A stretch of DNA of 42,104 nt from Acidobacteriota bacterium. GTDB lineage: Bacteria > Acidobacteriota > Terriglobia > Terriglobales > Acidobacteriaceae. Every line of letters begins with the position of its first letter. The stretch's first letter is position 1. The notes below the pieces were generated by a model, which was not told where the DNA came from, searched no databases, and saw only the letters and a list, made by a program, of their open reading frames with translations. The DNA lies in the NCBI GenBank assembly GCA_021792795.1, contig JAJYUB010000031.1, forward strand, positions 1-42,104, read 5' to 3'. The position numbers and the translations under genes were made by a program. Positions 1 through 42,104 of this stretch are shown here, piece by piece.

Positions 1-197
1 CGAACTTACACCTACCGCCTGGGCCGCCAACCATCAGTAATTTTCAACCGCGCGGCTGGAACAGACCTTACAGTTCATCACAGCCATGCATCCCTGAATA
101 GGTGTGGTTGCCCTTACGCATACGCTTAATCAGAGCTTCCCTGAACGCATTCTTCGAGCTGTTCGACGGGTCCGTTCCGTCGCGATTTAACGGGGTC

Positions 198-3100
198 TCA
201 TCGTCTCTCGCCTCGATTATCGTTGTCGCCCCGTTGGTCGCCGTCATGCCGGTCGTGGTCTTTTCTAAATTCGATGTATGTTCTGTAGACGCCAGTTTCA
301 TAAGTGGCTGAACTCCACGGCACCCTCAAAATGAAGCGGGAGAACTGGGAGCAGCTCGTAAAGTCGAGGGTGAATGTAGCGACGGCGGAGCCGCTTGCTG
401 CAATGTCGCCCAGCGAGACCGGGAACGTGCTCGGCGTTATGACCGGTCCGCAGGGTCGGCCTTCCGTCTGCCGCAATTTAATGTTGTCGATCAGGGTGTT
501 GTACGCCGGGCCCACGGGGCCGTTGGTTGCCGTCAGGGTCAACACCAGCTTGTTCTGCTCCGCCTTGCTGCTGGTACTCGCGAACGCCAGTCCATAGCCG
601 GGTAATTGCGATGGGTCGACGATCCCCCAGTAAGCGGGTTTGGCCTGCAAATGCATATTGAAGGGCAGCGGATAGTCGGTGCGAGCCACCGGGAAGCTGT
701 CGAGCCACGTATCGTCGTCCGCCATTCCCCAGAATGTGACGGCGCTGATTGTCCCCTTTAGCTCACGGAATGCGTCGAAGTACTGCTTGTAGAGCCATCC
801 TTGTTCCGCTAGGACCGATGGTGGAATGTTGTTGCCATAGTTCGAGGTCGTGTCGCCGGCGTTGTAGACGCTCATATCCAGCTCGGTGATTTGCTGGTCG
901 ATGCCGGGAAAACGATCGGCAACAGTGTCGATCGCATGCACCATGGCAGCCGTGGATGGGTAATTGATGGCGTTGTGCATCTCATGCCCGATGCCGTCCA
1001 GCGGAATGCCCCGGCTGCGCAGGTCCTGCACTACTTTGACAAGGCATGCCAGACGGTTCGGGTCGGCAGTGCTGTAGTCGTTGAGGAACAGCTTGGTGCC
1101 GGCGGGCGCGTACTGTTTCGCCGCCTCCAGTGCAACATCGATATAGCTTTTGCCCAGCACTTGATAGAACGGTCCATGCTCAAGACAGTCCGGCTGGCTG
1201 GGATCGAGCGGCTCATTCACCACGTCCCACGCATACACCCTGGCGCCGAAGTGCTGTACCTCGCTCTTGATGTGCTCCTGGATATTGGAGGTCACCAACG
1301 CCTGGTTGGCGGGTGAATTGGTCCCGTCCCCAAAGGCATAGGAAGGAGTCTGCGCTCCCGTCGCCCAGACCAGGTTCTGTCCTCGCACGCGCATGTTGTT
1401 GCAGACCGCAAGGTCCACCTCATTGTCGGCGTTTGTGTAATCGTAAGTGCCCAGGGTGTTTTCTACCGAGCTCCACTTCATGTCGTTCATCGATGTCATG
1501 CTGTTGAAGTGCATGGTCAGCAGTTGGGAATGAGCTCCGGAGAGGTCGGTCGGATCGACGGCCGCGCCGACGGGGAAGTAATCGGAAAGCGTCTTGTAAA
1601 TCGAAGGAATGTCCGTCTGTATGGTCGCCGGTTGGACGTAGGTCAACTGGAAGTCGTCGATGTAGAACGACACCAGATCGTTGCCCGAGGGCGGGACCGT
1701 CTGCAGGTACAAATAGGCCGCTCCTGGGTCATAGCTGTTTGCCATGTTGTACCCCATCACGCTTATCTGGTGCCAGTTCCCGTCCGCCGGCACGGTAATG
1801 CCCGGATAGGGTGTAATGCTGGGATAACTGGTGTTGCCGTCGAGCGTGGTCTGGAGGCTCATGTTGATGACGTGATTGGAGCCGTCTGTGGGTAGCAGCC
1901 TGACCCATACGCTGATGTTGTAAGTGGAACCCGGATACATCTTGTTGTTGACGCTGATTTGCGGTCCGTCGTAGTTGGCCACTCGTCCCGTGGTCAGCAG
2001 GCTATGTGTACCGCTGTGCGCAACTCCGGTCACGTTGGTCAACGTGGAACTGCCGGTGCGCGAACTCCAGCCATCGAGACCGCCATCCTCAAACGTGCTG
2101 GTGATGCCCGTGTTGTCCTGCTGGCTTGGACTGGGCGGCGGCGGCGCGACCTCATTGATGGTGACGCCGCTGATGTAGAAGGAGTCTGTCGCGCTGCTGG
2201 ACTGGACATAAAGCACCAGGCTCGTGGGTGGACCCGGAAAGTTGCTGAAGCTGAACGTACCCTGCACTTTCGTCCAGGCGGTGTTGGACAATGCGCCGGA
2301 GGTGCCGGCATTGTTGTAGGTCCCGGAACTGGCGCAGTCGCTCGTTTTGGTGGAGATGGTCGCCGTCGGATTGCTACTGTCGGCAGCGGCAAGCAGGACG
2401 TACGCGGTCACCTGATAGGTTGCCCCTGCCACCACGCCGCTCACGCTTAACAGATTGAGACTGGGCCCCATGTAGCCGGCGGTGCGGTTGCCGGTCAAAA
2501 GACTGTGCGAATTTCCACTTGGGTCGACGATCGGCGAAGTTGTGTTGGTGAGGGTCACAGGTCCGAACGGGGCCCAGCCATCCAGGCCGCCGTCCTGGAA
2601 AGTATAGGCCGCGACCGGAGTCCCCCCGGGAGGCGGCGCGGTCTCGGTAATGACCACATCATCCAGATAGAACGACTGCGCACTGGTGGCCCCAACCAAC
2701 TGCGCGTACAGCGTCAACCCTGTTTCCGTGGCGCTTACGGTGTACGATCCACCGATCTGTACCCATCCGGAAGAAGATACCGCCACCTGATAGGGACCGA
2801 CTGTGTCGTAGCAAGCACCGCCGGAGCAACTAGGGTCCGTTCGCTTGATGGTGAAATTGGCGTTGCTGGCGGCTTCGCCGGAGGTCAGGCGGACGTAGCC
2901 GGTGATCGTATACTGCGCCCCGGGAAGGAGGACACCGTTCAGCACAATCGAGGGCCCTCCCGAGCCGCTGGAGCCGGTGCTGGTGAGCAGGCTGTAGGAA
3001 CCGGCATAAGCGGCGGCGGTTGTAGCGACTGGCGTGCTTGCGCCATTGAACGAAGTCCACCCGTCCGCCGTCCCGTCTTCAAAGCTATAGGTCGCCACCG

Positions 3101-3215
3101 TTTGCGCGCCCAGGTGGCTGGCACAGAGCAGCGCGAGGACAAGAACCAGGTAGGAAACAGGAGCGGTCCGATTGTGAAACACACCTTGTTTGCAGTCTCC
3201 GGCAGAGGCAAGCAT
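198..3215 (-). CDS. Secreted multi-modular GH10 endo-1,4-beta-xylanase
   Basis: This large secreted enzyme probably hydrolyses xylan backbones outside the cell. A signal peptide (about residues 1-38, hydrophobic core VSYLVLVLALLC) is followed by three tandem CBM4/9-like carbohydrate-binding modules (about 42-190, 203-355, 373-525), each with the FEDG/FQDG..DGW signature. The GH10 barrel runs from about 535 to 875. The acid/base Glu sits in DVVNEP (E668) and the nucleophile in ITELD (E778). The usual GHTLVWH motif reads GQNLVWA, so both conserved histidines of that strand are replaced. A C-terminal beta-type region ends in a charged Asp/Arg-rich tail. I chose the ATG at 3215 because an AAAGGAG site lies 8 nt upstream; the ATG at 3221 is too close to it. 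It is monocistronic, with its own promoter and possible operator just upstream. Confidence 0.92.
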   Translation of the reverse strand: MLASAGDCKQGVFHNRTAPVSYLVLVLALLCASHLGAQTVATYSFEDGTADGWTSFNGASTPVATTAAAYAGSYSLLTSTGSSGSGGPSIVLNGVLLPGAQYTITGYVRLTSGEAASNANFTIKRTDPSCSGGACYDTVGPYQVAVSSSGWVQIGGSYTVSATETGLTLYAQLVGATSAQSFYLDDVVITETAPPPGGTPVAAYTFQDGGLDGWAPFGPVTLTNTTSPIVDPSGNSHSLLTGNRTAGYMGPSLNLLSVSGVVAGATYQVTAYVLLAAADSSNPTATISTKTSDCASSGTYNNAGTSGALSNTAWTKVQGTFSFSNFPGPPTSLVLYVQSSSATDSFYISGVTINEVAPPPPSPSQQDNTGITSTFEDGGLDGWSSRTGSSTLTNVTGVAHSGTHSLLTTGRVANYDGPQISVNNKMYPGSTYNISVWVRLLPTDGSNHVINMSLQTTLDGNTSYPSITPYPGITVPADGNWHQISVMGYNMANSYDPGAAYLYLQTVPPSGNDLVSFYIDDFQLTYVQPATIQTDIPSIYKTLSDYFPVGAAVDPTDLSGAHSQLLTMHFNSMTSMNDMKWSSVENTLGTYDYTNADNEVDLAVCNNMRVRGQNLVWATGAQTPSYAFGDGTNSPANQALVTSNIQEHIKSEVQHFGARVYAWDVVNEPLDPSQPDCLEHGPFYQVLGKSYIDVALEAAKQYAPAGTKLFLNDYSTADPNRLACLVKVVQDLRSRGIPLDGIGHEMHNAINYPSTAAMVHAIDTVADRFPGIDQQITELDMSVYNAGDTTSNYGNNIPPSVLAEQGWLYKQYFDAFRELKGTISAVTFWGMADDDTWLDSFPVARTDYPLPFNMHLQAKPAYWGIVDPSQLPGYGLAFASTSSKAEQNKLVLTLTATNGPVGPAYNTLIDNIKLRQTEGRPCGPVITPSTFPVSLGDIAASGSAVATFTLDFTSCSQFSRFILRVPWSSATYETGVYRTYIEFRKDHDRHDGDQRGDNDNRGERR

Positions 3216-3299
3216 CGTCATTTCTCCTTTGTTTCAGAGTGGTCACCTGACGCAGATGTCTTGTGCGGACCTCTCCGCACATACTGAAATTCGCGCCAA

Positions 3300-3315
3300 A
3301 CTAATTCGATTTAGT
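3300..3315 (-). promoter_or_regulatory. Candidate operator for the GH10 gene
   Basis: ACTAATTCGATTTAGT is a near-palindrome centred on CG, with ACTAA/TTAGT half-sites. It lies just downstream of the predicted transcription start of the xylanase gene. A CG-centred palindrome placed there resembles LacI-family operators, which commonly control glycoside hydrolases. The regulator itself is not in the window, so the family assignment is inference. Confidence 0.4.
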
Positions 3316-3327
3316 AAGGCGCCTCGC

Positions 3328-3357
3328 AGTATAGGCACCTATTCGGAGGCGTGTCAA
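3328..3357 (-). promoter_or_regulatory. Sigma-70-type promoter of the GH10 gene
   Basis: On the minus strand a perfect TTGACA -35 box (3352-3357) is separated by 18 nt from TATACT (3328-3333). The predicted start, about 3321, gives a leader of roughly 105 nt to the ATG at 3215. This is the best consensus promoter in the left half of the window. Confidence 0.7.
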
Positions 3358-3623
3358 GATATTTATTCGGCTTTCTTTTGGCTTCGCCAGGAGGGACTTT
3401 GGCCAAGCCCGATCGAGAAAAACCATCCCAGATTCTCGAAAAGCCAATTGGCGACCGCACTGACAGCCGACCTCAAAACCTGGCGCGCAGCCCGATGCCG
3501 GGCAACTGGCGGCCCGAAGATTCCGACGGGGATTCCTGCGGGGGAGGGCGTAAAAGCGCCGGTTGATTGGAAGAAGGTTGCCGCTCGCGTGGCGGCAATG
3601 CGGGCGACGGGGGAGTTTGGAGG
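3358..3623. other. Intergenic, no gene seen
   Basis: About 265 bp lie between the GH10 promoter and the stop codon of the DUF5715-like gene, both read on the minus strand. I see no convincing coding frame, RNA gene or terminator here. Confidence 0.5.
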
Positions 3624-4916
3624 TTACCGGAGGCCAGTCGCCAGCAGAGACATGCTTCTATGACGATGGCGGCGGCGGACGGAGACTCGCCGCGCATGAT
3701 GGACGTAGTAGCTATGGGAGGGCTGGAAATGAGCGGAATGTCTAAGTGGCCGACTGACCGGTTCGGCGAGACCGCCGATGGCCGGAGCGGCGGATGCATT
3801 GGGCACGGACGGCGCCGCATCGTCGCTTGCCACCAGTCGGGTAGGCGGAGCGCTGTGGGGCGAGTAGGTTTTATAAACAGAGATGTGGAAACAGGCCTGC
3901 TCGAATTCTTCTTCGACATCGAGCTTGCCGCTGGCTTGGAGCTGGCCTAGAACGGCCCTCATCCAGGCGATCTCTTTCAACGACATTCCCTTTTTCCCCA
4001 GGTCGATGGCCTCCCCGGTCAGATGGGGAGAGGCAGTGTCGCCAGATGTTGGCGCGGCGTTGCCGTTATAGCGGGCGAGGTGCCGTTGAAAACTTACGGT
4101 GCGAACTGCCGAGGTGAGTTGCAAGGGCCGGCCAAAAATGTCTTGATGGGCGCGCGAAAGATTGGTAAGAAATTGTGCCGTCCAGGGCCGGCAATATCGA
4201 CGATTGAGAGGCAGACGCGGATCGACCTCCAGGCTGGCGGAAACAGGCAAGGCCACCAGGTCCCCAGAATGGACCATGGCGCCGAGTTGAGCATCGTCTT
4301 GAATGCGGCTGAGGCCTTCCACGTCGGCGATGATGTTCTGGTGGACCAGGACTTCATGCGAACCGCGCAAGGCAACGGGCATGTAGCTAGGCACGGAGGT
4401 ACTGAAGAGCGGCATGTCCCGAGTACTCCGCGCATTGGCGCCGGAGATGTTTTCGTCATCTGGGTAGGCGGCCAGCGTGGGTAGAGGCTGCATCGGCGCC
4501 GGTGGTGTTTCAGTAAGGGTTGCAGGGTGGGAGTGGACCTGGTCCAGAGTTACGGATAGCCGGTGGTTTCGGGCATACGCTTTGGTCCGGCGACGATAGA
4601 TTGTTTTCCGTGAACGCGAGACCGGGACGCGGCGCGGGCCAGCCAGCCGACGCGAACGCGGTGAATGGGCGATCGCGGCGTGGCGGGCAGAAGCGGACTT
4701 CGCAATTCTGCGGTGAGATGAGGAGGCTGTCCGGCGCGTGGTCGCATGCTTTGACGAGCGCAACCGTCTGGCGCGTTGCGTGGAAGCGACGCCCGACTGC
4801 GTGGAACTTGCTGAGGACAAACACGGAACGAACAAGGCTGCAGCCAGGCAAAAAGACAGGACAATTCTGCCGACAATGCGGGGTTTGGCTGCGAACTGGA
4901 GGGGGGAGCTTTGCAT
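3624..4916 (-). CDS. Secreted DUF5715-like / M15 peptidase-related protein
   Basis: The protein has a signal peptide (about residues 15-37), then a long Arg/Ser/His-rich basic low-complexity stretch (about 45-125). A folded domain follows at about 180-355. It carries SPHLTGEAIDLG, the SxHxxGxAxD zinc motif of D-Ala-D-Ala carboxypeptidase (M15/VanY-like) folds, and later CFHISVY, the position of the second metal-binding His. I recognise this arrangement as DUF5715-like. It probably acts in the periplasm on peptidoglycan or is a non-catalytic relative. The basic region may bind the wall or nucleic acid. The C-terminal 70 residues are low-complexity. The start has only a weak AAGG site upstream. 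Catalytic activity is inferred from the motif only. Confidence 0.75.
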   Translation of the reverse strand: MQSSPLQFAAKPRIVGRIVLSFCLAAALFVPCLSSASSTQSGVASTQRARRLRSSKHATTRRTASSSHRRIAKSASARHAAIAHSPRSRRLAGPRRVPVSRSRKTIYRRRTKAYARNHRLSVTLDQVHSHPATLTETPPAPMQPLPTLAAYPDDENISGANARSTRDMPLFSTSVPSYMPVALRGSHEVLVHQNIIADVEGLSRIQDDAQLGAMVHSGDLVALPVSASLEVDPRLPLNRRYCRPWTAQFLTNLSRAHQDIFGRPLQLTSAVRTVSFQRHLARYNGNAAPTSGDTASPHLTGEAIDLGKKGMSLKEIAWMRAVLGQLQASGKLDVEEEFEQACFHISVYKTYSPHSAPPTRLVASDDAAPSVPNASAAPAIGGLAEPVSRPLRHSAHFQPSHSYYVHHARRVSVRRRHRHRSMSLLATGLR

Positions 4917-5231
4917 GGCAACCTTAGGTTCAAGATTACGCGATTCGTGCTATGAATGGTAGTTACCAACGGGGTACAGCGCGATGGATCGACAGCAGCC
5001 ATGCCAATCCACAAGCATCGTGAGGAAGGCCGGCGTTTTCAGCCAAAAAGTCGCGCAACTCGATGACAATTTTTGTGTTGTAACGTGAAGGTGAAGTTGA
5101 GCGGCGCGGCTAACGAAATGGCCGATCGAGACTCTAATAGTGTTGCACGGAATACCCGAAGGCAGGGTTTGCACAGGCTGAAATCTTTGGCGATCGAGGC
5201 CGGCGCGGGTGGGTGTGAAAGAGGGGTTTAT

Positions 5232-5846
5232 ATGATGAAGAGGAAGATTTTGCAATCGACGATTCGTTCAGGAGCGGTTCTGGCGGTTGGCGTGGGCCTG
5301 GCGATGGGGCTGCCGTTTGCCGCATCGGCGCAGCAGGTCCGCGCCAACTGGAGCAAAGACGCGCCCTTTGCCCAGTACAAGACCTACGAGTGGGTGGAGA
5401 GCGAAGCGACGAACCACCCCTTTTACCGGCAGTACGTTGGGGAATACGTGAACTACGCGCTGGCCAAGAAGAAGGGCCTGCGACAAGTTTCCGGATCGCA
5501 GAACCCCGACCTGTATGTGACCTACCACTTTACGACCCATGTGACCACCGATCTGGACACGTACGGCTATGGGTTCGGCGGCGGTTGGGGCGGCTGGGGC
5601 GGCTGGGGCTGGGGCGGCATGGGCATGGGAATGGGCGGCATGAGCTACTCCCAGACGAGGATGGATCGTCGCGTCATGGGGTACTTGACCCTGGACATGA
5701 TCGATGCGCATACCCGGAAAATTGTTTGGCGCGGAGAGGCCGTCCAAGACGACGTGACCAAGAGCGGCAACGCAGAGGAGAAGCAGGTCGCCCATTCCGT
5801 CTACAAGATGCTCGACCGCTATCCGCCGAAGATGAAACATTATTGA
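5232..5846 (+). CDS. DUF4136 domain-containing exported protein
   Basis: This 204-residue exported protein has an N-terminal signal peptide (basic MMKRK, hydrophobic core, ASAQQ cleavage-like site). The mature part begins with the Acidobacteria-style DUF4136 pattern (NWSKDAPFAQYKTYEWV) and ends with the domain's usual tail, in which the protein is said to be turned over by a MIDAHTRKIVWRGEA-type strand. Between the halves is a Gly/Trp/Met-rich insert (GGGWGGWGGWGWGGMGMG, about residues 117-136), which is unusually long. I chose ATG 5232 because AAAGAGGGG precedes it; an open frame continues upstream but lacks a site. Its function is unknown; DUF4136 proteins are usually envelope-associated. 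It is followed by an apparent terminator and stands alone. Confidence 0.8.
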   Translation: MMKRKILQSTIRSGAVLAVGVGLAMGLPFAASAQQVRANWSKDAPFAQYKTYEWVESEATNHPFYRQYVGEYVNYALAKKKGLRQVSGSQNPDLYVTYHFTTHVTTDLDTYGYGFGGGWGGWGGWGWGGMGMGMGGMSYSQTRMDRRVMGYLTLDMIDAHTRKIVWRGEAVQDDVTKSGNAEEKQVAHSVYKMLDRYPPKMKHY

Positions 5847-5892
5847 TCGCTGTAAGTCACTCAGCTTCGGTCGCGTAGGCAATTTCCAAGGC

Positions 5893-5930
5893 GGCGCGGA
5901 CGGTCCAAAGTCCACGCCGTTTCGCTTTTT
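5893..5930 (+). terminator. Intrinsic terminator after the DUF4136 gene
   Basis: GGCGCGGAC (5893-5901) pairs with GTCCACGCC (5910-5918) across an 8-nt loop with one mismatch. A T-rich tail (5920-5930) follows. It lies 47 nt after the DUF4136 stop codon. Confidence 0.6.
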
Positions 5931-6145
5931 GCGCAGTTCCCCTGTTTCCGGCGGCCCGGAGTGTCCCCATTTGCCGATGTTCGGGAGGATATTCGGGAGT
6001 TTGCCATGCGCATTGCAAACTGATTGGCAGCCCAGGATCAATCGCTATATCAACCCATATCAATAGGGGCAGTCAATGGGCGAGCGTTTTTTTATGCTGA
6101 ATGTCTAACGGAAGACATGCAAGATTCAAGAAGGGAGGGAAGTGC

Positions 6146-6904
6146 TTGGAACGTAGGATGTACACGGCGCGTCTGCTGGAGAAAAAACTCCTGTCGGTGA
6201 ACGCCCAGTGTTATCACCTGGAGTTCGACGTGCCAGAACTGGAGAATTTTGCCTTCGAGGCCGGCCAGTTCGTCTCCATGGTCGCCGAGGACGGCCGAGG
6301 AAAGCCCCAGACACGCGCGTATTCCATTGCGTCCGCTCCGCGCGGAAACCGGTTCGATCTTTGCCTGGACCGCGTGGACGGGGGCTTTTTTTCGAACCAG
6401 CTTTGCGACATGGAGCCTGGGGCCACGGCCCAATTCCACGGACCGTATGGATTGTTCGTGCTGCGTCCTCCACTGGAGGACACGCTGCTGATTGCCACCG
6501 GCACTGGGATTGCGCCGATGCGGGGTTTTGTGGAGACACTGTTCCCAAGCGAAGTGGAAGACCGAAGCGACGGAAAGCATTTCTGGCTGATTCATGGCAC
6601 ACGACATGAGTCGGAGCTCTACTATCGCCGCTACTTCGAGAAAGCCGCCGTTGAACATCCCAACTTTCACTATCTGCCGACATTGAGCCATCCCCATGAG
6701 GGCTGGGAGGGACTGCGTGGCTACGTGCAGACCCAGGTAAAACAACTATTACAGGAGCATCCGGCGATTTGTTCGCGGAGTGCCGATGCACCGGCGATGC
6801 AGGCATATATTTGCGGCTTGCACGAAATGGTAGCGGCCAATCGAGGACAACTTAAGGAATTGGGCTGGGACCGCAAGCAAATCCACTTCGAGCGCTACGA
6901 TTAA
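6146..6904 (+). CDS. FNR-like FAD/NAD(P)H oxidoreductase
   Basis: This protein of about 252 residues has the two-domain ferredoxin-NADP+ reductase fold. The FAD domain holds RAYSIAS (about 57-63), the RxYS motif that binds the flavin. The nucleotide domain holds TGTGIAPMRG (about 118-127) and later CGLHEM, the usual C-G-P/L-x-x-M strand end. It ends in an aromatic-containing FERYD tail. It would move electrons between NAD(P)H and a ferredoxin, flavodoxin or unknown partner in the cytoplasm. I prefer the TTG at 6146, which has AGGGAGG at 6132-6138 with 7 nt spacing; ATG 6158 is the alternative. No partner gene is adjacent, so the physiological electron acceptor is unknown. Confidence 0.85.
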   Translation: MERRMYTARLLEKKLLSVNAQCYHLEFDVPELENFAFEAGQFVSMVAEDGRGKPQTRAYSIASAPRGNRFDLCLDRVDGGFFSNQLCDMEPGATAQFHGPYGLFVLRPPLEDTLLIATGTGIAPMRGFVETLFPSEVEDRSDGKHFWLIHGTRHESELYYRRYFEKAAVEHPNFHYLPTLSHPHEGWEGLRGYVQTQVKQLLQEHPAICSRSADAPAMQAYICGLHEMVAANRGQLKELGWDRKQIHFERYD

Positions 6905-6910
6905 AGCCCG

Positions 6911-7783
6911 TCAGAGATTGAACAGCTCGCGCAGGCGTTTCGTTTGGCCGCGGCTGACGGGAATCTCCGTGTGGCGCCGATCGTCCATGCGCAACTGATA
7001 GCTGGACTTGAACCACGGCACGACTTCCTGAATGCGATGGATGTTGACGACAAAGGAACGGTGCGCGCGCCAAAAAAGTTTTGGGTCCAGCAGTTCGAGC
7101 AGGTCTTCCAGAGTTCGGCAGTTCGCATGACCTTCGATGGAGTGGGTTGCGACGCTGATGGCGCCTTCTTCAATGGAAGCGAAGCAGATATCGCGCTGCT
7201 CCACGAGCAAAAGGCGGCCGCCGACGCGGAGAACGATTTTGGCGGCAGTGTTTTTTGCGGGCGCCTGCTGCTCCAGGAGGCGAACCAGAGCGTCCAGCCG
7301 CTCGTCGACCGCGTTCGCCGCATGAACATTTTCGTTGGAGGCTTCCCTCGCCGCAGGCGACTTGGCCGGGCCGAGGCCTCCAGGACCGGGCGGTCCCGCG
7401 GCTGCCTCCGCGACTCTCGTCCTGACTCTTTCAAGAGTCTGCCGGACGCGCTTCTCGTCGAAAGGCTTCAGCAGGTAATCGACCGCATTCACCTCAAAAG
7501 CGCGGACGGCATATCGATCGAACGCAGTAGCAAAGACGATGTTAGGAAGCGGCGACTTGCGGCCCTTCTCGATCAATTTCTTGAGCACGGCAAAGCCATC
7601 GAGTCCGGGCATCTGCACGTCGAGAAAAACCACGTCCGGCTGATGCGCCCGCACCAGTTCCACTGCTTCCACGCCATTGTTGCCCTGGGCGACGATTTCC
7701 ACATCGTCGGCTTTGCGGAGCAGATACTCCAGTTCCTGGCGTGCCAGTTGCTCATCGTCGACAATCACAGCGCGGATGGTCAT
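6911..7783 (-). CDS. LytTR-family response regulator
   Basis: This two-domain transcription regulator has an N-terminal receiver (residues 1-120) with the acidic pair near D9/D10, phospho-acceptor D55 in FLDVQMPG and K106 in LLKPFD. After an Ala/Pro-rich linker comes a LytTR DNA-binding domain (about 188-290) with the typical RAHRSFVVNIHRI core. It converges on the FNR-like gene with only 6 nt between stops. LytTR regulators normally pair with a LytS/YehU-type sensor kinase, yet none is adjacent, so it is either an orphan or has a partner elsewhere. No ribosome-binding site is obvious at the ATG. The next gene upstream on the same strand encodes a zinc-ribbon membrane protein. Confidence 0.93.
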   Translation of the reverse strand: MTIRAVIVDDEQLARQELEYLLRKADDVEIVAQGNNGVEAVELVRAHQPDVVFLDVQMPGLDGFAVLKKLIEKGRKSPLPNIVFATAFDRYAVRAFEVNAVDYLLKPFDEKRVRQTLERVRTRVAEAAAGPPGPGGLGPAKSPAAREASNENVHAANAVDERLDALVRLLEQQAPAKNTAAKIVLRVGGRLLLVEQRDICFASIEEGAISVATHSIEGHANCRTLEDLLELLDPKLFWRAHRSFVVNIHRIQEVVPWFKSSYQLRMDDRRHTEIPVSRGQTKRLRELFNL

Positions 7784-7911
7784 GGCTTACGACCACTCTA
7801 CATCAGGGGAAGACGTTTCGAGCAACTCCACGCCAGGCGTAGATTTGCTCGCGCGCACAAAAGCTTGGGATTGGAAAAGCGTTGCAGGGCGGCAGGCGAG
7901 GGAAGCTTCGC

Positions 7912-8472
7912 TCAGGGGCGATACGCGCTGAGACGCGCCGGCGTGTTGTCGTCGGCCAGGTCGTGTCCGCAGTGGGTGCAGTGCAGATCGGTCATGCGGA
8001 CGCTTTCGTGGCAAATGCCGCAGTTCGGCGATACCCGGTAGGCGCACTGGGGACAGTAATTGAAATTGCTGTCAACCTTGGTTCCGCAGCAGGGGCACTG
8101 CGACAGCACGGGTTGCCGCAGCAGAAAGTACAACACGGGGCCGATGCCGCCCTGCAAGACGATACACAGCAGAATCCAGAGCCATTTGCCCATGTTGCGG
8201 CGGGGCGCGTCCTCGCTGATGTAGCCGATCATCAGCATGTAAACGGCGACGAGGGCCCCCCAGGAAGCGCCGAAATAAACGTGTACTGGAAACGGGCTAT
8301 GGTAGTGGGTATGCAGGACGAAGAAGAAAAGATACTGGATGCCGACGAAGGACACAAAGCCGAGGACGATGGACCAGCGGGGAATGAGGGTAAGTTCTTC
8401 AGTGACGGAGAAAGACGAATTGGAATCGCTGCGGGCCATTTTTATTTGAAACGCCGGGTACAAGTTGGACAT
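7912..8472 (-). CDS. Zinc-ribbon membrane protein
   Basis: About 186 residues. Three predicted membrane segments (about 33-54, 68-88 and 95-120) are followed by a cytoplasmic-looking tail with two zinc-ribbon-like units: CPCC..YCPQC and CGIC..HCTHC, eight cysteines in four Cx2C knuckles. Such double ribbons often bind zinc and recruit partners. It lies 128 bp upstream of the LytTR regulator on the same strand, so co-expression is possible. The start is uncertain: ATG 8472 and ATG 8439 both lack a good site. No specific function is recognised. Confidence 0.7.
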   Translation of the reverse strand: MSNLYPAFQIKMARSDSNSSFSVTEELTLIPRWSIVLGFVSFVGIQYLFFFVLHTHYHSPFPVHVYFGASWGALVAVYMLMIGYISEDAPRRNMGKWLWILLCIVLQGGIGPVLYFLLRQPVLSQCPCCGTKVDSNFNYCPQCAYRVSPNCGICHESVRMTDLHCTHCGHDLADDNTPARLSAYRP

Positions 8473-8560
8473 CGGTAGCGCGCTTCTGAGTTGCTAAAGA
8501 TATCGATGCATACAAGCAATCATTTCTCGAACCCGTTTCACGGCAGCTTTGCAAATACTT

Positions 8561-9031
8561 CTATCGGACCATGGAGCCTAAGCGCGAGGTCACACGATGA
8601 TCGATTCGCCTTGGTCCGCCGCCCGCGCGCGCGCGCAGAAAAATGAGAAACAGGCTCACCAGCGTGACAGGGAAAAGCCAAGCAATCACGTACACAAACT
8701 GTAGCTCGGAAGCCGGAAAATTCTGGGGATCCAGGAGCATTTGCATTCCGCTCCAAAATACGGGCGTCAGCACCAGGAAGAGCAGGGAAAATACGAGGAT
8801 CGTGATGCCAATGCCGTGGCGCGCGCGGCGACGTCGTTCGGCAATCTCGACGGCCTGCTCGCGGATGCGGCGCTGGGCACGACACACCATTGCGCGGTCG
8901 GCGACGCCACCGACCGCCAGCAAGGCCGTGGCGAACTGCTGCTCTTCCGCGGAAAAGATTCCCGACGCCAATGTGGAATTCTTCTCGGATTGCATTTTGT
9001 TCGAGGCGGCAATGGCCGGACCATTTTTCAT
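8561..9031 (-). CDS. Small two-TM membrane protein coupled to the sigma factor
   Basis: A 156-residue protein with a hydrophilic N-terminal half rich in Glu/Arg, then two membrane helices (about 74-100 and 110-130) and an Arg-rich tail. Its ATG overlaps the sigma-factor stop codon as ATGA (9028-9031), so translation is almost certainly coupled. That position is where anti-sigma factors usually sit, but I see no zinc-binding HxxxCxxC motif of ZAS anti-sigmas. I do not recognise the family. A role in controlling the sigma factor is an inference from context. Confidence 0.75.
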   Translation of the reverse strand: MKNGPAIAASNKMQSEKNSTLASGIFSAEEQQFATALLAVGGVADRAMVCRAQRRIREQAVEIAERRRRARHGIGITILVFSLLFLVLTPVFWSGMQMLLDPQNFPASELQFVYVIAWLFPVTLVSLFLIFLRARAGGGPRRIDHRVTSRLGSMVR

Positions 9032-9726
9032 GGCCGCACCTCACAACTTGGTCCATGGCGCAGTCCCAGAACGGGTTTCAGTGCAGCCATTCCGCGATAG
9101 AGGCGCGACTTGACGGTGGACAGTGGAGCGCTGCTGATTTGCGCGATTTCTTCCAGGGACATCTCCTCGTGGAAGCGCAGGACCAGCACCTCGCGGTACA
9201 GCGGGTGCAAGGCGAGAAGCGCGCGGCCGACCCGAGCGGCCTGCTCTCCAGACTGAAAATGATCGAACGGCGAAGGCAGATCGGCGGCGATCTCGACAGG
9301 GCGGTCGTTATCCGGGTCCGTCACTTCGTCGAGACTGATGGTCACGCGTTTCCGAGTGTGGTCGATCATCAAATTCCGCGCGATGGCAAACATCCAGGTC
9401 TCGAAGCGGGAGCGTCCACTGTATTGAGAGCCGCGCTCCAATACGCGAAGCCAGGTCTCCTGAAACAAGTCCTGCGCCAGGTCGCGGTTGCCGACAAGAA
9501 ACAGCAGGTAACGGAACAGGCGGTGTTGATAAAGTTCAATCAATTGCTCGATCATTTCCGGATCGTGGCGACGAAGCGCGGCAACGATTTCCGCGTTGGC
9601 TGCGTGTGCCTGCTGGGTGTCGATGAGCGTGGATGCGTGGGTGGCTGCCATGGTCTCTTTGGAAGAGACGTCGCCCCGGGGCAGAAAGACGCGCTGAACG
9701 ATGGAATTTTCTTTGAATCGCTGCAT
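9028..9726 (-). CDS. ECF-type RNA polymerase sigma factor
   Basis: About 232 residues of the sigma-70 ECF group. Region 2 (about 50-120) contains RDLAQDLFQETWLRVL and the helix ARNLMIDHTRKR. Region 4 (about 165-220) contains the helix-turn-helix EEMSLEEIAQISSAPLSTVK. A 45-residue N-terminal extension precedes region 2. The start at 9726 is preferred: TAAGAGGG (9733-9740) sits 6 nt upstream, whereas the ATG at 9732 abuts it. It is divergent from rlmB and is followed directly by the coupled membrane protein. Confidence 0.93.
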   Translation of the reverse strand: MQRFKENSIVQRVFLPRGDVSSKETMAATHASTLIDTQQAHAANAEIVAALRRHDPEMIEQLIELYQHRLFRYLLFLVGNRDLAQDLFQETWLRVLERGSQYSGRSRFETWMFAIARNLMIDHTRKRVTISLDEVTDPDNDRPVEIAADLPSPFDHFQSGEQAARVGRALLALHPLYREVLVLRFHEEMSLEEIAQISSAPLSTVKSRLYRGMAALKPVLGLRHGPSCEVRP

Positions 9727-9850
9727 GGCCATCCCTCTTATTTTTTCACGATTCGGGGGCGCAAGCTGAAAGAAATGCCGTCGTTGAGGGGGCGGCTCTG
9801 GCGAAACTTAGGCGAAAGTAGGTCGGGCTGGCAAGGGTACACTACTCCTT

Positions 9851-10654
9851 ATGCAACTGTTGTACGGATTGCACGCCGTGGAAGAGGCAATTCGCTCGGG
9901 AAATCGCCGCCTGGAATCTGTGGCGATTTCGCGCCAGCGGCAGGACGCGCGGCTGAAGAGCCTCGCGGAGGCTTGTCATGCGGCAGGGATTCCGGTGCGG
10001 CTGGAGCCGAAAGAGCAGCTAACGCGGCTGGCGCGTACAGAGGCCCATCAGGGCGTGGTCGCGGTGGTGGCGGAGCGGGGATATTCCTCGCTGCAGGAGC
10101 TTTCGAAGCCCCGTGGCGCGTATCTGTTCTTATTAGCGCTGGATGGGATCGAAGACCCTCACAATCTTGGAGCGCTGCTAAGGACCGCCGACGGGGCCGG
10201 GGTGGATGGGGTGGTCCTGCCCGAGAGGCGAGCCGCCGGAGTGAATGCGACGGTAGTGAAGACTTCGGCTGGCGCCGCCGAGCATGTCCACATTGCGCGA
10301 GTGACGAACCTGGTGCGCGCGCTGGAGGAATTGAAACGAGAGAACGTCTGGTGCGTGGGATTGGACGAATGCGGCGCCACGAATTACGACGTTTTCGATT
10401 ACCGGTGCAATTGCGTGCTGGTTTTGGGCGCGGAAGGCAGCGGGTTGCACGATCTGACCCGGCGCACCTGCGACCATCTGCTGCGGATTCCCATGGTGGG
10501 GCAAGTGTCGTCGCTGAATGTGTCCGTGGCTGGCGCCATTGTGATGTATGAGGCGGCGCGGCAACGGCGCGCGGCGATGGTAATGCCAGCGGCAGAGGAG
10601 GCCGGTTCAGGGTCAGCTCGACCGAAGCGGCCGATCAAGGGACTGGGTTCATGA
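9851..10654 (+). CDS. rlmB: 23S rRNA (guanosine-2'-O-)-methyltransferase RlmB, SpoU family
   Basis: This enzyme methylates the 2'-O of a guanosine in 23S rRNA (G2251 in E. coli numbering). The N-terminal substrate-binding domain (about 1-75) starts LLYGLHAVEEAI. The SPOUT catalytic domain (about 95-250) shows the three SpoU motifs: DGIEDPHNLGALLRTADGAG, VLGAEGSGL and IPMVGQVSSLNVSVAGAI, forming the knotted SAM pocket. The length of 267 residues is usual. Its TGA overlaps the ATG of the next gene (ATGA, 10651-10654), so the two are translationally coupled even though their functions look unrelated. Confidence 0.95.
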   Translation: MQLLYGLHAVEEAIRSGNRRLESVAISRQRQDARLKSLAEACHAAGIPVRLEPKEQLTRLARTEAHQGVVAVVAERGYSSLQELSKPRGAYLFLLALDGIEDPHNLGALLRTADGAGVDGVVLPERRAAGVNATVVKTSAGAAEHVHIARVTNLVRALEELKRENVWCVGLDECGATNYDVFDYRCNCVLVLGAEGSGLHDLTRRTCDHLLRIPMVGQVSSLNVSVAGAIVMYEAARQRRAAMVMPAAEEAGSGSARPKRPIKGLGS

Positions 10655-12672
10655 ATTTTAAGCGGCATTCGCCAGGCTTCATTCTTTTGTTGTTCATGGC
10701 CGGCAGCGCACTGGGGCAGCAAACCGATCCAGCCCAGGTCTCGTCAAGCAATGGGCAAGTTATTTTTTCCCGTGGAGACGACAGCGCAAACGCTGCTGAT
10801 AATCCGGCGCCGGGGTCTCGATCGCAGGCGGCCGAGGCTTCACCGACTGCGCCTCCCGCGTCGTCGAACGCGACGCTTGCGACGGATGCCGAACGCACTT
10901 CGCTCACCTATATTTCCTATGATTTTGAGGTGCATCTGGAACCGGCGCGGCATTCGATTGCAGTGGAAGCACGTCTGGTGGCGAGGAACAGCAGCGAAAA
11001 GCCCCTGGACCGGATCGCGCTGCAACTGTCCTCCTCGCTCCAGTGGTATTCCATTCAGGTGGATGGCAGTCCGGAGAAGTTTCAGACGGAGACGGTGGAT
11101 AGCGACATCGATCATACGGGCGAGCTGACGGAGGCGGTCGTCAAGCTGGCGAAGCCACTTGCGGCTGGAGCCACGATCCGGATGAACGCGATTTACTCGG
11201 GCACAATCAGCCAATCAGCCGAACGTCTGCTGCGCCTGGGAGCGCCAGCGAAGGTCGCCGAATCCTCGGAATGGGATGCGATCGGCCCGGATTTTGCCGC
11301 GCTTCGCGGGTTCGGCAATGCGATCTGGTTCCCGGTTTCAACGGCCCCGGTGCTGCTTGGCCAGGGACCGGAGATGTTCGATTCCGTCGGCAAGTGGAAG
11401 CTGAGAGAGTCCGATGCCCATGTTGCGATGCGCGTGCTGGTGGAATACCTGGATGTGAAGCCGACCATTGCTTTCCTGAATGGGTACGCGGTGCGGCCGG
11501 ATGGGGCGTCGCCGGACAAATCGGTTGCGTCCACAGTCTCGCCAGCTTCCGCGAAAGGGCCAGCCGGAAGCGTTCCGTCGGCGGCAAAACAAGGTCCAGC
11601 TTTTGTCGCGCCGCCCGAAGCCGATGCTGGCAATACGGTCTTGCAGGTGGTTTCCTTTACCCTGCCATCCACGCGGTTGGGATTCGCGCCACTCAGTTTT
11701 TTCGTGATGTCCGCGGGGCGCGAGGGCGTGCCGGGATTGGACATCTACTCGCGAGCCGACAACCAGGCGGCGGCCTCGACGTATCGGAGCGTGTTCCAGC
11801 AAACTCGTATGGCGGTCGAACAATGGTTGGGCCCGCGCCCTAAGCGCCCGGTTGTGCTGGTGGAGCTGCCGAACGGCGACGATCTGCCGTTCGAGGAGCG
11901 CAATGTTCTTTTTCTCCCTCTAAAGGCGGGTAGCGACAGCGACACGATCGGCCCGGCGATGGCACACATGCTGGGCCATGCCTATTTTGCGTCTCGACGA
12001 GTTTGGCTGAATGAAGGCGTTGCGCAGCTCATGACGCTGCTGTGGATCGAGCAACGTGCCGGTCTCACCACGGCGATCGATCAGATGGGTTCTCATCGCG
12101 CTGCGCTCGCGATTGCCGAGACAGCGGACCCTGGAGTCAATCCAGGGCAGAGCCTGATTGAAGCCTGGAGCGATATTTACTATCGCGACAAGGCCGTAAA
12201 TGTGTTGTGGATGCTGCGCAACATTGTGGGAGACGAGGCGCTGGGGAAGGCATTGCAGGCGTACACCCCGGCAAACGATCATGAGCCGAGCTATTTTCAA
12301 ATGCTGCTGCAGAAGGCCTCGAACAAAGACCTGGAATGGTTTTTTGACGACTGGGTGTATCGCGACCGGGGATTGCCTGACCTGCACATCGTCAGCGCCT
12401 ATTGGCGACCGATGCTGAATAAGAACAGCTCCGGCAAAAACTATCTGGTTTCGGTGGACGTGCAGAACAATAGCTTTTGCGCTGCGGAGGTGCCTGTGAC
12501 GGTGGCCTCCGCGTTCAGCACTCAGACCCGGGAGCTGCTTATACCGGCCCATACCAGTGCGTCGTTGCGCATGCTGCTCGACAGCAAACCGGCACCGGTA
12601 GTTGTGAATGATGGCAGCGTGCCGGAAACTGAAAGCAGCCGTCATGAGCAGACTGTCATTGCCGCCCAATGA
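10651..12672 (+). CDS. Exported M1-like peptidase homologue with degenerate active site
   Basis: A 673-residue protein with a signal peptide (residues 1-22, ending GSALGQQ). A beta-rich N-terminal region (about 80-190) resembles the M1 aminopeptidase N-domain. The gluzincin-like catalytic region is about 385-575. Where peptidases have HExxH, this has HMLGH (H439-H443), so the catalytic Glu is replaced by Met440. The downstream WLNEG Glu (E455) is kept, 12 residues after H443 instead of the usual 19 or so. The C-terminal segment has the usual helical WFFDDWVYRDRGLP pattern of M1 relatives. It is therefore likely inactive as a protease, or works as a binding or chaperone protein in the periplasm. 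It is coupled to rlmB by an ATGA overlap. Confidence 0.8.
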   Translation: MNFKRHSPGFILLLFMAGSALGQQTDPAQVSSSNGQVIFSRGDDSANAADNPAPGSRSQAAEASPTAPPASSNATLATDAERTSLTYISYDFEVHLEPARHSIAVEARLVARNSSEKPLDRIALQLSSSLQWYSIQVDGSPEKFQTETVDSDIDHTGELTEAVVKLAKPLAAGATIRMNAIYSGTISQSAERLLRLGAPAKVAESSEWDAIGPDFAALRGFGNAIWFPVSTAPVLLGQGPEMFDSVGKWKLRESDAHVAMRVLVEYLDVKPTIAFLNGYAVRPDGASPDKSVASTVSPASAKGPAGSVPSAAKQGPAFVAPPEADAGNTVLQVVSFTLPSTRLGFAPLSFFVMSAGREGVPGLDIYSRADNQAAASTYRSVFQQTRMAVEQWLGPRPKRPVVLVELPNGDDLPFEERNVLFLPLKAGSDSDTIGPAMAHMLGHAYFASRRVWLNEGVAQLMTLLWIEQRAGLTTAIDQMGSHRAALAIAETADPGVNPGQSLIEAWSDIYYRDKAVNVLWMLRNIVGDEALGKALQAYTPANDHEPSYFQMLLQKASNKDLEWFFDDWVYRDRGLPDLHIVSAYWRPMLNKNSSGKNYLVSVDVQNNSFCAAEVPVTVASAFSTQTRELLIPAHTSASLRMLLDSKPAPVVVNDGSVPETESSRHEQTVIAAQ

Positions 12673-12730
12673 AGCGATTCACACTGCACGGGAAGGGTGG
12701 GGCCAAACGTCAACTCACAGGAGACTGGCT

Positions 12731-13282
12731 TCAGGCGGCTTTTGGTCCGCCGGCGTTGTCCAGGCTGCGACGCTGCCACTCGTCCGCCATTCGACGGGCC
12801 ATGACTGGCACGCCAAACACGGCGCTGGTCAAAAGTGTCGTCGCCAGAACATCGTTGCGATAGAACGGAAGGCCGGCTAGATAACAGGTCGCCAAGCCCC
12901 CTGCTGTGTGCGGGTAGACCAGGGAACCGGCCCAGACTGCGAAGTTGCTGGCCAGAAAAAAGGAAGTTGACGAGGCGAGCGCCGCGCCGACGACACGTCC
13001 CGCATTCGCCCGTTTGCGGAGAATTGCGTAGCCCATCCAGCAGGCCCCCAGATACCACGCCCAGGTGACCAGGTAGTCCTGCACATGGAAGGGGTAGTTG
13101 TAAGCGAAGACGGTCAGGTAATAGTCCACGGCTGCCAGTACCAACACGGGAAGAATGAACAGCTTGGGCGAGCGTCGCGCGCCAAAGACGAGCAGCGAAG
13201 CTCCAACCGCCGTGAAGCTGAACCAGGGGTGCGGCAGGATGCGGGTAACGACCGCCACTAAAACGAAGAAATAGCTGAACAT
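12731..13282 (-). CDS. DUF6580-like integral membrane protein
   Basis: A 183-residue, five- to six-helix membrane protein with the pattern RILPHPWFSFTAVGASLLVFGARR near its N-terminus. I recognise this as typical of the DUF6580 family, annotated as putative transport proteins and resembling substrate-binding S components. The start ATG is preceded by an AGAGG site. It converges on the peptidase-homologue gene and is 177 bp from the next gene upstream. The substrate is unknown. Confidence 0.7.
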   Translation of the reverse strand: MFSYFFVLVAVVTRILPHPWFSFTAVGASLLVFGARRSPKLFILPVLVLAAVDYYLTVFAYNYPFHVQDYLVTWAWYLGACWMGYAILRKRANAGRVVGAALASSTSFFLASNFAVWAGSLVYPHTAGGLATCYLAGLPFYRNDVLATTLLTSAVFGVPVMARRMADEWQRRSLDNAGGPKAA

Positions 13283-13459
13283 TCGGTCCTCTTTATTTAT
13301 GTTATGACGGAAATGCGGAAAGCCCTAAGACTTTTCGTCTGGAGCTTTCATTGTTTCCGGTGCGCGAGATGCGGTCAAGGCAATTTTGACAGAATCAAAA
13401 TTAGTTTCTGTAGGGCAACAAGGTTGCCGCGACGCAAAATCCTCTGCGGTGGCGAGGAG

Positions 13460-14557
13460 TTATTTTTGCAGCTGGCCATTCATCCGCATCTCATCGACCT
13501 CTCCATTTGGGGCGATGGTGACGGCGCCGCCCAACGGATTGTTCCTGCGCCCGCGAAGAAACAGTACGTTATAGGCGAAGCGCAGATCCTCGAATCGTAC
13601 CTGGGTGCAATGCGCTCCGTTTTGAAGCGTGTCGAAGGCGCGAGCCTGCGTGACGTAAGGGTATTTCGACCAATCAAGAAAAGCGCGTCCCAGCCAGGAC
13701 CGCTGCGCGGCCAGGACCGCAGGGGTCTGGGGCTGCTTATAGTAGAGATCGTCCGGCGCCTGGCTGGTGAAGCTGTCGGCGCGGGTGTTCAAAATCGCAG
13801 TTTGATAAAAATCCTTGGTTTCGACGATGCCAAACCATTGGAAGACGTCGCCGGGATAGGGGCTGACCGTCATCCTGACGACGGGCCCGTTCCGATAGTT
13901 TTGCTGGGCCAGCAGGGCCAGTGCGCGGTCATGCTCCGCCCATCGCCAGCAGCCCAGGACGACGCCAAGGCTGAGAGCGAAAATCGCCCAGCCGCGTCCA
14001 CGAAAAAGAGGGCGGCGGACGCCGATCTCACGATCTGCCAAGCCCAGAATCGCAGGCATCAGGAGCGCAAGGAACAGCGCGCCAAAGAGGACAGGTTCAA
14101 AGATGAAGAAGATATTGCCCGCATACCAATGCGGGTTGATGGGGAACAACGGGCGGAGACCGTAATTATTGGTCCAGTCGAGCAGCAGATGGCTGAAGTC
14201 GGCGATGAGAGCGAGAAACCAAATCCAACCCCAGTGGACCGGCGGCGCATGTTGTCCACGGCCTGGCTGGCGGACCGCGTTATCCGGTGCTTGTTTGTCG
14301 ACGCGGCGCACGCGCCAGCGATGCCAGAGCCAGACGGCTCCCGTGACAAGCAGCGCCATGAAGGGCGCGCCCAGAAAAGTATGCGTGATGCCGCGATGAT
14401 GTTGAAACTCGGCAACCGGACCGCGCAGGCCCCAAAGCATGTCGATGTCCGGCGCTTCCGCGGCCAGCACCATGGTCAACGTGGCGTAGGCGGTAATGCG
14501 ATTGAATCCAGATCGCCCCAGGCACGCGCCCGTTAAAAGATGTGTGACCGGCTCCAT
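13460..14557 (-). CDS. YdjM/DUF457-type membrane-bound metal-dependent hydrolase
   Basis: A 365-residue membrane protein. The opening MEPVTHLLTGACLGRSG, then DIDML and HHRGITHTFLG, are hallmarks of the YdjM/DUF457 inner-membrane hydrolase family. These His and Asp residues resemble phospholipase-C-like metal ligands. At least five membrane segments are visible, for example at about 75-95, 110-130, 150-180 and 205-222. The C-terminal 130 residues are soluble and unlike the minimal family member, possibly an added periplasmic domain. It is divergently transcribed from ligA across 74 bp. The substrate is unknown. Confidence 0.8.
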   Translation of the reverse strand: MEPVTHLLTGACLGRSGFNRITAYATLTMVLAAEAPDIDMLWGLRGPVAEFQHHRGITHTFLGAPFMALLVTGAVWLWHRWRVRRVDKQAPDNAVRQPGRGQHAPPVHWGWIWFLALIADFSHLLLDWTNNYGLRPLFPINPHWYAGNIFFIFEPVLFGALFLALLMPAILGLADREIGVRRPLFRGRGWAIFALSLGVVLGCWRWAEHDRALALLAQQNYRNGPVVRMTVSPYPGDVFQWFGIVETKDFYQTAILNTRADSFTSQAPDDLYYKQPQTPAVLAAQRSWLGRAFLDWSKYPYVTQARAFDTLQNGAHCTQVRFEDLRFAYNVLFLRGRRNNPLGGAVTIAPNGEVDEMRMNGQLQK

Positions 14558-14568
14558 TCAATTTCTGA

Positions 14569-16668
<2,100 letters not shown>

Positions 16669-16689
16669 GGGCTAGCCGCTCCACTCCGC

Positions 16690-17814
16690 CTAGTTGGGCG
16701 CGTTGGGAGCGAAGTAGCCCTTTTCCGCGCTCACCTTGTAGCTGCGATCGTAGGCGGTGAGATAAATAGGCCGGAAAGCGCCATCCGCTTTAAAGTCGGC
16801 AGGCTTGTAGACAAGGGAGTACTGGCTGCGCAGCTCTTCCTGAATGCCCTGGAACGCTTCCGCCACATTTTCCATGCGTAGCGGGTTAAAGGCGCGCCCG
16901 CCAGTGGCTACGGCCATTGCATCGAGAACGTCGTCGCCGCGGTCGCGGCTGGGGCTATCGTTGGTGCTGATGGTGTAGATTGTGGTCGAAGCGCGCTGGC
17001 ACATTTTCACGGCATCGTCCAGCGTGGCGTGGCTCTGATCGTCCTCGCCATCGGAAAGCAGAATGATGGTCTTGCGGAGCGCCCCAGCGCGCGCAAGAGG
17101 GAGCATTTGATCGCGGCAAACGGTGTAGGTAGCGTCGTACAAGGCGGTGCCGCCTCCCGGGGAAAGCTTGCGGATGCCGGCGGCCAGGAGATCGCCGTTG
17201 TTGGTGTATCCCTGGGTGATGTCTGGAGTCACGTCGAAGCCCATCACGAACGCCTTGTCAACCTGAGGGCGCAAGACCGAGAGAAGAAATTCAATGGCCG
17301 CATTCTGCTCAAACTGAAAACGCGAACGGATGGAGCTGCTGGTGTCAATCATGAGACCGACCCGGAGGGGCAGGTTGGTCTGCTGGGTAAAGCTGTAGAC
17401 TTCGGCCGGGGCCATGTGGTTGTCGAGCAGGGAGAAGTCGTCCTCGGTCAAATTGCGAATGAAGCGACCATGCTTGTCGGTGACAGTGAAGATGAGATTC
17501 ACTTCATTGACGACAGTCGTAATGGTGTACGCGCTATTTGGCTGAGTGTCGGCAGACGGCTGCTGCTGGGCTGTGCGCGCCGATGAATTTCCAGAAGCGC
17601 GGGTGGAGGCTTGAGCGGCAGGCTGGGAGGCCCGACCGGCCGGGGCGGCAGCGGTCGACGCCGTCCGTTTTGCGGTCTGAGGCGCTGGGGCCGCGTTGTT
17701 TTGCGCTTGGGCGCGATTCCGTGTTCCCACCAGAATGGCGAGGAGAATGGTGGCGATACCCAGCCAATACCTGTGCCATCCGCAGTCCAGTTGGTCGTCT
17801 TTCCGGCCCATCAT
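16690..17814 (-). CDS. VWFA-related acidobacterial-domain protein
   Basis: A 374-residue exported or membrane-anchored protein. One N-terminal hydrophobic segment (about 15-35) precedes an Ala/Gln-rich linker. A strand-rich preamble (VFTVTDKHGRFIRNLTEDDFSLLDN-like pattern) comes next. A von Willebrand A domain follows, with the MIDAS DTSSS motif and the supporting GGTAL and SDGEDD motifs. I recognise the arrangement as the VWFA-related acidobacterial family (TIGR03436), a marker-like family for this phylum. Its precise role is unknown; such domains bind metal-dependent partners in the periplasm. It is the last gene of an lgt-like/rluD/VWA operon, 28 bp after the pseudouridine synthase. Confidence 0.88.
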   Translation of the reverse strand: MMGRKDDQLDCGWHRYWLGIATILLAILVGTRNRAQAQNNAAPAPQTAKRTASTAAAPAGRASQPAAQASTRASGNSSARTAQQQPSADTQPNSAYTITTVVNEVNLIFTVTDKHGRFIRNLTEDDFSLLDNHMAPAEVYSFTQQTNLPLRVGLMIDTSSSIRSRFQFEQNAAIEFLLSVLRPQVDKAFVMGFDVTPDITQGYTNNGDLLAAGIRKLSPGGGTALYDATYTVCRDQMLPLARAGALRKTIILLSDGEDDQSHATLDDAVKMCQRASTTIYTISTNDSPSRDRGDDVLDAMAVATGGRAFNPLRMENVAEAFQGIQEELRSQYSLVYKPADFKADGAFRPIYLTAYDRSYKVSAEKGYFAPNAPN

Positions 17815-17842
17815 CCATTCCAGTTTACCAGCGTCAAGGGGG

Positions 17843-18964
17843 TTATTTTTGTAGGATCGGCGATCTGAGCCGAGTTAGCCAACCCTGCAAATCGGTTGGC
17901 AACGGTGCTTCAAATTCCATGCTTCTTCCCGATCCGGGATGGGTCAACTTAAGCCGCGTCGCATGGAGGAAATTGCGATCGACAGAAATCGCTTGCTCCA
18001 GGGCTGCCGTCTTCTGAAGGCGAGTGGCTGGAGCCTGCAAGCGGGGAAGAATGTTCTGAGGCGCTCCATAGAGTGTATCTCCTACAACCGGATGTCCGAT
18101 CGAGGAGAGATGGACACGGATCTGATGGGTGCGTCCGGTTTCGATCTCAATTTCGAGCAGGGTGAAATGTCCGAAGCGCGATTCAAAGCGTTCCAGCACG
18201 CGATAATGCGAGACGGCTGTTCGACCTCCCATGCGACGCGTCGTCATACGCGTGCGTCGCTGCCGATCGCGGCTGATGGAAGCATCCAGCGTTCCGCGAT
18301 CGAGCTTCACCGATCCGTGGACCAGGGCAATGTAGGTTTTGTGGACCTCGCGATCGGCAAACATCTTCGAGAGCCGGCGATGCGTGGCATCCTCTTTGGC
18401 AACGACAATCAGACCGCTCGTCTGCTTGTCCAGTCGATGCACGATTCCGGGGCGCAGTGGGCCGCCTGTGGCGGAGAGAGTTGCCATGTGGTGCAGCAAG
18501 GCATTCACCAGCGTGCCTCGGTTGCGCGCGCTGTCGGTTGCGCCGGAGCCGGCATGTACCATCATGCCCGCAGGTTTATCGATGACAGCGAGAAAAGCGT
18601 CTTCATAGACGATGGCGAGGGGAATGTCCTCCGCTTCGGCGCGAAGGGCAGGTAGGGCGGCTTCGCCCAAAACCGTCACCGTTTCGCCGGCGCGCAATTT
18701 GCCGCTGGCTTTCAGCTTCCGCGTGCTGCCGTCGATGCCGCGGACCGAGACGCAGTTCCGATCGATCGACTGCTGCGCCTGGGCTCGGCTGACCGAATGC
18801 AAGCGTGAGGTCAGGAACTGGTCCAGTCGCTGCCCTATGCTTGGCCCGTCCACAGCAAATACGCGCTGTGCCTCGGCGGCGGACCCGGCAGACTTCTCCG
18901 CCGGTTCCTTGTCCAAGGCATGGGACGTATCTTCACTGGGGACATATTGGCGCGCGGGTTTCAT
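17843..18964 (-). CDS. rluD: RluA-family 23S rRNA pseudouridine synthase
   Basis: A 373-residue enzyme that isomerises uridines in 23S rRNA. An S4 RNA-binding domain (about 40-110, with RLDQFLTSRL) is followed by the RluA catalytic domain. The active-site motif GIVHRLDKQTSGLIVVAK has the catalytic Asp in HRLD. The GRTHQIRVHLSSIGHPVVGD motif completes the site. The start ATG at 18964 overlaps the stop of the preceding gene as ATGA (18961-18964), so translation is coupled. An open reading frame continues upstream through the neighbouring gene in another phase, but that part is a shadow. RluD rather than RluC is a guess; either specificity is possible. Confidence 0.92.
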   Translation of the reverse strand: MKPARQYVPSEDTSHALDKEPAEKSAGSAAEAQRVFAVDGPSIGQRLDQFLTSRLHSVSRAQAQQSIDRNCVSVRGIDGSTRKLKASGKLRAGETVTVLGEAALPALRAEAEDIPLAIVYEDAFLAVIDKPAGMMVHAGSGATDSARNRGTLVNALLHHMATLSATGGPLRPGIVHRLDKQTSGLIVVAKEDATHRRLSKMFADREVHKTYIALVHGSVKLDRGTLDASISRDRQRRTRMTTRRMGGRTAVSHYRVLERFESRFGHFTLLEIEIETGRTHQIRVHLSSIGHPVVGDTLYGAPQNILPRLQAPATRLQKTAALEQAISVDRNFLHATRLKLTHPGSGRSMEFEAPLPTDLQGWLTRLRSPILQK

Positions 18965-19749
18965 GATGCTCGCGATCGCGCCGGTCGTTGTTCCAGCAGC
19001 ATCAACGCGCCGATCGCGACCAGGCAGAAGGCGATGGCCTGGGCGAGGGACAGCGCACCGGAAAAAATCATCAGCCGATTGTCGCCACGATAGAAGTCCA
19101 GGAAGAATCCCGCGAGCCCGGAAGTCAGCATCCATGCGCCGGCCAATTCGCCCGCCTGGCGACGCCTTGGCAGCCACCCTAGCAGCAAGAGGCAGAGCGC
19201 CAGTTGCACCGCGAAGAGATAGAGTTGGAACGGCTGGAGCCTGACGTTGAGTGGCGTGCCGTTCCAGAGTGCCGCCCAGCGACTGTGAAAAGCAACGCCC
19301 CACGGAACGGAAGTGGGACGCCCGTAGTCGCAGCCTGCGAAGAAGCAGCCCAGCGCCAAAATCGCCTGACCCAGCGCCCATCCCGGGGCCACCGCGTCGA
19401 AAGCGATCAACCAGGGCATTCGCTTCAACGTCATGTAGAGCAGTCCGGCGGAAATGCCGAGGCCGAGTTCCGTGAGTACGGAATCGACGGTCTGCGGAAT
19501 TTTCATGCTGAGCATGAGGAATGGGTAAGAAAGAAAATCATGCCAGTGACCGGCGACCAGCAATAATTTAGAACCCAGCACGGCTGTGAAAACTGCAATC
19601 ATGCCCAGGTTCCACACCGCGTCCGGAGCTATTCGCAGGCGGGCAGCGGTCCGCATGGCGAGGGCCAGCCCTGCGATCAGGGCGATGGCGGCGAACACGC
19701 CATAGGTGGGAAGGCTGACAGGGCCGAGCGTGAAGAGGCGGGGATACAC
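18961..19749 (-). CDS. lgt: Lgt-like prolipoprotein diacylglyceryl transferase family protein
   Basis: A 262-residue, seven-helix membrane protein matching the length and topology of Lgt, which attaches diacylglycerol to prolipoproteins. The start MYPRLFTLGPVSLPTYGV fits the family. The signature region, normally GRIGNFxNGExxG with an essential Asn, reads LGCFFAGCDYGRPTSVPWGV here. The FLDFYRGDNR stretch near the end is typical of the Lgt C-terminus. It is therefore either a divergent Lgt or a paralogue. It is the first gene of the operon with rluD and the VWA gene. Confidence 0.72.
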   Translation of the reverse strand: MYPRLFTLGPVSLPTYGVFAAIALIAGLALAMRTAARLRIAPDAVWNLGMIAVFTAVLGSKLLLVAGHWHDFLSYPFLMLSMKIPQTVDSVLTELGLGISAGLLYMTLKRMPWLIAFDAVAPGWALGQAILALGCFFAGCDYGRPTSVPWGVAFHSRWAALWNGTPLNVRLQPFQLYLFAVQLALCLLLLGWLPRRRQAGELAGAWMLTSGLAGFFLDFYRGDNRLMIFSGALSLAQAIAFCLVAIGALMLLEQRPARSRAS

Positions 19750-20109
19750 AAGAGGAAGTAGAACAGAATCCCGCCGAAAACCAAACTGCGGGAGAAGAAT
19801 CGACGTAGGTAAAGGAGGAAAGGAAAACCGACCCGCGGGGCCGTATGGCAGTGCGCCGGTGAACCCGTCCTAAGACGGTGGGAACCCGCCGCGGCTCTTT
19901 AGGCATTCCGGACTGGCGGACAGCACACCGAGCCGATTATTCGAGTCGAGTTCCCTGTTCAATGAATGTAGGTTCAACCAGCGTTGACCACCCTACCTGC
20001 TTTGCAGGCCGGTTTCTACCTTGGATGCTAACTGGCAAGTGTCGGATTGGCAAGGCCGACTCTTGTCCAATGCAATTTCGGCAGTGGGTCAGTTTGAAAT
20101 CCGTGGGGG
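19750..20109. other. Intergenic with small hairpins, no gene seen
   Basis: About 360 bp lie between the lgt-like start and the ADOP stop. On the minus strand, CCGTC and GACGG form a hairpin around 19870, possibly in the lgt leader. CCTGC-TTT-GCAGG at 19996-20008 is another. I see no convincing coding frame. An Rfam covariance search would show whether the leader hairpin belongs to a known RNA. Confidence 0.4.
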
Positions 20110-22551
20110 CTATTCCTCGCGTAGAACTTGCGTGGGGTCGATGGAAAGCACGCGTCGCGCGGGAATCCAAGTGGCCAGCGCGCCGACCAGCATCATGGTC
20201 AGCACCACGCCCGCCAGCACCAGCGGATCGTTCGGCGTGGCCTGATACACGATGCTGGCCAGCAAACGGCTGGCGGCAATGCCGCAAGCCAGACCTACCA
20301 GGGAGCCTGCACTGAGCAAAATAATCGGACGCCGCAGGGCAGCACCCAGGACTTGCCGATGCGAAGCACCCAGAGCAACGCGAATGCCGAGCTCCTTCAT
20401 GCGCCGGCTGACCGTGTAGGAGGCCAAGCCGAAGATGCCGGTGACGGCCAGCAAAATCGCCAGCATCCCGAAGACCCCCAGTGCAGCCGTGGCTACGCGG
20501 GCCGGGAACAACACCATCGCAAGTTGGTCTTGCCAGCTCGACAGAAAATAAATTGGCAGATGGCGGTCCACGCGATGCACCGCCGCGAGGACCTCTGGGA
20601 CCATTTGCCGCGGGTCCCGTTGCGAGCGGACGAGGAGCGTCGTCGTACTGTCCGTGTTTTGCAGAATGGAGTAGAAGATGGCGGGCGTTGGGTCTTCTGT
20701 CAGGGTGCTGTACTTTCCGTCCTGCACCACGCCGACCACTTGGAATTGGCCCTTTCCATCGCTTCTGGGAAAGTATTGACCGATGGCCGGTTTGTCGCCA
20801 AAGAGTTTGCGCGCCAGCAATTGGTTGATGATGACGACACGGGGGGCCTTTGCGTCGTCATTCCAGGTAAATTCCCGTCCCGCCAGCAATTGGGTGCCGG
20901 AAGCCTCAATATAGCCCGGAGAAATCTTGAAGTAACTGGCGCTGATGCCGTTCGACGACTTAAAGACTGTCGTGCCTGGGGGATAGACGCTGGTGCTGGA
21001 ATAATCGGGGGCGAGCGGCGTGTAGTTGGCATAGGCCGCCGCCGTCACGCCCGGTAGATGCGATACCTCATCCAGCAAACGGCGGTTCAGCGCTACGGCT
21101 TGGTCGTCGCTGTATCCGGCCATGCGCAGATCGAACCCCGCCTGCGTAACATGGTCTGGATTGAAACCCAACGGGCTATGCAACGCCCGGGCCAATCCGC
21201 GTAGCGCCACCAGCGACGAAGTGACCAGGATGCAGCAGAGCGCAATCTGCGTGGCGAGCAATAGATCGCGCCCGGCCCATTTGCGTCTGCCGAGCTCTGT
21301 ATTGGCGCCGCTTTTGATGGCCAGGTTGGGATCGGTCCGCCAAATTTGCCGCGCCGGAATCAGGCCAAAGAACGCTCCCGCAGCCAGCGAAAGCAAAAAC
21401 GAGAAAACGTACACCAAGGGATCTGGATTGACGATGACCTGCATGGGAATCCCAAAAGAAAGATGCCAATCGCTGAGAGCTTGCAGGAGCCCCACAGCCA
21501 GCAGGCAGCCAGCCGCGCCGCCGAGTACCGACAATACAATCGACTCCGTAAGCAACTGCCGCAGGATGCGCGCGCGGCCTGCGCCGACGGCGACGCGGAT
21601 CGCCAACTCACGCGCCCGGTCCGCGGCGCGCGCCGCAAACAGGCTGCCCAGGTTGGTGCAGGCGGCCAGCAATACCAGACCCGCCAGCACCATCATGCCC
21701 AGTAAAAAGGCATGCACGGGCCCCGACAATATGTCTCCGACAAGACCTGGCTTTACCAGCTTGAATTGCAGGTTGTCGTCTTGCACGGGATGTTCGCGAG
21801 TCATTTCCACGGCGATGGCATTCAAGTTGGCTGTGGCTTGCTGCGGCGTTACCCCGGGCTTCAGTTTTCCAATGGCCCATTCGGAGGCGTCCCCTCGGCT
21901 ATTCAGCCAATCGTAGCCATCGATCTGCTTCTCATTCATTATCGGGACATACATCTCCGGCCAAAGAAATCTCTCCGTGCCGTGAAAAGTCTTCGCCGTG
22001 ACACCCAGCACGGTATACGGGTGATTGTCGATCTGCACCGTCTTGCCGACGATTTGCGGATCGCCGGCATAGCGGTCGCGCCAACAAGCATAGCTCAACA
22101 CCAGGTACGGGCTGGCCCCCGGATTCTTGTCGTCGGATGGCCCAATAAGGCGGCCCAGCGCAGGACGAACTCCCAGCATTCCGAAGTAGTTGCCGCTGAC
22201 CTGATTGCCCCAGACCGCCTGCGTGCCATCTTTGGTTTGAAGGCCGAAGCGGTCGAAACGAAACAGGGCCAGGTCTGAGAATGTCGTATTGCGGTCGCGC
22301 AGGTCTTTGTAATCCGGGTAGGACAAGGAGAGATAGCCTTGTTGCGTGTGCTGCACGGTATAGAGACGGTTGGCATCCGGGAAATGCAGCGGATGCAGCA
22401 CCAGCGAATTCAGCACGCTGAAGACCACCACGTTCGCGCCGATGCCGAGCGCCAGCGTGACAATGGCGGTGAACGCAAAACCGGGCGAATGCCGCAGCTT
22501 GCGGAGGGCGTAACGAAGGTCCTGGAAGAAGATTGGGAAAAGCGTCGGCAT
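20110..22551 (-). CDS. ADOP-type ABC transporter permease (MacB/FtsX-like)
   Basis: An 813-residue permease of the acidobacterial duplicated orphan permease type (TIGR03434-like). It has two MacB-like halves, each with a periplasmic MacB_PCD domain and a three-helix FtsX domain. An N-terminal helix opens with FFQDLRYALRKLRHSPGFAF..LALGIGAN. FtsX-type helices lie at about 270-370 and 690-800. The VSRRMKELGIRVALGASHRQVL motif, typical of the FtsX cytoplasmic loop, is present. No ATPase gene is adjacent, as expected for the group. ATG 22551 is chosen because AAAGG lies 8 nt upstream; the open frame extends to a TTG at 22599. It may export toxic small molecules, but the substrate is unknown. Confidence 0.9.
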   Translation of the reverse strand: MPTLFPIFFQDLRYALRKLRHSPGFAFTAIVTLALGIGANVVVFSVLNSLVLHPLHFPDANRLYTVQHTQQGYLSLSYPDYKDLRDRNTTFSDLALFRFDRFGLQTKDGTQAVWGNQVSGNYFGMLGVRPALGRLIGPSDDKNPGASPYLVLSYACWRDRYAGDPQIVGKTVQIDNHPYTVLGVTAKTFHGTERFLWPEMYVPIMNEKQIDGYDWLNSRGDASEWAIGKLKPGVTPQQATANLNAIAVEMTREHPVQDDNLQFKLVKPGLVGDILSGPVHAFLLGMMVLAGLVLLAACTNLGSLFAARAADRARELAIRVAVGAGRARILRQLLTESIVLSVLGGAAGCLLAVGLLQALSDWHLSFGIPMQVIVNPDPLVYVFSFLLSLAAGAFFGLIPARQIWRTDPNLAIKSGANTELGRRKWAGRDLLLATQIALCCILVTSSLVALRGLARALHSPLGFNPDHVTQAGFDLRMAGYSDDQAVALNRRLLDEVSHLPGVTAAAYANYTPLAPDYSSTSVYPPGTTVFKSSNGISASYFKISPGYIEASGTQLLAGREFTWNDDAKAPRVVIINQLLARKLFGDKPAIGQYFPRSDGKGQFQVVGVVQDGKYSTLTEDPTPAIFYSILQNTDSTTTLLVRSQRDPRQMVPEVLAAVHRVDRHLPIYFLSSWQDQLAMVLFPARVATAALGVFGMLAILLAVTGIFGLASYTVSRRMKELGIRVALGASHRQVLGAALRRPIILLSAGSLVGLACGIAASRLLASIVYQATPNDPLVLAGVVLTMMLVGALATWIPARRVLSIDPTQVLREE

Positions 22552-22654
22552 GGGCTTGACCTTTGGAAACGCACTATTAGACTGCACGTTGCGGGCCAAT
22601 TGCTATGTTCATTAAGGCATTGAATCCAATGCCTGACCACGCTTGAGTCGCGGT

Positions 22655-22696
22655 TGCCAGTGTACAGAATCGGAAATTGGTGTCCGGAAGCGGACA
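22655..22696 (-). promoter_or_regulatory. Candidate regulated promoter for the ADOP gene
   Basis: The palindrome TGTCCGCTTCCGGACA (22681-22696, read on the minus strand) overlaps a CGGACA -35-like box. It is followed after 16 nt by TACACT inside TGTACACTGGCA (22655-22666). The ADOP start lies about 105 nt further down. A perfect 6-bp inverted repeat over the -35 box suggests repressor or activator binding. Confidence 0.4.
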
Positions 22697-22949
22697 GAAA
22701 ATTTCGGAAGAAGAGAAGAGAAGACGGGGGGTGCCGAACGGGGTCAGCCTGCTTCGCGATTTTCTTCGAGGACGGCGTCCAGCATTTCGGCCAGGGTCTC
22801 CGTACGAGGCTTGATGTTGAGCGCAATGTTCCCGGATAAAGCGTCACGCTGCTGGCGCAGAGAGACCAACTCATCCGCAATATCCAGCGCGGCCAACACG
22901 GCGACCCGGAAAGAGTCGACGGTTGCGCCGCGCTTGGCCACGGCGCGCA
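22655..22949 (-). repeat. Inverted partial copy of the zapA 3' end and downstream region
   Basis: On the minus strand this segment closely matches 32179-32482. It covers the 3' half of zapA, its stop, and the downstream stretch with TGTCCGCTTCCGGACA and TGTACACTGGCA. The two copies are inverted relative to each other and about 9.2 kb apart. Between stop and palindrome they diverge. Confidence 0.85.
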
Positions 22950-22995
22950 ATACCGCGCGCACCGATTGCAAGCCGCCGCGCAACAACTCCGCCAA
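22744..22995 (-). pseudogene. Truncated zapA copy (3' half only)
   Basis: The 83-residue frame carries the C-terminal half of ZapA, from AVAKRGATVDSFRVAVLAAL to LEENREAG. It is nearly identical to the intact protein encoded at 31947-32384. The upstream part, which should hold the N-terminal FtsZ-binding globular domain, is replaced by LSTRDRLQLAELLRGG-type sequence of unknown origin, with an in-frame TAG a few codons further up. There is no ATG, only TTG. It is most likely a duplication remnant. A short coiled-coil peptide could still be made and interfere with ZapA dimerisation, but nothing shows that. Confidence 0.8.
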
Positions 22996-23025
22996 CTGCA
23001 GGCGGTCCCGCGTTGAAAGCTCAAC

Positions 23026-23399
23026 CTAAACCATGCGCCTCTGCCCATGATTCAGCTATTCAGCCAGGCTTGGCCCGCGCCAAGCATCTCCAATGGTTAC
23101 CTATGCATCCGGTCATAGTACGAGGCGACTTTGAGGTCATTGCCGCCGAGGATGCGCGATCGAGTCGCGGAAATCTGTTTCTGGGATGTTCATTTTCCGA
23201 GCGGACCGCTGGTAATATTCCATGTAGCGGTCCTTAGTCGGCGGCATCGCAAAAGTAGAACTGTTTCGCCTGCGGCAAATCAAGCGCCCGGTTGGCATGG
23301 TGGCTGGGTCTCCGCTGTTCCGGCGCGATTCGTCGATGGATCTGTCTCCCATTGGGAGAACAAAAATGCAAACTCTATCCCTTGGGAAACAGAGGCTTA
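23026..23399. other. Intergenic, no gene seen
   Basis: About 370 bp lie between the truncated zapA copy and the glucan phosphorylase start. Open frames exist on both strands but look like random shadows. I see no clear promoter, hairpin or RNA gene. Confidence 0.4.
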
Positions 23400-25175
23400 A
23401 TGGCAATCACCGGTCAACCGGCTTTGGAACCAGAGTCACCGATAAGCGACTGGAAGCGAATTCAAATCGCCTATTTTTCCATGGAAATCGCCGTTGCGCC
23501 CGACATGCCCACCTATAGCGGTGGATTGGGTGTGCTTGCGGGAGACACGCTTCGATCGGCGGCGGACACCGGGCTGCCTTTGGCCGCCGTTACATTGCTC
23601 CATCGCAAAGGGTATTTCCGTCAGCATTTGGGCCCCGAAGGGATCCAAACCGAACAAGACGAGCCTTGGAAGCCTGAAACTGTCCTGCAGCCCCTTGGGC
23701 CGCTCGCCGCCATTACCATTCAAGGACGTTCGGTCATGGTTCGCGCCTGGCGCAAAGATATCGTTGGCGTCGATGGCCACATTGTCCCCGTGATTTTTCT
23801 CGACACCGACCTGGACCCCAACGACGAGTGGGACCGCCAACTGACAGACCATCTCTACGGGGGCGATACTTTTTACCGGCTCTGCCAGGAGACCGTTCTC
23901 GGCATCGGCGGAATGGAAATTCTCGCGGCGCTGGGATGCCAACCTGCCGTCTATCACCTGAATGAGGGCCATGCGTCGCTGCTGACCATCGGCCTGCTGG
24001 AAGAACAGGTCAGCGATGGCAATCTCCTCGATGCCACCCAGGACGACCTGGACGCGGTCCGGTCTCAATGCGTCTTCACCACCCACACGCCGGTCCCAGC
24101 CGGTCATGACCGGTTTTCCCTCGACCAGGCGCGTCGGGTCCTGGGCGATGAGCGTACCCAGGCGCTGGAAAAGTTTGGCTGTTGTCATGACGGCATGTTG
24201 AACATGACCTATGTCGCGCTGCGCTTTTCCCGCTACGTCAACGGCGTCGCCATGCAGCATGGCCGCGTATCGCGCGAGATGTTTCCGGAATACTCCGTGC
24301 AGGCGATCACCAACGGAGTGCATGCCGCGACCTGGATTCAGCCTTCCATGCAGGCGTTGCTCGACGAGAGAGTCCCAAGCTGGCGACGCGACAACCTGTA
24401 CCTTCGCTTCGCTATCGGCATCGCTCCGGGCGAAATCCGCAGCCGCCACCTGGATGCGAAGCGCAAGCTCATCGATACGGTCCGCGAACGCACTGGCATC
24501 GAGCTTCAAGAGGGTAAGTTCACCATTGGATTTGCCCGTCGCGCCGCTGCATATAAACGCGCTGACATGTTGTTTGCCGATCCCACTCGCCTGGCCCGGT
24601 TGGCGGAAGAATACGGCGGTATCCAGATCGTCTACGCGGGCAAGGCCCACCCCCACGACGATGTGGGCAAAGCCATCATCCATCATGTGATCGAAGCCAG
24701 CGCCAAGCTCAACTCCGACCAGCTTCGCATTGTCTATCTTGAAAATTACGAGTGGGACCTGGGGGCGATTCTCACTGGCGGCGCCGACCTATGGCTCAAT
24801 ACCCCCCGCCGCCCCTACGAAGCCTCCGGGACCAGCGGGATGAAGGCCGCCATGAACGGAGTTCCCAGCCTCAGCACTCTCGACGGCTGGTGGATTGAAG
24901 GCTGCATTGAAGGCGCAACCGGCTGGGCGATTGTGGAGTCCGAGGATGAAACGCAAGAGGCCGAATCCCTATACGAGAAACTTGAAAACGAGATTCTCCC
25001 TCTGTACTACCACTATCCCGACCGCTGGGCAGAGATCATGCGCATGGCCATGGCCATCAACGGCTCCTTCTTCAATACCCACCGCATGCTCTACCAATAC
25101 GTCACCAATGCCTACTTCCCCGGGGACGCGCCCCTGCGACGGAAATTCCAGCCTGAGCTTGAATTGGCCCGCTGA
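23400..25175 (+). CDS. glgP: Alpha-glucan phosphorylase
   Basis: This 591-residue enzyme of the short GlgP type releases glucose-1-phosphate from glycogen or maltodextrin, using pyridoxal phosphate. The N-terminal pattern AYFSMEIAVAPDMPTYSGGLGVLAGD is characteristic. The C-terminal RRPYEASGTSGMKAAMNGVP region holds the PLP-binding lysine in GMKAAMNG. YHLNEGHASL and FTIGFARRAAAYKR are further family motifs. The length is much shorter than the 800-residue muscle-type enzyme. ATG 23400 is preferred, with AGAGG nearby; the open frame extends further upstream but unlike the family. No other glycogen gene is adjacent. Confidence 0.93.
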   Translation: MAITGQPALEPESPISDWKRIQIAYFSMEIAVAPDMPTYSGGLGVLAGDTLRSAADTGLPLAAVTLLHRKGYFRQHLGPEGIQTEQDEPWKPETVLQPLGPLAAITIQGRSVMVRAWRKDIVGVDGHIVPVIFLDTDLDPNDEWDRQLTDHLYGGDTFYRLCQETVLGIGGMEILAALGCQPAVYHLNEGHASLLTIGLLEEQVSDGNLLDATQDDLDAVRSQCVFTTHTPVPAGHDRFSLDQARRVLGDERTQALEKFGCCHDGMLNMTYVALRFSRYVNGVAMQHGRVSREMFPEYSVQAITNGVHAATWIQPSMQALLDERVPSWRRDNLYLRFAIGIAPGEIRSRHLDAKRKLIDTVRERTGIELQEGKFTIGFARRAAAYKRADMLFADPTRLARLAEEYGGIQIVYAGKAHPHDDVGKAIIHHVIEASAKLNSDQLRIVYLENYEWDLGAILTGGADLWLNTPRRPYEASGTSGMKAAMNGVPSLSTLDGWWIEGCIEGATGWAIVESEDETQEAESLYEKLENEILPLYYHYPDRWAEIMRMAMAINGSFFNTHRMLYQYVTNAYFPGDAPLRRKFQPELELAR

Positions 25176-25305
25176 TTTTTCCGGATGCTCGGTCCGGACC
25201 GAGATATCGCCGGGGAGGCCCAACTGGCGGCGTCAAACGACAACTTAGACCTTCGGTTGTTACGACATCGCGTTCCGCAATCTGAAGCAACCTGCCGGTT
25301 TCCAC

Positions 25306-25334
25306 TTGACCCCTCATTTGAGCAGTCATAATAT
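25306..25334 (+). promoter_or_regulatory. Promoter of the toxin-antitoxin operon
   Basis: TTGACC (25306-25311) is followed after exactly 17 nt by TAATAT (25329-25334). The predicted start near 25341 falls almost at the first usable ATG codon, so the mRNA may be nearly leaderless. Confidence 0.6.
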
Positions 25335-25347
25335 GACCATTATGACT
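25324..25347 (+). promoter_or_regulatory. Palindromic operator overlapping the TA promoter
   Basis: A perfect 9-bp inverted repeat AGTCATAAT (25324-25332) and ATTATGACT (25339-25347) with a 6-nt spacer covers the -10 element and the start point. This is where the Phd-type antitoxin or the TA complex would bind to autorepress. The role is inferred from position. Confidence 0.65.
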
Positions 25348-25632
25348 ATAACGAAGAAGAGGCACGCTGCCCCTGCGCAAGGTATGGAACTCTGGACGGT
25401 GGCGGAAGCCAAGGCGCGTTTCAGCGAACTGGTTGAAAAAGCGAAATCGCAGGGGCCCCAGACGATCACGCGGCATGGAAAGTTTGCGGCTGTGCTGGTA
25501 TCGGCGGCGGAATGGCAGCGCCGCTCGACGCGCAGCGGCACTCTCGTTGAATTCCTGTCCCAGTCGCCGTTGCATGGGGCGGGCCTCAAAATCGAACGCA
25601 GTTCCGATATACCCAGAAAGATCGGGCTGTGA
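25342..25632 (+). CDS. Phd/YefM-family antitoxin
   Basis: A 96-residue antitoxin. The DNA-binding Phd fold lies around MELWTVAEAKARFSELVEKAKSQGP and the strand TITRHGKFAAVLVSAAEW. The C-terminal tail (about 65-96) is likely unfolded and wraps the toxin. The start is uncertain: ATG at 25333, 25342 or 25384 are all in frame, and the family usually begins near MxxWTVAEAK (25384). The stop overlaps the toxin start as GTGA (25629-25632). A promoter with a palindromic operator lies just upstream. Confidence 0.88.
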   Translation: MTITKKRHAAPAQGMELWTVAEAKARFSELVEKAKSQGPQTITRHGKFAAVLVSAAEWQRRSTRSGTLVEFLSQSPLHGAGLKIERSSDIPRKIGL

Positions 25633-26048
25633 AGTATCTGCTCGATACGAACGTCATTTCAGAGTGGACCAAGCCACGCCCAGATGTTTCGGTTGCGCGC
25701 TGGCTGGACGGCGTGAAGGAAGACGATCTTTTTCTGAGCGTTGTTACAATCGGCGAATTGTGGCACGGCATCGAGCGATTGCCCCAGAGCAAACGCCGAG
25801 CGGCATTGGCCCAATGGGTGGAACAAGATTTGAGTGCGCGCTTTGAAGGTCGGCTACTGGGGATAGACGAACGAATCGCGCGCACTTGGGGCGTTCTGTT
25901 GGCCGCAAGCCAGCAACGAGAAGGGGCCATGCATGCAGTGGATGCGCTGCTGGCAGCAACGGCCGAGGCCTACTCCCTCACGCTGGTCACGCGTAATACA
26001 AAGGATTTTGTGGCCAGTGGGATCCGAGTAATGAATCCATTTGGGTGA
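25629..26048 (+). CDS. vapC: PIN-domain (VapC-like) ribonuclease toxin
   Basis: A 139-residue PIN-domain toxin that would cleave RNA when unneutralised. The four acidic metal-binding positions are visible: D6 in YLLDTNVISE, E43 in TIGELWHG, D105 in HAVDALLAA and D126 in TRNTKDF. The length is standard. The GTG start overlaps the antitoxin stop by GTGA, so the pair is translationally coupled. It pairs with a Phd/YefM antitoxin, a common VapC partner. Downstream lies a 370-bp gap before rpmI. Confidence 0.93.
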   Translation: MKYLLDTNVISEWTKPRPDVSVARWLDGVKEDDLFLSVVTIGELWHGIERLPQSKRRAALAQWVEQDLSARFEGRLLGIDERIARTWGVLLAASQQREGAMHAVDALLAATAEAYSLTLVTRNTKDFVASGIRVMNPFG

Positions 26049-26420
26049 ATCGCGGACAAGAGCAGGTCTCAATGGGAAACGGTGGATTGGTAGCTTGAAG
26101 ATTTCGCTGAGGAAGCTGAAAATCGGCCGCTAAATTTTTATGCGAACGGCATTTACTGACGCACGCCGTTCGCCCTTGCTTCATTGACGCTGGCCGCGAT
26201 CCCACATCAGAATCCAACCGTTAGCTGTCAGTGCTAGCCGACCAGTTCGGCACCCCTGTCTGTGGTTATCCCCGCATGGGGTGTTTGGGGAGGAGAAAGA
26301 AATTTTGCAAGATTTGAACCCTCCTCGCGGTTCATTGTCTATCATGCCACATTCGCGCTTCCGCAATCGCTCGCGTATACTGATCGAAGTCGTAAAACTG
26401 TTATTTCGATTGGAAACACC
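26049..26420. other. Gap between vapC and rpmI, possible rpmI leader
   Basis: About 370 bp without a gene. A perfect 9-bp inverted repeat GCGAACGGC (26142-26150) / GCCGTTCGC (26165-26173) may end the TA transcript, but it has no clear T tract. A TATACT at 26376-26381 could be the rpmI promoter, with a weak -35. infC, which usually precedes rpmI, is absent here. The leader may hold an L20-binding autoregulatory fold, which I could not identify. Confidence 0.4.
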
Positions 26421-26618
26421 ATGCCGAAACTGAAGACGCACAAAGGCGCGGCCAAGCGCTTCAAGAAGACCGGAAGCGGTCGAGTCAAGCGCGGCCAGGC
26501 CTTCATGCGGCACATCCTTACCTCGAAGGCAACCAAGACCAAGCGGCACCTTGCCGCATCCGCAATGGTTTCGGATGCCGACCTGCCCAAGGTGTTGCGC
26601 ATGATCCCGTACGCCTGA
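26421..26618 (+). CDS. rpmI: 50S ribosomal protein L35
   Basis: This 65-residue, highly basic ribosomal protein is a component of the large subunit. The sequence starts with the family signature [24 protein letters not shown] and ends with the usual [12 protein letters not shown]-like tail. An open frame extends upstream, but the conserved start fixes ATG 26421. It is followed by rplT after 170 bp, the conserved rpmI-rplT pair. The usual infC gene is not upstream. Confidence 0.97.
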
Positions 26619-26788
26619 TCGGCTTGCCACGGCGAGTTAGGGCCCGCAAGCGTTCGAGGCCCCCGGAACTAAACCTTCCGAGATCGATCGGAGCAAGAAG
26701 CGAGTGAAGAGGGCATCCAGCGCAGGCTTCCATGCCGGCGACTCCTCCCTCCAGCCGCATAACGAAACGCAAAAAGGAGATTTCAACC

Positions 26789-27157
26789 ATGCCCCGCGTC
26801 AAACGTGGCAATAAACGCAAAGAATATCGCAAGAAGATCCTCAAGCGAGCCAGCGGTTACTTCCTCACCAAATCCAAGCTGTATCAGGCTGCGGAAGAGG
26901 CTGTCGAGCGCGGACTTAAGTTTGCTTATCGAGGCCGCCGCGAAAAGAAGCGCCAGTTCCGTTCGCTGTGGATTGTCCGCATCGGCGCCGCTGCCAAGCT
27001 GAATGGGATGAGCTATTCTCAACTGATCCACGGGCTGAAATTGGCCGGCATCGAGCTGGACCGCAAGGTCCTGGCCGACATTGCAGCCAAAGATCCCGCG
27101 GGATTCACCGCACTGGCAACCCAGGCCAAGACCGCACTCAGCGCCGCTGCCGCATAA
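26789..27157 (+). CDS. rplT: 50S ribosomal protein L20
   Basis: This 122-residue protein is an early-assembly component of the large subunit that also represses its own operon in many bacteria. It starts with [21 protein letters not shown] and has the [10 protein letters not shown] segment, both typical of the family. AAGGAG lies before ATG 26789. An intrinsic terminator follows closely. Confidence 0.98.
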
Positions 27158-27185
27158 GCCCGGCAAGCACTTCCACCTGTAAACG

Positions 27186-27215
27186 AAGCACTCCTTAGGG
27201 GGTGCTTTGTCGCTT
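27186..27215 (+). terminator. Intrinsic terminator after rplT
   Basis: AAGCACTCC (27186-27194) pairs with GGGGTGCTT (27199-27207) with one G-U pair and a TTAG loop. A T-rich tail follows. It overlaps the end of the convergent VKOR gene, so it may act in both directions. Confidence 0.75.
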
Positions 27216-27614
27216 CGGGCGGCCCGCCAAGGAGACGGCGGCCAAAATCACGATCGATGCGATGATGCATTGCGAGATGACGCAGTAAAGGCACCAGACC
27301 TGCAGAATCGACGCCTCCACGTGGGAAAGATACAGCGCATAGCATAGCCCCGCCAGCGCAGCCGCCAGCGTCCAGCCTCGCTGACGCAGCAGGGCAAGCA
27401 GGCCGATCAGCAGATATCCAGCAATACCGACCGCAGCCACCGGCACGCCGTGGATCGACGAATACGAACTGTGGTTGACGATGCCGCAATCCCAGTGTGC
27501 ATTGATGTCGCATGGCTCAAGCTTATTGGAGTAGTGTACCTGCAGGGCCAAGGCTGACACCACGGCACCTAAAACTGACAACAATACGAGCAGCGTTCTC
27601 AATGTTTTTTGCAC
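27195..27614 (-). CDS. Vitamin K epoxide reductase (VKOR) family protein
   Basis: A four-helix membrane thiol oxidoreductase that would re-oxidise a DsbA-like partner with quinone as acceptor. CDINAHWDC holds the loop cysteine pair and the CLYC active-site CxxC sits in a later helix. The NHSSYSSIHGVPVAAVG segment is conserved in the family. The start is uncertain: GTG 27614 gives 139 residues, close to stand-alone bacterial VKOR, while the open frame extends to an ATG at 27725. No thioredoxin-like partner is adjacent. It converges on rplT. Confidence 0.85.
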   Translation of the reverse strand: MQKTLRTLLVLLSVLGAVVSALALQVHYSNKLEPCDINAHWDCGIVNHSSYSSIHGVPVAAVGIAGYLLIGLLALLRQRGWTLAAALAGLCYALYLSHVEASILQVWCLYCVISQCIIASIVILAAVSLAGRPKRQSTP

Positions 27615-27843
27615 GTCCCTATTGAACCACACCGCCAAGATATCCCAAACTGAGATGCTCTGGGTCACGGCTTTCGATGCAGAAACTCGGTATTCCGGCC
27701 CTCTCTCATTTATCCTCAAAAGCAATGTCTTCTACGCACATTCCTGTCTTAGAAAGCTATCAACCAAAGGAACTCGACGGAGCTTCCTTGGCGAATATTT
27801 CGCCGTTTTGCGTTGTACACTACTGTCGGGCTGCTTCGATTCA

Positions 27844-28029
27844 ATGAAAGTTCGCGACCTGATCAAGTGGATCGAGCAAGATGGTTGGCGGTTGGCTAGG
27901 GTTCGTGGCAGTCATCGTCAATTTAAACACGCCGAAAAGACAGGGACGGTAACAATTGCGGGACATCCGTCCGACGAAGTACATCCCAAGACGCTGCAAA
28001 GCGCCTTGAAACAGGCGGGATTACGATGA
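27844..28029 (+). CDS. hicA: HicA family mRNA interferase toxin
   Basis: A 61-residue toxin with the dsRBD-like HicA fold. MKVRDLIKWIEQDGWRLARV leads to the active-site histidine in RGSHRQF (H24), then the typical TVTIAGHPSDEVHPKTLQSALKQAGL. The reading frame is open further upstream, but the fold starts at ATG 27844. The stop overlaps the hicB start as ATGA (28026-28029). The pair sits between the VKOR gene and pheS. Confidence 0.93.
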   Translation: MKVRDLIKWIEQDGWRLARVRGSHRQFKHAEKTGTVTIAGHPSDEVHPKTLQSALKQAGLR

Positions 28030-28238
28030 AATACGTTGTACTGTTCGAGCATTCGGAAACGAATTGGAGCGCCTATGTGCCCGACCTTCCTGGCTGTATC
28101 GCTACGGGAAAAACCAAGCTCGAGACCGAAAAGTTGATCCGCGAAGCCATTGAGTTCCATATCGAAGGAATGCGCCTGGATGGCGAACCTGTTCCTCCAC
28201 CTACAACCGAAGTAGAGTATGTCAGTATTTCCGCATAG
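28026..28238 (+). CDS. hicB: HicB family antitoxin
   Basis: A 70-residue antitoxin with the partial RNase H-like HicB fold: YVVLFEHSETNWSAYVPDLPGCIATGKT, then EAIEFHIEGMRLDGEPVPPP. It lacks the extra C-terminal DNA-binding domain of long HicB proteins, so regulation of the operon may rely on another factor or on the complex. The ATGA overlap with hicA indicates translational coupling. The pheS start is 26 nt beyond its stop. Confidence 0.93.
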   Translation: MKYVVLFEHSETNWSAYVPDLPGCIATGKTKLETEKLIREAIEFHIEGMRLDGEPVPPPTTEVEYVSISA

Positions 28239-28263
28239 CCAAGAAAAGCCGACCTCCAAATTA

Positions 28264-29364
28264 ATGCCAAAGATAGATATTCCAAGCTTAAAAGATTATT
28301 CATCGACATCGCTGGATGGATTTTTCCAGGCGATACAAGACTCCTTCGAAAAGGAAGAGGCCAAGGTCCACACGCTGGATGAATTGGAGGACCTGCGTAT
28401 TCGTTGGATAGGGCGTAAGCAGGGCCTTATGAACCAGATTGGGGACGTGCTGAAGCGCGCACCCGCGGAGGCGCGCAAAGACGTCGGGACGCGATTCAAT
28501 CGACTCAAACAGCAGATTGAGCAATCTCTCGAAGCGGAGCCTGCAAGCCTCGCACCCTCCGCCGCCCCCACCGATGCCATCGACATCACGCTGCCCGGTA
28601 TCCGGCCCACGCATGGCGCAGAACACCCGCTGATCCGCACCATGCAGGAAATCATTCGCGTCTTCGAACACATGGGCTATTCCGTCGGTGTCGGACCAGA
28701 AGTTGAAACCGACTACTACAATTTCGAGGCTCTCAACTTTCCGCCAAATCACCCCGCCCGCGATACCCAGGACACCTTAGTCGTCGCCAACCAACAACAT
28801 AAACCGCTGCGCGATCGCCTGCTGCTGCGCACCCATACCTCGCCCGTGCAGATCCGCACCATGGAACGCACACCGCCGCCGGTCCGGATCGTCATTCCCG
28901 GAAAGGTGCATCGCAATGACGCTGCCGATGCAACCCACTCTCCCATCTTTCACCAGGTGGAAGGCTTGTGCGTCGATGAGAACATCACCTTCAGCGACCT
29001 GAAAGGAACGCTCGACCAGGCCATGAAGGAGCTGTTCGGCTCCAACGTGCGCACACGGTTTTTCCCGTCTTTCTTTCCCTTCACCGAACCCAGCGCCGAC
29101 GTGCAGATCAGCTGCATTTTTTGCGGCGGCAAGGGGTGCCGAAAATGCAAACACTCGGGCTGGATTGAGCTGCTTGGTTGTGGCATGGTGAACCCTGCCG
29201 TGTTTGAATTTGTTCGCGGCAAACAGCCTGCGTACGACCCGAAGAAGATTTCCGGCTTTGCCTTTGGCATGGGAGTCGATCGCATTGCCATGATGAAGTA
29301 CGGCATCAGCGACATCGGTTTGCTCTACTCCGGCGACATGCGCTTCCTGGAGCAGTTCGCATGA
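28264..29364 (+). CDS. pheS: Phenylalanine-tRNA ligase alpha subunit
   Basis: A 366-residue catalytic subunit of the alpha2-beta2 enzyme that charges tRNA-Phe. The N-terminal coiled-coil region (about 15-95) binds tRNA. The class II catalytic core contains the motif 1 region LNFPPNHPARDTQDTL, motif 2 (HRNDAADATHSPIFHQVEGL) and motif 3 (GFAFGMGVDRIAMMKYGI). A Cys-rich insert (CIFCGGKGCRKCKHSGWIE) sits before motif 3, as often seen. Start ATG 28264 begins directly after hicB. Its TGA overlaps the pheT start as ATGA (29361-29364), so the subunits are coupled. Confidence 0.97.
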   Translation: MPKIDIPSLKDYSSTSLDGFFQAIQDSFEKEEAKVHTLDELEDLRIRWIGRKQGLMNQIGDVLKRAPAEARKDVGTRFNRLKQQIEQSLEAEPASLAPSAAPTDAIDITLPGIRPTHGAEHPLIRTMQEIIRVFEHMGYSVGVGPEVETDYYNFEALNFPPNHPARDTQDTLVVANQQHKPLRDRLLLRTHTSPVQIRTMERTPPPVRIVIPGKVHRNDAADATHSPIFHQVEGLCVDENITFSDLKGTLDQAMKELFGSNVRTRFFPSFFPFTEPSADVQISCIFCGGKGCRKCKHSGWIELLGCGMVNPAVFEFVRGKQPAYDPKKISGFAFGMGVDRIAMMKYGISDIGLLYSGDMRFLEQFA

Positions 29365-31466
29365 AAATTCTTTCCTCGTGGCTGCGTTCCTTTTTGCCTG
29401 GCCTTTCCGTCGCGGACCAGCAGCTCGCCGACGATCTGACTCTGCGTGGCATCGCTGTCGATGGCGTGTTCGATCTGGGACCTGGCAATGGCTCGCTGTT
29501 GGAAATGGACATCACCACCAACCGCGTCGATGCCATGAACCATTACGGCATTGCGCGCGAAGCCGCTGCCATCTACGACCTTCCTCTGACACCGTTGGAA
29601 GTCGCTCTCCCGGCGGCCAAGCCTGCAAAAACGCCATTCCCGGTCCGTATAGAGGCCAAGGACTTGTGCGGCCGCTTTACTGCGCGTGTGCTGCGCGACA
29701 TACAAGTTGTGCCATCGAGCGGCGAGGTCGCACAACGTTTTGCGCTTCTCGAACAAAAGCCGATCAGCAACGCCGTGGACGCCACCAACTTTGTCACCAT
29801 GGCCATCGGACATCCAACCCATGCATTCGACCTCGACAAGCTCGAAGGCGGCATCGTCGTCCGCCGTGCTTATGCCGGAGAGCGTCTCCGCTTGCTCGAC
29901 GGAACCGAGCGCACCCTTGTGCTCGACGACCTTGTTGTCGCCGATGAGAAGAAGGCGCTCGCGCTGGCCGGCGTCATGGGCGGCTGGGACACCATGATTA
30001 CCTCCGAGACGAGGAACATTCTGGTTGAAGCAGCATGGTTCGACCCCGGCACGGTTCGGCGGTCATCGCGCCGTCATGGGCTGCACACCGATGCTTCTCA
30101 TCGCTTTGAACGCGGCGCCGACTTCAATGCTCCTCCGCTTGCGTCGGCACTCGTCAGTAGCTTGGTCTTGAAGGCTGGTGGATCCATCGAAGGCGATCTC
30201 ATTGACGCGGTTGTTCCTGAACTGGCGGCGCGCAATTCGAAGCGTCCGGCTCTTTCGCTGCACATGGGCGAAATCAGTCGCATCCTCGGCAAAACCGCGG
30301 ACGGCGCGCCCATCGACGCCTCGACCGTCGAGCGCTACTTGACGGCCCTGGGCGCGCGGATGGACAAAACTTCTGCCGAAACGTATGCGGTCACCTTGCC
30401 TAGCTGGCGGCTCGATCTAGCCTGGGAGATTGACCTGATTGAAGAAATCGCGCGCCTCCATGGCTACAATCGCTTTGCGAATACGTTGCCGTCCTTTACC
30501 GGCAGCGTCACTGAACTGCCTTGGGCTGCGAAAGAACGCACTCTTCGCCGGACGCTTCGGGCCGCGGGATATAGCGAAGCGATCAGCAGTACATTCTGCT
30601 CAGCAACGGATGCAGGGACATTTGCCCAGCAGCCAAATTCGATCGTGGAACTTGGGAACCCTCTCAGCGAGGAAGTGGGTTTTCTACGGCCCTCCCTGAT
30701 ACCGGGAATGCTCTCCATGCTGGCCCATAATTTGAATCGCGAAGTCGACGATCTGCGCCTGTTCGAGATGGGCACCATCTTCACCGGAAATTCGGAGCGG
30801 GTCCAGGAAAAACCCTCCCTCGTCCTCGGCGCGACCGGAACTGCGATTTCGCCGCACGCCCTCGCCAGCCTGCGCGAGTACGGTTTCTACGATTTAAAGG
30901 GCGTGGTCGAAGAATTGCTGGCAGGCTTCGCAACAAAATCGATGTATATGGACGCATTCCCGGCATCGAGTGGACTCATGCCGCCCTGGCTGCATCCAGG
31001 CAGAGCTGCACGACTGGTGGCGGATGGCGAAACCCTCGGCTTCTTCGGCGAGCTCGCTCCGCTGGAATCTCAATCGAGAAAACTTCGGCAGACTGTCTTC
31101 TTGGGCGAATTCAATCTCGCTCGCCTGTTTTGCCGGTCGCTGCGCGAACCGGCTGCCCGTGAGCTTTCTCGCTTTCCTGCGGTCGTACGCGACTTCTCTT
31201 TTACATTTCCCGACGCTGTGCATTGGCAGAAAATTGCCGATTCACTCGCTTCTCTCGGCATTCCGGAGATGCGCAGCACCGAGCCACGCGAGATCTTTCG
31301 AGACGAGAAAGGACCTGCCGGCTCCTACGCCCTGCTGGTGCGAGCAGTTTTTCAGGCGCAAGACCGGACCTTGCGGCTGGACGAGCTGCAGGACTGGGCC
31401 CACCGGATCTTTGCTGCCCTGATGGGGCTTGGCGGCGAGCCCCGGTTTCCCCTGGAATTGCTGTGA
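29361..31466 (+). CDS. pheT: Phenylalanine-tRNA ligase beta subunit, lacking EMAP domain
   Basis: A 701-residue beta subunit of PheRS. The sequence goes straight from the B1 start (LSSWLRSFLPGLS) to the LEMDITTNRVDAMNHYGIARE segment. The roughly 100-residue tRNA-binding EMAP/OB domain found near the N-terminus of typical 800-residue PheT is absent. The B3/B4 editing region, the B5 domain (around HMGEISRILGK), the catalytic-like core and the C-terminal ferredoxin-fold anticodon-binding domain (about 610-700, ELSRFPAVVRDFSF) are all present. It is coupled to pheS by ATGA. Confidence 0.95.
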   Translation: MKILSSWLRSFLPGLSVADQQLADDLTLRGIAVDGVFDLGPGNGSLLEMDITTNRVDAMNHYGIAREAAAIYDLPLTPLEVALPAAKPAKTPFPVRIEAKDLCGRFTARVLRDIQVVPSSGEVAQRFALLEQKPISNAVDATNFVTMAIGHPTHAFDLDKLEGGIVVRRAYAGERLRLLDGTERTLVLDDLVVADEKKALALAGVMGGWDTMITSETRNILVEAAWFDPGTVRRSSRRHGLHTDASHRFERGADFNAPPLASALVSSLVLKAGGSIEGDLIDAVVPELAARNSKRPALSLHMGEISRILGKTADGAPIDASTVERYLTALGARMDKTSAETYAVTLPSWRLDLAWEIDLIEEIARLHGYNRFANTLPSFTGSVTELPWAAKERTLRRTLRAAGYSEAISSTFCSATDAGTFAQQPNSIVELGNPLSEEVGFLRPSLIPGMLSMLAHNLNREVDDLRLFEMGTIFTGNSERVQEKPSLVLGATGTAISPHALASLREYGFYDLKGVVEELLAGFATKSMYMDAFPASSGLMPPWLHPGRAARLVADGETLGFFGELAPLESQSRKLRQTVFLGEFNLARLFCRSLREPAARELSRFPAVVRDFSFTFPDAVHWQKIADSLASLGIPEMRSTEPREIFRDEKGPAGSYALLVRAVFQAQDRTLRLDELQDWAHRIFAALMGLGGEPRFPLELL

Positions 31467-31609
31467 TTTTCGATTGCCGTCGCTGACGCATCGTGTCCGG
31501 CGTTTCAAGCGCCCAGGCATCAGTCGTATCTTTCCCACAGAAGCGCGTCGAAAATTCGGCCCACGACGAAACCTAGCGCTATACTGCGCGAAGAGCATCT
31601 TACTTATTT

Positions 31610-31909
31610 ATGACAACCATCATGGCCAAAGAACAGGAATTTGAAGTGGCGGTCGACACATTCGCCGCCTTGGAGCAGCGCGTCGTTCGTACGATCGAAA
31701 TGTTGAATCGGGAACGCGAACAGCGAGCTGAGATCGAGAAACAGTTGGCCAGCGTGCGCGCGCAACTGGACGCTCAACAAGCGCAAGGGGCCACGCTGCA
31801 ACGGGAAATTGAAGAGCTTCATCGTGAGCGCGATACGGTCCGCACACGGGTCGAACGCCTTATGTCGTCGTTGGATGCTATCGAAGCTTCTTACACGCAA
31901 TCCGCCTGA
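31610..31909 (+). CDS. ZapB-like coiled-coil protein
   Basis: A 99-residue, almost entirely coiled-coil protein with heptad-like Glu/Gln/Leu/Arg patterns from about residue 15 to 90. It precedes zapA by 37 bp in the same orientation, a typical pairing of two division-ring accessory proteins. ZapB would link ZapA to the terminus or to other division components. No good ribosome-binding site is seen; ATG 31622 is an alternative start. A TATACT at 31580-31585 could be its -10. The assignment rests mainly on composition and context. Confidence 0.6.
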   Translation: MTTIMAKEQEFEVAVDTFAALEQRVVRTIEMLNREREQRAEIEKQLASVRAQLDAQQAQGATLQREIEELHRERDTVRTRVERLMSSLDAIEASYTQSA

Positions 31910-31946
31910 ACAAAGCGTAGAAATCCTTCGGCACCAGGGAGCAACG

Positions 31947-32384
31947 ATGAACGAAAACGAACCGCAACGCCGCCTTCAGGAAAATGGGCCGCAGGAGTTG
32001 GACCCAATGGGTCAGCATGAATCGCGTCCATCGGCAGCCCTCGACCCGGCCCGACGAGAAATTGCTCAGGACGACACCTCCTGCAACCTGGTCGTCGATA
32101 TTTACGACCAGATCTACCATCTTCGCGGACCAGACCCGAAGTATCTCGAACAACTGTCCGCCTTGGTCGATGCCAGGATGCGCGCCGTGGCCAAGCACGG
32201 CACCACCGTCGACTCTCTCCGGGTCGCCGTGTTGGCCGCGCTGAATATTGCGGATGAGTTGGTGACTTTACGCCAGCAGCGCGACGCTTTATCCGGGAAC
32301 ATCGCGCTCAACATCAAATCTCGTACAGAGACCCTGGCAGAAATGCTGGACGCGGTCCTCGAAGAAAACCGCAAAGCCGGCTGA
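31947..32384 (+). CDS. zapA: Cell division protein ZapA
   Basis: A 145-residue FtsZ-ring-associated protein. A hydrophilic extension (1-48) precedes the ZapA domain: NLVVDIYDQIYHLRG, DARMRAVAKHGTTVDSLRVAVLAALNIADEL, then the coiled coil LRQQRDALSGNI to the end. The N-terminal extension is longer than in typical ZapA. GGGAG lies upstream of ATG 31947. Its 3' half is duplicated in inverted orientation at 22655-22949. Confidence 0.9.
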   Translation: MNENEPQRRLQENGPQELDPMGQHESRPSAALDPARREIAQDDTSCNLVVDIYDQIYHLRGPDPKYLEQLSALVDARMRAVAKHGTTVDSLRVAVLAALNIADELVTLRQQRDALSGNIALNIKSRTETLAEMLDAVLEENRKAG

Positions 32385-32482
32385 AGCAGTTCGTACGCCC
32401 ATTTCCTCGTCCCCCTCCTCGCTGTCCGTCTGTACGCCTGTCCGCTTCCGGACACAAGTTTCCGATTTTCTGTACACTGGCA
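32179..32482 (+). repeat. Duplicated segment: zapA 3' half and downstream region
   Basis: This is the intact counterpart of the inverted copy at 22655-22949. It spans from within zapA to TGTACACTGGCA (32471-32482). It includes the palindrome TGTCCGCTTCCGGACA (32439-32454), which may overlap a -35 element of a promoter reading rightwards. Confidence 0.85.
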
Positions 32483-32884
32483 GCTGCGGCCAGCGCGCCT
32501 GACGACAGCCAGGGCATTTTTCCCATTTTTATGTAGGGCCGAAGGCGGAGTCCGATATGGAGTGGCCCTGTCAACTCCTGCGCAACGTGGCGTTTTTGCC
32601 GTTGTTGTTGCTTTTTGCAGTTGTTCGAGGGCAGGGCCATTCTCTCGGCAGTCGAGGGCGCTGGAGTCGTTTGCGGCCCAGGCGAAATCGTTCAAGCCGC
32701 TCGACCCGGCCATCTCTGACCGATTCTGGAAACCTCGGCGGAGGCCGCCGAGAAAAACATGAAGTGGCGTCTAACGATCCATGAGCCGGTGGCGGTGGAT
32801 TTTCGATTCCCAGCGCATACCTTCAGGAATGGACTGCAAGGGCCCCGTGGCCCTGCCCTCGGCAAGTGGAACAAGACCTCGTAA
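32483..32884. other. Intergenic debris, no intact gene
   Basis: About 400 bp after the duplicated segment contain only short open frames. A 41-codon frame from ATG 32759 to TAA 32884 is in phase with the AbiEii remnant that follows but is not recognisable. Confidence 0.4.
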
Positions 32885-33011
32885 CCTGTCGCGCTATGTG
32901 ACCTGTTCAATGCCTCCGAGCTGCAAGGCAAGATCGCTTTCCGCAGTGGCACTGCGCTCCACAAGCTGCTCTTCGCGCAACCGTTGCGGTATTCCAAAGA
33001 CATCGACATTG
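32885..33011 (+). pseudogene. AbiEii/nucleotidyltransferase toxin fragment
   Basis: The frame after a TAA (32882-32884) reads LCDLFNASELQGKIAF..SGTALHKLLFAQPLRYSKDIDI. This is the diagnostic G-G/S-T-A-L-x-K and R(Y/F)SxDID pattern of AbiEii-type nucleotidyltransferase toxins of abortive-infection systems. Only about 40 residues remain and no start codon is visible. It is fused in frame to an unrelated aldolase fragment. Confidence 0.75.
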
Positions 33012-33212
33012 CGCGAGCTTCTGAGATGCCGAATGTCTGGGGGCTGAAAGATAGCTCTGGGGAGATCGGATACATCAAAGAAGTGCTCGCGCCGGTTGCG
33101 GATAAGCAGGAATTTTCCGTGCTGGTGGGGCCGGAACATCTGCTGGCAGAGGCACTGCAGTGCGGCGCGCATGGCGGAGTTCCGGGGGGCGCCAATATAT
33201 TCCCGATTTGTC
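33012..33212 (+). pseudogene. Dihydrodipicolinate synthase-family fragment
   Basis: The reading ASEMPNVWGLKDSSGEIGYIKEVLAP, then GPEHLLAEALQCGAHGGVPGGANIFP, is the central part of a DapA/NAL-family aldolase. It includes the Schiff-base lysine motif GLKDSSG. About 66 residues remain of roughly 300. The frame then runs into unrelated sequence. It is joined in frame to the AbiEii piece. Confidence 0.8.
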
Positions 33213-33234
33213 CAGCGTGGATTACGGTCTCAGT

Positions 33235-33519
33235 AAGGAGATGGAATTTTTTGAAAATATTCTGAGACAGGCCACGGGATTTCAAGTCCGTTATGAATCG
33301 CGCGGCGGCTTCCTCGACGGTTGGCACCTCTTTCTGCCCGTCCGCTTCCCACTCACGAACCAGCTTATTCGCCGCTTCCCAGTTCGTGAGATCGAGCGAC
33401 CGCCAGATTTTTTCGCCCCGCAAAACCCACTGTACCCATATCGGGCAAAAACACTTCACCCTATGAGATTTGTACTTGCACGTCGCGCGATGCCTTCGAT
33501 AGAGCGTCAGCATGACCAC
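33235..33519 (-). pseudogene. N-terminal fragment of a tyrosine recombinase (integrase)
   Basis: The minus-strand frame starts LTLYRRHRATCKYKSH with the Cys pattern C..C.C (CKCPIW-like CFCPIW), then SLDLTNWEAANKLVREWEADG and AAARFITDLKSRGLSQNIFKKF. This matches the Arm/zinc-like start and the core-binding domain opening of phage-type integrases. It is cut after about 95 residues, where the aldolase fragment begins on the other strand, so the catalytic domain with R..HxxR..Y is missing. The frame stays open beyond but encodes unrelated residues. Confidence 0.8.
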
Positions 33520-33593
33520 GAGCGCAATACATTATCAATCAGGTACGCAATCCATCGGAAATTTCTAAGTTACTCATAATAATAGAGATAGTA

Positions 33594-33614
33594 TGGTGGA
33601 GGCGGCGGGAGTCG
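33594..33614 (-). other. Attachment-site remnant: 3' end of a tmRNA (ssrA) gene
   Basis: Read on the minus strand, the segment ends CTCCCGCCGCCTCCACCA preceded by CGA. It has the form of the T-loop end, T-stem, acceptor strand and CCA of a tmRNA 3' end, a classic integration target. Neither flank continues into a tmRNA or tRNA, so it is a core-site copy left by integration. A tRNA with the same acceptor would look alike. The integrase fragment lies 75 bp to its left and the excisionase-like gene to its right. Confidence 0.6.
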
Positions 33615-33713
33615 GATTATGGCACTGCGTTGATAGCGCACAACTTATTGAAAAATAACGTCGCTAGAAACGCACGAACCGGCCAATACGCGGTTCTGAA
33701 GTACGCCACGGGT

Positions 33714-33742
33714 ACAGAAAAGCCCCGGCTCATCACCGGGGC
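33714..33742 (-). terminator. Intrinsic terminator of the HTH gene
   Basis: GCCCCGG (33722-33728) and CCGGGGC (33736-33742) form a perfect 7-bp stem with a 7-nt loop. On the minus strand TTTTCTGT follows. It starts 5 nt after the HTH stop codon. Confidence 0.7.
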
Positions 33743-33746
33743 CTTC

Positions 33747-33956
33747 TTAGAAAGTCATCCGTGTTCGGGTGAAGCGTTCAAGCTCGCTTTCGGAGATTCG
33801 GAAGCAATCGTAGACCCGATGCCTCTTATTCGACCGTTCCGAGATTTTGAACGCCCGCAGTAGCTTCCTTTGTATCCAGCGGCGCACCGTATCACAGGAG
33901 ACGCCACGCCGATCTGCGACTTCCTTCACTGACAGCCACTTCTCATTGGAATCCAT
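33747..33956 (-). CDS. Excisionase-like helix-turn-helix protein
   Basis: A 69-residue DNA-binding protein. The winged-helix pattern WLSVKEVADRRGVSCDTVRRWIQRKLLRAFKI, then YDCFRISESELERF, is typical of MerR/excisionase-type (helix_turn_helix_17) proteins. It may direct excision of the island or regulate its genes. A GGAG site precedes the ATG. It has its own terminator downstream and sits next to the attachment-site remnant. A possible -10 (TATAAT, 34073-34078, minus strand) and an inverted repeat CTACCC-AAA-GGGTAG (34047-34061) lie upstream. Confidence 0.82.
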   Translation of the reverse strand: MDSNEKWLSVKEVADRRGVSCDTVRRWIQRKLLRAFKISERSNKRHRVYDCFRISESELERFTRTRMTF

Positions 33957-34046
33957 ACCTGTCTCCAGACGTGAATTCCTCTTCCCTTGCGGGAAGAATT
34001 GAGAAGCCCAGATCGTTCATCTCTGGGAGCGACCGACCTGTACCCC

Positions 34047-34078
34047 CTACCCAAAGGGTAGAGGTTGGCGTTATTATA
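34047..34078 (-). promoter_or_regulatory. Possible promoter and operator of the excisionase-like gene
   Basis: On the minus strand TATAAT (34073-34078) is followed by the perfect inverted repeat CTACCC-TTT-GGGTAG (34061-34047). A clear -35 box is missing. Confidence 0.35.
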
Positions 34079-34204
34079 GCTCAACTCTTATTTTCATGGG
34101 ATACCGTTGTATATCCTCAACGGGTATTCCAAATAGATCGCTGCGGATATTCCGCGTTCGATATATCGCCTTGATTTACTGGAGGATACGGGTGGTTACT
34201 GGTA

Positions 34205-34399
34205 TGCCGCACCGTCCTAGCCGATAGGCGTACCCGATAGGGCGAGCGCGAGCGACGGGCAATCTCCTGTTTTCCCTCCTCATCTCTTTCGCTATCGCTC
34301 TCGTTCTTCGTCGTTCAACCCTAGCGGGCGGGCGCAGGAGATTGCCCGTCGCTCGCGCTCGCCCTATCGGGTACGCCTATCGGCTAGGACGGTGCGGCA
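34205..34399. repeat. Perfect 65-bp inverted repeat with 65-nt spacer
   Basis: The arm at 34205-34269 is an exact reverse complement of the arm at 34335-34399. The spacer at 34270-34334 is pyrimidine-rich on the plus strand. The arms are GC-rich and contain no recognised coding sequence. Extruded, it would form a very stable cruciform or single-strand hairpin. It stands at the left end of the rightward gene block of the island, about 55 bp before the first gene. Possible roles are a single-strand replication or transfer origin, a MITE-like element, or a bidirectional terminator. I see no target-site duplication. Confidence 0.95.
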
Positions 34400-34453
34400 A
34401 CTGATGGACTACGGAAATCCAAGCGCTTAAAACGATTCGTCAAAGGATGACGC

Positions 34454-34966
34454 GTGCAAAAATCTATCGGAGCAAGTCTTCTCATTTCCGCTGCCCTGTT
34501 GTTTGCCGTCGCTCTGCTTCTCCTTTTTACCACCGCTTCCCCCTACGCAATTCTCTTCGCCGTCCTCTCTCTCGCGACCGGATTGACCGGATTCAAGCAG
34601 CTCGAAACCATAGAGCCACCACCGACCACCACCTCCGCTTTCGAGATTGATCTTCTTGGGGCTGTCCTGAAGACGGGCATCGACTTGCACGTCACCATTG
34701 AGCTTACATTTACCCCGGTCCCCCTTAATCCCGACCCAATCCTTTTCCGCATAAAAGCACGTCTTCTACGCACCCTCAACATTTACGCATCCCGCATCAC
34801 CAACCTTCCCGACGACCCTTTTGCGGAGATCGAGCATATTTTTGAAAATACCGCTGACCCGCTTTGCGACGAACTCCGGCTCCATACCATCGCCGTCAAG
34901 GTCATTGATGTTAAATTGCAGGGTGCGCCGCAATCATCTAACCGCGGCATCCACTTCGGAGACTAA
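34454..34966 (+). CDS. Two-TM membrane protein of the mobile island
   Basis: A 170-residue protein starting at GTG 34454. Two membrane helices lie at about 5-25 and 28-48, followed by a soluble mixed alpha/beta domain (about 60-165) with alternating hydrophobic strands (DLHVTIELTF, FRIKARLL) and an acidic helix PFAEIEHIFENTADP. I do not recognise the family; the soluble part faintly recalls SPFH-like domains. It is the first gene of an apparent operon with the next proline-rich protein and an ATPase, and might anchor that ATPase. Confidence 0.75.
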   Translation: MQKSIGASLLISAALLFAVALLLLFTTASPYAILFAVLSLATGLTGFKQLETIEPPPTTTSAFEIDLLGAVLKTGIDLHVTIELTFTPVPLNPDPILFRIKARLLRTLNIYASRITNLPDDPFAEIEHIFENTADPLCDELRLHTIAVKVIDVKLQGAPQSSNRGIHFGD

Positions 34967-34972
34967 GCAACT

Positions 34973-35587
34973 ATGCCGCTGCCCGGCGAAACCAAATACT
35001 CCGCTCTGCGCGGACTTTTTATCTTTCTTTGCCTGCTCCTTATTGCCGCAGCCTCGTACCGTTCCTGCAACCGCGTGATCGAGAGTCATAGGAATAATGC
35101 GTCCACCCTTGTTCCCGTTGCCACTGCCCCTCCATCGCCCTCCCCCCGAGAGGGTTCCAAACCTACGCCCCTGCCACCCCCTCCAAAACCGGACTACAAA
35201 CTGAACCCAATTTCTCCCACTTCCAGCGCTGATCCCAACTATCCCACCACAATCGACGAATGCCATCGTACCGGCGACAACATCCGTTGTTCGGGAAGGA
35301 TAACGAACTATACCGATGCCCCGACGACCATTTACCTCTGCGACAGTACCGCTGTCGATGACGAAGGCAACTCCTTCTTTATCGGATCCTTCATGGGCGT
35401 TGATGTCCATTTTGCCGGTTTCGGCGACGAGGAACGCATCATGCCGAACGTACCCACCAAGTTCATTGTTATCATCCCCGACCCCCACCGCAATGTGAAA
35501 GCAGTCAACATCCAGCTCGCCATCAATACTTGCTCAGCCGAACCTCCGATACAAACGCTTATCTTCACGAAGGTGCCTGTCCAATGA
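34973..35587 (+). CDS. Single-TM protein with proline-rich linker
   Basis: A 204-residue protein. One membrane helix lies at about 14-30 (GLFIFLCLLLIAAASY), followed by a Pro/Ser-rich linker (about 50-85). A beta-rich C-terminal domain follows (CSGRITNYTDAPTTIYLCDSTAVDDEGNSF), similar in pattern to FxLYD/DUF-type exported domains. It begins 6 bp after the previous gene and its stop overlaps the ATPase start as ATGA (35584-35587). The tight linkage suggests a joint function with the ATPase. Function unknown. Confidence 0.75.
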   Translation: MPLPGETKYSALRGLFIFLCLLLIAAASYRSCNRVIESHRNNASTLVPVATAPPSPSPREGSKPTPLPPPPKPDYKLNPISPTSSADPNYPTTIDECHRTGDNIRCSGRITNYTDAPTTIYLCDSTAVDDEGNSFFIGSFMGVDVHFAGFGDEERIMPNVPTKFIVIIPDPHRNVKAVNIQLAINTCSAEPPIQTLIFTKVPVQ

Positions 35588-37065
35588 CCTATAAGTTGCC
35601 ATTTCAATCAAAAATCCCTTCCACGCCCTTCCTCAAGCGGGTGGATCCGCAACCCTTCATCAGCTACACCAACCTATCCGAATCACCGCACGAGCGCCTC
35701 GAAATACCCGCAAAAAGCCGCTTCCGCCATGTCTATATCGCCGGCGCTTCGCAGTACGGAAAATCCACGCTCCTCGAACACATGATTGCGCAGGACATTA
35801 TGAATGACGAGGGCATTACCCTTCTCGACCCGAAGGGCGACCTCGCCGAAGCCGTGCTCAACCGCGTGCCCCCGCGCCGTTCCTCCCAGTGCATATACAT
35901 CGACATCAAGAACCCGATCCCGATCAATTTCATGGGATGGAAAACGGAAGAAGAGCGCCAGACGCTCCTTGCCGACGTCAACCAGACCTTCATGCGCTTT
36001 TCCACGATGGCAGCGGGCGACCAGTGGGGTTCCATCCTTCGCTGGGTCATCTATACGCTGCTCTCCGCCAAGCGCGTTTCCTTCCTCGACATTTACCACT
36101 TTTTTGCGGATCAAGAGCGGCGTAACCAGATTCTCACCCTTGTCAAAGAGAACAACGAGGCCGGAAGATACGATGACATTCTCCACTATTGGGAGAAGAT
36201 ATTTCCGAAGATCGGCAAGCCGCGCGAAGGCCCCATCCTCACCCGCATGTCAACTTTCATCACCACACCTCCGCTTAAAAGGATGCTAGGGCCTTCGCCA
36301 AAACCTTTCGACATTTTCAACGCGATGGAGAACCGCAAAATCCTCATCGTCAATCTCATGGGCGTCGGACGCGAGAACGGCAACCTTGTCGGCGCATTGC
36401 TCACCTCGAAAATCCAACAAGCCGCGTTCCGACGCCAGAGCCAGAAGAAGTCCGATCGCGTACCTCACTACTTCTATGCAGATGAATTTCAGAACTTTCA
36501 AACGAGCGACTTCGACCGCATTCTCTCCGAGGCAGGCGGATTCAAGCTGTCCCTCACGCTTGCCAATCAGGGCCTCTACCAGCTTGACAGCCAGATCAAA
36601 CAGTCTGTTTTTACCAATGTAAATGCCGCCCGCATCGCTTTCCATTTGAATCACGAAGACGTCTCAAACTGGAAGCATCTGCTGCCGAAATTCGATGAAA
36701 ACATTCCTGACCGTATTTCCATAGAACCAGACCAACTCGCGAATCTCCCTCCGTACTGCGCCTTTTTCAAGATTGGTAATGAAGAGGGGATCATTGCGCC
36801 GACCCCTCCACCCCTGCTGCCGCCAACCCCAGAGCAACGCACAAATGCAGAAAAGATCAGGAAGGACACGCTCGATACTTATGGCGGTACGCATTCCACT
36901 TCCGCTGAAAACGGCCAGAATCGCTCTGAGGACAAGGCGCCTTGCAATCCTCAGCAAGAACGCCATGATTATAGTAATGAACGCCGCACAGCAATCGCCG
37001 AGAAGCCTGAAGTCCAGCCGGGCAGCGCTCCCGGCAACATTCCGCCTCACGAAAATAAAACGTGA
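35584..37065 (+). CDS. TraG/VirD4/HerA-like DNA-translocating ATPase 1
   Basis: A 493-residue soluble P-loop ATPase of the FtsK-HerA superfamily, like conjugative coupling proteins. Walker A is GASQYGKST (54-62). The second-strand motif is LLDPKGD (81-86). Walker B is YFYADEFQNF, with D300 and E301. The later LANQGLYQL segment corresponds to the arginine-finger or sensor region. No membrane helices are visible, unlike VirD4, so it may dock to the two small membrane proteins encoded upstream. The last 100 residues are a hydrophilic Pro/Glu/Asn tail. The next gene starts within this tail. Confidence 0.88.
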   Translation: MTYKLPFQSKIPSTPFLKRVDPQPFISYTNLSESPHERLEIPAKSRFRHVYIAGASQYGKSTLLEHMIAQDIMNDEGITLLDPKGDLAEAVLNRVPPRRSSQCIYIDIKNPIPINFMGWKTEEERQTLLADVNQTFMRFSTMAAGDQWGSILRWVIYTLLSAKRVSFLDIYHFFADQERRNQILTLVKENNEAGRYDDILHYWEKIFPKIGKPREGPILTRMSTFITTPPLKRMLGPSPKPFDIFNAMENRKILIVNLMGVGRENGNLVGALLTSKIQQAAFRRQSQKKSDRVPHYFYADEFQNFQTSDFDRILSEAGGFKLSLTLANQGLYQLDSQIKQSVFTNVNAARIAFHLNHEDVSNWKHLLPKFDENIPDRISIEPDQLANLPPYCAFFKIGNEEGIIAPTPPPLLPPTPEQRTNAEKIRKDTLDTYGGTHSTSAENGQNRSEDKAPCNPQQERHDYSNERRTAIAEKPEVQPGSAPGNIPPHENKT

Positions 37066-37840
37066 CACACTCGCGCTTCTCGCCGAGTATTTTTGCCTCC
37101 GCACGAATGACGCAGCCGCGATACTCCGCAGTAGGATTCCGACCGAGTCGGACAGGCGCACGTTCCGTCACACGCTTGGCTCACTGTACAAAGCCGGACT
37201 CGTCTATAGACTCCCGTATCTTGACCTCGACCGCGAGCGCGGCCCAGTAAATTATGTCTACGGCCTGTCGGACAAAGGCGTGAAGTATTGCGCCGAGTTT
37301 TATGATGGCAGGTGCAAAACATTCGACGACCATTCCCAACGGACTCTCGACCACGAACTAGAAATTTCGATGTTCCATTCTGTGCTCAAGGGACTATGTA
37401 TGAGAAAGCACTTTCCACTCTATTGGCAGCAGGACGACTTGAAATGCACAGTGAACCCCGATGCCATGTTTGCCATCACAAACCCAGCACTGCCGGACGG
37501 CAGAAATACGTTTTACTATTTTCTCGAAATCGAACGAGCAAAAATGGGCAATTATAAAGACGGTGAATCTTCAATCATGAGGAAGCTCGCTAAATACTAC
37601 GAATATTACAATTCGGCGAGTTGCAAAAAAGAATGGGGAAACTTTCAGCACTTCAGGGTTGTCGTAGTACAGCGCACAGAAGATCGGAGGAACAATCTCC
37701 TACAGGAGCTTCATATACGGTTCAATCACCGTATGTTTTGGCTCACGACCGAATTGTTGTACAAGGAAGACATCGGCGCAGCAATCTTTAGAACGCCAAA
37801 GGACCTAGACTCACGGGCATATTCGTTCCTGGACTTATAA
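36965..37840 (+). CDS. Replication-relaxation family protein
   Basis: A protein of about 291 residues whose start overlaps the preceding ATPase gene by about 100 bp. The N-terminal winged-helix part (KRDTLALLAEYFCLRTNDAAAILRSR, then LYKAGLVYRLPY) and the catalytic-like region (TLDHELEISMFHSVL, then PDAMFAITNPA and FYYFLEIERAKMG) match the Replic_Relax family found in plasmids and integrative elements. The second region resembles a nuclease-like PD-(D/E)xK core, with D in NPDAMF and E-x-E in FLEIER. It could nick or bind the element's DNA for transfer. ATG 36965 or 36977 are possible starts. Confidence 0.82.
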   Translation: MIIVMNAAQQSPRSLKSSRAALPATFRLTKIKRDTLALLAEYFCLRTNDAAAILRSRIPTESDRRTFRHTLGSLYKAGLVYRLPYLDLDRERGPVNYVYGLSDKGVKYCAEFYDGRCKTFDDHSQRTLDHELEISMFHSVLKGLCMRKHFPLYWQQDDLKCTVNPDAMFAITNPALPDGRNTFYYFLEIERAKMGNYKDGESSIMRKLAKYYEYYNSASCKKEWGNFQHFRVVVVQRTEDRRNNLLQELHIRFNHRMFWLTTELLYKEDIGAAIFRTPKDLDSRAYSFLDL

Positions 37841-37971
37841 TTCCATGTTGCTAGACTATGGTGAATCGCAGCTAATAACTGCGGGGCTGGACACTCCAGC
37901 ACTCCGTCCGACTCCCCGCTCTCTCGCCGTGTAATCCACGCTCCTGATGGGGGCGGGGACGCGGACCAAAT
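37841..37971 (+). promoter_or_regulatory. Structured leader before ATPase 2
   Basis: GCGGGG (37881-37886) can pair with CCCCGC (37914-37919). Inside it CTGGA-CAC-TCCAG (37887-37899) forms a nested hairpin. No T tract follows, so it is not an obvious terminator. It may be a leader RNA or protein-binding element. Confidence 0.35.
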
Positions 37972-39210
37972 ATGAACATCTCCATTGGCACAGATTCAAT
38001 ATCAGGCCACGAGGTCTTGCTCGATTCCACCAAGCACATCAATATCGATGGGATGAGCGGAATGGGCAAGTCCACCTTGCTCGTCAACCTGTTTATCGAA
38101 AATATTCGCCACGGCAATGGCGGGTTGTTTATTGATCCTCACGGCGATACCGCCGACCAAATTACGAGGCTCATACCAAAGAACCGGATGCGCGACTTCA
38201 TCTGGATAGACCCCGATGCTTCTCTCGTTCCGCCGTTCAATCCGCTCCATTTCAACTCTCCGGAAGAATTGGAGCTTGGCAAGGAGTCGCTTTTCACCAC
38301 CTTCAAATCACTCGCGGGATCAGCATGGGGCGACGAATCTGCCCGTGTCATTATCAATGCCATCGACGCGGTGTGCGAATACTTCGATCAGCCGACGCCG
38401 GTCCACATCTTCCGATTCATGGCGGACGACAAGTTCCGGAAAAAAGTTCTAACCGCTACTGACAACCCCCTGCTGAAGATGTTCAAAGAGCAGTACGACG
38501 AAAAGCTCCGGGACTCAGAGCAGATGTCCAAGTTTTCGCCGCCGATCAACAAGGTTGGCAAATTGCTCCGGCCTTCCATCATCCCCATCATCGGCCAGAC
38601 AAAATCTCTCGACTTCCTCGACATCATGAACACCAAGAAGATCGTCGTGTGTCGATTCTCCAAGGGGAGGCTCGGCGAAGAGATCGCACAAATACTCGGC
38701 TCTCTCATCGTTTCGATGGTCTCCATCTCCGCCCTAAAGCGTGAGAAGCAGAAAGCGCGTCCGCCCTTCATGCTCGTTGCCGACGAGGTTCACAACTTCG
38801 TCCACGGCGGCAGATTCGGAACGCTGTTGGCGGAATCCCGCAAGTACGGCATCACGCTCGTGCTGGCCAGCCAGGGAATGTACCAGCTTCCTTTTGCCAA
38901 AGACGTATTCTCAAACTGCCCTACGCAGATCACCTTCAACGTCTCCGGCGACGACGCCAAGGCCATCGAGGAGAACTGGAACGAGGAGCAGGTCCAGGCG
39001 ACGCACATCACATCGCTCCCTCGATACAGCTTTTATTGCCGGACATTCATTGATGATCTTCCCCACGCCAGGAGGGTAGCCGGTTGGCCGTCCGTGCAGA
39101 AGCGAGGCGACGAATCGAACCCCACCAGGTTGATAAAGCAATCCTTGATGCGTTGGGGGACGAAGCGGAAAGACGTGATCGAAAAGATAAATCGTTTCCT
39201 TGCGAGTTGA
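37972..39210 (+). CDS. TraG/VirD4/HerA-like DNA-translocating ATPase 2
   Basis: A 412-residue soluble ATPase. Walker A is GMSGMGKST (27-35). DPHGD (55-59) is the second-strand motif and MLVADEVHNF, with D271 and E272, is Walker B. The LASQGMYQL segment resembles that of ATPase 1. The two proteins are clearly of the same superfamily but distinct in sequence and length. No membrane helix or N-terminal domain precedes the P-loop. The last five codons (RFLAS and stop) lie within the first copy of the direct repeat. It lies after the replication-relaxation gene, so the pair brackets it. Confidence 0.88.
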   Translation: MNISIGTDSISGHEVLLDSTKHINIDGMSGMGKSTLLVNLFIENIRHGNGGLFIDPHGDTADQITRLIPKNRMRDFIWIDPDASLVPPFNPLHFNSPEELELGKESLFTTFKSLAGSAWGDESARVIINAIDAVCEYFDQPTPVHIFRFMADDKFRKKVLTATDNPLLKMFKEQYDEKLRDSEQMSKFSPPINKVGKLLRPSIIPIIGQTKSLDFLDIMNTKKIVVCRFSKGRLGEEIAQILGSLIVSMVSISALKREKQKARPPFMLVADEVHNFVHGGRFGTLLAESRKYGITLVLASQGMYQLPFAKDVFSNCPTQITFNVSGDDAKAIEENWNEEQVQATHITSLPRYSFYCRTFIDDLPHARRVAGWPSVQKRGDESNPTRLIKQSLMRWGTKRKDVIEKINRFLAS

Positions 39211-39427
39211 GCGTAATTGGCGTCAGTACTTACCGACTATACTCGTTCGCATAGCCTGAATCTGGCGCACAATTTTATCTGTGACATTTCCTCACCACCA
39301 CCGAGCACCCCTCATGGGAATCACGATAAGCCACCGCGTGCGGACGGACATTTGCGAGGCCGCGATAACAATCTCGCGCCGCTTTTTGATGGAACGAAAT
39401 GCCACTGTTGCGAATGCAGGGGGAAGA
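39194..39427 (+). repeat. Cassette-head direct repeat, copy 1
   Basis: About 235 bp, beginning in the last codons of ATPase 2 and about 95% identical by eye to 39982-40219. It contains the promoter-like pair TTGGCG (39217-39222) and TATACT (39238-39243) with a 15-nt spacer. A short reading frame from GTG shares 21 residues with the one in copy 2 but then diverges. Copy 2 has a 4-nt insertion in the middle. Confidence 0.92.
39217..39243 (+). promoter_or_regulatory. Promoter-like motif in repeat copy 1
   Basis: TTGGCG and TATACT are separated by 15 nt, shorter than ideal. The element is conserved in copy 2 (TTGGCG 40005-40010, TATATT 40026-40031), so each cassette may carry its own promoter. 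Confidence 0.4.
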
Positions 39428-39448
39428 CAAACTTTAACCACCACAACT

Positions 39449-39823
39449 ATGAACTACGAATTGCGTGAGAAGCTGTTAGAACCCTACTATGACGAGGGCG
39501 AATATGGCGGCCTGCGCTACTTTACCTGTTTGCCTACGGATGTTCTCGATGAGTTGATAAGTCACAACTTCGTTGAGATGGAAGAGTGGAACTGCTGCGA
39601 TGGTGTTGCGAAGCTATTTTTACCGTTCCTTCACAGAAATCCGCAATTCACAGCACATGGATATGCGGTGATGGAAGGACGGGAGGATATTCGCATTACC
39701 ATTGAGGGGGTTGCGCGCTCTGCCGTTTTAACCGTGGACGAGCTCATCGACTTTGCGACGACATTCCGAGGCGCGGATGAAATGGAGTTGACTGCCGATT
39801 ACGCCCGCTGCTGGTACGACTAA
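39449..39823 (+). CDS. Cassette 1 cargo: acidic hypothetical protein
   Basis: A 124-residue acidic protein starting MNYELREKLLEPYYDEG. It has one Cys pair (NCCDG) and no membrane segment. I do not recognise it. It follows repeat copy 1 and may be expressed from the promoter-like motif there. Its frame is open further upstream into the repeat. The lack of similarity to the cargo of cassette 2 is what makes the array look modular. Confidence 0.65.
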   Translation: MNYELREKLLEPYYDEGEYGGLRYFTCLPTDVLDELISHNFVEMEEWNCCDGVAKLFLPFLHRNPQFTAHGYAVMEGREDIRITIEGVARSAVLTVDELIDFATTFRGADEMELTADYARCWYD

Positions 39824-39893
39824 GCGACAATGAAGGGATGTTCCCTGTGTACAAACTAACCCTTCTCCCTGCAACGCAACCCAAGTAGATATC

Positions 39894-39998
39894 GTGACCG
39901 CCCTCGAACAAGCCGCCAAACTTCAACCGCAAGCCATTAGCGTTCTCCTCTTTGAGCGTGAACAGGTGGAACGCACAGACTGTTTCCTTGCGAGTTGA
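39894..39998 (+). pseudogene. Truncated copy of the cassette-tail gene
   Basis: A 34-residue frame starts at GTG with VTALEQAAKLQPQAISVLLFEREQVE. It matches the N-terminus of the intact gene at 40745-40942 (MTVLEQVAQLKQQAIELLLNERERI). The match stops where repeat copy 2 begins, and the frame then ends on FLAS and stop, exactly the tail of ATPase 2. The upstream CCCTTCTCCCTGC/ACGCAAC stretch is also shared with the intact copy. It is a recombination-truncated duplicate. Confidence 0.85.
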
Positions 39999-40219
39999 GC
40001 GTAATTGGCGTCAGTACTTACCGACTATATTCGTTCGCATAGCCTGAATCTGGCGCATACTTTTATCTGTGACATTTCCTCACCGCCAACGAGCACCCCT
40101 CATGGGAATCACGATAAGCCACCGCGTGCGTGCGGACGGACATTCGCGAGGCCGCGAGAACCAACTCGCGCCGCTTATTGATGGGAACGAAATGCCGCAG
40201 TTGCCGAAGCAGGGAAAGG
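39982..40219 (+). repeat. Cassette-head direct repeat, copy 2
   Basis: The second copy of the roughly 235-bp repeat. It differs from copy 1 by about ten substitutions, a 4-nt GTGC insertion and a 1-nt insertion. It heads a different cargo. It begins with the same GTTTCCTTGCGAGTTGA that ends ATPase 2. Confidence 0.92.
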
Positions 40220-40236
40220 CACAATCAATTCACACA

Positions 40237-40476
40237 ATGGAATACTGTACTGTTTGCCACCGTGAAGTTCATGGTGGTTTTGAAGTGTCTTCGCAAGAAT
40301 CAAAAGGTCCAGACCAACCTTTCATGGTCATCATTGAGGACACGCCTGATCGAGACTTCAACGTCTGCGATTTGTGCAACGACACGATTTGCTTCGACTG
40401 CTCAATCGACAAGGACTCTGGGTATTGCAATGCCTGTCATTCAAAGATCTTTGGGAGAACATCCCAGCGGCAATGA
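40237..40476 (+). CDS. Cassette 2 cargo A: small Cys-rich zinc-binding protein
   Basis: A 79-residue protein with four Cx2C pairs: CTVC (4-7), CDLC (about 47-50), CFDC (about 55-58) and CNAC (about 67-70). This is a compact treble-clef or RING-like zinc arrangement. Its stop overlaps the next start by ATGA (40473-40476). It may be a protein- or nucleic-acid-binding partner. The family is not recognised. Confidence 0.7.
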   Translation: MEYCTVCHREVHGGFEVSSQESKGPDQPFMVIIEDTPDRDFNVCDLCNDTICFDCSIDKDSGYCNACHSKIFGRTSQRQ

Positions 40477-40709
40477 ATCGACCCGTGGTGCGGATATTCC
40501 AGGGATACTATGTCGATACATGCGAAGAGGATTGTCTACTGTTCGTTGCAGACGAGAATTGTGACTGCGAAGCTGAGTTCAGGAAAGCGTACACGGTTCA
40601 CTATGGAGCGTTAGCTGAGGATGCTGAAATCCTTGGTGTCTACTTAGTAAACCGCCTGTACTATAACGGAGTCGAAAAGGAATATCGCATCCAGGTTGTC
40701 GAAAAATAA
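40473..40709 (+). CDS. Cassette 2 cargo B: small acidic protein
   Basis: A 78-residue acidic protein with two Cys pairs (CEEDC and CDC). It is translationally coupled to the Cys-rich protein by ATGA, so the two likely act together. No membrane segment or recognised domain. Confidence 0.65.
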   Translation: MNRPVVRIFQGYYVDTCEEDCLLFVADENCDCEAEFRKAYTVHYGALAEDAEILGVYLVNRLYYNGVEKEYRIQVVEK

Positions 40710-40744
40710 ACCGCCCTTCCCTGCTACGCAACAGAAAGGATCAC

Positions 40745-40942
40745 ATGACAGTACTCGAACAAGTCGCTCAGCTTAAACAGCAAGCAATCGAGTTGCTCCT
40801 TAACGAGCGGGAACGGATCGATTCAGAACTAAACCAGCTCGGCTACGGGCAAGAAAACGCCCCGTCCGGTAAAAGACGGGGCAGGAGGCCAAAGGCGGTT
40901 ATTGAGTCGGAAGACCTTGCGCTTGTCGCTTCCCATTCCTGA
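40745..40942 (+). CDS. Cassette-tail gene: AT-hook-like small protein
   Basis: A 65-residue protein with an N-terminal helix (LEQVAQLKQQAIELLLNERERIDSEL) and a basic KRRGRRPK segment like an AT-hook, typical of DNA-minor-groove binding. AGAAAGGA precedes the ATG. A truncated relative lies at the end of cassette 1. The gene contains the terminator of the convergent CHC2 gene and overlaps that gene's 3' end by 44 bp. Confidence 0.7.
   Translation: MTVLEQVAQLKQQAIELLLNERERIDSELNQLGYGQENAPSGKRRGRRPKAVIESEDLALVASHS
40851..40882 (-). terminator. Terminator of the CHC2-type gene
   Basis: GCCCCGTC (40859-40866) and GACGGGGC (40875-40882) form a perfect 8-bp stem. On the minus strand GTTTTCTTG follows. 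It lies inside the convergent small gene. Confidence 0.65.
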
Positions 40943-41474
40943 AGGATTCGATCAGCTTGGCTTTCACGCCGTTCCGGGTACGCTTCCAGTAGTCCACATC
41001 GACTTCTTTCTCGCGACGTTTGAAGAGTTCATCGAACCAAGCATCAATCCCCTGCATGTACTTGACGCTATCGCCCGACGAGCTATGATCTGGAGAGTCC
41101 TTCCGATGTGTTTCCATGCGAGACACCTCTGGCCGCCTCTCAATCTGAGGGGCGGCTTTATTTCCGTTCAGCCCGTACCATCCAGCCAGCTTTTCTGCCG
41201 CTTCCTTCTCACGGCAGCTTTCCATCAAGGCGACAAAGTTGATCACATCGCCGCCCTTTTTCCCGCCGTTGTTTTCATTGCAGGATGCCGAAAAGCACCT
41301 CCAGTAGTTGCCCTTCACGTTGATCGAAAAGCTCTTCGATTTGTCGCCCTGTTTGTGCGTCGGCAATGGGCAGGCGCAGTTTGCGTAGTCGCCTTTGCAC
41401 GCGAGCTGAAGATGATAATGCACGGTCGCCACATCGACGGCAGGAATACGCTTGATTGCTTCGAAGTCGAGCAT
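40899..41474 (-). CDS. CHC2 zinc-finger (DnaG-type primase) domain protein
   Basis: A 191-residue protein. The CHC2 zinc-binding motif of bacterial primases is visible as CPLPTH (about residues 35-40) and CFSASC (about 60-65), followed by GGDVINFVALMESCREKEAAEKLAGWYGL. The TOPRIM catalytic domain that makes primers is absent. The C-terminal half is hydrophilic and basic. It may help initiate replication or bind single-stranded DNA of the element. GGAGGA lies just upstream of ATG 41474, which fixes the start. Confidence 0.88.
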   Translation of the reverse strand: MLDFEAIKRIPAVDVATVHYHLQLACKGDYANCACPLPTHKQGDKSKSFSINVKGNYWRCFSASCNENNGGKKGGDVINFVALMESCREKEAAEKLAGWYGLNGNKAAPQIERRPEVSRMETHRKDSPDHSSSGDSVKYMQGIDAWFDELFKRREKEVDVDYWKRTRNGVKAKLIESFRNGKRQAQGLPTQ

Positions 41475-41760
41475 GTTTCCTCCAAACAAGAAGGCCCCTG
41501 CGCACGGCAGAGGCTTCTTATGGCTTGTGATGCGTTATTGGTTTTCGTTGTCGATTTGGCAGCGATTAGAAGAAAGGGACTGATGCGTCGCGTGAGCTAG
41601 CCGCCGAACCAGAGTTATTTCAAAGGCCTAGCTACAGCATAGGCAATTGATTCCAATTTGCAATAGCTGCGGCATCGCAAGCTTTGAGGGCTTGCAATTC
41701 TATTGAGATGCGCTACAGTGAATCGATTAAAGGTCGAGACAACTAAAATCAACAGAAGCC

Positions 41761-41970
41761 ATGCGCCTAGAAACAGGGCCGATCGGAAATCAGGTTTCAT
41801 GTCAAAAGTTTCTATACATCTGTGAATGCGAAGGGTGCGGTTGGGTCAGTGAGCGCAATAGGAAGTATTGCGCCGATCACGCCAGGGCATCCCAGCGAAC
41901 CGAGTGCCAGCAAGAGTTCACAGCAAGAGACCCAAAAGATTCACACAGGTTCCGGCAGCAATCCGCATAA
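41761..41970 (+). CDS. Possible small Cys-rich protein
   Basis: A 69-residue frame with CECEGCGW and RKYCADHA, a plausible zinc-binding pattern. A possible promoter lies 42 nt upstream. The ribosome-binding site is weak and the C-terminal part is low-information. Confidence 0.35.
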   Translation: MRLETGPIGNQVSCQKFLYICECEGCGWVSERNRKYCADHARASQRTECQQEFTARDPKDSHRFRQQSA

Positions 41971-41984
41971 ACTAGTATCTAGTT
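41970..41984. repeat. Palindrome at the likely left end of the IS
   Basis: AACTAG-TAT-CTAGTT is a perfect inverted repeat about 35 nt before the transposase ATG. It may be part of the left terminal inverted repeat of an IS630-like element, which cannot be confirmed without the right end. Confidence 0.35.
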
Positions 41985-42018
41985 GCAGAAATGAGCGAAC
42001 GGTGTATAGTTGCAATGC

Positions 42019-42104
42019 ATGAAGGCTCGCCGCATTGCACTGGCACCCGAAGAGCAGAGTTTTCTGGAAGCAGTTGAGCGCCGCGCGACCAGCGCGAAGC
42101 GGGA
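42019..42104 (+). CDS. IS630-like transposase, 5' partial
   Basis: The first 28 codons read MKARRIALAPEEQSFLEAVERR, the typical opening of IS630-family transposases (L-T/A-x-EE..L..L..R). The gene runs off the right edge. The call rests on the N-terminal pattern only. Confidence 0.6.
   Translation, partial: MKARRIALAPEEQSFLEAVERRATSAKR

Follow-up and report, generated by a model that had tools for sequence, protein, structure and literature searches.

A cargo cassette in phage-like elements of Acidobacteria, framed by complementary arms that may close its message end to end

Results

The window, i.e., the whole stretch of 42,104 nucleotides that was analysed, appears to be a single prophage arm, with the sequence stopping inside the element (Table 1). 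The integrase matched by its integrase remnant is a phage integrase by both PHROGs and Pfam, and ATPase 2, with the C-terminus ...INRFLAS, forms the left flank of the first of two successive units, each comprising a head, cargo, a leader, and a tail gene.

Table 1. Features of the element in the window
Feature	Position	Strand	Evidence or remark
Element integrase, N-terminal remnant	33232..33513	-	55% identity over 93 aa to G470/L131 integrase
Excisionase-like HTH_17 gene	33747..33956	-	Pfam HTH_17 2.2e-9; PHROG excisionase 1.4e-8
ATPase 1	35530..37065	+	phrog_5156; TraG/TraD match weak
Replic_Relax protein (PF13814)	36773..37840	+	Pfam 4.1e-9
ATPase 2, TrwB/TraG-like, phrog_5156	37972..39210	+	Pfam 6.1e-7; PHROG 2.3e-41
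Head of unit 1 (repeat copy 1)	39194..39435	+	Head model R1, 93.2 bits
5' arm of unit 1: GTTGCG AAT + core GCAGGGGGAAG (39416-39426)	39407..39426	+	22 nt upstream of cargo ATG
Cargo A, acidic protein, 124 aa	39449..39823	+	L034 orthologue 76%; no family found
3' arm of unit 1: core CTTCTCCCTGC (39862-39872) + AA + CGCAAC	39862..39880	+	
Truncated tail gene, 34 codons, fused to ATPase2-type last codons	39894..39998	+	Tail-family match 6.7e-7
Head of unit 2 (repeat copy 2)	39982..40222	+	Head model R1, 76.8 bits
5' arm of unit 2: GTTGC CGAA + core GCAGGGAAAGG (40209-40219)	40200..40219	+	17 nt upstream of cargo ATG
Cargo B1, Cys-rich protein, 79 aa	40237..40476	+	Relatives: L034 80%, L022 45%
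Cargo B2, acidic protein, 78 aa	40473..40709	+	ATGA overlap with B1; L034 relative 66%
3' arm of unit 2: core CCCTTCCCTGC (40714-40724) + TA + CGCAAC	40714..40732	+	
Intact tail gene, 65 aa, basic stretch KRRGRRPK-type	40745..40942	+	Nine-member family alignment; L022 tail gene left out of alignment A2
Terminator-like hairpin	40858..40883	-	3' of convergent primase gene, inside tail gene
Primase-like gene, CHC2 zinc-finger, right flank	40899..41489	-	Pfam Zn_ribbon_DnaG 1.1e-7

The two heads match each other in three parts, at 96% (39194-39349 and 39982-40137), 91% (39336-39392 and 40128-40184), and 84% (39391-39421 and 40184-40214), copy 2 carrying an insertion of 4 bp relative to copy 1; searched against its own assembly, the head DNA returned exactly these two copies (E values of 2.8e-123 and 7.2e-90). 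The leaders read CCCTTCTCCCTGCAACGCAAC in unit 1 (39860-39880) and CCCTTCCCTGCTACGCAAC in unit 2 (40714-40732), each matching once in the window, where 0 and 0.01 matches would be expected. Since the truncated tail gene ends in FLAS-stop, as ATPase 2 does, repeat copy 2 begins in ATPase2-type last codons. The original prediction, made from this DNA alone, is thus borne out as regards (i) the two-copy head repeat, (ii) the conserved leader and tail gene, intact in one unit and truncated in the other, (iii) the truncation junction at the start of copy 2, and (iv) the unrelated cargos of the two units, cargo A bearing no resemblance to B1 or B2. It had also called the head promoter-bearing, for which a sigma-70 scan of both window heads found no site, leaving only a CATAAT/CACAAT-like stretch that aligns among many heads. 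The complementary arms around the cargo are a feature that it had missed.

Local structure within the heads found no support, RNAalifold on two subsets giving helices without covariation support, and the head model carries sequence only, there being no consensus base pair. Frpo-like elements are single-stranded-DNA promoters; such a reading of the head was dropped, as both copies, on both strands, folded no better than shuffles (z of 0.04 to 1.15). As to a known RNA family, Rfam models at gathering scores matched only a tRNA and a 6S RNA, both far from the site, in the 11 sources other than L119, L127, and G013.

Across elements, the head-cargo-leader layout, often followed by the tail gene, was found in 17 units from 14 elements, with one to three cargo ORFs per unit. 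Two tandem units occur in the window and in L034 (= G460) only, these two being orthologous unit by unit, with 76-88% nucleotide identity in most parts; the tandem array is for this reason best read as one old duplication, and arrays are a minor feature. Eleven further elements have single units with other cargos; in G013 there are two widely separated units, one of which is encoded on the opposite strand from the ATPase. Between L022 and L026, ATPase 2 (95%), head (90%), and leader (96%) are alike, and the first cargo genes are unrelated. In L119 and L033, the ATPase 2 C-termini are just 53% identical, against 90% for the heads and 60% for the cargo, so head and cargo can move as a unit. Modular gain of cargo, as originally proposed, is therefore supported as regards exchange between flanks and mobility of head plus cargo; arrays as the rule are not supported. 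Nor is there support for a translocation gene as the defining neighbour, the L127 unit sitting behind a gene other than ATPase 2, the G013 units at two other places, and at least one relative being a tailed phage.

The search for relatives used ATPase 2 as its anchor. Of 14 elements with an ATPase 2 at least 63% alike, three (L025, L043, and L044) lack the frame. The head model matched 3 of 399 genomes of the class and, built without L024, did not find the L024 head. Among 150 relatives, ATPase 2 occurred in 11 genomes, at a best non-self identity of 34%, and ten of these loci, searched by head model only, gave no match; the tail protein alone was found in 2 of the 150. A scan of viral contigs for the leader pattern returned 51 stretches, among which no new one was followed by a tail-like motif, and a protein search with cargo A returned none among phages and plasmids.

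Cargo proteins range from 78 to 185 aa, and a protein of 138-150 aa in 13 of the 17 units may represent one diverged family. Searches for cargo function gave nothing above curated cut-offs; the best weak matches below them were Phage_GPL for an L022 ORF (7e-4) and PbeC in PADLOC for the L024 cargo (8.8e-4), and the window cargos reached nothing better than 0.038 in PHROGs. The structure model of cargo A is poor (pLDDT of 46). For the common helical cargo, a good model was obtained (pLDDT of 87), and this model had no match in PDB or BFVD at an E value of 0.001.

The family consists of phage-like elements, several of them in Acidobacteria genomes, and includes at least one tailed temperate phage, G470, which carries terminase, portal, major capsid, tape measure, and integrase. 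Among single proteins tested, the G468 major capsid and the G477 terminase matched, and a supposed G477 portal had no match. The TraG-like ATPases and Replic_Relax had pointed to a conjugative element or plasmid, a reading dropped in view of the phage genes of G470. A DNA search against plasmids gave no match; ATPase 2 matched 116 plasmid records, all below 60% identity (22-31% for the 20 listed), and seven phage records, at 21-26%.

Complementarity links the end of the head with the leader, just 3' of the last cargo stop codon, in every one of the 17 units. The head/leader duplex was stronger than 1000 dinucleotide shuffles of its own sequences in 16 of 16 units (p of 0.001-0.018) and in unit 17 (p of about 0.01). 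With arms only, the 17 units averaged -27.9 kcal/mol with their own partner and -19.9 kcal/mol with partners swapped; none of 200,000 partner permutations was as good as the true pairing, and the own partner was the single best in only 9 of 17 rows. Where an element carries two units (three elements), own duplexes reached -25 to -32 kcal/mol, against -7.7 to -23.3 for cross duplexes; the G013 arms (AAGATGTAGGGAGA versus GGGGCAAGG) would cross-pair at just -9.5 and -7.7.

Among 16 units, both sides have changed in 11 of 17 pairs, compared to a shuffled mean of 4.3, and the covariation score of 0.344 exceeded the shuffled score of 0.192 (sd of 0.019; 0 of 500 shuffles as high) and fell to 0.09-0.15 on sliding. 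Of 176 cells in the 11-pair core, 158 are Watson-Crick, 12 are G.U, and 6 are mismatches, counts in which paired cells are inflated by a register set partly by complementarity and in which cells are not independent changes, the units being related. The G.U cells outnumber A.C by 12 to 3, with six of the 12 in one column, and unit 17 adds one C.A. Of 16 units folded as whole messages, 15 retained 8 or more of the 11 core pairs at minimum energy; the fold of L020 lacked the core. Four units (L119, L127, and two in G013) were detected through their tail gene, cargo, or head sequence, without recourse to complementarity, and all of them show it.

Eleven contiguous pairs with ten Watson-Crick were reached by 12 of 16 units; the second units of both tandem arrays, L026, and L024 fell below that mark. 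Among 228 control ORFs from four phage records, at least 11 contiguous pairs with at least 10 Watson-Crick occurred only in the two cargo ORFs included in the set and in one 13-bp run (G474). By duplex energy alone, units were not distinguishable from control ORFs. The head core lies 22 nt from the ATG in 8 of 17 units (range of 10-34 nt, mostly 17-24 nt), and the leader arm lies 4-38 nt after the last stop codon. By eye, no Shine-Dalgarno sequence was seen between arm and start codon, and the arm covers none.

Discussion

We propose that the cargo cassette of these phage-like elements is probably an expression unit, in which exchangeable ORFs sit within a conserved mRNA frame bringing the two ends of the transcript together. 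The head would be a conserved 5' untranslated region, followed by one to three exchangeable ORFs and by the leader, a short 3' stretch complementary to the end of the head; the arms would pair in the mRNA, folding the entire cargo message into a loop. Recombination in conserved flanks, i.e., the end of ATPase 2 plus the head on the left and the leader, tail gene, and primase on the right, would have swapped cargos and once doubled the unit. At the level of compared sequences, the frame, the variation of the cargo, and the conservation and co-variation of the arms are in evidence. That the pairing would act in RNA rather than in DNA is argued from the 12 G.U against 3 A.C cells (plus the one C.A of unit 17). 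More tentatively, and by loose analogy with 5'-3' pairing in the hok, aapA, and icaR mRNAs, the closed form might control translation or decay of the cargo message. It is about an even call whether the cassette represents a 5'/3' UTR frame that can be reused, with complementary arms private to each unit, in which cargo could be swapped without rebuilding its control and neighbouring units would avoid cross-pairing by means of different arms.

The arms might instead be inverted DNA sites bound by a protein that the element encodes, whether an operator pair (through looping) or recombination/inversion sites, an explanation that we consider unlikely. It would suit the inverted repeats that border the cargo in all 17 units, the exchange of cargos between arms, the G013 unit that runs opposite to the ATPase, and the excess of arm-like sequences over shuffled patterns in several elements once two mismatches are allowed (11 versus 2.9 in G468; 6 versus 0.8 in L035). 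One protein would need one site, however, so that the different arms of the two G013 units count against it, as do the nearly constant distance from arm to ATG, the coding-strand deviations from Watson-Crick pairing, which are mainly G.U rather than A.C, and the scarcity of further copies at up to one mismatch, just three, each single, in 13 elements (G013 left out). Dispersed operator sites were rejected on this same count of one pair per unit plus three single copies, and the SAS/stoperator-like pattern of many copies of one consensus genome-wide was likewise absent from these 13 elements at up to one mismatch. The site-specific recombination raised in the original prediction found no site: arms differ between units, even inside one element, and there is thus no integron-like recombination site common to all cassettes.

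That the leader merely marks where translation of the tail gene starts, its complementarity being a by-product, fits its position just upstream of the tail gene AAGGAG in several elements (by eye); yet L024, L127, and both G013 units retain the pairing although, by eye, no tail gene follows the leader, and the long runs reached by 12 of 16 units are rare in the 228 control ORFs, which leaves this account very unlikely. Plain tandem duplication followed by cargo divergence, with nothing modular, strikes us as barely credible, even with tandem units confined to two mutually orthologous elements and head parts 84-96% alike. The original prediction had held that a repeat occurring only here, or always with the same cargo, would mark a one-off duplication; the frame occurs elsewhere with other cargos, singly in 11 further elements and in units far apart in G013, and the L022 and L026 flanks are alike around an unrelated first cargo. 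A simple duplication is refuted on that ground, and the different cargos at equivalent loci that the prediction had called for were found.

Phage morons are non-conserved cargo between conserved phage genes, defined by their own promoter and terminator; the cassette is likewise a variable gene between conserved phage genes and possibly its own transcription unit, whereas paired arms are absent from the moron definition. In cluster K mycobacteriophages, the conserved SAS/ESAS sequences are described as lying at the start sites of a subset of genes, with 11-19 SAS per genome of one consensus and about half accompanied by imperfect 17-bp inverted repeats, both upstream of the gene (PMC3203893). 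The cassette arms resemble these in being conserved phage sequences with inverted repeats at gene starts, and differ in forming one pair per unit that spans the gene(s), with its own sequence in each unit.

Long-distance 5'-3' pairing of bacterial mRNA is already known from individual genes, i.e., icaR, hok, and aapA. In the type I toxin mRNAs hok (plasmid R1) and aapA (Helicobacter pylori), a 3' stretch is described as pairing with the 5' part across the ORF; for aapA, the same source reports that the interaction is conserved at various loci and hides the Shine-Dalgarno sequence of a small-toxin ORF (PMC6733600). The cassette shares a 3' stretch complementary to the 5' UTR and supported by covariation, here as a prediction from sequence; in contrast, its arm covers no Shine-Dalgarno sequence and mostly ends 17-24 nt before the ATG, and its ORFs vary, with several enclosed at times. 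In icaR of Staphylococcus aureus, a single host gene, the C-rich 3' motif UCCCCUG, 260 nt behind the stop codon, is described as pairing with the G-rich 5' UAGGGGG at the Shine-Dalgarno sequence, with pairing restored in vitro by compensatory changes (PMC3868564). A C-rich 3' motif is also present and paired in the cassette, whose pairing, unlike that of icaR, lies away from the Shine-Dalgarno position and whose frame is reused around unrelated phage-like ORFs.

Should the RNA reading be true, the cassette would represent a portable 5'-3' pairing device, held by selection while the enclosed protein changes. It would thus offer a natural, testable system for the effect of end-to-end mRNA closure on translation and decay, and uncharacterised phage accessory genes would become findable via their frame instead of their protein sequence.

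A conserved frame around variable cargo genes

Side-by-side comparison of related units, each built of a conserved head, one or more cargo open reading frames (ORFs) and a leader, revealed that the end of the head (5′ arm) is complementary to the leader behind the last cargo stop codon (3′ arm). Arm sequences vary among units, with the match to the unit's own partner kept (see table). The two heads, two leaders, intact and truncated tail genes and junction of the original prediction were all confirmed in the window sequence; the second head copy begins with GTTTCCTTGCGAGTTGAGCG, i.e., the last codons of the ATPase gene on the left flank (ATPase2) plus following sequence, and the truncated tail gene reads into these codons (FLAS, stop). 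Within the tail gene, the codons around KRRGRRPK coincide with a terminator-like hairpin that belongs to the convergent primase gene; the same overlap with the basic stretch is visible by eye in loci L020-L023. In L019, a second tail-like small gene lies behind the first (by eye).

Features of the window and related elements, with paired arm sequences (window positions unless another record is named)
Feature	Position (strand)	5′ arm	3′ arm
6S RNA (Rfam)	19826-20013 (-)		
Integrase remnant region	32600-33513		
Gene order shared with G470	33.7 to 41.5 kb		
Perfect inverted repeat	34205-34399		
Replic_Relax gene between two ATPases	35530-39210		
ATPase2	37972-39210		
Unit 1 head	39194-39435	GTTGCGAATGCAGGGGGAAG	CTTCTCCCTGCAACGCAAC
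Cargo A	39449-39823		
Truncated tail gene	39894-39998		
Unit 2 head	39982-40222	GTTGCCGAAGCAGGGAAAGG	CCCTTCCCTGCTACGCAAC
Cargo B1	40237-40476		
Cargo B2	40473-40709		
Intact tail gene	40745-40942		
Hairpin in tail gene	40858-40883		
Primase	40899-41489 (-)		
G013 units	G013:C50 1740-2310 (+); 6128-6692 (-)		
G013, arms of one unit		AAGATGTAGGGAGA	TCTCCCTACATCTT
G013, arms of the other unit		GGGGCAAGG	CCTTGCCCC
L018		GCAGGGGATGG	CCATTCCCTGC
L019 second tail-like gene	L019 2711-2956		
L020		ATGGCGGTGGTGACAAG	CTTTTCGTTACCGCCAT
L023		GGGCAGGGAAAAG	CTTTTCCCTGCCC
L024		TGTAGGGAGACGG	CCGTTCCCCTACA
L127		TGTAGGGGAAAG	CTTTCCCCTACA

Seventeen units were counted in 14 elements: two each in the window, in L034 of an Acidobacteriaceae MAG (by matching contig coordinates, the same locus as G460:C207) and in genome G013, and one each in L018, L019, L020, L021, L022, L023, L024, L026, L033, L119 and L127. 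Querying viral contigs with ATPase2 gave nine loci (70-90% amino acid identity); an alignment of nine ATPase2 proteins yielded two loci among genome contigs, L034 and L033 (Acidobacterium sp. MAG), and, from viral contigs, L043 and L044 as well as two remote loci. L119 and G013 came from a tail-gene alignment, and L127 from a common-cargo alignment, which found G013 alone among 399 genomes; the second G013 unit, at a separate place in the same element, was recovered by a head sequence model. Placement in a bacterial genome applies only to the window, L033, L034 and G013, the rest being viral contigs. As DNA, the head occurred solely at the window site in its own assembly (4.04 Mb, 133 contigs) and in 61 genomes (this one plus 60 relatives). 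Among 399 genomes of the class, one further genome, G460, had strong matches at two places; short matches in three more genomes (34-41 bases, E 2.9e-5 to 3.2e-4) were not counted.

Among elements with ATPase2 of at least 63% identity, 11 of 14 (window included) carry the frame. L025, L043 and L044, also in this range, have a different upstream region without comparable pairing, the L044 start being one base off in the pairing test. By eye, the region behind ATPase2 in all three has a hairpin-like TCAAGGT...ACCTTGA stretch and, ahead of the ATG, a AAAGGTCGAAA-like motif; L043 and L044 have this type of region before further genes as well.

Phage-like context

Four viral records were examined (G470, G468, G477 and G474; three whole, one partial), G474 being without the frame. 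G470 encodes terminase, portal, major capsid, tape measure and integrase; in tests of single proteins, the G468 major capsid and G477 terminase were matched, and the supposed G477 portal protein had no match. Gene order in G470 runs from an excisionase-like gene (by eye) through a small gene, an ORF at the ATPase1 place, a Replic_Relax gene, ATPase2, cargo and tail gene to an opposite-strand primase, with the integrase at the far end. Recurrence of this order in the window, together with an integrase remnant 55% identical to the G470 integrase, suggests that the window holds one prophage arm cut by the contig end. The remnant breaks off after ~90 N-terminal residues and abuts a fragment that, by eye, resembles dihydrodipicolinate synthase; the region looks like an attachment junction or an end of the element that has decayed. 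In G013, the gene order is different, and a serine recombinase domain (Pfam Resolvase) is present. Replic_Relax is a MOBC-like relaxase domain. Its gene, unusual in phage-like elements, sits between two phrog_5156-type ATPases in the window, and of 13 viral records searched, 5 have it too (G465, G470-G473). The interval that separates the excisionase-like gene from the element's first forward genes contains a perfect inverted repeat (arms and loop of 65 nt each), possibly an assembly artefact. The window also contains a 6S RNA (57.5 bits).

Cargo diversity and exchange

Different cargos at equivalent loci were indeed found: L022 and L026 have similar flanks (ATPase2 C-termini 95% at the amino acid level; heads 90% and leaders 96% at the nucleotide level) around unrelated first cargos, and their last cargo ORFs, though similar in length, show no clear resemblance (the measured pair being L022 and L019, 14%). 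L119 and L033 are 90% identical in the head and 60% in the cargo, against 53% in ATPase2, such that head and cargo seem to have crossed together into a diverged background. Both patterns are those that homologous recombination in the flanks would be expected to leave. Tandem arrays, by contrast with the layout originally envisaged, are the exception, the window array being found otherwise only as the same array in L034, which argues for one old duplication. In both, unit 1 encloses cargo A, and unit 2 the pair of B1, which is Cys-rich, and B2 (identities 76%, 80% and 66%, respectively); the first L034 tail gene is degenerate (by eye).

A family of 143-150 aa with an SLANRK motif occupies nine units (L018, L019, L021, L023, L026, L033, L119, L127 and one of G013), with 36-77% identity to L019 in seven aligned members and 46% for L127. 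L020, L022 and L024 encode proteins about as long but just 14-18% identical to that of L019, and a 140-aa protein is encoded in the second unit of G013; the 138-150 aa proteins present in 13 of 17 units may or may not constitute one family. L020 has an additional 91-aa second cargo gene, and L022 a Cys-rich protein (45% to B1) fused into or before an acidic ORF, followed by a 140-aa protein. Protein-family, phage, defence-system and structure-model searches assigned no function to the cargo proteins.

Evidence for pairing of the arms

When the 60 nt before the first ATG and the 60 nt after the last stop were compared with 1000 dinucleotide shuffles, the duplex was better in all 16 units (p 0.001-0.018; seventeenth unit, p ~0.01). 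Swapping partners never did as well in 200,000 permutations, be it with 60-nt flanks (16 units) or arms only (17 units); with 110-nt heads of 13 units, some with start codons one base off, p was 0.0004. Using arms only, 9 of the 17 units had their own partner as the best one and the others had it no lower than rank 7, as expected since the units include close relatives. Over 16 units and 17 pairs, 89.7% of cells were paired (81.2% in shuffles), both sides had changed at 11 pairs (4.3 in shuffles; reached by 1 of 500), and covariation was 0.344 against 0.192 (sd 0.019) in shuffles, none of 500 being as high, and 0.09-0.15 in slid structures. Minimum-energy folds of whole messages (514-1102 nt) retained at least 8 of 11 core pairs in 15 of 16 units, that of L020 containing none; in the seventeenth unit, nine inspected pairs had probabilities of 0.74-1.0. 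The four units found blind to complementarity (L119, L127 and both of G013), whether through the tail gene, the cargo or the sequence of the head, all showed pairing as well; the head model includes the 5′ arm and excludes the leader.

For control ORFs (228 predicted across four phage records, with two cargo ORFs counted in), the longest run of pairs had a median of 7 and reached 11 at the 99% quantile. Runs of at least 11 contiguous pairs, at least 10 of them Watson-Crick, occurred among these in the two cargo ORFs and once in G474 (13 bp), and in 12 of 16 units; both second units of tandem arrays, L026 and L024 fell below. Duplex energy alone did not set the units apart (-28.5 to -38.0 kcal/mol; control 5% quantile -35.4), and the signal thus resides in contiguity, position and covariation. 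Searches with the arms in 13 elements returned, within one mismatch, the expected pairs plus three single extra matches; with two mismatches, counts exceeded those of shuffled patterns in several cases.

RNA or DNA, and possible consequences

Frame and complementary arms are present as sequence; their pairing is more likely to take place as RNA than as DNA. Among the 176 core cells of 16 units, deviations from Watson-Crick pairing (12 G.U, 3 A.C and 3 others; one C.A by eye in the seventeenth unit) show a G.U excess on the coding strand, pointing to RNA of that strand, an argument limited by six of the twelve G.U falling in a single column. Recognition of the arms as DNA by a common binding protein is disfavoured by their divergence within one element, where own duplexes outscore crossed ones (energies of -31.5/-30.2 versus -23.0/-23.3 in the window, -28.3/-27.1 versus -22.0/-14.3 in L034 and -25.4/-27.9 versus -9.5/-7.7 in G013). 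A near-constant distance to the ATG, and pairing in L024, L127 and G013 with no tail gene behind the leader, argue that the cargo message is concerned. Such a frame is not described among the matches listed, in titles and abstract openings of the literature (at most 10 per search, of up to 950 hits), and the word "untranslated" is absent from PMC11924767, on Acidobacteriota viruses.

Head, cargo and leader would share a single transcript extending past the leader, which a stem of 11 core pairs, with up to 6 outer pairs added, would close. Closure could block translation for as long as the 3′ arm is still in place, as PMC6733600 describes for aapA mRNA; it could present an RNase III substrate, as does the paired icaR mRNA in PMC3868564; or it could instead protect the message. 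Because in most units 17-24 nt separate the end of the 5′ arm from the ATG, and by eye this interval contains no Shine-Dalgarno sequence, closure is more likely to act on message stability, or on how accessible the A/C-rich stretch ahead of the ATG is, than to mask a canonical ribosome site directly.
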